From Acidimicrobiia bacterium (GTDB lineage Bacteria; Actinomycetota; Acidimicrobiia; UBA2766): a stretch of 46,597 bases of DNA. The notes under the pieces were generated by a model. The model ran no database searches and was not told where the DNA came from. It was given only the letters and a program-made list of their open reading frames with translations. A program made the position numbers and the translations under genes. The stretch lies in contig JADZDR010000068.1 in NCBI GenBank assembly GCA_020850945.1, positions 1 to 46,597 of the forward strand, given 5' to 3'. Positions 1-46,597 of the stretch are shown piece by piece (the first letter of the stretch is position 1; every line of letters starts with the position of its first letter).

Positions 1-108
1 GGGGGGGGGTGGGGGGGCGGGGGTGTAACGGGCGGGAACGACCGTGCACACGCGGCACACGCTGTTCCAGTCATCGATCCCGGACCCACAGCCCGGGCAC
101 TGATACAT
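1..108 (-). CDS. Zinc-ribbon protein, N-terminal part (cut by window edge)
   Basis: Reading leftward from an ATG at 106-108, the sequence encodes MYQCPGCGSGIDDWNSVCRV, then another Cys, and then a proline-rich stretch that runs off the window. The CPGCG and CRVC pairs form a zinc-ribbon knuckle. A strong Shine-Dalgarno (GGGAGGAG) lies about 10 nt upstream of the ATG, which supports the start. The proline run is encoded by the long G-tract (plus strand) at the window edge. Only about 36 codons are visible, so the rest of the protein and its role are unknown. The gene is divergent from the Lrp-like gene at 248. Confidence 0.6.
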   Translation of the reverse strand, partial: MYQCPGCGSGIDDWNSVCRVCTVVPARYTPAPPPPP

Positions 109-247
109 GGGGCCTTTGTCTCCTCCCTCGAATCCCAGGATCTTCGACGATTCTTACAGTTCTTCCTTGCCACACCGGCGGCAGGGTCGGGCCTCATCGG
201 ATATCGTCGCGGGAGCATCCGAGGCCGAGTAGGGGGTTTCGCGGATC

Positions 248-484
248 GTGGTTCAGGCTTATGTGCTCATCCAGTCCGAGGTCGGGAAGGCGGCGAGCGT
301 TGCGGCGGAGGTGCGCGGCCTTGCCGGGATCGTGTCTGCCGAGGACGTGACCGGCCCTTACGACGTCATCGTGAAAGCGGAAGCGGGAACGATGGACGAG
401 CTCGGCAAGCTCGTTGTGGCCCAGATCCAGAACGTCGAGGGCATCACGCGCACCCTCACGTGCCCGATCGTCCACCTGGACTGA
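248..484 (+). CDS. Stand-alone Lrp/AsnC ligand-binding (RAM) domain protein
   Basis: This 78-residue protein has the beta-alpha-beta pattern of the Lrp/AsnC effector-binding domain: VQAYVLIQ, then IVSAEDVTGPYDVIVK, then VEGITRTLTCPIV. It lacks the DNA-binding helix-turn-helix. Stand-alone versions of this domain are common in actinobacteria and are thought to bind amino acids or modulate full-length Lrp proteins. The start is GTG at 248, with a G-rich Shine-Dalgarno-like stretch (TAGGGGG) about 10 nt upstream. The family assignment is confident. The ligand and partner are unknown. Confidence 0.8.
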   Translation: MVQAYVLIQSEVGKAASVAAEVRGLAGIVSAEDVTGPYDVIVKAEAGTMDELGKLVVAQIQNVEGITRTLTCPIVHLD

Positions 485-596
485 CATGTGGGCAGTTTCT
501 GCCCTCACATATGAGGGCTCACCCTGCCCAGGGTGGCCGAAATCGCGACGTGGGCTTGGATGCCCCTCACCGATGAGGGTTGATGCTGCCCACATG
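485..596. repeat. REPIN-like element: two inverted copies of a hairpin-bearing repeat
   Basis: The element is bounded by an 11-bp perfect inverted repeat (CATGTGGGCAG at 485-495, its complement at 586-596). Each arm is followed inward by the same pattern: six variable bases, CCCTCA, four variable bases, TGAGGG (hairpins at 502-517 and 564-579). The left arm carries two further hairpins, at 490-504 (GGGCAG-TTT-CTGCCC) and 520-535 (CACCCTG-CC-CAGGGTG). It fills the gap between convergent genes and may also act as a bidirectional terminator. The two-inverted-copies layout is that of REPINs, and mobility is inferred. Confidence 0.65.
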
Positions 597-610
597 GTGC
601 GGGGGGGGAA

Positions 611-1735
611 TCACGGCATGCGGCCGCGGCGCTCCTCCAGGGTGTGGCGTTCGAACGCGAGCTCCACGAGACGCTCGATCTGTTCCGGATAGGGGACGCC
701 GCTCGCCTCCCACATCTGGGAGAACATCGAGATCGGCGTGAAACCAGGAATCGTGTTGATCTCGTTCACATGCAGGTCGTCCGTGCGGGGATCCCAGAAG
801 AAGTCGACGCGGGCGAGACCCCATGCGCCGACGGCACCGAAAGCCGCGATCGCGGTCGCCTGGGTCCGTGCCACGACGTGAGGCGGCAGGTCGGCAGGCA
901 CGACCGTCTGCGCTGTGCCGTCGAGGTACTTCGCCTCGAAGTCGTAGAAGCCGGAACCGGCCACGACGATCTCGCCGGGCAGGGATGCAACGGGGTCGAG
1001 TCCTCCGAGGACACCGCACTCGATCTCGCGACCCTCCGCCGACGCCTCGATCACGACGAGGTGGTCGTACTGCAGGGCCACCTCCACAGCGCCGGCCACG
1101 TCTCCGGCCACCTCGACGCGGGTGATCCCCACCGACGATCCGAGGTTCGCCGGCTTCACGAAGAGAGGTAGGCCGAGCTCGCCCACGATGCCCGCGACAT
1201 CCGGATCCCGCCGCCACTTGGCCTCCGACCGCCACACGTACGGGACCTGGGAGATGCCCTCTCCCCGGAATGCCCTCTTCATGGCGACCTTGTCCATGCC
1301 CACGGCGGAGCCGAGGACCCCGGAACCGACGTACGGGACACCGATCACGTCGAGGAGCCCCTGCAGGGTGCCGTCCTCGCCGAACGGCCCGTGCAGCACG
1401 GGAAAGACGACATCGAAGACGGCGAGGACAGTGCCGTCCACGCCGACGACCGCGGCCGTGCCCCGCCCTTCACCTGCGACGAGGTGCACACGCCGACCCT
1501 CGACGACGAGCGCGTCGGAGATCGCCGTGCCTCCCCCACCGTCGCGCTTCACCGCCTCCACGATCGCGTCGTGCGATGGGAGGCGAAACGTCCCGTCCCG
1601 ATCGATCCCCACGGCGATCGCGTCGAACCGGGCCGGATCGAGCGCCCGGAGCACTGCGACGGCGGAAGCGCACGACACGTCGTGCTCGCCCGAGCGGCCT
1701 CCGTAGAGGATGCCGATTCGCGTGGCTGGCGGCAC
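611..1735 (-). CDS. ddl: D-alanine--D-alanine ligase
   Basis: This 374-residue cytoplasmic ATP-grasp enzyme joins two D-alanines for the peptidoglycan stem peptide. The family landmarks appear in order: YGGRSGEHDVS near the N-terminus, VFPVLHGPFGEDGTLQG, the GSGVLGSAVGMDK stretch, FVKPANLGSSVG in the ATP-binding loop, and the C-terminal metal-binding segment GLARVDFFW...HVNEINTIPGFTPISMF. The length is usual for DdlA/B enzymes. The start is GTG at 1735 with an AAGGAG Shine-Dalgarno about 6 nt upstream. It lies 45 bp downstream of the small membrane-protein gene on the same strand, so the two may be co-transcribed. Confidence 0.95.
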   Translation of the reverse strand: MPPATRIGILYGGRSGEHDVSCASAVAVLRALDPARFDAIAVGIDRDGTFRLPSHDAIVEAVKRDGGGGTAISDALVVEGRRVHLVAGEGRGTAAVVGVDGTVLAVFDVVFPVLHGPFGEDGTLQGLLDVIGVPYVGSGVLGSAVGMDKVAMKRAFRGEGISQVPYVWRSEAKWRRDPDVAGIVGELGLPLFVKPANLGSSVGITRVEVAGDVAGAVEVALQYDHLVVIEASAEGREIECGVLGGLDPVASLPGEIVVAGSGFYDFEAKYLDGTAQTVVPADLPPHVVARTQATAIAAFGAVGAWGLARVDFFWDPRTDDLHVNEINTIPGFTPISMFSQMWEASGVPYPEQIERLVELAFERHTLEERRGRMP

Positions 1736-1780
1736 GGTCGTCTCCTTCTCGAGCAGGGCGGACAGGTCGATTCTGCCTGC

Positions 1781-2149
1781 TCAGAGTGCGTTCGCCTGGG
1801 ATATTGCGCGGAGTGCCATTCCCATGAGGAAAAGGCTGACCAGACCGTAGAACATCTCGCGGCGCTCCTTCACCCAATCGCTGCCCTGCGCGTAGATCCA
1901 GAAGAGGCCGATCGCGATCACGGACGCGACGCCGTAGAAGACGTGGAAGGACGTGGCCTCACGCGCGCCGAGTTGGAGGACGATCCCCGCAACGACCTGG
2001 ACGCAGACGGCGGCTTCGGCAGCGATCACGGTCCACCACAGAGCGGGCACGCGCCACTTCTCGACCCGGACGGCGACGAGCGCCCAGACGCCGGCGATCG
2101 CGTTGAGGAACACGACCGCCCAGGCGAAGATCGAGTGGAACTCCAGCAT
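1781..2149 (-). CDS. Small four-helix membrane protein
   Basis: This 122-residue protein has about four predicted membrane helices: residues roughly 8-27, 35-58, 68-88 and 97-117. No soluble domain is visible, and I do not recognise the family. The ATG at 2149 is chosen because GGAG lies 6 nt upstream. A longer frame extends upstream but has no membrane or start logic. It sits between a PH-like membrane protein and ddl on the same strand, so a cell-envelope role is possible but unproven. Confidence 0.75.
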   Translation of the reverse strand: MLEFHSIFAWAVVFLNAIAGVWALVAVRVEKWRVPALWWTVIAAEAAVCVQVVAGIVLQLGAREATSFHVFYGVASVIAIGLFWIYAQGSDWVKERREMFYGLVSLFLMGMALRAISQANAL

Positions 2150-2183
2150 CTCTACTCCGTCTTCTCCGACGTCGACTCCGGGA

Positions 2184-2780
2184 TCACAGCGCCCCGACGA
2201 AGGGAAAGGGCGGCAGGGGAAGTGGACGGCCCGTCCGGGTCCAGGTCGGCGCGTCCGGAACCCGGCGCAGACCAGCCCGGCGAACGAGCTCGGCCACACC
2301 CCGGGCACCGTGCGAGATCGTCTGGTAGCGGATGGCCGCACACCAGCTCCCATCCGCATGCGCGATGCCGAAGGTACCCCGGGACCTGCCGAGCGACCCG
2401 CGCGGGGCGGACACGACCCCGACGATGTCGTCGTAGGGGATCGCCGTCTTCTCGCCCTGCCCGAGCACGAGAGCGTCGTCGGTCAGCGCCATCCCACCAC
2501 GGATCCAGAGACGGAAACTCGCAGCTGCGCCGAGAAGACCGAGGGTGACGAGCGCGAAGGTCGACGCCCCGAGTCCGATCGCCACGAGCACGAGCCAGAG
2601 GGCGCCGAGGTAGGCGATGCTCGGTGGGTACGCGCGGGGTGGGGGCACAACACCGGTCCCGACCGGATCGCCGGCTCCGAAGACGCGTCGCTTCTCCAGC
2701 CAGCGCGCGACACTCAACACGACAAGGGTGGCCGTGGCGAGCACACCGAGACAGAGGGCAGCGAGTTCTCGCGGTGACAT
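2184..2780 (-). CDS. PH-domain-like membrane protein of unknown function
   Basis: The protein has 198 residues. An N-terminal membrane helix (about 5-28) is followed by a pair of hydrophobic segments around 53-95. A soluble C-terminal part (ALTDDALVLGQGEKTAIPYDDIVGVV) resembles the bacterial PH-type domains (DUF3093/bPH style) found in actinobacterial membrane proteins. The start ATG at 2780 lies only 17 bp from the divergent glnD start, so their promoters must overlap. The family assignment is tentative. Confidence 0.65.
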   Translation of the reverse strand: MSPRELAALCLGVLATATLVVLSVARWLEKRRVFGAGDPVGTGVVPPPRAYPPSIAYLGALWLVLVAIGLGASTFALVTLGLLGAAASFRLWIRGGMALTDDALVLGQGEKTAIPYDDIVGVVSAPRGSLGRSRGTFGIAHADGSWCAAIRYQTISHGARGVAELVRRAGLRRVPDAPTWTRTGRPLPLPPFPFVGAL

Positions 2781-2784
2781 TCCG

Positions 2785-2790
2785 TAGGCT
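2785..2790 (+). promoter_or_regulatory. -10 element for a leaderless glnD transcript
   Basis: TAGGCT lies 7 nt before the GTG start at 2798, with no Shine-Dalgarno between. The same TANNNT-(6-8 nt)-start arrangement recurs at 5734, 14727, 15668, 20689 and 22691, which argues that it is a real promoter class. Confidence 0.5.
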
Positions 2791-2797
2791 GGGTCGG

Positions 2798-5278
2798 GTG
2801 ACGCCCGAAACCGTACCCCACGGAGGCCTCGCGGACGCCAGTCGTCGCACCGACGCGGTGGATGCCGACATACGGGCAGCCGTGGCCGATCTCTGGACCG
2901 ATGCGCCCGGGCGGCTCGCGCTCGTGGCCGTCGGCAGCTACGGGAGACGTGAGCTCGCCCCGCACAGCGATGTCGACATCCTCGTGCTCCACGATCTGCG
3001 CCGCAAAGAGGATGTGACCGCGATCACCCGCACTGCCCTCTACCCGCTCTGGGATCTCGGCCTCGAGCTCGGCTACGCCGTGCGCACGGTTCCCGAGTGT
3101 CTGCGATGGGCGCGGGACGATCCGGTCATCGCCACGACCCTCTTCGACACGCGGATCGTGGCCGGTGACGCCTCCCTCCTCGCCGACCTCGGGACGGCAC
3201 TCGAGAAGTGGCGCAGACGCCACACCCGTGACCTCGAGAAGTCCCTGCTCGCGGGTTTGGAGGATCGGTACGTGCGTTACGGGGACGCGGGGGTCGACCT
3301 CGAACCGCACATCAAGGAGGGCCGGGGGGGACTGCGGGACCTCCACACACTGCGCTGGCTCGGACACGACGACGATGCCCTCACCGGCGCCCTCGACTGT
3401 CTCCTGGCCGTGCGCGAGACGTTGCACACGTTGTCCGGGCGGCGTGAGGACAGGATCACACGCGAGCTCCTCGAGGAGGCCGCGAAGACCCTCACGCCGG
3501 ATGCTCACGACCCCCGCGATGCCCTCCTCGCCGCCGTCTGGTCCCAGACCCGGCTCACGGGAATCAGGCTCGGCTGGCTCGCCCAGACCCGCCTCAACCC
3601 GCCGGGGAAGCGGGTCCAGACCCCCACCGGTTTCGGCGTCGAGGACGACACCCTCGTGCGAGTCGACGCGCGCCCACCCGAGGCGGACCCCGAAGCCGGC
3701 CTCCTCGCCGCTGCCGCCGCCGGCCGCATCGCCCCGTCGGAACAGCTCGCCACATGGGCTCGCCAGGGTGAACGACCCTTTCACTGGACGGAGGGCACCC
3801 GCACGGCGTTCCTCGACTTCCTCCGCAGCGGGCAGACAGCGGGGTGGGAGCTCCTCGATGTCACTGGCCTCTGGACCCGCTATGTCCCGGAGTTGGAGCC
3901 CGTCCGGTACAAGGCACAGCACAACGCCCTCCACAGGCTCGGAGTGGATGCGCACTGCTGGGAGACGGTGATGCAGACCTTACGCATGCAGCGTGACGAT
4001 GCCTGGCTCGCCGCGGCCGTCTGGGCCGAGCTCGAGAGGCCGGAACTCCTTCTCCTCGCCGCGCTCCTCCACGACGCCGGGAAGGGTCTGCCCGGGGACC
4101 ACGCGCGCCAGGGAGTGATCCTCGCGCGCCGCTTCTGTGAACGGGCGGGTTTCGGCGCCGACGTGCAGGAAACAGTCGCCTTCCTCGTCGACCAGCACCT
4201 CACGCTGCCTGACTTCGCGACCGGCCGCGACCTCTCCGACGAGGACCTCGTGATCGACCTCGCCACACGCATCGGCGACGGGCAGCGGCTCCGCCTCCTC
4301 TACCTGCTCGCCCTCGCCGACGCGCGCGCGACCGGTCCCGCCGCGTGGTCGACCTGGAAGGCCGAGCTCCTCATGGAGCTGTTCGTGCGCCTCGCAACGC
4401 TGATCGAGGCCGGCGATCTCGTGGGACGGGATGCCCGCAACAGGTGGGAGCGGGCCCGGGCAGAGGTGCTCCGGTCCGTTCCGGCTGCGGACCGCGAAGA
4501 CGCCGCCGACGAGCTCGCGGGCTTTCCGCGCCGCTACCTGCTGGCGCAGTCACCGGCTGACGCCGTCGCGCACCTCGACATGATCCGCGAACTGCGCGAG
4601 GACGGCACGACCATGCCGTCTCCCCGTGTCGCGGGGGGTGCGCGACGCTGCAGCATCGTGTCCCGTGACCGTCCCGGTCTCCTGAGCACGATCGCCGGGG
4701 TCCTCTCGGTGCGGGGGATCGCGATCCACACAGCCGAGGTGTTCACGCGCTCGGATGGAATCGCCGTGGACGTGCTCGGTGTGATCGGACCCGGCGGGCA
4801 CGACGTGGACACCGCCGTGTGGGAGAAGGTCGGGACGGACCTCGACGCCGCCCTCGACGGCCACCTCGACCTCGGGGCTGCGCTTGCAGCCCGCGCCGAC
4901 AGGTACAGGGAGGCAGTGCCGGCGGGTGCCTCGACCACGGTCGTGGTCGACGACGCGGCGTCGGCGTGGTACACGGTCGTGGAGGTTCGGGCTCCGGACC
5001 GGATCGGGCTCCTCCACGATCTCACGGCGGTTCTCTCCGGTTTGGGACTCGACGTGCACTTCGCACGGGTCGCGACGCAGGCGGGCGAGGCACGCGACTC
5101 ATTCTCCGTGCGGACACTCGAGGGCACGAAGGTGACGGATCCCGACAGACTCGAGGCCGACATCCGGCAGCGGCTCGCACCTATAGTGCACCAGGCCCGC
5201 GAACCGGAGGCGCCACCGCAGAACACCAACGCCGGTTCGGGGCAAGCCGATGACCTCGACACCCACTATCGAACTTGA
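2798..5278 (+). CDS. glnD: [Protein-PII] uridylyltransferase / uridylyl-removing enzyme
   Basis: The protein has 826 residues. It is the bifunctional nitrogen sensor that modifies and demodifies PII (GlnB/GlnK) in response to glutamine. The nucleotidyltransferase motif GSYGRRELAPHSDVDI is near residue 45. A helical linker follows, then an HD hydrolase site (LLHDAGKG) near residue 423 and two C-terminal ACT domains beginning near residues 617 and 727. The domain order and length match the GlnD family. The frame is open further upstream, but GTG at 2798 fits the -10 box and the divergent neighbour. Its 3' end overlaps the next gene by 29 bp, suggesting co-expression. No PII or ammonium-transporter gene is in the window. 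Confidence 0.92.
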   Translation: MTPETVPHGGLADASRRTDAVDADIRAAVADLWTDAPGRLALVAVGSYGRRELAPHSDVDILVLHDLRRKEDVTAITRTALYPLWDLGLELGYAVRTVPECLRWARDDPVIATTLFDTRIVAGDASLLADLGTALEKWRRRHTRDLEKSLLAGLEDRYVRYGDAGVDLEPHIKEGRGGLRDLHTLRWLGHDDDALTGALDCLLAVRETLHTLSGRREDRITRELLEEAAKTLTPDAHDPRDALLAAVWSQTRLTGIRLGWLAQTRLNPPGKRVQTPTGFGVEDDTLVRVDARPPEADPEAGLLAAAAAGRIAPSEQLATWARQGERPFHWTEGTRTAFLDFLRSGQTAGWELLDVTGLWTRYVPELEPVRYKAQHNALHRLGVDAHCWETVMQTLRMQRDDAWLAAAVWAELERPELLLLAALLHDAGKGLPGDHARQGVILARRFCERAGFGADVQETVAFLVDQHLTLPDFATGRDLSDEDLVIDLATRIGDGQRLRLLYLLALADARATGPAAWSTWKAELLMELFVRLATLIEAGDLVGRDARNRWERARAEVLRSVPAADREDAADELAGFPRRYLLAQSPADAVAHLDMIRELREDGTTMPSPRVAGGARRCSIVSRDRPGLLSTIAGVLSVRGIAIHTAEVFTRSDGIAVDVLGVIGPGGHDVDTAVWEKVGTDLDAALDGHLDLGAALAARADRYREAVPAGASTTVVVDDAASAWYTVVEVRAPDRIGLLHDLTAVLSGLGLDVHFARVATQAGEARDSFSVRTLEGTKVTDPDRLEADIRQRLAPIVHQAREPEAPPQNTNAGSGQADDLDTHYRT

Positions 5279-5708
5279 CGGGATGGACACCCGGGCACTC
5301 GTCCGGGTCTACCGGTACGTGACCGGCATGACCGTGGCCTACTGGGAAGCCCATCTCGACGGCAGGCTGAGCCGTTTCGTCGCGCCCCCCGCCGAGGTCG
5401 AGGACACGATGATCTGCATGACCGAGGACATCTGGCGGTCCGTGGGGGACGCGATCCGGACAGGCAAGCAGACGGCTGTCGTCCGCACGTCCCTCGACCC
5501 CAACCGGCTCATCGTCGGACTCGACTCGGCGTCGCGGATGCTGGCGTTCCTGCCGTATGCGAGGGAGGCCGGTGTGGAGGTCCCCGACGACTCCGAAGCC
5601 CACATGCTCCTCGTGTACATGATCGAGGAGTTCGTCGCCCGGGCCAAGGAGCGCCTCAACTCCCCCCGCACCGACCTGGGCGCATCCAACCACAACCAGC
5701 GTGGGTGA
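5250..5708 (+). CDS. Uncharacterised 152-aa protein overlapping glnD
   Basis: I do not recognise this soluble, mostly helical protein. It has no membrane segment or signal peptide. Visible stretches include MICMTEDIWRSVGDAI, an AFLPYAREAGVEVP segment and a Glu/Lys-rich C-terminal helix. The ATG at 5250 overlaps glnD by 29 bp, so the two are probably translated from one message. A second ATG at 5283 would shorten it by 11 residues. The linkage to glnD suggests a nitrogen-regulation link, but only by position. Confidence 0.7.
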   Translation: MTSTPTIELDGMDTRALVRVYRYVTGMTVAYWEAHLDGRLSRFVAPPAEVEDTMICMTEDIWRSVGDAIRTGKQTAVVRTSLDPNRLIVGLDSASRMLAFLPYAREAGVEVPDDSEAHMLLVYMIEEFVARAKERLNSPRTDLGASNHNQRG

Positions 5709-5718
5709 ATACGCCCAC
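5701..5718 (+). terminator. Hairpin at the end of the glnD operon
   Basis: GTGGGTG-AATA-CGCCCAC forms a 7-bp stem with one G-U pair. It spans the stop codon of the preceding gene and has no U-tract. It is a weak terminator candidate and could instead affect mRNA stability. Confidence 0.3.
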
Positions 5719-5733
5719 GTGGGGCTCAGGCTT

Positions 5734-5739
5734 TAGAGT
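5734..5739 (+). promoter_or_regulatory. -10 element for the lipase gene (leaderless)
   Basis: TAGAGT lies 6 nt before the ATG at 5746, with no Shine-Dalgarno in between. The geometry is the same as at 2785. Confidence 0.45.
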
Positions 5740-5745
5740 TCCCGC

Positions 5746-6597
5746 ATGGCTTCGGAGCTCCCCCACATGAACGAGAAGGTCGGCACGGGTACGAGCGTCA
5801 CGGGACGGCCCCTGCATCTCGTGGACTGGACGGATGGTGGGAACACGGCGCACGTCGTCCTCGTGCACGGGTATGCCGAACATTGCGGTCGCTACGCGCA
5901 CGTGGCGGCACGCCTCGTCGCGGCCGGCTACGACGTGCACGGGTACGACCAACTCGGACACGGCCGGTCGGCCGGCAAGTTCGGCCGCGTCGGCTCCTTC
6001 GACGCCCTCGTCGCCGACATGGAACGCCGCGTGACCGCCGTGCAGGACGCCCACCCCGACGAGGGGGTGTTCGTCCTCGGCCACAGCATGGGCGGCCTCG
6101 TCGTCCTCACGGCCCTCGCCCGCGGTGACGTGACGGTCGACGGAGCCGTCGTGACCGGACCCGCAGTCACAGCCGGCGCCGACTTCCCCAAGATCCTCGT
6201 CCTCCTCGTGAAGGGTTTGGGACGAGTCCTCCCCGCCGTGCCCGTCCAGAAGCTCGACGGCCGGCATGTGTCCCGGGATCCCGCGGTCGTCGAGTCCTAC
6301 GAGACGGATCCCTACGTCTACCGGGGGGCGATGGACGCGAGGACTGGCGGCGAGCTCGCGCAGGCGGTCGACTGGCTCGACACCCACCTCGAGGACATCC
6401 GCACTCCACTCCTCGTCGTGCACGGCAGCGCGGACAAGCTCACCGATCCCGCCGGGAGCCGCAAGGTGCACGAGCGGGCCACGTCCAAGGACAAGACGCT
6501 GCGCATCTGGGACGGACTCTTCCACGAGGTCCTGAACGAACCCGAGCGCGACGAGGTCATCACCGAGATCGTCGACTGGCTCGACGCCCACCGCTGA
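5746..6597 (+). CDS. Alpha/beta-hydrolase, monoacylglycerol lipase-like
   Basis: The protein has 283 residues with the alpha/beta-hydrolase fold. The oxyanion-hole region is VLVHGYAEHCGRY. The nucleophile elbow GHSMGG places the catalytic Ser at residue 114. The acid is probably the Asp in VVHGSADKL, and the base is the His in LFHEVLNE near the C-terminus. The HGYAEHCGRY and YDQLGHGRS segments are typical of monoglyceride lipases/lysophospholipases. There is no signal peptide, so it is likely cytoplasmic and acts on lipid or ester substrates. The gene converges on the MFS gene, leaving a 31-bp gap. Confidence 0.85.
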   Translation: MASELPHMNEKVGTGTSVTGRPLHLVDWTDGGNTAHVVLVHGYAEHCGRYAHVAARLVAAGYDVHGYDQLGHGRSAGKFGRVGSFDALVADMERRVTAVQDAHPDEGVFVLGHSMGGLVVLTALARGDVTVDGAVVTGPAVTAGADFPKILVLLVKGLGRVLPAVPVQKLDGRHVSRDPAVVESYETDPYVYRGAMDARTGGELAQAVDWLDTHLEDIRTPLLVVHGSADKLTDPAGSRKVHERATSKDKTLRIWDGLFHEVLNEPERDEVITEIVDWLDAHR

Positions 6598-6628
6598 GGA
6601 CCGACGACGCCCACTGGCGCGTGGAGGT

Positions 6629-7843
6629 TCAGGGCGGATCGGGTTCGAGATTCTCCAGTGCCACCTCGGCGGCCGCCGGATCGACGGGCTGGCGGACGCG
6701 GGGGTCGACACCGCTGCGCAGGAGTGCGAGGCCTGCCACGGCAAGCACGGCGGCGGCCACGAAAGATCCCCGGTATCCCACCGCCGCCACCACACCCCCC
6801 AGCAGGACGGCACCGAGGCCCTGGGACAGGTCGAAGAAGCTGCTCGTGGTGCCCACGGCCGAACCTCGCTCGGTCCCGGGTACGCCCGTGAGGGCGAGCA
6901 TGAGCATGGACGGGTAGAGCTGCGACATCCCCAGGGCCAGCACCGCCGTCCCGGCATAGAGGCCCCACGGGCGGGGGACGGCCGCCAGCGCCACCATGCC
7001 GGCGGCAATGCCGCCCGTGGCGAGCGTGCCCGCACGGAGCGCGCCGATGCGGTCGGGCACGCGTGCGCCGAAGATCCGCACCGCCAGCACGACGCAGCCG
7101 TAGAGGAGGAACACGCCGCGCGAGTCCTCCAGGCCGACATCGGTCACGTAGAGGGGGATGAACCCGGCGAACCCGGCCAGGGGGACCATGCCCAGGAACA
7201 GCACCGTGCCTGGTGCCAGGGCGGCCCGGTGCAACAGAGGCTGGCGCGGTGCTGCGGCGCCCGGCGTGGGAGGATGCATCGTCTCGTGGGTGGCGAGGGC
7301 GAGCAGACCGGCGAACACGGCCAGGACTGCGCTCACCACCCAGACCCGCGAGTAGTGGTCGTGGTCGAGCAGCCACTCGCCGAGCGCGGGGCCGAAGGCA
7401 AGGCCGCCGTAGACGGCGACGGACCAGTAGCTGATGGCTTCACCCCGGCGGGCCTCGGGTGCGAGGTCGGTCACCATCGTGCCGGCACCCACGAAGAACG
7501 CAGCCTCGCCGATACCGCCCAGCACCCGCGCCGGGAGCAGGACCGCCACCGACTGGGCGAGCGGATACAAGGCTACGGCGACACCGACGGTCAGGGCGCC
7601 GCCGACGATGAGGATCCGGCGGCCCATGCGGTCGCCGATGCGCCCGGCAAAGGGACGCAGCAGCACCGCCCCCACGCTGAACGCGCCCACGGCCACTCCC
7701 ACCGCGACGCTTCCCCCGCCCAAGGCGTCCTCCACGAAGAGGGGTACCACGGGCAGGAGCATGCCGAGCGAGAAGAAGTAGGCGAGTCCGACAACCACGA
7801 CGAGTGCGAACCGCGGGGTGAGCAGCCGGTCGCCGGAGGACAT
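6629..7843 (-). CDS. MFS transporter (12-TM exporter type)
   Basis: This polytopic membrane protein of 404 residues has repeated hydrophobic segments. The MFS signature between helices 2 and 3 reads GRIGDRMGRRILIVGG. The second half repeats the pattern with ARVPDRIGALRAG. Drug- or metabolite-exporter members of the MFS have this layout, and the substrate cannot be inferred. The ATG at 7843 is chosen because the hydrophobic first helix begins just after it. Upstream frame sequence is not membrane-like. No clear Shine-Dalgarno precedes it. Confidence 0.85.
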   Translation of the reverse strand: MSSGDRLLTPRFALVVVVGLAYFFSLGMLLPVVPLFVEDALGGGSVAVGVAVGAFSVGAVLLRPFAGRIGDRMGRRILIVGGALTVGVAVALYPLAQSVAVLLPARVLGGIGEAAFFVGAGTMVTDLAPEARRGEAISYWSVAVYGGLAFGPALGEWLLDHDHYSRVWVVSAVLAVFAGLLALATHETMHPPTPGAAAPRQPLLHRAALAPGTVLFLGMVPLAGFAGFIPLYVTDVGLEDSRGVFLLYGCVVLAVRIFGARVPDRIGALRAGTLATGGIAAGMVALAAVPRPWGLYAGTAVLALGMSQLYPSMLMLALTGVPGTERGSAVGTTSSFFDLSQGLGAVLLGGVVAAVGYRGSFVAAAVLAVAGLALLRSGVDPRVRQPVDPAAAEVALENLEPDPP

Positions 7844-7982
7844 GGTCGGCAGCCTAGGTGGCCGCTGAGTCACGTCCGGGGGGCGACGACACCCGTCCGA
7901 ATTTACGGACTTCTCACATGCACCTCCGATTCCGCACGCGTGTGACGTGTGGGCTGGAGTGCAAGCACACCGAGGAGTCCCC

Positions 7983-8510
7983 ATGATTCGAATCGCCAGA
8001 GGTCTTGCCGTGGGCCTCGTCATCACCGTCCTGCTCACCGTTGCCGGCCTCGCCATCGCACAGGAGGACGAAGGTGGGTCCGCTCCCGATCCCGCCCAGA
8101 ACGCCCCGCAGGCGGCGGAGGGCAGCGGTGGTCAAGCCGGCCCGGAAGGGCAGGGCAGGAAGCACGGACTCTGGCGTCGCGTCGTACGCGGCGACTTCGT
8201 CGTCATCGACAAGGACGGCGCGACGAAGACCGTCCATGTCGAGGCGGGTACGGTCGGGGACATCTCGGACTCGGGATTCACCCTGACTGGCCCGGACGGA
8301 GTCGCGACGGCGATCCGTCTCGACGAGGAGACCAAGTTCGTACCCGAGGTCGAGGATCTCGCGGCGCTCGACGGCAAGAAGGTGCGGGTCATCGCTGAGA
8401 CCAAGGACGGCGATGCCTGGGTCGCCGATGTCGTGATCACGGGCCGGCCCGAGGGGGGACGGCGCGGAGACGGCCCGCAGGCAGGTGGAGAGGAGTCGGG
8501 TACGTTCTGA
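7983..8510 (+). CDS. Secreted protein with a DUF5666-like beta domain
   Basis: The protein has 175 residues. A signal peptide (about residues 1-26: positive start, hydrophobic core VGLVITVLLTVAGLAIA, then QE) precedes an Ala/Gly/Gln-rich linker. A beta-rich domain follows, with repeated V-I-D-K-D-G and V-R-V-I-A-E-T strands. Such OB-like repeats are seen in DUF5666-type exported proteins. The ATG at 7983 has a GAGGAG Shine-Dalgarno 5 nt upstream. The function is unknown. It is divergent from the MFS gene. Confidence 0.7.
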   Translation: MIRIARGLAVGLVITVLLTVAGLAIAQEDEGGSAPDPAQNAPQAAEGSGGQAGPEGQGRKHGLWRRVVRGDFVVIDKDGATKTVHVEAGTVGDISDSGFTLTGPDGVATAIRLDEETKFVPEVEDLAALDGKKVRVIAETKDGDAWVADVVITGRPEGGRRGDGPQAGGEESGTF

Positions 8511-8621
8511 CCGCACAGGAAACTGTCACACGCGGGGCGCGGGGGCTGATCCGCCTCTGCCGTCGGGCACAGAGTAGGTTCGCAGGGATCCGAGCCGCGA
8601 TCCGCTGCCGACGGAGGTGTG

Positions 8622-9590
8622 ATGGGACCTGTCCGGATCGGGATCCACACCGGTCTCCAGCACGTGTCCTTCGCCGACGTGCAGGCACTGTGGCGTGACG
8701 CGGAGGCCGCCGGTATCGACTGGATCTCGGTGTGGGACCACTTCTATCCGGCTGCGGTCGGGGACGTCGACGGCCCCAACCTCGAGGCAGTGTCCTGTCA
8801 CGCCGCTCTCGCAGCCTCGACGTCGCGGGCCCGTGTCGGCTGTCTCGTCTACTCGGCCGGTTATCGTCATCCGGCGGTTCTCGCGAACGCCGCGGCCACG
8901 ATCGACCACATCTCGGAGGGACGGCTCGAGTTCGGCATCGGTGCCGGCTGGCTGCAGACCGAGTACGACGCCTACGGAATCCCCTTCGAGTCGCCCGGCA
9001 CACGCATCCGCCGCCTCGACGAGGCCGTGCAGGTGATCCGCTCACTCTGGACCGAACCCGCCACGGACTTCGACGGCGAGTTCTACACGCTCCGCGGGGC
9101 ACGGTGTGAGCCCAAGCCCGTGCAGTCACCGGCCCGGATATGGATCGGGGGATCGGGCAAGTCCAAGATGCTTCCTCTCGTCGGCCGCCGTGCCGACGGC
9201 TGGAACGCACCCTTCCAGGCACCCGAGAGCTGGGCTCAGCAATGGGATGTGGTCCGCGAGCATGCATCCGCCGCGGGCCGCGATCCGGACACGATCGCGG
9301 CAGCCGTGAACCTCGGTCTCGCCCTCGGACCCGACGACTCCGCGGTCGAACGCAAGCGGGGGGATCTTCCCGCCCAGTACGGTCCGATCGCGGGGTTCCT
9401 CGAACCGGGGATCCTCGTCTGCACGCCTGACGAGGCGGTCGAGCGCTGTTCGACCTACATAGACGCCGGTGCGGACTGGCTCGTGTTCGCGATGCGTCCC
9501 CCCTTCGACCGCGAGGCCTTCGACCTCCTCGTGGACGAGGTGCTCCCCCACCTGCCCCGGGCAACCGAGCCGGGCAGCGGCGGCACGTGA
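8622..9590 (+). CDS. LLM-class (probably F420-dependent) oxidoreductase
   Basis: The protein has 322 residues of the luciferase-like monooxygenase TIM-barrel family. Markers are GIDWISVWDHF near the start, the strand-loop RVGCLVYSAGYRHPAVLANAAATIDHIS (split across residues about 68-95), EFGIGAGWLQTEYDAYGI, and WIGGSGKSKMLPLVGRRADGWN. Many actinobacterial members use reduced coenzyme F420. The cofactor here is inferred from the family. GGAGG precedes the ATG at 8622 by 4 nt, and an alternative GTG lies one codon earlier. The stop codon overlaps the galK start (GTGA), so the two are translationally coupled. Confidence 0.85.
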   Translation: MGPVRIGIHTGLQHVSFADVQALWRDAEAAGIDWISVWDHFYPAAVGDVDGPNLEAVSCHAALAASTSRARVGCLVYSAGYRHPAVLANAAATIDHISEGRLEFGIGAGWLQTEYDAYGIPFESPGTRIRRLDEAVQVIRSLWTEPATDFDGEFYTLRGARCEPKPVQSPARIWIGGSGKSKMLPLVGRRADGWNAPFQAPESWAQQWDVVREHASAAGRDPDTIAAAVNLGLALGPDDSAVERKRGDLPAQYGPIAGFLEPGILVCTPDEAVERCSTYIDAGADWLVFAMRPPFDREAFDLLVDEVLPHLPRATEPGSGGT

Positions 9591-10726
9591 TCGACCCGGA
9601 ACTGGCGCGCAAGGCCGTCCAGTCCTGGGAGCAAGCCGGTGGGCACGGCGATCCGGTCCTCGTGGCGGCACCGGGCCGCGTGAACATCCTCGGCGAGCAC
9701 ACGGACTACAACGGCGGCCTGTGTCTCCCCACTGCTGCCGACCTGCATGTGATGGTTGCTGCCGCTGGCGCGGAGTGCGGTCTCGTCGTCGCCGAACGCG
9801 ACGAACGCTTCGAGGTCGCGCTCGAGACACCGCTGGACGACGTCGACGGCAATGCCCCCGGCTGGGGCAGGCTCGCCCTCGCTCTGGTACACGACCTCCG
9901 CCGGCAGGGACGGCCGGAGAAAGGCATGGTGGCCGGTGTCGACGCCGACCTCCCACAGGCAGCCGGCATGTCCTCGTCGGCCGCGTATGTCATCGCCCTC
10001 TGCCTCGCTCTGGCCGAGACGGCGGGCTGGGCCATCGGCCCGGATTCGGTGATCTCCGCCGCCCAGCACGCCGAGCGTGACGCCTTCGGCGTCCCCTGCG
10101 GTGTCCTCGACCAGACCACGATCGTCCACGCCGAGGCCGGCCGCGCGCTGTTCCTCGACTGCCGGACACGGGCCTTCGCGCCCGTGGAGCTCCCCGAGGA
10201 CGTCGCTCTGGTCGTCGCGGACTCCGGCATCTACCGCAGGCTGTCCGAGAGCGGCTACGAGGACCGGGTGCGGGAGTGCACGGACGCCGCCCGCCGTCTC
10301 GGTGTCGCCTGCCTGCGAGATGTAGGCCCCGGCGACCTCGACGCGGCACGGCGCCGCCTCCCGCACATGCTGTTCCGCCGCGTACGTCACGTCGTGACCG
10401 AGAACGCCCGGGTCGAAGCCGCCGTGGGTGCGTCGACGCCCACCCTCGGCGCCCTCGTCACCGCGTCACACGCCTCGCTGCGCGACGACTTCGAGGTCTC
10501 CCTGCCCGCAATCGACGATCTCGTGGAGCAGGTCACCGGCCTCGGCGGTGTCTGCGGTGCCCGGATCATGGGTGCCGGATTCGGCGGATCGGTCCTCGTC
10601 GTGTGCGAGAGACCCGCAGCCGGCCACATCCGGGACGAGATCTCGGACATCACAGGGCGGCCCGCCTGGCTGACCGAGCCGGTTGCCGGGGCACGCGTGC
10701 TCGATCGGCCCCCACCCAAGTCGTAA
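9587..10726 (+). CDS. galK: Galactokinase
   Basis: The protein has 379 residues and belongs to the GHMP kinases. The galactokinase signature GRVNILGEHTDYNGG is at residues 30-44. GMSSSAA in the ATP loop, GVPCGVLDQ with the catalytic Asp region, and the C-terminal GARIMGAGFGGSVLV complete the set. It phosphorylates galactose at C1 in the Leloir pathway. No galT or galE is nearby. The start is GTG at 9587, overlapping the preceding stop by 4 bp. Linkage to an LLM oxidoreductase rather than to other gal genes is unusual. Confidence 0.92.
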   Translation: MIDPELARKAVQSWEQAGGHGDPVLVAAPGRVNILGEHTDYNGGLCLPTAADLHVMVAAAGAECGLVVAERDERFEVALETPLDDVDGNAPGWGRLALALVHDLRRQGRPEKGMVAGVDADLPQAAGMSSSAAYVIALCLALAETAGWAIGPDSVISAAQHAERDAFGVPCGVLDQTTIVHAEAGRALFLDCRTRAFAPVELPEDVALVVADSGIYRRLSESGYEDRVRECTDAARRLGVACLRDVGPGDLDAARRRLPHMLFRRVRHVVTENARVEAAVGASTPTLGALVTASHASLRDDFEVSLPAIDDLVEQVTGLGGVCGARIMGAGFGGSVLVVCERPAAGHIRDEISDITGRPAWLTEPVAGARVLDRPPPKS

Positions 10727-10758
10727 TGCGCGGTCCGGCGTGAGCCGAAGAAGGAAGG

Positions 10759-11310
10759 GTGCAAGACGATGGACCCGGCAGCAGCGAGGCGAATCACGGG
10801 ACCGACAGCCTGAACGATCCCCTCGTCGCCGATGCCTTCCGGGACCCGAACGCGGGCACGTCCTCACTCGTGCGAGCGTGCGCGGCGGGAAGCCGGCACG
10901 CGTTCGCCATCCTCGTGCGCCGCTACGAACCGGCGGCGGTCGTGTGGGCCCGTCGCGCCCTGGAGAGCCAGGAGTCCGCCGATCTCCTCGTGCAGGAGCT
11001 CTTCCGCCGCGCGTGGCTGCGGGCGGCGGCCGCGCCGGCGAACATCTCGCGATGGCTCCTCGAGATCGGATTCGAGATCGCGGCCGAGATGGGCGCACCC
11101 GAAGCTGCGTCGAACCGGGACCTCGACGCTCTCTGGATCGGCGGCGTCGTTCGGGAGGCGATGGGTCATCTGCCCCTGCAGGTTCGGGAGTCCCTCCTCG
11201 ATCCGGGCTCCGAGGCAGCTCGGGGTGCAGGTGTCACCCTGCTCGAGGCGATGGAGGAACTGCAGGAGCTACTCCAGGCGCGGGGGATCGTGCGGCGGGG
11301 TGACTCGTGA
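10759..11310 (+). CDS. ECF-type sigma factor, degenerate region 4
   Basis: The protein has 183 residues. A recognisable sigma region 2 spans about residues 35-90: HAFAILVRRYEPAAVVWARR, then SADLLVQELFRRAW. Instead of a normal region 4 helix-turn-helix, the C-terminus has only MGHLPLQVRESLL and a helical tail, so region 4 looks degenerate. Its stop overlaps a gene for a zinc-finger anti-sigma factor (GTGA), which supports a regulatory pair. The start is uncertain. The GTG at 10759 immediately follows the purine-rich AAGGAAGG. A short out-of-frame ORF (10769-10813) begins just after it. Confidence 0.65.
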   Translation: MQDDGPGSSEANHGTDSLNDPLVADAFRDPNAGTSSLVRACAAGSRHAFAILVRRYEPAAVVWARRALESQESADLLVQELFRRAWLRAAAAPANISRWLLEIGFEIAAEMGAPEAASNRDLDALWIGGVVREAMGHLPLQVRESLLDPGSEAARGAGVTLLEAMEELQELLQARGIVRRGDS

Positions 11311-12020
11311 GCGACCACCCGACGGAGGCACTGGGGGGTTACCTCCTCGGAGTCCTGCCTGCCGGTGACGAACCGGGCGTGCGGCGGCATCTCGAGGACT
11401 GCGAGGCGTGCCGCGTCCGCGTCAACGATCTGGAGGGGATCAGCGAGTTGCTCGCGGCCGCCCGTCTCGTTCCCGAGGAGGCGCCCCGCCTCGCTCCCCA
11501 CATCCTCGCGACACTCCCCCGTGCGGGCCAGGCGTTTACCCTCGGTCGGTCCGATCAACCACCGCCGGGCGCGCGGCAGGATTCCACGGCCGACGACTCG
11601 GCACGGGACCGCTCCGCGAACGGACATCACCGCCTGCGTCGCCTCACGGCGGTCATCGCCTCGGCCGTCATGGTGATCGCAGCCGTCGTTGCGGCCGCGG
11701 TCCTTCACGCGGGGAACAGCGACAAGCTGCCCGCGGTGACACTGTCCCCGTCGGGTACGGACGCGGTTGGGCGGGCTACGTTCGGACGATCCGGGACCGG
11801 CACCGAGATCCTCCTCGAAGTTCGGGCCCTGCAAGCCGGGGTCTACGAGGTCACCGTCGACGACGGCGTGAACGTTCTGCCGGCAGGTGGCTTCGTCGTC
11901 GACTCCGCCGGGACAGCGACTGTCACGCTGCACACGGCAGCGACCTCCGGGGAGCTTCAGATCTCGGAGTCGGACGGCGACTCGCACTCCGTGCTGCTGC
12001 GCGCCATGTTGCCGGGCTGA
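11307..12020 (+). CDS. Transmembrane anti-sigma factor with zinc finger
   Basis: The protein has 237 residues. The N-terminal cytoplasmic domain has the ZAS signature H-x3-C-x2-C (HLEDCEAC, about residues 30-37). A single membrane helix follows ([18 protein letters not shown], about 115-133), then an extracytoplasmic beta-rich domain resembling the RskA C-terminal domain. It is predicted to hold the upstream sigma factor at the membrane and release it on an envelope signal. Its last 64 bp overlap the convergent acyltransferase gene. Confidence 0.85.
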
Positions 12021-12706
12021 GACGGCAGGGTCGGGCCCGGCCGCGTACCGATGCGGGCAGCGGGGACCCCACCCACTATCGCACGAGCCGGCACGTCCTC
12101 ACGCACGACGGCGCCCGCCGCCACTACGGCACCATCCCCCACGGTGACTCCCTTGAGGATCACGGCACCCGCACCTATCCAGGTGTCGACCCCGATGTGG
12201 ATGTCACCGCTCGTCCCGGCCTGAAGGCGCATCGGTGTTCCGTCGTCGACCATCCCGTGGTCCACGGTGTGAACCGAGACGTAGGGGCCGAGCATCGACC
12301 AGTCACCGATGTGGAGGTCGCCGCCGAACGCATTGATCATGTCGTAGGGCCCGATGGCGACATACGCACCCAGTGTGAGGTGGGCGTCGCATGCGACGGC
12401 GAGTCGGGCGCCGACCTCGAGCGAACAACCGGGTCCGATGCGCAACAGGCCGTCGTCCCGCGCCTGGAGCTCGACACGGCCGGGCGCGAAGAGACCCTCG
12501 CCGATCTCGATCCTGCCCCGACCCGCGACCGAGATGTCCGCCGGCCGGGCGAGCCACGGGGAGCCCGCCACCGTGACGCCGGGACGTGTCTTGAGGTGCG
12601 CGTATGCAAGGGCCTCGCGCGGATGACGGGGCGCGACACGGAGCAGAGACCTGATCTCGGTCCACGTGAGCGACATGGGTGTTCGAGGTCGCACCCTACT
12701 CGTCAT
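11957..12706 (-). CDS. Left-handed beta-helix (hexapeptide) acyltransferase
   Basis: The protein has 249 residues. Repeated hexapeptides ([LIV]-G-x4, for example [61 protein letters not shown]) define a left-handed beta-helix O- or N-acyltransferase that uses acyl-CoA. The DHGM stretch (VHTVDHGMV) supplies the usual catalytic His region of the maltose/sugar acetyltransferase type. The ATG at 12706 has GGAGAAGG 5 nt upstream. It lies 26 bp after the HAD phosphatase gene on the same strand, so both may modify an envelope sugar or lipid. Confidence 0.85.
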
Positions 12707-12732
12707 CGCGCCTTCTCCAGCCCGGTGTCCCC

Positions 12733-13350
12733 TCAGGGCGATGTCGGCCGACGGGGGGCACCGCGGCCCACCCACACGGGGTGGTCGGCCATGGCGAGCA
12801 GCTCGCTGTCACCGCTCGAATCGCCGTATGCCCAGATCTCGGCCTCGTCCGTGCCGAGCCAGGCGGCGAGGAGGGTGGCCTTGCGGGGACCGCGCACGTT
12901 GCCACCGACCATCTTCCCCGTGAGGATGCCCGACGCGTCCGAGGCGAGCCGCACTGCGATCACGTGGTCGATGCCGAGCGTGCCGGCGAGGGGCCTGAGG
13001 TATGCCTCCAGGCTCGCCGACACGATCACGGTCTCGTGGCCCGACCTGTGATGCCACATGAGGCGCTCCCGCATGTCGGTTCGCAGCCGCTTGCGCAGGA
13101 TCAACTTCGCGAACTCGATTCCGCGGAGGTCGACTTCGGAGGCCGCACGTCCGGCGAAGACATCCTCGAAGAGTGCCGCCTTGAGCTGATCACGCGAGAC
13201 GCGTCCGAACACGACCCCGACTCCGACCCGCCAGTGCCCCAGGACCGCCCTCAGGAAGGTGGAGATGCCCGCGACGCGGATCATGAATTCGACGAGTACG
13301 TCTCGCCGCGAGAGGGTTCCGTCGAAGTCGAAGACGGCGATCCGGCGCAT
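12733..13350 (-). CDS. HAD-IB family phosphatase (SerB-like)
   Basis: The protein has 205 residues. HAD motif I is DFDGTLS at residues 7-13, motif II is IVSAS, and motif III/IV is [11 protein letters not shown]. This is the PSP/HAD-IB arrangement with a helical cap between motifs I and II (VFDFDGT start, LFEDVFAG and [11 protein letters not shown] cap). The substrate is unknown. Family members dephosphorylate phosphoserine, phospholipid head groups or 1-acylglycerol-3-phosphate products. The ATG at 13350 is chosen because motif I follows at the usual distance. It is flanked by same-strand acyltransferase and PLP-enzyme genes. Confidence 0.82.
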
Positions 13351-13369
13351 TCCAGCAGGAGAAGTCCGG

Positions 13370-14593
13370 CTAGGCGTAGCGCGCCTCGGCACCGCGCGAC
13401 TCCCCGTGGTTGTCGACGGCGTCCCTCAGATCGGCAACGAGCTCCTCGACGACCTCGGCGTGCTTCGGCGAGATCATCATGTGCAGGGCCGCCGGGTCGA
13501 GTTGGCGGTCGAGGTTCCAGCCACGATCGTCGAGCACGTCGTTGACGGCCATGACGTCGATCTCCTCCGAGCCGAAGGCGAAGACGCTCGCGACCGGCTC
13601 GCCCCAGACGTGTAGCTGCGGCATGGCGTCGATCTCGGCCTGGATCCGGTCCGTCGTCTCCATAACGGTGCGGGCGAGGTCGACGTAGCCCTTCTCACCG
13701 AGGAACGACATCACCGCCCACGCCGTGGCGATCGGTGAGGCGGGCCGGGCGCCGGCCACGGCCGGGGATCCGTAGAGGCCACCCGGCCACTTCCCGTACA
13801 GGAACACCTGGTGCTCGAGCCAGGCGTCGTTGCGATGCAGGACGACACTCGCGCCCTTCGTGCAGTACCCGTACTTGTGCACGTCCGCGGACATCGACGT
13901 GACACCCTCGACCCTGAAGTCGAACGGGGGGACGGGGCGACCGAGGCGCTCCACGAACGGCAGGAGGAAACCGCCGACACAGGCGTCAGTGTGAAAGGCC
14001 GCCCCCCTCTCCGCAGCAAGAGCGGCGAGCTCGGGGATCGGATCCACGACACCGTGGGGATATCCGGGCGCGGACCCGACGACGACAACCGTGTCGTCGT
14101 CGATGAGCTCGGCCGCGGCATCCAGGTCGGCCCGGAAGTCGTCGTCGAGGGGGATCTGACGATGTTCGAGGCCGAGGAAGTGAGCCGCCTTCGCGAACGC
14201 GGGGTGTGCGGAATAGGGAGCGAGGAGCACGCCCTGTGTGACACCCCGTTCGACCCGTGCCCTCTCGCGGGCGACGAGCATCGCCATGAGGATGCTCTCC
14301 GTCCCACCCGAGGTCATCGTGCCACCGGCTCCGTTCGGCGCGTTGAGGAGCGCGGCGGTCATCGCCACGACTTCCTGCTCCATGATGCGCAGACTCGGGA
14401 ACTTGAACGGGTTGAGCGCGTTCTCGAACACGTACAGGCGGTTGGCCTCTGCGAGCACGGCATCGACCTCTTCACTCGCCGGGTAGATGAGACTGAACGT
14501 CCTCCCCCCGTGCCAGTCGGCGTCCTCCGCCTTGCGCTCACGGATCCGACGGAAGACCTCGTCCCTGTCCAAGCCGTTCTCGGGCAACCTCAC
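13370..14593 (-). CDS. PLP-dependent decarboxylase/lyase (sphingosine-phosphate-lyase-like)
   Basis: The protein has 407 residues of the fold-type I PLP enzymes (group II decarboxylase branch). PLP-binding Lys is in SADVHKYGYCTKGASVV, which is the S1P-lyase/glutamate-decarboxylase pattern. TMTSGGTESILMAM binds the phosphate, and HTDACVGGFLLPF contains the cofactor-stacking Asp. The overall pattern is closest to sphingosine-1-phosphate lyase-like or tyrosine decarboxylase-like enzymes, and the substrate is not decidable. The GTG at 14593 has a GAGGAG Shine-Dalgarno 7 nt upstream and is preferred over an upstream in-frame start inside the palindrome region. Confidence 0.82.
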   Translation of the reverse strand: MRLPENGLDRDEVFRRIRERKAEDADWHGGRTFSLIYPASEEVDAVLAEANRLYVFENALNPFKFPSLRIMEQEVVAMTAALLNAPNGAGGTMTSGGTESILMAMLVARERARVERGVTQGVLLAPYSAHPAFAKAAHFLGLEHRQIPLDDDFRADLDAAAELIDDDTVVVVGSAPGYPHGVVDPIPELAALAAERGAAFHTDACVGGFLLPFVERLGRPVPPFDFRVEGVTSMSADVHKYGYCTKGASVVLHRNDAWLEHQVFLYGKWPGGLYGSPAVAGARPASPIATAWAVMSFLGEKGYVDLARTVMETTDRIQAEIDAMPQLHVWGEPVASVFAFGSEEIDVMAVNDVLDDRGWNLDRQLDPAALHMMISPKHAEVVEELVADLRDAVDNHGESRGAEARYA

Positions 14594-14623
14594 AGGCTCA
14601 CTCCTCGCCTCGACGTACCGGCG

Positions 14624-14667
14624 TCTGGGTACCTGAGCGGCGATATATCGCCGCTCAGGTACCCAGA
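14624..14667. repeat. Perfect 44-bp palindrome between divergent genes
   Basis: Each arm begins TCTGGGTACCTGAGC, and the two arms meet at a TATA-like centre (GATATATC) with no mismatch and no loop. The palindrome lies 31 bp upstream of the PLP-enzyme start and 71 bp upstream of the exonuclease start. In RNA it would form a 20-bp-plus hairpin in either leader. In DNA it could be a dimer operator or extrude as a cruciform. Confidence 0.85.
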
Positions 14668-14726
14668 GACCACGTGTCCTCGCGCCCATTCTTGCGCGCC
14701 CCGTCGGCGGTGACCTGATCGGCCAC

Positions 14727-14732
14727 TAGCGT
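14727..14732 (+). promoter_or_regulatory. -10 element for the exonuclease gene (leaderless)
   Basis: TAGCGT lies 6 nt before the ATG at 14739, with no Shine-Dalgarno in between. Confidence 0.45.
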
Positions 14733-14738
14733 CTGGCC

Positions 14739-15611
14739 ATGTACGTCCACCTCGTCGACGGCACCTACGAGCTCTTCAGGCACTTCTTCGCCAAGGTGCC
14801 GCGCCATCTCGACTCCACAGGACGGGACATGACGGGTGTGCGCGGGGTCACGTCGTTCTGTCTCGGCCTCCTCGAGAACGGCGCCACGCACGTGGGCGTG
14901 GCGACGGACCATGTGATCGAGTCCTTCCGCAACGAGCTCTGGCCCGGTTACAAGACGGGGGAAGGCATCGATCCCACCCTCATGGCACAGTTCGAGCCAC
15001 TCGAGGACACGCTGCGTGCGGCGGGCTTCACCGTGTGGGCGATGGTCGACCTCGAGGCCGACGATGCGCTCGGAGCCGCGGCCGCAATCGCAGCCGACGA
15101 TGCGCAAGTCGACCGCGTGTTCATCTGCACACCGGACAAGGACCTCGCCCAGTGCGTGCAAGGCGACCGGATCGTGCAGTTCGACGTCAGATCCGGCACG
15201 ATCCGCGACGCAGCCGGGGTGCGCGAGAAGTTCGGTGTCACCCCCACCTCGATCCCCGACTGGCTGGCCCTCGGCGGCGACAGCGCGGACGGGTTCCCGG
15301 GTGTCCCGGGGTGGGGCGCGAAATCGGCGACAGCGCTCCTCGCCCGCTACGTGCATCTCGACGACATCCCGCTCGACCACGGGGACTGGGACGTGGAGGT
15401 ACGCGGTGCGGCGAAGCTGTCCTTCGCCCTCCGGGACAACTTCGACACCGCCCTCCTCTTTCGCGACCTCGCCACGCTGCGGTCGAGTGCCGAGGTGGGT
15501 GCGGTCCCCGACTGGCGCTGGACGGGGGCAGGGGACGACTTCGCCGCGGTGTGCGAGCGGCTGCGGACACCCGACCTCCTGCGACGGGCCGAGGCACTCG
15601 CCGCCGGGTAG
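14739..15611 (+). CDS. FEN-type 5'-3' exonuclease
   Basis: The protein has 290 residues. It resembles the N-terminal 5' nuclease domain of DNA polymerase I as a free-standing enzyme. Metal-binding acidic motifs are HLVDGTYELFR at the N-terminus, DLEADDALGAAAA and CTPDKDLAQCV. The helix-hairpin-helix DNA-binding region is ALGGDSADGFPGVPGWGAKS. It would remove flaps or RNA primers, or trim 5' ends in repair. It is followed 69 bp later by a RecB/Cas4-like nuclease on the same strand, which forms a small DNA-processing neighbourhood with the SOS-controlled gene beyond. Confidence 0.88.
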   Translation: MYVHLVDGTYELFRHFFAKVPRHLDSTGRDMTGVRGVTSFCLGLLENGATHVGVATDHVIESFRNELWPGYKTGEGIDPTLMAQFEPLEDTLRAAGFTVWAMVDLEADDALGAAAAIAADDAQVDRVFICTPDKDLAQCVQGDRIVQFDVRSGTIRDAAGVREKFGVTPTSIPDWLALGGDSADGFPGVPGWGAKSATALLARYVHLDDIPLDHGDWDVEVRGAAKLSFALRDNFDTALLFRDLATLRSSAEVGAVPDWRWTGAGDDFAAVCERLRTPDLLRRAEALAAG

Positions 15612-15667
15612 GCCCACGGGTGATGCCTGGATCTCCCCGGTTCCGCACGCATGTCGCAGACGGGATC

Positions 15668-15673
15668 TACGCT
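15668..15673 (+). promoter_or_regulatory. -10 element for the RecB/Cas4-like nuclease gene (leaderless)
   Basis: TACGCT lies 7 nt before the GTG at 15681, which favours that start over the in-frame ATG at 15651. Confidence 0.45.
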
Positions 15674-15680
15674 GTCCCGC

Positions 15681-16607
15681 GTGGACGTTGCCGCTCTCAA
15701 TCCGTGCCAGCAGTCGGTGCTGTCGGACCTGATCGACTACGGCGGCGAGCGCCAGGTCTTCGATCCCGGTCTCGCGGCAGGGCTGCGCCGTGAGCTCGAA
15801 GACGCCCTGGTAGACCTCGCACACTCGTACACGGCACGGCAGCCGTTTGTGATCTCCAAGTCGCGCCTGTCGCACGTCTCCACGTGTGAGGGGCTCTTCC
15901 TCGGCCGCGCACGCGACGTGTTCGAGATGACTCGTCCCATGGCGGTGGGGATCCTGACGCACAAGGCGGTGGAACGCCTCATGGTCGACCCGCGGCGACA
16001 CCGCCATCCGCGATCCGTCGCGCGCCACGTGATCGAGATCGCCACCTCCGACGACGACACCCTCGGCACGTGGTTGGACGGCCTCGACCCCGAGGAAACC
16101 GCCGAGATCGCGGGGCAGGTGTCGAATCTCGCCACCGACTTCGTCGCCCAGTGGCCACCTGTCGATGCCGGCTGGTTCCCGCGGGTCGAGTCCCGGGCCG
16201 CGGCGGTGCTGTGCGCAGACAGGGTCAAGCTGGCCGCCCGCTACGACCTCGCCCTCGGCAAGCCGCACGGAATGCAGGCACGCACTCTCATAGTCGACCT
16301 CAAGACGGGGACGGCGGGGTACACGCATCTGGGCGAGGTGCGCTTCTATGCGCTCATCGAGACCCTGCGCCACGGAGTGCCCCCCTACCGCGTGGCGCTC
16401 CACTCGCTCGAGACGGGCGGACACCATGCGGAGGTGGTCACCGAGGAGATGCTCTTCGCCACGACCAACTGGGTCGCCGAAGGGGCCCGCGCCATGCACG
16501 AGGTGACTACGGCTCTGCGCGATCCCGAGCTCAGCCCCGGTCCCGCCTGTACGTGGTGCCCTGTTCGGGAGACGTGCGAGCCGGGGCAGGACTGGTCCGC
16601 AGGGTGA
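15681..16607 (+). CDS. PD-(D/E)XK nuclease, RecB/Cas4-like with candidate Fe-S cluster
   Basis: The protein has 308 residues. The nuclease core shows YDLALG followed by LIVDLKTG (the D...D-x-K pattern of RecB/Cas4 nucleases). An upstream SKSRLSHVSTCEGLF segment carries one Cys. The C-terminal CTWCPVRETC carries three more, giving the one-plus-three cysteine arrangement that binds a 4Fe-4S cluster in AddB/Cas4 proteins. It probably processes DNA ends. An alternative start is ATG 15651. No cas1 or cas2 is adjacent, so I do not call it cas4. Confidence 0.8.
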   Translation: MDVAALNPCQQSVLSDLIDYGGERQVFDPGLAAGLRRELEDALVDLAHSYTARQPFVISKSRLSHVSTCEGLFLGRARDVFEMTRPMAVGILTHKAVERLMVDPRRHRHPRSVARHVIEIATSDDDTLGTWLDGLDPEETAEIAGQVSNLATDFVAQWPPVDAGWFPRVESRAAAVLCADRVKLAARYDLALGKPHGMQARTLIVDLKTGTAGYTHLGEVRFYALIETLRHGVPPYRVALHSLETGGHHAEVVTEEMLFATTNWVAEGARAMHEVTTALRDPELSPGPACTWCPVRETCEPGQDWSAG

Positions 16608-16652
16608 CGCGGCGACGGCAGCCGGGTTGTCGCACCTCCGTGCTAACGTGAC

Positions 16653-16666
16653 CGAACACTTGTTCG
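16653..16666. promoter_or_regulatory. LexA (SOS) box
   Basis: CGAACACTTGTTCG matches the Gram-positive/actinobacterial LexA consensus CGAAC-N4-GTTCG in all fixed positions. It lies 22 bp upstream of the start codon at 16688 and just before the AGGAGG Shine-Dalgarno. Confidence 0.8.
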
Positions 16667-16687
16667 ATCACGTTAGGAGGTTGCCGA

Positions 16688-16933
16688 ATGAATGCACGAC
16701 TCGAACAGGCCCGCGATACCCGCCCGCTCTGCAGGGGATGCGGTCGGGATCTCCAGCGCAGTCATCCGGATGTCTTGACAGATCTCTGCTACTGGTGCGC
16801 GCAACGCGCGGTCGCCGTCGAACGCCTCGCCTTCCTCAGTCGCGTGCGGCGGCACGCGACTGCGCCCCCCGGGGCGGACTCCGGGGGGCGCAGTCGCACG
16901 CGGGTCGATGGCGCCGCCGTCAGTGGATGGTGA
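16688..16933 (+). CDS. Small zinc-ribbon protein under an SOS box
   Basis: The protein has 81 residues. Two cysteine pairs, CRGCG and CYWC about 18 residues apart, form a likely zinc ribbon. The C-terminus is basic (FLSRVRRHA). AGGAGG lies 7 nt upstream of the ATG. The consensus LexA box predicts damage induction. The function is unknown. The last third of the frame reads through a 17-bp hairpin terminator and then overlaps the convergent L,D-transpeptidase by 14 bp, so the C-terminal tail may not be conserved. Neighbouring nuclease genes suggest a DNA-repair connection by position only. Confidence 0.7.
   Translation: MNARLEQARDTRPLCRGCGRDLQRSHPDVLTDLCYWCAQRAVAVERLAFLSRVRRHATAPPGADSGGRSRTRVDGAAVSGW
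16856..16897. terminator. Strong GC hairpin inside the 3' end of the small gene
   Basis: A 17-bp perfect stem (16856-16872 with 16881-16897, arms beginning GCGACTGCGCCCCCC) closes an 8-nt loop. No T-tract follows. It lies between convergent genes, so it could stop transcription from both sides. Confidence 0.7.
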
Positions 16934-17639
16934 CCGGGGTCCCGACCTCGACGAGCTCGGCGAGCGCGATCGCCACATCGTTCGTCACACGCACGCATCC
17001 GTGTGAGACGTCCTGGCCGATCGAGGAGGTGTCGTCGGTTCCGTGGATGCCGATCTGGCCCGACCCGCCGTTGAACTCGGTGAGCACGTCGGACCAGGCC
17101 GAGATCCCGAAGGCCCAATCACCGTATGCGGGATCCTCGCTCCTCAGCTCGTCAGTCACGTAGAACTCGCCTCTCGGAGTCGGGTACTCGTCCGACCCGA
17201 TGGCGATGTCCGCGTCGAGAACTGTGTCGCCATCCTGGGAGACGGTGAGCTTGTGGCCTGCAAGGTCCACGTCGATCGAGACGGCAACCGGGGTGACGGC
17301 CACGAGACCCTCGTCAACGAATCCGATGCGTCCGTTCGGACGTCCCGGGAGTCTCACCTCGAGCCGGTTGCCACGGTCCGCGACGACGCCGAAGGCGACG
17401 GGCGTTCCGTACTCGGTCCGGGCCGCGAACGTCTCGATCTCGCTTCCGCCGTCAGGTGCGTCGAACGCGACGACCTCGTCCACGCCCTCTGCCACGGCGG
17501 CGACCTGAGTTGCGCTCGCCTCGGCGGAGCCGACCAGTGGGATCTCTTCGGGAAGTTGCACGCCGCCCGTGGTGACCGCCGCGACTGCAGCGGCCACCAC
17601 GACGACTCCGACCAGTGCCACGTACTTGAGGAACCTCAT
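16920..17639 (-). CDS. L,D-transpeptidase (YkuD domain), exported
   Basis: The protein has 239 residues. An N-terminal signal or anchor helix (YVALVGVVVVAAAVAAVTT) is followed by an SH3-like segment and a C-terminal YkuD catalytic domain. The active-site signature is IGIHGTDD, then SHGCVRVTNDVAIAL, with the nucleophilic Cys in SHGC. It makes 3-3 peptidoglycan cross-links or attaches proteins to the wall. The start at 17639 has GGAGG 5 nt upstream. The upstream same-strand gene encodes a secreted Cys-rich repeat protein, so the two may work together at the wall. Confidence 0.92.
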   Translation of the reverse strand: MRFLKYVALVGVVVVAAAVAAVTTGGVQLPEEIPLVGSAEASATQVAAVAEGVDEVVAFDAPDGGSEIETFAARTEYGTPVAFGVVADRGNRLEVRLPGRPNGRIGFVDEGLVAVTPVAVSIDVDLAGHKLTVSQDGDTVLDADIAIGSDEYPTPRGEFYVTDELRSEDPAYGDWAFGISAWSDVLTEFNGGSGQIGIHGTDDTSSIGQDVSHGCVRVTNDVAIALAELVEVGTPVTIH

Positions 17640-17676
17640 CGCTGCCTCCACTCTCGGTGCATTCCGACGGGTCGGG

Positions 17677-18081
17677 TCAGCCCGTGAAGCGGGGCCGGTA
17701 GCTGGGCCGGTCGTCGTCACAGTCCGGGTGGTCCGGGCACTCGGGGTAGTCCTCGGGCGTCTCGCACTCCGGGTAGTCGGGGCAGTCCGGGTACTCGGGC
17801 GTCTCGCACTCCGGGTAGTCGGGGCAGTCCGGGTACTCGGGCGTCTCGCACTCGGGGAGGCCGGAGTCGCACTCGGGCATCTCCTCGGGTACGTCGCACC
17901 CCTCCTCCAGACAGCCGGTGTCGAAGCCCGCGTCGGCGGGGGGTACGAACACCCCCTCCTCGACGGGCGAGTCAGCGGGCTCGGGCGTACCGGCTCGGGC
18001 ACCGTCGATTCCACCTTGGATGCCTGCGCCGACGAGGCCCAGACACATCACCATCAACACGATCCTGATCATCCTGGACAT
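17677..18081 (-). CDS. Secreted Cys/Pro/Glu tandem-repeat protein
   Basis: The protein has 134 residues. A signal peptide (MSRMIRIVLMVMCLGLVGAGI) precedes a Pro/Glu-rich region and then repeats of YPECETPEYPDCPD (14 residues, two full copies plus flanking partial ones). The mature part is acidic, with Cys about every five to seven residues. Regular Cys spacing suggests disulfide cross-linking or metal binding. GGGAG lies 6 nt upstream of the ATG at 18081. I recognise no family. The gene lies 37 bp upstream of the L,D-transpeptidase gene, so a cell-wall surface role is plausible. Confidence 0.7.
   Translation of the reverse strand: MSRMIRIVLMVMCLGLVGAGIQGGIDGARAGTPEPADSPVEEGVFVPPADAGFDTGCLEEGCDVPEEMPECDSGLPECETPEYPDCPDYPECETPEYPDCPDYPECETPEDYPECPDHPDCDDDRPSYRPRFTG
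17752..17856. repeat. 42-bp tandem repeat within the Cys-rich gene
   Basis: Two exact 42-bp units (17752-17793, 17794-17835) are followed by a partial third. The units begin CTCGGGCGTCTCGCACT. Identity at the DNA level implies recent expansion and possible length variation between strains. Confidence 0.85.
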
Positions 18082-18217
18082 GGCTTCTCCCTCTCTCACT
18101 CGGGACGCCGGCTCTGTGCGCCGACGGAGAGAGGGACACGTGGGGAGTGCCCGCGCTTACACGGGAATCAGGAAATGTCGCGGGCGGAGGATCCGGACGG
18201 TGATATCGGGAGCGGGA

Positions 18218-18856
18218 TCAGGCGATGCGCCGCCAGATCCGCTGCACGGTGACCGTCGCATCCTCGAGGTAGGCGGAACCCGCTTCCCTGTCGAGGAGCT
18301 CGAGCCAGCCCATGTCTGCTGCCAACGCCTGCTGGCCCGCCTCGAGCTCTCCGATGGACTCGAAGCCGGTCAGCCACATGACCGACCCGTAGGAACCCGT
18401 CCCGGCCGTGAGGAACATCCCGGGGACACCCGTGATCTTCTCGGCATGGCGGGCGATCTCGACGCCCACGCCCATCCCCTTCGCCAAGTTGCCGCCCGCG
18501 CAGACGGCCTGCACGGTCGACACGTACGTGATCTCACGGCTCGGGTCGGGCTGGCCGTGGACGATCTGTGCCACGAGGTCGTCGGGGCCCCCCAACGTGA
18601 AGTCGACACCCCGGTCGGACTCCGCAACGAACGTCGGGTCCGCCCCGAGAGCGTCGAAGGCCGACTCGAGCGTCTCCAGATCCGGCACGAAGCAGACCCA
18701 TGCGAGACGTCCCACCTCGGGACTGAGCACACTCGCGTAGAGCCTCGTACCGATATCGGTCACCGCGTTCACATGCTGCGTGATGCCCGTGGCCCAGGCA
18801 ATCGCCTCGGCCGTGCGTCCTCCGGCGAGGCGGCCGGTACGGCTGAACAGATACAT
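18218..18856 (-). CDS. Conserved-looking hypothetical protein, possible double ferredoxin-like domain
   Basis: The protein has 212 residues. It is soluble, with no signal peptide. The two halves each contain a beta-alpha-beta pattern (RLYASVLSPEVGRLAWVCFV, then ETLESAFDALGADPTFV; later SYGSVMWLTGFESIGELE and ATVTVQRIW), reminiscent of the dimeric alpha-beta barrel/ABM superfamily. No catalytic residues are evident. The ATG at 18856 is downstream of a GATACT -10 box and a 12-bp inverted repeat. The function is unknown. Confidence 0.65.
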   Translation of the reverse strand: MYLFSRTGRLAGGRTAEAIAWATGITQHVNAVTDIGTRLYASVLSPEVGRLAWVCFVPDLETLESAFDALGADPTFVAESDRGVDFTLGGPDDLVAQIVHGQPDPSREITYVSTVQAVCAGGNLAKGMGVGVEIARHAEKITGVPGMFLTAGTGSYGSVMWLTGFESIGELEAGQQALAADMGWLELLDREAGSAYLEDATVTVQRIWRRIA

Positions 18857-18876
18857 GTCATACCCCCGATTCGTCT

Positions 18877-18910
18877 TCCCCGGTTCCGCCCGAAGCGACG
18901 GAACCGGGGA
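18877..18910. promoter_or_regulatory. 12-bp inverted repeat just downstream of the -10 box of the 212-aa gene
   Basis: TCCCCGGTTCCG (18877-18888) pairs with its exact complement at 18899-18910 across a 10-nt loop. On the minus strand a GATACT -10 box (about 18912-18918) precedes it, so the repeat spans the expected start point of transcription. It could be a repressor operator or a 5' RNA hairpin. Confidence 0.55.
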
Positions 18911-19060
18911 CAGTATCGCACCGCACCCGTCGGCCTGCACGCCTCAGGCCAGCCGGCGCGTAAGCGCGAGCCGGGCGCGCGTGTCCTTCCCGGTGGCGGA
19001 CGGCCCGTCGCGGGCTTTGCGGTCCACGCACGTGCGTGGCATGCGAGACTGGAGATGCAC

Positions 19061-20647
19061 ATGGGCACCGGAGTTCGGGACGCACGGCGCGACCTCACGG
19101 TCGACGCCAACCTCGTGGAGGACGCGAGACAGGGGGACGACCTCGCCTTCGGCCGTCTCTACGACGCGTGGTTCGACCGCGCGTACGACCATGCCTTTCA
19201 CATCCTTCGGAATCCGGACACGGCAGCGGAGATCGCGCAGGACTCCTTCCTGACGGCGTGGCGCCGCCTCGACGAGTTGCGGGACGGTGCCGCCTTCGGC
19301 GGCTGGGTGTTGCAGATAGCCCGCAACCGCGCGCTCAACAGGCTGCGCGTGCTGAAGCGCACCCAACCCGTGGACGCCGCAGGCATGGCACTCATCGAGG
19401 CGACTGCGAAGTCCCCGCGCACGGCGCCGGCGGGGTTCGCGATCGAGGACCGTGTCGGGACGGTCGACGACCCCGAGGTCGCGGCCGAGGACGGCGAGCT
19501 CGTCGACCTCGTGTGGGATGCCGCCACGGGTTTGTCCGAGCGTGACGCCGTCGTGCTCGACCTTCACCTCCGCCACGGATACGAACCGGCCGACATCGCG
19601 ACGCAGATGGGGGTAACCCGGAACAACGCGAACCAGATGCTTCACCGCGTGCGGGCCCGGCTCGGAGACGCGATCCGCGCACGCGTCCTGTGGAGGCACG
19701 GCGAGCCCCTCTGCCACGATCTCGCCCGCGCACTGCGGGAAGGTGATGTCGGCGAGTTCGGCCCCGAGGCCGTGAAGGCGATCACGGCTCACGCGGCCGC
19801 ATGTGAGGAGTGCAGCGAACGCCAGCAGACACGCCTCGCGCCGAGCGCTCTCTTCTCGTTGGTTCCGGCGGTCGCGATCCCGTTCCTCCTCAAGGCGAAG
19901 GCGGCCGCCGCCCTCGAGAGTGCCGGTGTCCCGCTGCAGGGGTCGGCCTCTGTGACGGGTAAGAGCACTGTGACAGGGGGCAGCGGCGGCGACAGTGGCG
20001 AAGCAGGGGCCGGCGGGCGAGGGGGGGGACGCCACGCCCGGCTCGAACCCGCGTCAGGATCGAGCCTCACGGCCAGGCTCACCGTCGTAGCCGGCGTCGC
20101 GGCTGTCGCGATCCTCGGGGTGGTCTCGTTCCTGATCCTTCGGGACAACACGAGTGCGCCATCTTCCCTCGTGACGACGGATCCGTCTCCGGTCGTGACG
20201 GTGCCGCCTCCTGCGCAAGTCCCGACCACAGAGCCGGTGGAGACCGAGGATTCGGAGGGCGCCGAGGCGGGCGGAACGTCCGGTCCGCCCCGGACGACGG
20301 GTTCCGCCACCCCCGCACCCCCGCCCGAGATCGAGTACGTGCGCATCCGGCCGGGGAAGGTCTCGACCCCCTACGCGATGGAGAGCTACACCGACGTCGA
20401 CACGGGCAAGGTTGCCGCGAATCCACCCGTGCTGAGCTGGAGCGTCTCCGACGGAGAGGGCTCGGTCGAGGTGACGGGAGCCGGGGTGTCGTCCGGGTCG
20501 TTCTCGGGTTCGGAGGCGCTGTGTCCCGGCTCACTCGACGCGCCCCTCTGCTACACGACACCGGGGTGGTACGCGGTCACGGTCACGGTGTACGACGCCG
20601 ACGGTGAACCCGTGGACTCGGCGGAGGCCTCGTTCTACGTCTCCTGA
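19061..20647 (+). CDS. ECF sigma factor fused to a membrane anti-sigma-like module
   Basis: The protein has 528 residues. Sigma region 2 spans about residues 15-100 (DDLAFGRLYDAWFDRAYDHA, then AEIAQDSFLTAWRRLDEL and FGGWVLQIARNRALN). Region 4 spans about 150-205 (LSERDAVVLDLHLRHGYEPA, then IATQMGVTRNNANQMLHRVRARL). The same chain continues with an anti-sigma-type H-x3-C-x2-C (HAAACEEC, about 245), a Gly-rich linker and one membrane helix (VVAGVAAVAILGVVSFLIL, about 345-365). A Pro/Thr-rich stretch and an extracytoplasmic Ig/PKD-like beta domain end it. Sigma and anti-sigma thus share one polypeptide. GGAG lies 6 nt upstream of ATG 19061, and an ATG at 19055 is possible. Confidence 0.88.
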   Translation: MGTGVRDARRDLTVDANLVEDARQGDDLAFGRLYDAWFDRAYDHAFHILRNPDTAAEIAQDSFLTAWRRLDELRDGAAFGGWVLQIARNRALNRLRVLKRTQPVDAAGMALIEATAKSPRTAPAGFAIEDRVGTVDDPEVAAEDGELVDLVWDAATGLSERDAVVLDLHLRHGYEPADIATQMGVTRNNANQMLHRVRARLGDAIRARVLWRHGEPLCHDLARALREGDVGEFGPEAVKAITAHAAACEECSERQQTRLAPSALFSLVPAVAIPFLLKAKAAAALESAGVPLQGSASVTGKSTVTGGSGGDSGEAGAGGRGGGRHARLEPASGSSLTARLTVVAGVAAVAILGVVSFLILRDNTSAPSSLVTTDPSPVVTVPPPAQVPTTEPVETEDSEGAEAGGTSGPPRTTGSATPAPPPEIEYVRIRPGKVSTPYAMESYTDVDTGKVAANPPVLSWSVSDGEGSVEVTGAGVSSGSFSGSEALCPGSLDAPLCYTTPGWYAVTVTVYDADGEPVDSAEASFYVS

Positions 20648-20648
20648 A

Positions 20649-20671
20649 CCCGGACCGGTGCCTGGTCCGGG
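20649..20671 (+). terminator. Hairpin after the sigma/anti-sigma fusion gene
   Basis: CCCGGACC and GGTCCGGG form an 8-bp stem with a 7-nt loop, starting 2 nt after the stop codon. No T-tract follows. Confidence 0.45.
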
Positions 20672-20688
20672 GCCGAGCACGCGTGGGG

Positions 20689-20694
20689 TAGGGT
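20689..20694 (+). promoter_or_regulatory. -10 element for the glycerolipid acyltransferase gene (leaderless)
   Basis: TAGGGT lies 6 nt before the GTG at 20701, with no Shine-Dalgarno. Confidence 0.45.
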
Positions 20695-20700
20695 CGGGCC

Positions 20701-21579
20701 GTGAACTCCGAACCCGACGGAGACCCCGCCTTCGAGCTCGGACCGGGCCCGAGCGAGGCGCGACTCGACCGTGCCGCACGACTCCTCCACCCCTTCCTGC
20801 GCGTGTTCGATCCGCACATCGAGGGCCTCGAGAACGTGCCGGAGGACACAGGCGCCCTCTGGATCGGCAACCACACGATGATCGGCATGCTCGACTACGC
20901 GGTGTTCATGCTCGAGATCTACCGGGCGAAGGGCGTCACGTTCTGGTCTCTCGGAGACCACTTCCACTTCAAGGTGCCGGTCTGGCGTGACCTCCTCGAG
21001 GCCAACGGGACGTTCCCGGGCACGATCGAGAACTGCCTGAAGGTCTTCGCGCGGGATGGCAACATCGTGATCTTCCCCGGTGGGGCAAGGGAGGTGACGA
21101 AGCGCCCCGGGCAGGCGTATCAGCTCCTGTGGGGTGACAGGCTCGGCTTCGCCCGTCTCGCGATCCGGGCCGGGGTTCCGATCATCCCCTTCGCGTGCGT
21201 GGGCGGTGACGACTGGTACAAGGTCGTCTTCGACACCCGCCACCTCCTCGCCACACCCGTCGGCCGGCCTCTCGACGCCGCGTTCGCCCGCGCCGGCATG
21301 TCCGTGGACGCGTACCTTCCCTCCCTGATTCGCGGCATCGGCCCCACGCTCGTCCCCCGTCCCTTCCCTCTGGAGTTCGCGATCGCGCCACCGGTACGTC
21401 CGTCGGCATTCGCGGACCTCGACGAGGAAGATGCGGCGACAGCTCTGCGGGACGAGGTGCGATCCGTCCTCGAGACCACGATCGCCGACACGCTCAAGGG
21501 ACGCCGCGAGCGCGAGCACGTGGGTCTCGGGGACCGGCTTCGCGCCCGCGTCTTCGGCCCCACGCACGTTCCCCGCTAA
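20701..21579 (+). CDS. Lysophospholipid/glycerol-type acyltransferase (PlsC superfamily)
   Basis: The protein has 292 residues. The LPLAT signature NHTMIGMLD (N-H-x4-D version, about residues 59-67) and the substrate-binding IVIFPGGAREV (about 121-131) identify the acyltransferase superfamily. The pattern is closest to the TMEM68/diacylglycerol-acyltransferase-like branch, with the conserved GDHFHFKVPVWRDLL segment. It probably transfers acyl groups to a glycerolipid at the inner membrane face. The gene converges on gnd with only 6 bp between them. Confidence 0.85.
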   Translation: MNSEPDGDPAFELGPGPSEARLDRAARLLHPFLRVFDPHIEGLENVPEDTGALWIGNHTMIGMLDYAVFMLEIYRAKGVTFWSLGDHFHFKVPVWRDLLEANGTFPGTIENCLKVFARDGNIVIFPGGAREVTKRPGQAYQLLWGDRLGFARLAIRAGVPIIPFACVGGDDWYKVVFDTRHLLATPVGRPLDAAFARAGMSVDAYLPSLIRGIGPTLVPRPFPLEFAIAPPVRPSAFADLDEEDAATALRDEVRSVLETTIADTLKGRREREHVGLGDRLRARVFGPTHVPR

Positions 21580-21585
21580 AGAGGT

Positions 21586-22605
21586 TCAGGCGTCCCCGCC
21601 GGGCTTCTCGTGGTGCCCACCGAACTCGAAGCGTTGGGCCGACTCGACCTTGTTCGCATAGAGGTCGTTGCCCCGTGACGCGAAGCGCCCGTAGAGAGCG
21701 GCCGTGAGGACCGGAGCCGGCACTCCCGCGGCGATCGCGGCGAGAGCAGTCCAGCGACCTTCGCCCGAATCGCTCACGCGGCCCTCGAAGTCCGAGAGAT
21801 CGGCGTCGCCGAGGAGGGCCTGCGCCGTGAGATCGAGGAGCCACGAGCCGATCACGCTGCCGCGCCGCCACAGCTCGGCGACCTCGGACACGTCGATGTC
21901 GAAACGCAGGTTGGCGTCGATCAAGGGTGCCGTCTCGGCGTCGGTGTCCCGGTGGCGGTCCACCTGGTTCGCGTTCTTCAGGATGTTCAAGCCCTCGGCG
22001 TAGGCGGCCATGATGCCGTACTCGATGCCGTTGTGGACCATCTTCACGAAGTGGCCCGCGCCGACCGGGCCGCAGCGGTACCAACCCTGCTCGGACGGGG
22101 ACGGGGCACCGGTCCGGCCCGGCGTCCTCGCAGCCGAATCGACGCCGGGTGCGATCGACTCGAAGATCGGGGCGAGATGCCCGACGACGTCCGCCTCGCC
22201 GCCGACCATGAGGCAGTACCCACGATCGAGACCCCACACGCCCCCGCTCGTACCCGCGTCGACGTAGTGGATACCGAGTGGGTCCAACTCCTTGGCGAGG
22301 GCGATGTCGTCGTGGAAGTACGAGTTGCCGCCGTTCACGACGATGTCGCCGGCTGCGGCGTACTTCGCGTACTCCATCACCGTCTGCTCGGTCACGGCGG
22401 CGGGGACCATGACCCAGGCCGCCCGCGGTGGCGTGAGCTTCTGCGCGAACGTCTCCATCGACCGCGCGCCGTCCGCGCCTTCCTTCTCGAGGGCGTCGAC
22501 GGCGTCGGCGTTCACGTCGTAGACGACACAGTCGTGGCCGTCCCGCATGAGGCGGCGCACCATGTTCGCGCCCATCCTGCCCAGACCGATCATGCCGAGT
22601 TGCAT
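21586..22605 (-). CDS. gnd: 6-phosphogluconate dehydrogenase, decarboxylating (short form)
   Basis: The protein has 339 residues. The N-terminal Rossmann motif is MIGLGRMGANMVRRL. YDVNADAV follows, with Asp rather than the usual Asn-Arg pair of NADP-specific enzymes. VNGGNSYFHDD and VDAGTSGGVWGL contact substrate, and GHFVKMVHNGIEYG carries the catalytic Lys. The length matches the short, often NAD-using bacterial class rather than the 470-residue form. Cofactor preference is inferred. GAGGAG lies about 7 nt upstream of the ATG at 22605. It is divergent from pgl with a shared 99-bp promoter region. Confidence 0.93.
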   Translation of the reverse strand: MQLGMIGLGRMGANMVRRLMRDGHDCVVYDVNADAVDALEKEGADGARSMETFAQKLTPPRAAWVMVPAAVTEQTVMEYAKYAAAGDIVVNGGNSYFHDDIALAKELDPLGIHYVDAGTSGGVWGLDRGYCLMVGGEADVVGHLAPIFESIAPGVDSAARTPGRTGAPSPSEQGWYRCGPVGAGHFVKMVHNGIEYGIMAAYAEGLNILKNANQVDRHRDTDAETAPLIDANLRFDIDVSEVAELWRRGSVIGSWLLDLTAQALLGDADLSDFEGRVSDSGEGRWTALAAIAAGVPAPVLTAALYGRFASRGNDLYANKVESAQRFEFGGHHEKPGGDA

Positions 22606-22690
22606 AGTGCTCTCCTCACCTGCGGGTGACGTCGACGGCATCCTAGGGCGGGCCACAGAAGGCCGTGACAGAGACCCCTCGGCCGGGGAA

Positions 22691-22696
22691 TAGCCT
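22691..22696 (+). promoter_or_regulatory. -10 element for pgl (near-leaderless)
   Basis: TAGCCT lies 8 nt before the ATG at 22705. No Shine-Dalgarno is visible. Confidence 0.4.
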
Positions 22697-22704
22697 GGGT
22701 CCCC

Positions 22705-23394
22705 ATGGAGATCATGCGAAAGCCGCCCGACGACCTGGACGCCCGCGCCGCCGAGCTCGTGTCCCTGGCCGTGAGAGATGCCGTCGAGACACGGCAACGA
22801 GCCGTCGTCGGCCTCGTCGGGGGCCGCAGCGTCGGGGGCCTCTACCGCCGCCTCACCACCGAAGACCTGCCGTGGGACCGCGTCGAGCTCTACATGGCGG
22901 ACGAACGTGTCGTACCGGTGACGAGCGGGGACAGCAACTGGCGGATCGTGGGTGAGGGCCTCGTCGACCCCCTCGTCGAGTCGGGGCGTCTCCCCGCCGC
23001 GAACGCACACCCCTTCCGCATCGACCCCGCCGCCCCGGACCACGGACTCGGCACGTACACGGCGACCTTCGCCGCAGCAGGCGGTGGCTTCGACATCGTG
23101 ATCCTGAGTGCCGGCGAGGACGGCCACTGCGCATCCCTCTTCCCGAACCATGCGTCCGTCCGCGATGACGGCGACGGCTACCTCCTCGTGGCGAACTCCC
23201 CCAAGCCACCTCCGCTGCGCATCTCGGCGTCACGACGTCTCCTCGCCCGCGCCCCCTGCGGTGTCGTCTACTTCCTCGGGGAGGGCAAACGGGCTGCCCT
23301 CGATCTCTTCCTCGACCCCAACGTGGACGTGTACGCGTGCCCGTCGAAGGTCGTCGAGTCGATGCGTGAATCGCTCGTCCTCACCGACCTCTGA
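22705..23394 (+). CDS. pgl: 6-phosphogluconolactonase
   Basis: The protein has 229 residues of the DevB/SOL family. [13 protein letters not shown] corresponds to the family G-G-x-[ST]-x3-[LF] loop, [12 protein letters not shown] is the D-E-R motif, and [16 protein letters not shown] is the catalytic G-x-D-G-H-x-A-S-L-F-P motif. Here Cys replaces the commoner Thr next to the catalytic His. It hydrolyses 6-phosphogluconolactone, the step before Gnd. Its last 14 bp overlap the end of the convergent pgi gene. No zwf gene is in the window. Confidence 0.9.
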
Positions 23395-25009
23395 GCGCCC
23401 GGTACCTGCGAATGAGGGCGTTCGTGGACGAATCGTGTCCGAGGCCGGGATCCGTGTCCGCCTCGAGCTCGGGGATGATGTCGTTGGCCAGGGTCTTGCC
23501 GAGCTCGACGCCCCACTGGTCGAAGCTGTCGATGCCCCAGATCCAGCCTTGCGTGAAGACCTTGTGCTCGTAGAGGGCGACGAGGCGCCCGAGCGTGTCG
23601 GGTGTGAGGCGCGGGAACAGGAGAGAGCTCGTGGGCCGGTTCCCCTCGAACGTGCGTGCGGACACCTGCCCTGCGGGGACCCCGTCGGCGCGTACCTCGT
23701 CGGCTGTCTTGCCGAAAGCGAGCGCCTCGGGTTGGGCGAAGAAGTTGGACATGAGGAGATCCTGGTGGTCGCCGACGGCCTCGAGGGCGTCGGCGAAACC
23801 GATGAAGTCGCTCGGGATCAGCTTCGTACCCTGGTGGATCAGTTGGTAGTAGGCGTGCTGGCCGTTGGTTCCCGCCTGGCCCCACACGATCGGGCCGGTC
23901 TGGAGCCCGACCGGCTGCCCGTCGCGCGTCACGTGCTTGCCGTTCGACTCCATGTCGAGTTGCTGCAGGTAGGCCGTGAGCTTCCAGAGGTACTGGCTGT
24001 AGGGGAGGACGGCGTGGGTCTCGGCACCGAAGAAGTCGTTGTACCAGATGCCGATGAGTCCCATGAGCACGGGGATGTTCCGCTCGAAGGGCGCCGTGCG
24101 GAAGTGCTCGTCGACGGCGTGGAACCCGGCGAGCATCTCGCGGAATGCATCCGCGCCGACGAAGACCATGAGGGAGAGGCCGATCGCCGAGTCGTACGAG
24201 TAGCGCCCCCCGACCCAGTCCCACATGGGGAACATGTTCGCGGTGTCGATCCCGAACTCTGCGACCCTGTCGGGATTGGCCGAGACGGCGACGAAGTGCT
24301 TGGCGACGGCGTCCTCACCGCCGCCGACCGCGTCGAGCACCCACGTGCGGGCCGTACGCGCGTTCGTGAGTGTCTCCAACGTCCCGAAGGACTTCGAGCA
24401 CACGATGAACAGGGTCTCGGTGGGGTCGAGGTCACGTGTCTTCTCGTAGAAGTCCATGCCGTCTACGTTCGAGACGAAACGGCACGTGATGCCCCGATCG
24501 CCGTACCACGCGAGGGCGGCGTGGGCCATCTCGGGCCCGAGGTCGGAACCGCCGATCCCGATGTTGACGACGTTGCGGATCGCGAGGCCGGTCGCCCCCT
24601 GCCATTCGCGTCCGCGGATACGCTCGGAGAAGGCCTCCATGCGGGCGAGACACGTGTGGACCTCCTCGACCACGTCGACGCCGTCTACGACGATCTTCGT
24701 TCCCTGCGGGGTCCGCAGTGCCACGTGCAGAACGGGCCGATCCTCCGTCACGTTGAGGTGCTCGCCCGCGAACATGGCTTCGATGCCGCGTCGCAGACCG
24801 GAGACGTCGCAGAGGCGGAGGAGGAGCGCAACGGTCTCGTCCGTGACCCTGTGCTTGGAGTAGTCGAAGTACACGCCGGCATCGTCGACGACGAGCCGCT
24901 CGCCCCGGCGTGGGTCCTCCCGGAAGAGGTCGCGCAGATGCACGTGACGTATCTGCTCGTAGTGGTGTCGGAGGGCCTTCCACTCCGGTCGCTCCACCAT
25001 TCGGGTCAT
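23381..25009 (-). CDS. pgi: Glucose-6-phosphate isomerase
   Basis: The protein has 542 residues, usual for bacterial Pgi. Signature segments are [46 protein letters not shown], the [15 protein letters not shown] region with the catalytic His, and the C-terminal [20 protein letters not shown] with its catalytic Lys. It interconverts glucose-6-P and fructose-6-P and stands beside gnd and pgl at the glycolysis/pentose-phosphate branch point. The ATG at 25009 has a strong GGAGGTGA Shine-Dalgarno. An ATG at 25039 in frame is the alternative. Confidence 0.96.
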
Positions 25010-25150
25010 CGCCCTCACCTCCAACGCGTCGCCGCTCATCGTCGACACCGCGAGGATACGACAGCCCGATCTGACCTCTGTCCGACCTCGTCCATGCCGA
25101 CGCGGATTGCGGATCGGGCGGGGGTGCACGGGTAGCTTGAGCGTCCTGCC

Positions 25151-26770
25151 ATGCAGATGTCACCCGAGAAGATCCATCATCGCCGCTGGGTGATCCTTGG
25201 CGTCCTCTGCCTCAGCCTCGTCCTCGTCGTCATCAACAACTCGGTCCTGAACGTGGCGATCCCGACGATGGTCCGATCCCTGCGGGCACCGTTCTCGCAG
25301 ATGCAATGGATCGTCGACGCCTACGCCCTCGTGTTCGGCGGCCTCCTCCTCACCGCAGGGACACTCGGCGACCGTTACGGGCGCAAGCCCGCCCTCCAAA
25401 TCGGCCTTGTCGTCATCGGCGTGTTCAGCGGCCTCTCCGCCTTCGCGACCGAGCCGGGCCAGCTCGTCGCGACCCGGGCGCTCATGGGCGTGGGTGCGGC
25501 CTTTGTCATGCCCGCCACCCTCTCGATCCTCACGAACGTCTTCCCGCCCCAGGAGCGCGGGAAGGCGATCGGGATCTGGGCGGCCTTCGCCGGTCTCGGC
25601 GGGGCAATCGGCCCGATCGTGGGGGGATGGCTCCTCGAGCACTTCTGGTGGGGATCGATCTTCTTCCTCAACGTCCCCGTGATCCTCATCGCCCTCCTCC
25701 TCGGGATCTGGCTCGTCCCCAACTCGAAGGACCCCACACACACGGCGCTCGACCTGCGCGGGGCGGCCCTCTCGATCGTCGCCCTGGGCTCCCTCCTCTA
25801 CGCGATCATCGAGGGTCCGGAGTCAGGCTGGACGGATCCCCTCATCCTCGGCGGATTCGCCGTGTTCGCGGCAAGTGCCGGCGCCTTCGTCTGGTGGGAG
25901 CTGCGCACTCCTCATCCGATGCTCGACGTCCGCCTCTTCCGCAAGCCAGGCATGTCGGTCGGCGTCTCCTCGATCTCGATGACCTTCTTCGCCATGTTCG
26001 GCATGTTCTTCCTCATGACGCAGTACCTGCAGTTCGTGCAGGGGTACTCGCCCCTCGCGGCCGGTGTCCGCACGCTCCCGATGGCCTTCGGTCTCGTGCT
26101 CTCGTCACCGAACAGCGACCGGTTCGCGGGACGTTTCGGAGCGAACCGGGTGGTCGCCTCCGGACTCGTCCTCGTCGCGTGCGGCTTCGTGACACTCGCG
26201 TTCTTGAACGTCGGCTCGGCCTACTGGAACATCGGCCTCGCCTTTCTCGTGATCGGCTTGGGCATGGGCGGGGCGATGGCACCCTCGACGGGGTCGATCA
26301 TGAACTCCCTTCCCCTCGCGAAGGCGGGCGTCGGTTCGGCCGTGAACGACACGTCCCGCGAGATCGGCGGCGCGATCGGCATCGCCGTGCTCGGCTCGAT
26401 CCTGAACTCCGGCTACAGGGCCGGCATCGCCGAGAGCATCCCACCTGCCGTACCCGAACAGGTGAGAGCGGCCCTCGACGAGGGCCTCGGTGTCGCCCTC
26501 GAGGTGGCGCGGACCCTGCCCGAGCGACTCACGGGCGCGGTGCCGGGACCGACCGGCCCCCTCGACCCGGGGGCGATCGCGGCGGAGATCGCCCGCGTGG
26601 CCAAAGAGGCGTATGTCGGCGGTATGCGGACGGCATTCGTGGTCGCGGCCCTGATCGCCGTTGTCGCGGCGGCCATCGCCGCCCGCTGGCTGCCTGCGCA
26701 CACCCGCGGCCAGGATCTCCCGGCCGACCTCGCGGCAGGCGCGGCTGCGGATCAGGCCGCGGAGCCCTGA
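25151..26770 (+). CDS. DHA2-type 14-TM MFS efflux transporter (EmrB/QacA)
   Basis: The protein has 539 residues with about 14 membrane helices. Motif D1 is near helix 1 ([12 protein letters not shown]) and the MFS motif A is [15 protein letters not shown]. The antiporter motif C region is [18 protein letters not shown]. The late [19 protein letters not shown] is typical of the DHA2 branch. It probably exports drugs or lipophilic metabolites using the proton gradient. A TAGCTT box lies 12 nt upstream of the ATG. The end overlaps the convergent CPBP gene by 19 bp. Confidence 0.92.
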
Positions 26771-27471
26771 GGATCGTCCCGCCCTGCCGATTCCCGCCTG
26801 CTCGCCATGACGGCTGTGGCATATGCGGCGCTGTTCACCGCGGCGTGCACGACGACCGGAGCGACGACGCTGCCCGTCCAGAGGCGCAGGCCGGCGAAGA
26901 GGATGCCGGCCGCAGATGTCGCGCCGACGATCGCGGCCGTGCGTGGACCATCGATCTCGGCCGTCGCCGCGTGGGCCGCGTCGTCCGCGGGCAGGGCGTG
27001 CCAGAGCCCGAACAGGAGGGACGACACGAGGACGGCCCACGTGCGGCGTGTGTGGCGGAGTCCCAAGCCGAGCAGGGCGCCTCGGAACACGAGCTCCTCG
27101 TAGAGGGCGGTGTTCAGTGGGATTCGCAGGAGCATCTCCGACCCGGCCGTGGGGACCGGCACGTCTTCGAGGGCGGGATCGACGAGCAGCTCGCGCACCC
27201 TCGCGTGGCCCGACGAGAGGGCGATGCCCGCCGCGAGTGCTCCTCCGACCGCGGTTCCGACCCCCAGCGACCGCAGATGCGAGCCGCAGGCGAGACCCGT
27301 GTCCTCCCCGTCCGTGCCGGCCGCACGGGCGAGGCCGAGGCACACCGCCGCGGTGAGCAGGTGAACAGGCGGGTGCAGGCCACGCGGCAGAACTCGGTCG
27401 AGGAGGAGCCGCGTGAGGAGGAGCACTCCCACGAGGGGGACGAGCACACGGGGAATCGGCCTGGCTCTCAT
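26752..27471 (-). CDS. CPBP-family intramembrane protease
   Basis: The protein has 239 residues and several membrane helices. The three CPBP (Rce1/Abi) motifs appear: EELVFRG (residues about 132-138), FGLWH (about 159-163) and VVHAAVN near the C-terminus. The Glu-Glu and His residues coordinate the catalytic metal or water. Members act in prenyl-protein processing, bacteriocin immunity or membrane-protein turnover, and the target here is unknown. GGAG lies 5 nt upstream of the ATG at 27471. The giant exported protein lies 101 bp upstream on the same strand. Confidence 0.85.
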   Translation of the reverse strand: MRARPIPRVLVPLVGVLLLTRLLLDRVLPRGLHPPVHLLTAAVCLGLARAAGTDGEDTGLACGSHLRSLGVGTAVGGALAAGIALSSGHARVRELLVDPALEDVPVPTAGSEMLLRIPLNTALYEELVFRGALLGLGLRHTRRTWAVLVSSLLFGLWHALPADDAAHAATAEIDGPRTAAIVGATSAAGILFAGLRLWTGSVVAPVVVHAAVNSAAYATAVMASRRESAGRDDPQGSAA

Positions 27472-27572
27472 ACTGCTCCGCGGATCCTGAGGGCGGGCAC
27501 GATCGTAGGCGGTACTGTCCCGCTCCGAGACCGGCTGCTATGCGGTCGGACTCCTCCGCCGGTGCTCGGTCC

Positions 27573-30500
27573 TCAATGCACCGTCACCGGTAGATGGTCG
27601 ACCTGCATGAGCTCCCCGTCGTCGGAGTCGACTGTCATGCCGAGGAGGACGCCGGGGACGACATAGGTGTGGCGGGGTGGGGCTGCCCCCTCCACAACCG
27701 TCCCGTCCCCCAGGATCCAGAGTCGCTGCGTCCCCACCGGCTGGGGTCGTGCGGCGAGGGCCGCCTCCACGCCGGTCTGGGCGTCGAGGCGGGGCAAGGC
27801 CAGAGGATCGGGCGGTGGCGCCAGTCCCGCTCCGTAGCCGCTCGCGTCGGCGATCGCCCGTTCGTGCGCCACGATGTCCGAGCCGAAGAAGACGCGATCC
27901 TTCATCAGGAAGAGGTCGACGGTGACCGCACCTGTCAGCTTGTCCGGAAGGAGGGCACCTTCGAACCGGTGTTCCACCCCGACCTTGTTCGCGTACACGA
28001 GTGGTGCCGCTCGCAGCGGTTTCACCCACCGCACCTCACCCGTCGGGAAGAGCGCGACGAGGAGCAGAGTGGTCGTGTGGTGCTCCTGTGACCCGTCGTA
28101 GCGGCACATGTCTGTCGCCACGAGCCGGTGGCGGGTGCCGTCGCTGCCCTGTGACTCGGCAAGGATGTGCTCGGACTGACCCATGGGCATCCACGGGTCC
28201 GTGTCACACGCGGGCATCACGATGTCAACAGAGCCGTTGCTCACGTCGTAGCCGGGTGCGGGGCCGGCCGCATCCTCGAAGACGACGCTGTCGGGGAACG
28301 TGAAGCCGTCCCGCAGCGCGTCGTAGAGGCCACCACCCTTGGCCCAGCCACCGTCGTCGTCGTCGTCCCACATGTCGTGGCGGGCTTCGTCGAAGAGCGG
28401 GTCGATGACGATCTTGGCCACGCTGTACCGCCCGTCGGTGTCGTCCACGAAGTCCTCGAAGGCGATGTGATCGTGAGCGGCGTTCGCGTAGCACATGTGG
28501 TGGTCCTGACCCCATGCCGCCTGGCACGCCTTCTTGTTCGTGAGGAAGTAGATGGGCTGCCAGCCCTCACTGTCCTCCTCGTAGTCGCCGATGCCCACCG
28601 GGTCGTAGTGGACGTCACGGATCTCGTAGTAGGCGCCGTTGCGCCACGCCGGCCCCCCGCCGGGTTGGGCGACCCACTCGCGCGCGTAGATGTCGACGTC
28701 GGCGCCCGCGTCGATCTCGGCCTCGGGGACGTCGATCCGCAGCCTGGAACCGTTCTGGGCGAGACGGAGGGAGGAGACGTCCGTCGCGCGGAGGTCGAGG
28801 GGGAGGTCGAAGTCGAGACACGCGTCGAGGTCGGATGTGAAGAAGACGAGCGCCGAGTCCCGGACCCGCATCTTCTGCGCGACGTTGTTCAACCTCGCCT
28901 GCACGGACACGTCGATCGGCGCGTTCGCGTCCACCACGGCCGACATGAAACCCTCGTACGTCGCCACACCGCCTGTCTCGAAGCTCCCGCCCCCGGTGCG
29001 GATGCTCACCTCCGATGCCTCGCCTCGCAGGTCCACACTCGCGTGCAGGTATTCGAGTTGGGGGGAAGGCGCGAGCGTCGTCCCGCTGCAGCGCTGCGAC
29101 CGGGTGAGCGGCGCGTCGGGGGCTTCCCCGTCGTGGAGGCGCACGTCGAGATCCAGGCGGCGCGGGATGTTGCGCACGGTGAGGTCGTACATGGGAACGC
29201 GGTTCGCGGCCAGGGCTCTCTCCGCCTCGGTCCCGCCTTTCGTGCGGGGATCCCCGAGGTCCTCATAGGTCAGATGCAGCTCCCCGACGTCGGCAGCGGC
29301 ATCGAGGTCGAAGTCGGCATCCGTCCACGGCAGGCGGCGGTTCTCGGTGAGGGCGAGACTCGCGTCGAGGCTCCCCGGGAGGTCGTCGACGTAGACGCCG
29401 AGGTGTTTCACGGACGTGCCGTCGTCCAGATCGAGGGAGACCGAGGCCGGGCCGAGCCTCTGTAGCGTCGACTCGAACTCGATTCGGTAGTACTGGTGCT
29501 CGTCGGGTTCGTACGGCACCTGGTCGCAGGCCTGCAGGCAACGCTCGTCCGCGACCGGCTCGTACACCTTCAGGTGGCGCGGCAGCACCGTCCGCAGTGC
29601 TGCCTGGACGGCACTCGTCCCAGCCGGCGTGTTCACCCGTGCGGTGACGAAGAACCCGGGAATCGGCCGGAACGCGAGCGGAATCGTCGCGAGGGACTGG
29701 GCGTCGCCGACACGGACCGTCCCCTCGATCGATCCGGCACCGCCGTCGGCGTCGGGCGACACGTCCGGCGGCAGGCTGATGTCACAGGACTCCGTGTTCA
29801 GCCAGAGCCAGGGCTGTCCGCCGCCCGCCTCGGGATCGAGCATCCCGCCCACATCGTCGGTTCCGAGGCTGATGGTGGCGTCGGCCCACACGACCGTGGC
29901 TGCCGAGTCGTCCAGCAGGCCCACGACGAACGGCCGGCCTCCCCGCCTCGTCCGCATGCAGAAGTCCTGTGGTGGACCGGGGCGTCTCTCGTCCGAGCCG
30001 AGCCAATAGGTGCTGCGCTCCCAGCGGAGATCGACGATGTTGCGCCGTCGCGCAGACACACCCCAGTCGTCCTTGCCGTGATGCACGACGGCCAGACCGT
30101 CGGCGTCCATGCGGGGCCGGAACACCGGCTGTCCGTTCATGCCGGGCAGCTCGGGTCGGGTGAGAAGATCGACACCCACCGTCACGCGGCCGCGCACTAC
30201 GGCGAGGTCGAGGTCGTTGGCGCAACCCGCCCGCTGGGCGGCGTCACAACCTGCAACGTCGACGCGACTCAGGTCCCCGTCCCGATCCCGGTACCAGGCA
30301 GCCCACATCGTCTGCGGGAGGATCGCCTTGGCCCACACGCGTGTCCCGAACCCCCGGCTCCGATCGGACCGGTCGGTGAAGAGCGCGCCTGCGAGGACGT
30401 GTGTCTGGGTATCCGCGTGGTACGAGACCGTCTCCGTCGCGGCGTTCTCGCGCCGCCACTCGACACTCGCCTTCTTCGGGAGTGGTGCAACGCTCAGTCC

Positions 30501-33500
30501 ACTGCCGGGAACCGGGTAGCCGATGCGGAAGGCTGCGTCGATCCGGTCGACGTCGGGACCGGCCCCGTCCACGCGAGCCGTACCCTGCACCCGTAATCCC
30601 GCCGACGCCTCGTATCCGGCACGGAACATCGCCTCGTCCCCTGTGTAACGCACGCTGATGGTGCTGGGGAGCCCCTCGATGGTCGCGGCCGCCTGCACGT
30701 AGGTACCGCGGTTCTGCACCTCGTCTTCCGAAGTCCTGCCGTCTCCGAGGTACTCGACGTCGAAGAACGGGATGTTGCCTGACCTTGCCGTGACAGTCGT
30801 CGTCTCCGTTCCCCGGCCCGTCACCTCGTAGGTGGTGCGGTAGAGCGCGGGGGACACGAGGCTCACCCGGGTCGGGATCCCGAATCCCGACTCGGCGGAG
30901 GCGCGGTCTGTCCGGAGGAAACGCAGGTGTGCATCCGGCCGTGCGGGCGGGCGGGTGAGCTCCGGGGGGAGAGCAGGGCTGCCCGCCCGGTTCCATGCAC
31001 CCACCGCATCCGAGACGACAACCACGTCGACGTTGGCAGGACAGCCGAGAACGGAGGTGCACGTCGTCACATCGGCCCACGAGACCCGTCCCCCCGCCTT
31101 GTCCTGGAAGACCTGCGCTGTCAGCGTGCGCGGCACTTGACCCGCCACATGGATCCAGTCTCGCGGCACCAGGAATCCGCTGGCGCGGTCGGCGCGTGTC
31201 GTGGTGACGGCACCGACGCGGACGTCGGACGCGGCATCGGCGCTGTACTTGACGGTCGTAAGGGTGCCGGGTCTGACTGGATTCCCCCGAGACGTCTCGG
31301 ACGACTGGATCTGGACGAGGCCCGTGCAGGCGAGGCCTGCGCCGTTGACACCGATCTCGACGTCGGCGTCGACCGCGCGCGCCACGGGGCCGGGGAACCT
31401 GATCTGCGCAGTGCCGTCGAAGGCGAGGCGGGCACCGGCCGCGTAGCTGACACGTGTCGTCGTTGCCTGCGTCAGGGTGCTGAACCGGAGGCTGTCCGGC
31501 CACGGCCTCACCGTCCCTTCGACCTGCGTGAGTGTCCCCCTGTTCGAGACCTCGTCGACCCGGTCCCGGCGGTCGAGACGGATGCGGACCTGTGCGTCGG
31601 GAATGCCGCGGCTCGTCGCCGCGATCTCGGTGGAGCTCACCCCGAGCGGGTTGTCCCTGTACGAGATCTGCGAGACGCGAGGGAGTTTCACGGCGATGCG
31701 CAGAGTCTCGAGGTCGAGGCCGTCCGCCGGCCGCGGATCCTGCAGTGCGTAGAGCACGTGTCGGTCGGCGGGCGGCCGGTCGAACCCTTCCGGCAGTTGG
31801 GGTACGGTGAGGAGGTCGCCGAGCTGTTCCGGTGCCGCGAGTCGACCGTCGAGCACCACGACGTCTGCGTCCACGGCACAGCCCGCCGCAGCGGGGTTCG
31901 GGGCGGGGCACGAACTGATCTCGGCATCAGTGACCGACCCGTTGGCACTCCGCCACCGGGCGCTGGTCGTTCCCGCCGCGACGAGGGCATCGGCTCTGAC
32001 GCGGAGTGCCTTCCCGTCCCGCGCGCGCAGGTCGCGCAGCTCGACTCCCGCTCTCACACGGGTTGATGCGATCGCCTCGTACCCGGCTGCGTAGGCCACC
32101 CGGCCGGCATCGATCTGCTTGGTGAGACGGAAAGTGAGATCGCGGGTCGCGGCGCCACGCGCGCCGAGCTCGAACGCACCCTTCACAGAGCGGCGGTCGT
32201 CGACGGTCGCGTCGACCGTGCCTGTGACGACGACACTGCTCGAGGCATTCACGTCCGCGAAGACCGGTTCGTTCTCGGAGCTGCGGATCTCGATGTGCGT
32301 GGTTGCGGGCAGGGGATCTGCCACGGCGTCGAAGGAAAGGCGGTCGTCAGGTGACGTTATGCCGTCCGTCGTGACGCCGTCCGCGTCGAAGTAGAGGATG
32401 CGGGACGCGGGCTGGTCTCGGTCGGCGACGAGGTCGGCGACAAAACGCGTCGCATCCGGATCGTCGCTCCGCGTGTCGTAGGCGATCCGCTCGGCGCCCG
32501 AGACCGAGGCTGAGAACCTGTAGAGGTCGGGCCGGAGTGGGCCGGGTAGAGCGGCGAGCGCCGCCGATCGGGAGGCCCAGAGGATGTGCGGAGGCCGCGG
32601 TGCGCCGTCCCCTTCGGGGACCTCCGGGAGCTCTGCTGTCGCCTCGACTGCGGGGCCGTCCTCGGGGAGCCAGTTCTGGAAGGTGACGTCAACGGCCTCG
32701 GGCCGCGGCTGATCCATGCAGCCGGGACGGACTTCGGGTAGGTCCGCCCCGTTCTCCCCGTTCAGGACGGGGCGGTCTTCGGCGGGCAGGTTGGGACAGA
32801 AGCGGATGTCGGCGGCATCGAAGGAGTCGCCCGGCCCCCGTTCCGCTTCCACTCGGAGGTGGGGTGGGAGATCTTCGATCCTGCCCGTCGCATAGAGGTC
32901 GTCTTCCTGCACCGCTGCTTCCGGGTCGGGCTCGGTCGAGACCGCGAGTCTCGTGAGGTTCAGGTCCGGTTGGGATTCCGGGGCGTGGACGATGTCGAGG
33001 CGGTCCGGATGCATCACCCAGTCGAGTGACCGGGGCATGTCCGAGACCCGCCCTGCGAGGTGCAACTCGTCCGCGCCGGATCGTCCGCTCCCGACACCGT
33101 GACGCACTGCGAGGTCGACGGCGGGTGGGACGGGTGCCGTGAGTTCCCAGCCGATCTGTGCCGTCGATTCGAACTGCGGGTCCCACGGATGGCAGCGCTG
33201 GCTGAGGCCGAGGCCGACGCGCTCGGGCAGGGTGTCCCAGTCGAGGGCGATGTCCGTCATCGGTGTGAGGTCGGCCTCGGTGACCTCGTCCACGCGGACC
33301 GTGACACCTAGACCTGCCGGGACCTGCCCGGCCTGCAGGGTCGGCTTCATGCCGACGGCGAAGTAGTTCGTCCCGACATCTCCGCCTCTGTTCTTCATGA
33401 GCAGGCCGATGTCGAACTGCCGTGGAAAGGCTGCGCCATCCCCGCGGGTGTCGAGTCCGATCCTCACGTTCGTAGTTGCCACTTCGCCGTTCTCCAGCAC

Positions 33501-34049
33501 GAAGTCGAGGGCGACGCCGAACTCGGCGTGGTAGCGACGCCCGGCGGCCCACTCGGGTGCCGTGGCGACCGTGAGCACAAGACCAGCCCCCCCGAACTCC
33601 GTCATGCGGAGTGTGTCCAGGTTGAGGAGGTCGGGCCGCAAGCGGAAGTGGTCGGCGAACACCGCGCGCAGACCCATGTCCTCCCCGGTCTGGGTTGACA
33701 GCGCCGGAGAGAACTTGAACGAGAACTCGGGATTGCCCCCCGGCTCGACCTGGATCAGTCGCCACGCGTTCAGGGAAGGGTTGAAGTCTGCTTCGAGGGG
33801 GGTGGCATCGGGATCCGCCGAGATGCCCCGGAACGTGATGCGTGCGTCACGCAAACCCGAAGGGCGGACGTCGACAGGGGCGCCGCCGCCGTCGGAGGCA
33901 GAGCACGTGAAGTCGAGCCCGTACGCATCTGCCGCTTCGGCCTGCACGAAGAACCATGCATTGACGACCAGAACGAGCCCCACCAGCGGTGCCGGCCGCA
34001 GGAGCAGACGCGAGGCGAACCTCACGACCTTGGATGCCGCTGCCTTCAC
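27573..34049 (-). CDS. Giant exported repeat protein (2158 aa), unknown function
   Basis: This is the largest gene of the window, at 2158 residues. A basic start is followed by one hydrophobic helix (PLVGLVLVVNAWFFVQAEA, about residues 19-37), which acts as a signal or anchor. The rest is predicted to be soluble, beta-rich and acidic. A unit of about 275-280 residues recurs at least three times, marked by paired cysteines and a hydrophobic strand: GCAVDADVVVLDG (DNA near 31,870-31,900), LGCPANVDVVVVSD (near 31,030-31,065) and AGCANDLDLAVVRG (near 30,205-30,250). There is no C-terminal anchor. I recognise no family. The GTG at 34049 has GGGGGA 5 nt upstream, and a GTG 16 codons earlier is the alternative. 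Confidence 0.8.
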   Translation of the reverse strand: MKAAASKVVRFASRLLLRPAPLVGLVLVVNAWFFVQAEAADAYGLDFTCSASDGGGAPVDVRPSGLRDARITFRGISADPDATPLEADFNPSLNAWRLIQVEPGGNPEFSFKFSPALSTQTGEDMGLRAVFADHFRLRPDLLNLDTLRMTEFGGAGLVLTVATAPEWAAGRRYHAEFGVALDFVLENGEVATTNVRIGLDTRGDGAAFPRQFDIGLLMKNRGGDVGTNYFAVGMKPTLQAGQVPAGLGVTVRVDEVTEADLTPMTDIALDWDTLPERVGLGLSQRCHPWDPQFESTAQIGWELTAPVPPAVDLAVRHGVGSGRSGADELHLAGRVSDMPRSLDWVMHPDRLDIVHAPESQPDLNLTRLAVSTEPDPEAAVQEDDLYATGRIEDLPPHLRVEAERGPGDSFDAADIRFCPNLPAEDRPVLNGENGADLPEVRPGCMDQPRPEAVDVTFQNWLPEDGPAVEATAELPEVPEGDGAPRPPHILWASRSAALAALPGPLRPDLYRFSASVSGAERIAYDTRSDDPDATRFVADLVADRDQPASRILYFDADGVTTDGITSPDDRLSFDAVADPLPATTHIEIRSSENEPVFADVNASSSVVVTGTVDATVDDRRSVKGAFELGARGAATRDLTFRLTKQIDAGRVAYAAGYEAIASTRVRAGVELRDLRARDGKALRVRADALVAAGTTSARWRSANGSVTDAEISSCPAPNPAAAGCAVDADVVVLDGRLAAPEQLGDLLTVPQLPEGFDRPPADRHVLYALQDPRPADGLDLETLRIAVKLPRVSQISYRDNPLGVSSTEIAATSRGIPDAQVRIRLDRRDRVDEVSNRGTLTQVEGTVRPWPDSLRFSTLTQATTTRVSYAAGARLAFDGTAQIRFPGPVARAVDADVEIGVNGAGLACTGLVQIQSSETSRGNPVRPGTLTTVKYSADAASDVRVGAVTTTRADRASGFLVPRDWIHVAGQVPRTLTAQVFQDKAGGRVSWADVTTCTSVLGCPANVDVVVVSDAVGAWNRAGSPALPPELTRPPARPDAHLRFLRTDRASAESGFGIPTRVSLVSPALYRTTYEVTGRGTETTTVTARSGNIPFFDVEYLGDGRTSEDEVQNRGTYVQAAATIEGLPSTISVRYTGDEAMFRAGYEASAGLRVQGTARVDGAGPDVDRIDAAFRIGYPVPGSGLSVAPLPKKASVEWRRENAATETVSYHADTQTHVLAGALFTDRSDRSRGFGTRVWAKAILPQTMWAAWYRDRDGDLSRVDVAGCDAAQRAGCANDLDLAVVRGRVTVGVDLLTRPELPGMNGQPVFRPRMDADGLAVVHHGKDDWGVSARRRNIVDLRWERSTYWLGSDERRPGPPQDFCMRTRRGGRPFVVGLLDDSAATVVWADATISLGTDDVGGMLDPEAGGGQPWLWLNTESCDISLPPDVSPDADGGAGSIEGTVRVGDAQSLATIPLAFRPIPGFFVTARVNTPAGTSAVQAALRTVLPRHLKVYEPVADERCLQACDQVPYEPDEHQYYRIEFESTLQRLGPASVSLDLDDGTSVKHLGVYVDDLPGSLDASLALTENRRLPWTDADFDLDAAADVGELHLTYEDLGDPRTKGGTEAERALAANRVPMYDLTVRNIPRRLDLDVRLHDGEAPDAPLTRSQRCSGTTLAPSPQLEYLHASVDLRGEASEVSIRTGGGSFETGGVATYEGFMSAVVDANAPIDVSVQARLNNVAQKMRVRDSALVFFTSDLDACLDFDLPLDLRATDVSSLRLAQNGSRLRIDVPEAEIDAGADVDIYAREWVAQPGGGPAWRNGAYYEIRDVHYDPVGIGDYEEDSEGWQPIYFLTNKKACQAAWGQDHHMCYANAAHDHIAFEDFVDDTDGRYSVAKIVIDPLFDEARHDMWDDDDDGGWAKGGGLYDALRDGFTFPDSVVFEDAAGPAPGYDVSNGSVDIVMPACDTDPWMPMGQSEHILAESQGSDGTRHRLVATDMCRYDGSQEHHTTTLLLVALFPTGEVRWVKPLRAAPLVYANKVGVEHRFEGALLPDKLTGAVTVDLFLMKDRVFFGSDIVAHERAIADASGYGAGLAPPPDPLALPRLDAQTGVEAALAARPQPVGTQRLWILGDGTVVEGAAPPRHTYVVPGVLLGMTVDSDDGELMQVDHLPVTVH

Positions 34050-34127
34050 TTCGTCCCCCACTCGATCGACGGTTGCGCGTCCCGCCCACGGATGCACGGG
34101 ACGGTTCCATCACAGCGGAGGCGGCTT

Positions 34128-34574
34128 TCACCGGTCTTTCACTTCGCGAAGCCCTGGAGACGGGTCTTGAGAGCGGTGGGCTTCTTCGAGGTGCTCCCAT
34201 TCGTCCTCCTCGAATGTGAAGCGTGCGGCCGAGAAGAGCTCGATCTCCTCTTCCTCGATGTGGGCCGCCAAGGCGTAGTACTCGTTGCGGCCGAACTCCC
34301 CGCGCGCCAGGGCAGTTCGCGTGTCGGCGTGGTCCGCCTCGAGGGAGCCGAGCTGCGCCGCCGGCAGGCGCCCGACCTGGGTGAGCAGCGGGTAGAGACC
34401 GGCCTCCTCCTTGCGGACGTGCATGTCGAGAGCGGCCAGGAGGGGCGGGAGCGAGTGGGAGGAGCTCTCGTCGCCGCTCTCGGCCACCTCCCAGGCGAGC
34501 CGCAGTATCTCCTCGTGTTCGGCGGTCAACTCGGCGATCGGTGCGAAGTTCCTACAGCCGCAGTGGTCACACAC
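34128..34574 (-). CDS. Hemerythrin-like di-iron protein
   Basis: The protein has 148 residues and is all-helical. Ligand-pattern residues are seen in order: LTAEHEEILRLAWE, LDMHVRKEEAGLYPLL, LEADHADTRTAL and LAAHIEEEEIELFSAA. These give the His/Glu set of a bacterial hemerythrin. A short Cys-rich start (CDHCGC) may bind metal as well. It may carry or sense O2 or NO, or protect Fe-S enzymes such as those encoded downstream. The GTG start at 34574 follows GAAGGAG at about 8 nt. Confidence 0.85.
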   Translation of the reverse strand: MCDHCGCRNFAPIAELTAEHEEILRLAWEVAESGDESSSHSLPPLLAALDMHVRKEEAGLYPLLTQVGRLPAAQLGSLEADHADTRTALARGEFGRNEYYALAAHIEEEEIELFSAARFTFEEDEWEHLEEAHRSQDPSPGLREVKDR

Positions 34575-34653
34575 GACTCCCACTCCTTCGGAGTTTTTCC
34601 GGTGAATCGTAGAATAATTGGTCCTGGGGCGTGAGATGCAGGAGGATGGATCG

Positions 34654-35034
34654 ATGAAAGCGGCCGGTGCGCAACGATTCGGCGTGAGACGCGTGTACGA
34701 GGAGGACGAATCCGATCGTGCGACATACCGAGTCCTCGTCGATCGGCTCTGGCCCCGGGGGGTGAAGAAGGCCGACTTGGCCCTCGACGCGTGGCTCAAG
34801 GACGTCGCGCCGAGCTCTGACCTGCGCCGCTGGTACTCACACGATGTCGACCGCTTCGCCGAGTTCTCCCGCCGCTACCGGGAGGAGCTCTCACAGCCAC
34901 CTGCACGGGAGGCCGTCGACGGCCTGCTCGAGATCGGGTCGAGCCGGCATGTCACCCTCCTCACGGCGACACGGGACGTCGACCACTCCGGCGCACGGGT
35001 GCTCTGCGACCACCTCCATACGGTGGGTACCTGA
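34654..35034 (+). CDS. DUF488 family protein
   Basis: The protein has 126 residues. It has the core motifs of DUF488: RVYEEDESDR, VLVDRLWPRGV, the WLKDVAPSSDLRRWYSHD helix pair and the C-terminal LLTATRDVDHSGARVL strand-turn. The family is widespread and biochemically uncharacterised. GGAGG precedes the ATG at 34654 by 8 nt. It is divergent from the hemerythrin gene. Confidence 0.85.
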   Translation: MKAAGAQRFGVRRVYEEDESDRATYRVLVDRLWPRGVKKADLALDAWLKDVAPSSDLRRWYSHDVDRFAEFSRRYREELSQPPAREAVDGLLEIGSSRHVTLLTATRDVDHSGARVLCDHLHTVGT

Positions 35035-35060
35035 CGCGGCCACGGGTGCGGGGCCTGTCG

Positions 35061-36110
35061 TCAGGCGGGTGAAGCAGACTCGACCTCGGGACGTTCCGTG
35101 TGGTCCTGGACCGGTGTCCTGTCCACGAGCGCGAACAGGACGAGGCCTGCGACGACGAGTCCACTCTGGTAGGTGCTGTGCATCCCGGCACCCCCGGCGA
35201 CGAGCAGGGCGAGAGCCGCCGCCTCACCCCTCCGACCGGCCCGGAACAGGGCCACGCCGCTGTATGCGAGGGACCCGGCCGCGGCGACGTAGAGGACACC
35301 CGGGAGGAAACCGGCGAGGCCGAAGTTCCAGAGGGACAGGATCTGTCCTGTCGCCGTTCCCGAAAGCCGGAGGGCAGCCACCAATACGGCAAGGCCGACA
35401 CCGGCACCGATCGCCCACAAGTCGGCGCCGTGGCTGCGCAGTCGGCCGGATGAAGCCGTCTTGGTTGACCTGACCAGCAAGGGAGTAGCGACGGCGAAGA
35501 CCGTCGTGGCGATCTCCCCGAACCCGAGCAGCCACGTGACTCGCAGCGAACCCAGGCCGGCCTGACTCGCTATCTGTGTCAGCGCGTGCAGCCCGAACGC
35601 CATGAAGCCGACGACGAATGCCCCGACCACGTAGAGCCGTGCACGGGAGACGCAGGCCGCGGCCGGCGCGCACAGCATCACCGCCGTGAGGGTCGCGATG
35701 GTCGAGAAGATCGGCATCCCGGCGAGACCGGCGCAGCCACCTACGACGAGAAGCACGATGCCGGCCAGGCCCATGCGAGACGCCGTATTGCGCGACCCCG
35801 CCAGAGCCGAGCCCGCGACGAGGAGGGCGGCGAGAAGGAGTGCGACCGACAGGTAGTAGGCGAACCTGCCGAAGTCCGAGACCGCGGACAGGGGTCCGGC
35901 TGCGGCGTCGAGACCGGGGATGTGGATGAACGTCCGCGTGCCGAGACGCAGCACGAGCAACTCGACGAGGACGACAACTGCCAGCGCCCCGAAAGCATCA
36001 CGCCACAGGCCCGCGAGACGCAGCCGCGCCGACACAGGTGACGCGTCGACGGTGGACGGGAGGTCTGCCACTGTCCCTGCACGGGGGCCGCCTGCCGAGG
36101 CGGCGATCAC
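35061..36110 (-). CDS. Polytopic membrane protein, last gene of the molybdoenzyme cluster
   Basis: The protein has 349 residues with about nine to ten membrane helices and no soluble domain. A few His residues sit near helix ends (FIHIPG, GLHALTQ, GMHSTYQ), but no clear haem-binding pair can be asserted. The GTG start overlaps the stop of the haem-subunit gene (GTGA) and has GGAGG about 6 nt upstream, so it is translationally coupled to the cluster. It may be the membrane partner that passes electrons to or from quinones. I recognise no family. Confidence 0.75.
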   Translation of the reverse strand: MIAASAGGPRAGTVADLPSTVDASPVSARLRLAGLWRDAFGALAVVVLVELLVLRLGTRTFIHIPGLDAAAGPLSAVSDFGRFAYYLSVALLLAALLVAGSALAGSRNTASRMGLAGIVLLVVGGCAGLAGMPIFSTIATLTAVMLCAPAAACVSRARLYVVGAFVVGFMAFGLHALTQIASQAGLGSLRVTWLLGFGEIATTVFAVATPLLVRSTKTASSGRLRSHGADLWAIGAGVGLAVLVAALRLSGTATGQILSLWNFGLAGFLPGVLYVAAAGSLAYSGVALFRAGRRGEAAALALLVAGGAGMHSTYQSGLVVAGLVLFALVDRTPVQDHTERPEVESASPA

Positions 36111-37081
36111 GGGAGCCTCCAGAAGACGAGGGCGATTCCGCCCATCACGACGAACGGGGCGGCGAGGAGCAGGAACATGAGGGAGGTCCTGTTCGGTGGA
36201 ATGGGCTCCGCACCGATCGTGAGGGTCGTGAACTGGGACACCGACTTCAGCCCGTTTCGCTCCCTCTCGGCGCCGTTCCAGACCGCGACTGCGACGTCTG
36301 TCTCGGTGCCGGCACTGAAGGTCGGCTGCCCCTCTCCAGGTGAGGCGAAGTCGCGCCTGAACACGACCTGCCACTCGTCTCCCGTGTGAGCAGCCTTGCC
36401 GGAGACGACTTGCGAGTCGGCCTGCGTCAGGGTGCCGAAGCCGAGGGCAACGAGGTTCTGGACAGGCGTCTTGGCCTGGATAGCCATGATGTTCCCGACG
36501 TCCCGAGCCGAATACCAGAGGGGTTCCGTGGACGGGTACATGTCGACGTACCCCCGCTCGCTGATCTCCTCCACGTTCTCGGGGATGCCGCGTTGGGTGT
36601 CGGCGCGCCACTGCCAGATGTTCACACCGATGTCGACCTGGCCCATGCAGAAGAAGGGAACGGTCGACCCGGCGGTCGCCGGGAACTGGACGGCGGCTGC
36701 GTCCGCGAAGCGGGTGAACCCGTCCGATTCGTCGTTCAACGTCGGATCCCGGTAGGTGAGGTGGACGTAGAGCTTGTCGTCCGTGTGCACAGATCGAACC
36801 GTCGCAGCCGGGATCTGCCCGCCCCCGAACGGGTAGGTCGTCTTCTGCGCGGAGAGGGGGACCTCGACACCCGGCACGCTGCTCCAGACCCCGTCGGTCG
36901 GGTCGAGGGCCGGCGCCTTCTCCGTCTGGAAGGACGTGACCCCGGCAGCCTGGGGTACAGCCGGATTCACACCCGCCGCGAAGAGCGCCGAGGCGGCGAC
37001 GAGTGTGACCGCACCCGCGGCGGCGAGGGTTCTACGCCTCCCTCCTTCCCACCTGCGACCAAGACCTCTCGGGAACCTCAT
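36107..37081 (-). CDS. Haem b (gamma) subunit, ethylbenzene-dehydrogenase/DMSO-reductase type II
   Basis: The protein has 324 residues. An N-terminal export helix (TLAAAGAVTLVAASALFAAG) leads into a beta-rich EB_dh domain. Landmarks are DDKLYVHLTYRD, the FFCMGQVD segment and VVFRRDF. NGLKSVSQFTTL lies near the C-terminus. In EbdC/DdhC proteins a Met and a Lys ligate haem b, and the Met of FFCM and the Lys of LKSVSQ are candidates. A C-terminal membrane helix (LMFLLLAAPFVVMGGIALVF) anchors it on the outer face. Overlaps of 4 bp exist with the genes on both sides. Confidence 0.88.
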   Translation of the reverse strand: MRFPRGLGRRWEGGRRRTLAAAGAVTLVAASALFAAGVNPAVPQAAGVTSFQTEKAPALDPTDGVWSSVPGVEVPLSAQKTTYPFGGGQIPAATVRSVHTDDKLYVHLTYRDPTLNDESDGFTRFADAAAVQFPATAGSTVPFFCMGQVDIGVNIWQWRADTQRGIPENVEEISERGYVDMYPSTEPLWYSARDVGNIMAIQAKTPVQNLVALGFGTLTQADSQVVSGKAAHTGDEWQVVFRRDFASPGEGQPTFSAGTETDVAVAVWNGAERERNGLKSVSQFTTLTIGAEPIPPNRTSLMFLLLAAPFVVMGGIALVFWRLP

Positions 37082-37875
37082 GATGATTCCGCCTTCCTGC
37101 GCAGCGTCACGGGTGTGGACCGGGAGTCAGCCGTCTCGCACGAGGGTCCACATTCACCGTCGTCGGGTTCGGGCATCGGCAGCGGCTCGTCGAAGGTCTG
37201 CGCGGGTTCGACGCCGGTGGCGGCCATGTCGGCGAGGATCCAGTCGTGCACGAGCCTCCCCGCCCGGACGTGGAGTTGGTGCGCTCCGACTGCCTCGGCC
37301 CGCTGTCCGAACTCCGGCCCCCAGCAGCCGAGATGATCGGCGAGGAACCTGTCCTGGGTGCGGCGGCATTCCGTGACCTCGGCCTCGCCGAGGTGCTCGA
37401 GGGCCCACGCCTCTTTGTGGGTCATGAAGGCCATGAACTCGAGCTCGGTCAGGATGTGGTCCGGGCGCTCTCGCTCGAGGCCGCCGAAGCGCAGGCCGTG
37501 CGCGAGGTAGAACCCGGCGACATCTGCCATCACCTCGGTCTGGCGGAACACGTCCCGGCCGTTGAAGGCGGTCTCATAGGGAGGGCAGTCCTGTGAGTCG
37601 ATCTGTGTGAAGAGGAGGCCGTGTGCCGCCTGTAGCTCCTCGACAGGTGGGCGTGAGTCGATGATCTCGATGACCGCGGCGATGTCCGCGGCCAGAGCCG
37701 GTTCGTCGAGCTCGATCTCACGCAGCATGTCTGCGAGCCTCACGAGGCTGTCGAGCCGGTCCTGGGATGGCCAGCCGAGCGCGTTCACACACAGGTCGTA
37801 GACCGCCGCCCGTCCGGTCGCCACGTGCCAGTCGGGGGTCTTCGACCATGTCCTCTGCTTGGTGCTGTGCGTCAT
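37078..37875 (-). CDS. TorD/DmsD-like molybdoenzyme chaperone
   Basis: The protein has 265 residues and is mainly helical. The TorD/NarJ family pattern is visible: ARAAVYDLC-like helix (GRAAVYDLCVNAL), LFTQIDSQDCPPYET (the family P-P-Y/C-x-S/T motif), DVAGFYLAHGLRF and HILTELEFMAFM. A Cys-containing tail (ECGPSCETADS) follows. It should hold the catalytic subunit for cofactor loading and Tat export and is not part of the mature enzyme. Its start overlaps nothing, and its stop overlaps the gamma-subunit start by 4 bp. Confidence 0.88.
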   Translation of the reverse strand: MTHSTKQRTWSKTPDWHVATGRAAVYDLCVNALGWPSQDRLDSLVRLADMLREIELDEPALAADIAAVIEIIDSRPPVEELQAAHGLLFTQIDSQDCPPYETAFNGRDVFRQTEVMADVAGFYLAHGLRFGGLERERPDHILTELEFMAFMTHKEAWALEHLGEAEVTECRRTQDRFLADHLGCWGPEFGQRAEAVGAHQLHVRAGRLVHDWILADMAATGVEPAQTFDEPLPMPEPDDGECGPSCETADSRSTPVTLRRKAESS

Positions 37876-37886
37876 GCGGATCCCTC

Positions 37887-39122
37887 TCAGATCGAGTTGA
37901 GCTTGCCGGGCCGCTGGAAGGTCGGTTCCATGACCGGAACCCTCACGATCTCGCGGCCCTGGCTGTCGAGCCCGACGACTGTGTCGTCGTAGATCTCCTG
38001 CTTCTGGCCTCCGATGTTGAGATCCGCGACCTTCGGACCGGGGATGATGTCGAAGGCGAAGATGATCTTCTGTGTGACCCGGAAGAGCTGCAGCACGGCC
38101 AGCAGCTCACGCGAGGGATTCGTGTAGGCGTCGATCGCCGCGTCGGTGCCGGGCCCGAACATCTGATGCAGGTACTCGCGCGGGACCCAGCGTGGCGGGA
38201 TGTAGTAGACGTTGGGCTGAGTGCCGAACTGCGGGTAGAGAGGCAGGGCCACCTTCGCGACGTGCACGAGGTAGTACATGGGGTTGCGCGGGTCGTCCAC
38301 CCAGAGACCGTCGCTGCCGACCTGAACCAGTCCCTGCAGCCGGATCTTGCCCACGCACGCGACCATGCACCTCGTCTCCATCGGGAGCCCGTCGCTGAGG
38401 GGATCCTGACCTTCGAGTCGCGGATAGCACGCGATGCACTTCTCGGATGTACGTGTCGTCGGCCTGTACATCGCCTTCTTGTACGGGCAGGCCTCGACGC
38501 ACTTGCGGTATCCGCGGCAGCGCTCCTGGTCTATGAGCACGACCCCGTCCTGCTCACGCTTGTAGATCGCCTTGCGGGGGCATGCGGCGAGGCAGGCCGG
38601 GTAGGTGCAGTGGTTGCAGATCCGCTGCAGGTAGAAGAACCAGCCCGAGTGGGCGGGTAGCTCGACACCCTCCTTGGCCCATTTCGTGGCGGCGTCCTCG
38701 TAGATGTTCGGCGCCTTCCAGTCGTCGTTGGAGGGGATGTAGCCCGTGACCACCTGGTCCTTGCCGTTGGCGGTCTCGAAGATCGTCTTCCCTTCGAACT
38801 GCCCGTACGGGGCCTCCACCTCACGTCTCGCCTCGGGGTTCCACACCTGTCCGTCGGGGTCTCTGTCAGCCTGCATCTCGAGCAGGTTCACGTCCCAGTT
38901 GAGCGGGTAGCCGCCGAACGGCTTGCTCTCGACGTTGTTCCACCACATGAGCTCCTGGCCGGGCGAGAACGTCCATGTGGACTTGCAGGCCATCGAGCAC
39001 GTCTGGCACGAGATGCAGCGGTTGATGTTGAAGACCGCCGCGAACTGACGGCCACCACCCGGCCCTGCCGGATAGGGGTACGACATCGTGCGCCCCAGGT
39101 GCCAGTTGTAGACGTCAGCCAT
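37887..39122 (-). CDS. Fe-S electron-transfer (beta) subunit of a type II molybdoenzyme
   Basis: The protein has 411 residues, homologous in pattern to NarH/DdhB/EbdB/NxrB. Four cysteine groups are visible: CISCQTCSMACK (first Cys at residue 36), CNHCTYPACLAACP, CRGYRKCVEACPYKKA, and CIACYPR with CMVACVGK. In the third group Tyr replaces a Cys, which predicts one 3Fe-4S and three 4Fe-4S clusters, as in related enzymes. It has no export signal of its own and should travel with the Tat-borne alpha subunit. It overlaps the 107-aa gene by 8 bp. Confidence 0.93.
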   Translation of the reverse strand: MADVYNWHLGRTMSYPYPAGPGGGRQFAAVFNINRCISCQTCSMACKSTWTFSPGQELMWWNNVESKPFGGYPLNWDVNLLEMQADRDPDGQVWNPEARREVEAPYGQFEGKTIFETANGKDQVVTGYIPSNDDWKAPNIYEDAATKWAKEGVELPAHSGWFFYLQRICNHCTYPACLAACPRKAIYKREQDGVVLIDQERCRGYRKCVEACPYKKAMYRPTTRTSEKCIACYPRLEGQDPLSDGLPMETRCMVACVGKIRLQGLVQVGSDGLWVDDPRNPMYYLVHVAKVALPLYPQFGTQPNVYYIPPRWVPREYLHQMFGPGTDAAIDAYTNPSRELLAVLQLFRVTQKIIFAFDIIPGPKVADLNIGGQKQEIYDDTVVGLDSQGREIVRVPVMEPTFQRPGKLNSI

Positions 39123-39438
39123 CGAGGCTGCCTCCTCCGTGCGCGGGTCGAACGGGGATCCGTCGACGTGTCAGGCGTTTGGCTGCATCGGGCCCGAAGA
39201 CCTCCACGATGAGATCGCGGCAGAAGTCGGGACCACGGCGGGCATAGATGTCGTGCGTCCCCTGGTACTCCGAATCCTCGAAGAGCCTCCAGATGCCGTC
39301 GGGCGTCGTGCCGATCAGCGCGTACTCCTCGACGAGGGCGCGGCCGATCACCGCATCGGCATCCGTGCCGGGGGGGTATTCGATACGTGTCCCGACCAGC
39401 TCCATCGGGTCCTCGGCTTCGAACTGCTTCTCGGCCAC
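39115..39438 (-). CDS. Orphan 107-aa protein between alpha and beta genes
   Basis: The protein has 107 residues, is soluble and has no signal peptide. Segments include EEYALIGTTPDGIWRLFEDS and GTHDIYARRGPDFCRDLIVE, with a basic tail (RLTRRRIPVR). A single Cys is present. It starts with GTG 2 bp after the alpha stop and overlaps the beta start, so it belongs to the same transcript. I do not recognise the family. It could be a small subunit, an assembly factor or a regulator of the enzyme. Confidence 0.75.
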   Translation of the reverse strand: MAEKQFEAEDPMELVGTRIEYPPGTDADAVIGRALVEEYALIGTTPDGIWRLFEDSEYQGTHDIYARRGPDFCRDLIVEVFGPDAAKRLTRRRIPVRPAHGGGSLDG

Positions 39439-39440
39439 GG

Positions 39441-42400
39441 TCAGGACCCCTTCAACTTCAGGAAGCCGCCGGCGATGTACGCCTTCATGTCGCGGTCCTC
39501 GTCTCCGGGGGCGGTGCCCTTCGTACCCGGCTTCCAGGGACCGTCACCGTTGATCCCGCCGTCTTCGGCCTTGGTGATCTTGACGAGTGTCTCCTTCGGT
39601 GTCGTGTTGACCGCGTGGTTGTCGACATCGAATCCGAACACGAAGGCCATCTTGCCGGCCTGCTTGTGGAACAGCGTGTCCGTCTGGTGGATCGGCGGAG
39701 CCCAACCCCGCGTGACCGACTGCTGGCTGCCGTGGCGGAAGCTCGACTGGTAGCCCGTGTCCTTGGCGAGGGCCCGCCCGTCGGCCCGTTCCCGGGCCGC
39801 GGCGACGGTCCGGGGGGTGGCCATCCAGTAGGCGTGCTTCATCATCGTCACGCCTCTCGGAAAGGCGGGGTTGTAGTTCGCGCGGGCGAGGAGCCGTGCC
39901 GTGTCCATGAAGGAGTCGTCGTCCGCTGCCCCTATGTACGGCCGGTCGTCCGGGTTCGCGTCGATCCAGATGTAGTCGCCGTTGGCGATACCGAGCTCCT
40001 TGGCATCCGCGGGGTTGATGTGGAGTTGGGCGTCGCCGACACCCGGCAGGCGCTTGTCCTCCCGGTAGACGTCCGAGAAGTTGGAGTTCCAGATCCAGTG
40101 CCAGTCGACGACCGCCCAGGAGGAGTGGGTGCTGTGACGTGACTTGGGTGTGAGGAACGTGAAGCGATACCCGTCCTCCCAGAGTGGATTCTTCGTCTTC
40201 TTGGCGTCCGCCCACGACATCTTGATGTTGCGGACCGACCGTTCGTCGGCCCCCCTCGCGTCCGGCGGGATCCCGTAGTCGACGGGTTTGACGTACGGGC
40301 TCGTCGAGACGATCACGTTGGGCATGTAGGGGGTCGCTTCGACCGCCTCGCGGTGGACGATGAGGTTCTCGCCGTATTCGATGGCCTCCGGGATGTCGAC
40401 GTAGGAGTTCATGCGGCCGGTGTCGGTGTAGAAGGGGAGGCTCTGCTCGATCTGCTCCATGAACGGGATGCGGGGATAGGACAGGTACTGGAAGAGGGCA
40501 CCTCCCTCGATCCCGTACTTGCCGGCCATGATGTCGCCGACCGTGTACCCCTCGGTCGTCCAGCATGCGGCCAGCACCCGGTCCAGGTAGACCTCGGGCT
40601 GCTTCGAGAACATCCAGTACTCGGCACAGCGGGGCTCGTCGATCTCCTCGGCCAGGGCGTTGCCCACTGACGCGAACACCTCGATGTCGTCGATCGTGTC
40701 GTGGAGTGGTTCGATCCCACCCTTCCAGATCTGGAGGAAGGGGTTCGAGCACGACCCCGCCATCTCGAGACTGGTGAACTCCACCCAACTGTTCACAGGC
40801 AGGATCACGTCCGCGAACTCGGCCGAGCCCGTCCATTCGATCTGCTGGTCGACGATCATGTCGATCTTGGGATTGACGTTGTGGACGAGCTCGTAGGCCC
40901 ACTTCGCCTGGTTGATCAGGTTCGCGTTGTTGTACCACATGACCTTCGTGGGTGTGGGCATGTGGGTCTTGCCGGTGAAGACCTTGCGGCCCTCGTCCGG
41001 CGTGTCGACGACGAGTGGCCGGTCGCCGAAGCCCCAGTAGCTCGTGTCCTCCCCGTGCATGTAGTGGTGGACGTCGTCGAAGGTGTACTTGGCGGTGGGG
41101 TCGGTGAGCGGCTTGAAGGGGTTCTCGTTGACGTATCCGCCCACACCCGGCCCGAACCAGTCGGCCGCCTGGAAGATCGGGCCCTTGTAGTTGCCCGCCC
41201 ACGTGCTCACACCGGAGCCGAGGCTGCCTATGTTCCCCGTGAGCATGAGGAGGAGGTACGCCGCCCGGTTGGCGAGGGTCGCGTGGAACCAGTGGTTGAT
41301 GCCTTCACCGATGTGGATGGCAGCCGGCTTGATCGTGGCGAGGTCCACGGTGAGCTGCTCGATGAGGTGGGCGGGTGAGCCCGTGATCTCCTCGACGGTC
41401 TCGAGGTCGTAGTCCTCGAGGTGCCGGCGGTACATGGCGAACGCCGTGGCGACCTCGACCTTCTCGCCGTTGGTGAGCGTGACCTCGCCTTGCCAGTCGA
41501 GCGTGGGGGCGATGCCTCGGGCCGCGAGCTTGTCGCCGACGTCGTCACGGGTGATGGCCCTGAGCGCCTGCGTGCCCGAGTCCCATACGACCCGGTCGCC
41601 CGTCTTCTCGTACTGGTCGTCGGTCATCCCGTAGAGGGTGAAGCTGGGGCTGTCCTTGGGGAGTTGGTTCGTGTAACCGTCGAAGACGTCCTGGGGGCGG
41701 AGCCGCTCGAGGGTGTCGAGGCGGACGAGCAGGGGGAAGTCTGTGAAACGGAGGAGGAAGTCGGCGTCGTAGAGGTTGCGGTCGATGAGTTGCTTGGCAA
41801 CGCCGAGGAGGAGCGCTGTGTCGGGCAGGCCGGCGCGGACGGGGATCCAGTAGTTCGCCTTCGTCGCCGGCGGACCGTACTCCGGGGAGATCGAGACGAT
41901 CTTGCCGTCGCGCTCCATGACCTCGATCATCCAGTGCGACTCCGGCATCTTGTTCTCGACGAGGTTCTTGCCGAGGCCGATGAGCAGCTTGGAGTGCCTC
42001 AGGTCGCTGAAGTCGACTTCGGTCGACTGCAGCCCGTGCACGAAGGGAAAGCCCGGTGCCTGATCGCCACGCCACGTGTACTCGGACCACTCCCTCCCTC
42101 CTCGTGCCTCCTTCTCGCCGACCTTGCGGACCTTGGCGTCGAGGAGGGCGAGCATCGTGGCGAAACGCGTGAGGGAGAACTTGCCGGCGACACCGTGGAC
42201 CGGTAGGGCGGAGCCGAACTTCATGGTCCGGACGCCGGACTCCTCCCAGAACTCGAGCATCTCGGGGTCGTACCCGTCCTCCTCGACGAGACGCCGCTTG
42301 CCCTGCTCGCCCGAGTAGGCCTCGGCGATGGCACGCAGACCCTTGGCCGTGTAGCGGGTCGCCTCCTTCCAGGACACGCGGACGAATGTGTCCTCTCCGC

Positions 42401-42944
42401 GCCGGTCGAAGCGGTACTTGGTCCGCAGGCTCGGACTGTCCGAGAGCGACGGGAAGCCGTCGTCCGCCCACTCCTTCCATCCGGCACGCAGCGACGGGTA
42501 CTTGCCCCTGTAGGGGCCGTAGACGCGCCGCGCCATCGTGAACCCCTTCGGGCAGGCACGCGGGTTCCAGGCGATTCCCGTGCGGTTCCCCTGCGGGTCG
42601 CCGTACATGCCCCCGTCGTAGGCCTGCTCCACCCGCGTGATGACACCGTTGCGCACCATGGCACGGAGGCGGCACATGTGCGTGTCGTTGGGGGCACAGA
42701 TGAAGAGGAAGCTGCTGTCGTAGGCGTACTGGTCCCGGTAGACGCGCTCCCACCCGTGGTCGGGATAAGCGACAAGCGGGTTGTCTATTCCCTCGGCGAC
42801 CTGGAGGTAGGTCCAGCCGGAGGACGATTCGGCGTACGCGGCCGCGGCGAGAGCGGCACCTGTGCCCGTCCAGCGCAGGAACGTACGGCGCTGCATCTCG
42901 TTCGGCGCCTTCTCGGGCTGGGCATTCTGGTCGTCACGGTCCAC
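39441..42944 (-). CDS. Molybdopterin catalytic (alpha) subunit, type II DMSO reductase family, Nxr-like
   Basis: The protein has 1167 residues. A Tat signal (QRRTFLRW, twin Arg at 19-20) implies export folded with cofactor. The proximal Fe-S motif is C83-x3-D87-x3-C91-x39-C131. It corresponds to the H-x3-C-x3-C...C of NarG but with Cys and Asp in the first two positions, a pattern I associate with nitrite-oxidoreductase-like members. WRGDQAPGFPF places a candidate Mo-ligand Asp at about residue 294, as in NarG-type enzymes. LLIGLGKNLVENKMPESHW and ISPEYGPPATKANYW bind pterin. The substrate could be an N-oxyanion, chlorate/selenate, a sulfide or a hydrocarbon. GTG at 42944 has AAAGGAG at 8 nt. 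Confidence 0.9.
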   Translation of the reverse strand: MDRDDQNAQPEKAPNEMQRRTFLRWTGTGAALAAAAYAESSSGWTYLQVAEGIDNPLVAYPDHGWERVYRDQYAYDSSFLFICAPNDTHMCRLRAMVRNGVITRVEQAYDGGMYGDPQGNRTGIAWNPRACPKGFTMARRVYGPYRGKYPSLRAGWKEWADDGFPSLSDSPSLRTKYRFDRRGEDTFVRVSWKEATRYTAKGLRAIAEAYSGEQGKRRLVEEDGYDPEMLEFWEESGVRTMKFGSALPVHGVAGKFSLTRFATMLALLDAKVRKVGEKEARGGREWSEYTWRGDQAPGFPFVHGLQSTEVDFSDLRHSKLLIGLGKNLVENKMPESHWMIEVMERDGKIVSISPEYGPPATKANYWIPVRAGLPDTALLLGVAKQLIDRNLYDADFLLRFTDFPLLVRLDTLERLRPQDVFDGYTNQLPKDSPSFTLYGMTDDQYEKTGDRVVWDSGTQALRAITRDDVGDKLAARGIAPTLDWQGEVTLTNGEKVEVATAFAMYRRHLEDYDLETVEEITGSPAHLIEQLTVDLATIKPAAIHIGEGINHWFHATLANRAAYLLLMLTGNIGSLGSGVSTWAGNYKGPIFQAADWFGPGVGGYVNENPFKPLTDPTAKYTFDDVHHYMHGEDTSYWGFGDRPLVVDTPDEGRKVFTGKTHMPTPTKVMWYNNANLINQAKWAYELVHNVNPKIDMIVDQQIEWTGSAEFADVILPVNSWVEFTSLEMAGSCSNPFLQIWKGGIEPLHDTIDDIEVFASVGNALAEEIDEPRCAEYWMFSKQPEVYLDRVLAACWTTEGYTVGDIMAGKYGIEGGALFQYLSYPRIPFMEQIEQSLPFYTDTGRMNSYVDIPEAIEYGENLIVHREAVEATPYMPNVIVSTSPYVKPVDYGIPPDARGADERSVRNIKMSWADAKKTKNPLWEDGYRFTFLTPKSRHSTHSSWAVVDWHWIWNSNFSDVYREDKRLPGVGDAQLHINPADAKELGIANGDYIWIDANPDDRPYIGAADDDSFMDTARLLARANYNPAFPRGVTMMKHAYWMATPRTVAAARERADGRALAKDTGYQSSFRHGSQQSVTRGWAPPIHQTDTLFHKQAGKMAFVFGFDVDNHAVNTTPKETLVKITKAEDGGINGDGPWKPGTKGTAPGDEDRDMKAYIAGGFLKLKGS

Positions 42945-43049
42945 GTGGGTTGCTCCTTTGACCCCGGACGCGGGATGTCGAGCCTGAGATTGGCCGATTT
43001 TCGCCGTCGGGGACAGGGACGGGTGTAGGACTTTGGGCCGGATGAATTT

Positions 43050-43796
43050 CTACTCTTGATGTGACTTTCGACCCTTGGCTTCGGGCGTGAGACCCTTCGC
43101 GGCCGCGTGTCCCGACGCGTTCACGCCGTCCTGCACCCTGCACTGGAGGATGCAGCCACCAGCGCGCGGGTCCCTGACCACGAGGCCATCGACATCGAAT
43201 CCCCCGAATGCCTCGACCATCCCCTGGATCCGCCCGAGGTGGGCCTCACACACGATGTCGGGCGCAGCAATGGCGGCCGACTCGTACGCGCAACGCCGCA
43301 TCACGATGTCCGTACGGGTGAAGCAACTGTCGATCATGGGGTCGAGGCCGTCCACTTCGAGCTGGGCGAGGAGGTCCCGGAGCGGTTCGCTCGAGGGCTG
43401 GCCGCCGAGACGCAGGCGCAGGCCGGACTGCCTCCCGACCGCCCGGGGTGATTCACCGCTCTTGAGCATGTCGATGAGCAGCAGGGCCAGCGTTTCGAAG
43501 CCACACCTGGTGCCCCACGCTCCGACCGCGGCCGGATGCACCCGGTACTGGAGCCGCGGGCGACCGGCGACGGCACGATCCTCCTCGGTCGAGTGCACGA
43601 CGAGATGCGCGTCCTCGAGCTTGGCGAGATGATGCCGGATCGCGTTGTGCGTGATGCCGAGCTCGTCGACGAGACCGGCCACATCGACGAGGCCGTCACG
43701 CTCGGCGATGAAGCTGAAGATCGCAAAGCGCGTGGGATCGCCCAGAGCCCGCGCCTGCACCTGCACGACGTCGTCTGCCCTCTGCGGTTTTCTCAC
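43050..43796 (-). CDS. ArsR/SufR-like transcriptional regulator with cysteine cluster motif
   Basis: The protein has 248 residues. An N-terminal winged helix (ALGDPTRFAIFSFI, then LGITHNAIRHHLAKLEDAHLV) is followed by a C-terminal domain with C-x13-C (RRCAYESAAIAAPDIVCEAH) and a further GGCILQC. This layout resembles SufR-type regulators that bind an Fe-S cluster. It is the first gene of the minus-strand molybdoenzyme cluster and probably controls it. An inverted repeat (CACAA-N4-TTGTG) overlaps its own GTG start, which suggests autoregulation. No Shine-Dalgarno is visible, so it may be leaderless. Confidence 0.82.
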   Translation of the reverse strand: MRKPQRADDVVQVQARALGDPTRFAIFSFIAERDGLVDVAGLVDELGITHNAIRHHLAKLEDAHLVVHSTEEDRAVAGRPRLQYRVHPAAVGAWGTRCGFETLALLLIDMLKSGESPRAVGRQSGLRLRLGGQPSSEPLRDLLAQLEVDGLDPMIDSCFTRTDIVMRRCAYESAAIAAPDIVCEAHLGRIQGMVEAFGGFDVDGLVVRDPRAGGCILQCRVQDGVNASGHAAAKGLTPEAKGRKSHQE

Positions 43797-43809
43797 ACAA
43801 TCATTTGTG
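43796..43809. promoter_or_regulatory. Inverted repeat at the regulator start, candidate operator
   Basis: CACAA (43796-43800) and TTGTG (43805-43809) are exact complements separated by 4 bp. The site overlaps the regulator's start codon, where the -10 region of a leaderless promoter would meet the start. Confidence 0.5.
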
Positions 43810-44104
43810 ATTCACGCCCGCCTGGCGCACAAGGGACTTTCGGCCGGTGCACGTCGGGACTCTCTCGCCTAGGCGACGGCCCGGGGTTGTGAGGACTTGA
43901 CATCGTGATACCGGGTTGTCGTGTTGCAGCGGATTCCTCACACATGTCGCGGGGCAACAAGGGCTTCGGCACTCACAGGCGTCGCGGCACTCTTCCGGCA
44001 GCGGCCCGAGTGCACCTGAGTGTCTCTCAGTACAAGCCGGACTGCGAAGAACTGGCCCGAGTCAGCCCCAACGTGAGAAACGGCGCGTGACCAGGGCGGC
44101 AAGC
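43797..44104. other. Gene-poor stretch upstream of the regulator
   Basis: No gene is convincing here. The left end must hold the regulator promoter. A TTGACA hexamer occurs at 43897-43902 on the plus strand but lacks a matching -10. A 61-codon plus-strand frame (43905-44090) has no domain, no Shine-Dalgarno and no codon bias that I would trust. Confidence 0.5.
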
Positions 44105-44140
44105 GGTGGGGCTACGTGGACTCGAACCACGGACCTCACG
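44105..44140 (-). tRNA. 3' fragment of a tRNA gene (candidate attachment core)
   Basis: On the minus strand the sequence reads from the end of an anticodon stem (CGTGAGG) through a T-arm (CGTGG-TTCGAGT-CCACG) to the acceptor strand (TAGCCCC) and discriminator A. There is no D-arm or 5' half upstream, so it is not a complete tRNA. The sequence would pair with a 5' GGGGCTA, as in Ala/Ile-type tRNAs. Such 3' tRNA fragments are left by integrases that use tRNA genes as attachment sites. Confidence 0.75.
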
Positions 44141-44279
44141 GGCGGGACAGATCCCGGGGGCGTTCAAGTTGGGCACGGGCCCGCGGGCGCGGTGGCGGTT
44201 CAGCAGGACGATGCTGGCGAACTGGTACCGCCACCAGATGCAGGAGTCCCTCGAGCGCTACCGCGAGCAGCGGAAGTGA
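44141..44279 (+). pseudogene. 3' remnant of an excisionase-like (AlpA/Xis HTH) gene
   Basis: In frame with the stop at 44277-44279 the translation contains GQIPGAFKLGTGPRARWRFS followed by a helix ending in LERYREQRK. The I-P-G-A-F-K-L-G...W-R-F-S pattern is the wing and third-helix region of MerR-like excisionase/AlpA domains. The N-terminal half is absent, because the reading frame runs directly into the tRNA fragment. It is probably a truncated gene left at an integration junction. Confidence 0.6.
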
Positions 44280-44386
44280 TGCCTTGTGCTCAGGTCCGGG
44301 CGGTTGGGGGACGTCCGGGGGTATGCCCTGGCTGCTTGGATGGGTCCGCCGGGGGATGCCGTGGGTCGGGACCCGCACTTGGACTA

Positions 44387-44420
44387 CCCTATAATCCAGG
44401 ATAAAGGGCAACCTGGACTA
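44387..44420 (+). promoter_or_regulatory. Fic promoter with operator-like repeats
   Basis: A perfect TATAAT -10 box lies at 44390-44395. It overlaps an imperfect inverted repeat centred on ATCCAGGAT (CCCTATAATCC against GGATAAAGGG, 44387-44408). A 7-bp direct repeat, TGGACTA, occurs at 44380-44386 and 44414-44420, bracketing it. Confidence 0.55.
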
Positions 44421-45646
44421 TGAGGGATCGTAGGTGCGGGATGCGGGGTCGTCTCGTTGTGAGCACTTGGACACATGACCCGTCGGTGTATGCGCCTGCG
44501 AGGTACCGCAGGGCGTGTCGGTACGAGGCATTCGTGCCGGAGAGGGTTACGGGTATCGAGGTGGTGATGTCGGGCGACGTGGCTGGAGTTGTCTCTGATG
44601 CCGAGTCTGTCGTGCGGTCGCTGAATGATCGTGCACGTCCGGCATTGCGGCCTTTTGCCAGGCTTCTGTTGCGTACCGAGTCGATAGCGTCGTCGAAGGT
44701 GGAGGGCCTACAGGTCGATACACGGACATTGGCGAAGGCAGAGGCCCGCGCCGAGGCCGGACGCAGGGCGGGTCGAGACGTGCAAGAAGTCCTGGCGAAT
44801 GTCGATGCGATGGAGCTGGCCATCGAGAAGACGAGCTTGGTCGGTCGGATCGGGCCCGAGGACATCGTGGCCATCCATGCTGCCCTCATGGAGTCAACCC
44901 AGCCTCACCTCGCGGGGCGGGTGCGGACCGTGCAGAACTGGATCGGCGGGAACGACTACAACCCCTGCGACGCAGACTTCGTACCTCCGCCACCGAGCGA
45001 AGTCGGCGGTCTCCTGAAGGATCTCTGCGAGTTCGGTGACACCGAGGAGCTCCCCCCGCTCGTCCAAGCGGCGATCGCGCACGCCCAGTTCGAGACGATC
45101 CACCCCTTCGTCGACGGCAACGGCCGCACGGGACGGGCGTTGATCCATGTCATCCTGAGACGCCGCGGGCTCGCCCCCGACTACGTACCGCCCATCAGCG
45201 TGGTACTGGCCAGGGACCGAAACAGCTATATCGACGGCCTCACACAGTTCCGCAACGACAACATGGATGGCTGGATCGCCAAGTTCGCGGCTGCCACAGC
45301 ACGCTCAGCCATCCTCGCCGAGGATTATCTCGCTCAGATCAGCCAACTCCAGCAGTCCTGGCGAGACAGGGTCGACGCGATCCTCGATCTCCGTGCCGAT
45401 GCGGCGGCATGGGCGATCATCGAGGTCTTGCCCGGCCACCCCGTCATCACGGTTCCAGTCGCCGTCGCCGCCACGGGACGCAGCAAGTCAGCCGTGAACG
45501 TCGCCGTAGACCATCTTGAACAAGCCGGCGTTCTGCGCCCCCTCTCGAGCGGTCGCCGCAACCGCGCATGGGAAGCAGACGGACTCCTCGACATCCTCGC
45601 CGACCTCGAAGCGGCCGACACACCCCCAAGAGCGGTCCCACCGTGA
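44420..45646 (+). CDS. Fic-domain AMPylase-type protein with N-terminal inhibitory helix
   Basis: The protein has 408 residues. The Fic catalytic motif HPFVDGNGRTGRA is near residue 228. Upstream, near residue 90, SSKVEG matches the inhibitory motif [ST]-x3-E-[GN], whose Glu blocks ATP binding in class II Fic proteins. The C-terminus (about 340-400) contains a winged-helix-like segment (VAVAATGRSKSAVNVAVDHL), which could bind its own promoter. Fic enzymes usually transfer AMP to Tyr/Thr/Ser of target proteins. The first 300 bp use more T-ending codons than the neighbourhood, consistent with transfer. An ATG at 44441 is an alternative start. Confidence 0.9.
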   Translation: MRDRRCGMRGRLVVSTWTHDPSVYAPARYRRACRYEAFVPERVTGIEVVMSGDVAGVVSDAESVVRSLNDRARPALRPFARLLLRTESIASSKVEGLQVDTRTLAKAEARAEAGRRAGRDVQEVLANVDAMELAIEKTSLVGRIGPEDIVAIHAALMESTQPHLAGRVRTVQNWIGGNDYNPCDADFVPPPPSEVGGLLKDLCEFGDTEELPPLVQAAIAHAQFETIHPFVDGNGRTGRALIHVILRRRGLAPDYVPPISVVLARDRNSYIDGLTQFRNDNMDGWIAKFAAATARSAILAEDYLAQISQLQQSWRDRVDAILDLRADAAAWAIIEVLPGHPVITVPVAVAATGRSKSAVNVAVDHLEQAGVLRPLSSGRRNRAWEADGLLDILADLEAADTPPRAVPP

Positions 45647-45815
45647 CAAGGGCATGGGTGCCGACAAACCCCTCTCTGACAGAAAAGCTCTTGCGAATCC
45701 CTACTGATAGATAAGTGAAGTAGGGCGAGAAGCGAGAAGGAGAAGATGACCGTTACTACCGTTGAGGGCGTGGCCTCACGTCCTCATCCTGCAGGCTCGT
45801 CTCCGCCTGCACGGT
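45647..45815. other. Flank between fic and the CRISPR array, possible leader
   Basis: The stretch is visibly richer in A and T than the rest of the window, especially 45,680-45,760. It contains an inverted repeat CCCTACT...AGTAGGG (45699-45705 with 45719-45725). A purine-rich Shine-Dalgarno-like run (AGAAGGAGAAG) follows, then an ATG at 45746 whose frame runs into the first repeat. It could be the CRISPR leader if the array is transcribed rightward. Confidence 0.45.
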
Positions 45816-46597
45816 GCTGCAATGAGGCCGCCCCCTCTCGGAGGCGGATGGCCGTCGACTCCGGTTGTGCGGATCTCGACGTGGGGGCTGCAATGAGGCC
45901 GCCCCCTCTCGGAGGCGGATGGCAGGCACTGCAACGGGATCGACGACATATCGGAGGCGCTGCAATGAGGCCGCCCCCTCTCGGAGGCGGATGGAACGTC
46001 GGCAAACCCTTCCGGATCCGAGTCACATTCGCTGCAATGAGGCCGCCCCCTCTCGGAGGCGGATGGAATCCGTGGGTGTTGAGCCAGTGTGCGACGGCCG
46101 ATTCGCTGCAATGAGGCCGCCCCCTCTCGGAGGCGGATGGGCAGAGCTGCCGAATCCACGTTGCGAGCCGCAGGCGCTGCAATGAGGCCGCCCCCTCTCG
46201 GAGGCGGATGGGTTCTCGAACTTGCCCAACAGAGCTGCGGTCGTATCGCTGCAATGAGGCCGCCCCCTCTCGGAGGCGGATGGTCCGCTACGACGGCCAG
46301 TCAGAACCCCGCAAGAAAGGTGCTGCAATGAGGCCGCCCCCTCTCGGAGGCGGATGGCGAAAGCTTCTTCGACCGCCCAGTTGCGGGCGAGGGGATCGCT
46401 GCAATGAGGCCGCCCCCTCTCGGAGGCGGATGGATGTCATTTGCGTTCCGGCCAGTCCGGGAATTCGTGCTGCAATGAGGCCGCCCCCTCTCGGAGGCGG
46501 ATGGCGACTGGACCGAACTCGCCCAATGTTGGGATGCCTGCGCTGCAATGAGGCCGCCCCCTCTCGGAGGCGGATGGCTAGGCGACACCGCGGAATA
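45816..46597. CRISPR. CRISPR array, 11 repeats visible, continues beyond the window
   Basis: Eleven identical 36-bp repeats begin GCTGCAATGAGG and end GGAGGCGGATGG. They start at 45816, 45887, 45959, 46031, 46105, 46176, 46248, 46322, 46398, 46469 and 46542. The ten complete spacers are 35-40 bp and all different, and an eleventh is cut by the window end. The repeat has an internal near-palindrome (CCGCC...GGCGG). On the minus strand its end reads ATTGCAGC, close to the ATTGAAAC handle of many class 1 repeats, so direction is uncertain. No cas gene is in the window, and I do not assign a subtype. Confidence 0.97.

Follow-up and report, generated by a model that had tools for sequence, protein, structure and literature searches.

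A probable decayed attachment scar of a tRNA-Ile(GAT)-targeting element in an Acidimicrobiia genome

Fragments of tRNA genes left by integration have been called pervasive in prokaryote genomes (PMC9897764). Here we consider such a fragment in a draft genome of an Acidimicrobiia bacterium (97 contigs, 3.9 Mb, 98% complete), where a piece of tRNA gene is fused to the truncated end of a small gene resembling excisionases. The window, that is the whole stretch analysed, is the 46,597-nucleotide contig C68, which ends 2.5 kb to the right of the fragment. The original prediction, made from the sequence alone, took the fusion for an island boundary, with the intact tRNA to the right and the island in between.

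The tRNA piece occupies positions 44107-44138 on the minus strand. Its sequence, TGGGGCTACGTGGACTCGAACCACGGACCTCA, is the reverse complement of the 3' end of tRNA-Ile(GAT), comprising the discriminator base, the acceptor strand, the T arm and the variable-loop side without the CCA; the predicted polarity, a 3' fragment with its 3' end at the left, is thus confirmed for these 32 nucleotides. In relatives, the intact gene for tRNA-Ile(GAT) matches the piece at 86-94%, and the piece shows no mismatch to the first 32 bases of a 50-bp tRNA core found in a fuller module at the join of contigs C77 and C81. The anticodon arm, which is present in the 50-bp cores of the other copies, is missing from the 32-bp core of the window. 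ARAGORN found no tRNA in the window, as expected because only a fragment is there, and an Rfam search of the window returned nothing but one sub-threshold chance match. Our data support the view that this truncated attachment core was left behind by a tRNA-targeting element.

The small gene follows immediately. Its 3' remnant extends on the plus strand from 44139 to 44279, with a TGA stop codon at 44277-44279, and corresponds to about residues 39-84 of an 87-residue homologue encoded at C67:11522-11785 (64% amino acid identity). The tblastn alignment covers 47 residues (38-84 of the C67 protein, E = 7e-21) and starts at 44136; the two DNA sequences are 77% identical over 124 bp. With the C67 protein as query, tblastn shows no N-terminal half anywhere in positions 43000-46597. 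The small frame is therefore cut exactly at the tRNA fragment, at 44138/44139, as had been proposed, and since the homology starts right after the tRNA piece and the 5' half is missing, the proposal that a deletion or a second recombination cut the frame is supported as well. The excisionase label fares less well: the C67 homologue does contain an HTH_17 domain (Pfam PF12728, E = 3.5e-8, 34 bits) and has weak PHROG matches to excisionases, but it scores 19.7 bits against the NCBIfam excisionase family TIGR01764, under the cut-off of 28.8, and no integrase match was obtained on C67, where an excisionase (RDF) gene would be expected to stand beside its integrase. That contig also bears a T2SSE (CpaF/TadA-like) gene. 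The only homologue with an adjoining integrase is a distant one on a viral contig (L131), which sits directly before the integrase, while the homologues in other genomes of the class are found mostly among chromosomal-looking genes. Likeness to the HTH_17/'excisionase family' consists of the HTH_17 domain in the intact copy and of this viral-contig homologue, the HTH fold by itself would not tell an excisionase from other small regulators, and 'excisionase-like' would seem to be the furthest label that the evidence allows.

To the left of the core lie two further blocks. The match between the window and the C77/C81 module does not stop at the tRNA piece, since it includes the 36 bp to its left, for a total of 68 bp at 94% identity (E = 3.9e-23) to C77:54896-54963 and C81:42-109; these 36 bp (44071-44106, plus strand, ACGTGAGAAACGGCGCGTGACCAGGGCGGCAAGCGG) correspond to the end of the P arm that adjoins the core. 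A second block at 44009-44067 on the plus strand (...GAGTGCACCTGAGTGTCTCTCAGTAC...GACTGCGAAGAACTG.CC...) corresponds to the tail of the P' arm, with 81% identity to C81:217-275 and, from 44005 to 44067, 86% to C23:47172-47234. A further P'-arm tail, without a tRNA core, was seen on the minus strand of C37 (2508-2578; L043), with 46 bp at 96% identity to C23; the genes around it look chromosomal, and one of those nearby is a ribbon-helix-helix antitoxin-like gene. The order of the blocks in the window, namely P' tail (59-63 bp), 3 nucleotides, P end (36 bp) and truncated core, is both compacted and permuted, as the P'-arm block lies to the left of the window's core but to the right of the cores of C81 and C23. 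To the left of 44005, neither further P'-arm homology nor a second core was found, which leaves the scar without a visible left end.

Two fuller modules in the same genome, one at the C77/C81 join and one on C23, indicate how these blocks may once have been arranged. Each consists of a P arm, a 50-bp tRNA-Ile 3' core that runs through the anticodon arm, and a P' arm. The right end of C77 and the left end of C81 overlap by exactly 127 bp, which is an assembly-graph join. Repeated motifs are found in both arms, GTGAG/CTCAC in the left and CTCAGT in the right; as many repeats occurred in 0 of 2000 shuffles for C77/C81 and in 20 of 2000 for C23. Moreover, C77 and C23 can be aligned in their P arms, with an equally good alignment obtained in 1 of 1000 shuffles. 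The core of the full copies is exactly the 3' half of the tRNA, and the overall anatomy resembles an attP of a tyrosine integrase predicted to act at the anticodon loop, which is among the usual tRNA integration subsites described with Islander (PMC4383910). The repeated blocks would be the integrase arm sites; because no integrase was found in the window or near any copy of the module, the arms are arms by anatomy alone. Core and repeat-bearing arms are seen in C77/C81 and C23, the window copy being truncated and permuted. When the C23 module was compared with 395 genomes of the class, the matches listed covered essentially the tRNA part (about query positions 18-68), i.e. tRNA-Ile genes, and none among them extended into the P' arm. 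Against plasmids and phages, only pieces inside the tRNA part were matched. Exact-pattern scans for the core-P' junction found nothing in 84,980 genomes or in viral contigs, and scans for the P' motif found nothing in viral contigs.

Taken together, the feature is probably an old, dead and compacted integration scar of an element with the 3' half of tRNA-Ile(GAT) as its target, and deletions would have removed its cargo and the end of its core. The element would have carried an attP made of a P arm, a 50-bp copy of the tRNA 3' half and a P' arm. Loss of the cargo from between the ends of a copy, integrated or tandem, would then have left the P' tail, 3 nucleotides, the P end and the core's first 32 bp; indeed, the two arms lie so close together as to suggest the loss of all that lay between the two ends of a copy. 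A later deletion would have fused the core, which now ends just short of the anticodon arm, to the middle of the small HTH_17 gene. Because the expected crossover lies in the anticodon arm, which the core does not reach, the junction with the HTH gene is best read as such a later deletion, and the resulting site would no longer be able to recombine. The homologies, their order and the exact junction are seen in the sequences; the loss of the cargo on the spot and this order of events are what we infer. The occurrence on C37 of a P' tail alone, with no core, speaks against this scenario, as do the lack of an integrase near any copy and the failure to find a second core or more P'-arm homology to the left.

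Could the junction instead be the product of integration itself? In that case an element with a tRNA-Ile attP would have inserted straight into the HTH gene, and 44138/44139 would be the crossover. The end of the tRNA identity does coincide with the start of the gene remnant, apparent non-tRNA loci also hold other copies of the module, and crossovers in the T loop are known in other elements (PMC1762012, PMC4383910). However, the other cores reach through the anticodon arm, which places the expected crossover about 10 bp further on, and the 5' half of the HTH gene was not found on the left, so that we consider secondary-site integration unlikely.

The original prediction, in which the fragment would be attR and the island would extend through the genes on its right to an intact tRNA-Ile and an integrase past the contig end, is improbable. 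The orientation of the fragment fits, the Fic gene and CRISPR array on its right are typical island cargo, and the end of the contig 2.5 kb on leaves room beyond. However, the P'-arm sequence is on the wrong side, an order that a simple island boundary does not produce, and the core ends short of the anticodon arm. Furthermore, the tRNA-Ile gene belongs elsewhere. Four relatives carry tRNA-Ile(GAT) directly after gyrB-gyrA, and in those that were aligned a short gene stands between gyrA and the tRNA. In our genome C43 carries gyrA and runs out in a coding stretch beyond it, before any tRNA; the position of this stretch suggests that it is the short gene, presumably DUF3566. The C77/C81 module sits at the native tRNA-Ile locus, because three genes of C77 are collinear with the far side of tRNA-Ile in the relative G002, with the core at the right end of C77. 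All 44 tRNA matches in the assembly were typed (44/44) and none is Ile-GAT; the intact gene, expected to be needed by the cell, most likely falls in the assembly gap between C43 and C77/C81. The 127-mer branch at C77/C81 may arise from a mixture of integrated and empty sites. Nothing places C68 at the gyrA/tRNA-Ile locus, and in an attempt to place it by synteny with relatives only a gene of 2174 amino acids was matched, to weak homologues. The matching intact tRNA that was to be sought on the right is thus absent from the 2.5 kb to the contig end, and its locus is split over C43 and C77/C81 instead of being on C68.

The downstream integrase that was also anticipated is likewise missing from the window, where the right of the feature holds the Fic gene and the CRISPR array, and the 98%-complete assembly contains no unassigned integrase. 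Just two integrases were found in the genome, one of Xer type on C54 and another next to tRNA-Met on C39, the latter being the only non-Xer integrase found. This tyrosine integrase of 518 amino acids (C39, L092, 2418-4160) lies directly at the 3' side of the intact tRNA-Met, and the start of C39 probably holds an integrated element.

It is mildly unusual for one genome to hold several attP-like modules that lack an integrase. They might form a non-autonomous family with a tRNA-Ile core, spread by an integrase acting in trans, of which the window would be a decayed member, although we regard this as improbable. Toxin-antitoxin-like or Fic genes neighbour the modules: a Gp49 toxin with an HTH antitoxin on C23, an AbiEi-like gene on C81, Fic genes on C77 and in the window, and the antitoxin-like gene on C37. 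If the modules prove mobile, they would be small carriers of defence genes mobilised in trans. The Fic gene on C77, a distant one (33% identity), ends about 0.4 kb before the module, and a truncated gene piece of 124 bp (C77:54646-54769, about 19647-19770 of L040), 85% identical to C55:6935-7058, lies between them.

Finally, the tRNA piece is open in frame with the remnant, from a GTG at 44106 to the stop codon (57 codons), but that this is a functional fused small gene and no attachment relic is very improbable, as the HTH helices are missing, the remnant product has no Pfam, NCBIfam or PHROG match and there is no promoter-like site.

The decayed scar that we favour is of an already known, ordinary kind. 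It resembles the displaced 3' tDNA fragments described with Islander (PMC4383910) in being a tRNA 3' fragment of the type left by tyrosine-integrase integration, and differs from them in having no adjoining cognate tRNA or integrase, a core truncated before the anticodon and permuted arms. Among the features that define an island boundary in Islander, the window possesses the tRNA-end fragment and lacks the integrase within the island; as to a cognate intact tRNA on the same replicon, at the right side and in the right orientation, the assembly shows no intact tRNA-Ile(GAT), the expected place of which is next to gyrA, on contigs other than C68. Integrative and conjugative elements of actinobacteria also use att sites at tRNA 3' ends, and tandem tRNA-borne elements, their instability and tRNA remnants serving as integration sites have been reported (PMC3218068). 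In contrast, we saw no int, rep or tra gene next to the modules described here, a primase-helicase on C81 aside, and that survey found no such element in the acidimicrobial subclass (PMC3218068). The locus illustrates that a tRNA attachment scar can still be readable after far-gone decay, and cautions against assuming, from a lone tRNA fragment, an island between it and a nearby tRNA.

Other genes of the window deserve mention. To the right of the feature, a Fic/DOC-family gene with a C-terminal winged helix (44420-45646, plus strand, Pfam Fic E = 2.7e-22) is followed by a CRISPR array that runs off the contig end (45816-46597), with 11 perfect copies of the repeat GCTGCAATGAGGCCGCCCCCTCTCGGAGGCGGATGG at a spacing of 71-76. 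The window shows no recognisable cas gene, and the spacers gave no convincing match to the element contigs (13-17 bp only). On the left, an ArsR-like regulator (43050-43796), for which a scan for relatives of the gene gave none, follows a DMSO-reductase type II operon (36107-42944) that encodes an EB_dh-type gamma subunit, a NarJ-like chaperone, an iron-sulfur subunit that resembles TIGR03478 with a score under the cut-off of that family, and a molybdopterin subunit with a TAT signal. By eye, an A/T-richer, inverted-repeat-like stretch is seen just before the Fic gene (44360-44420), and is possibly an operator.
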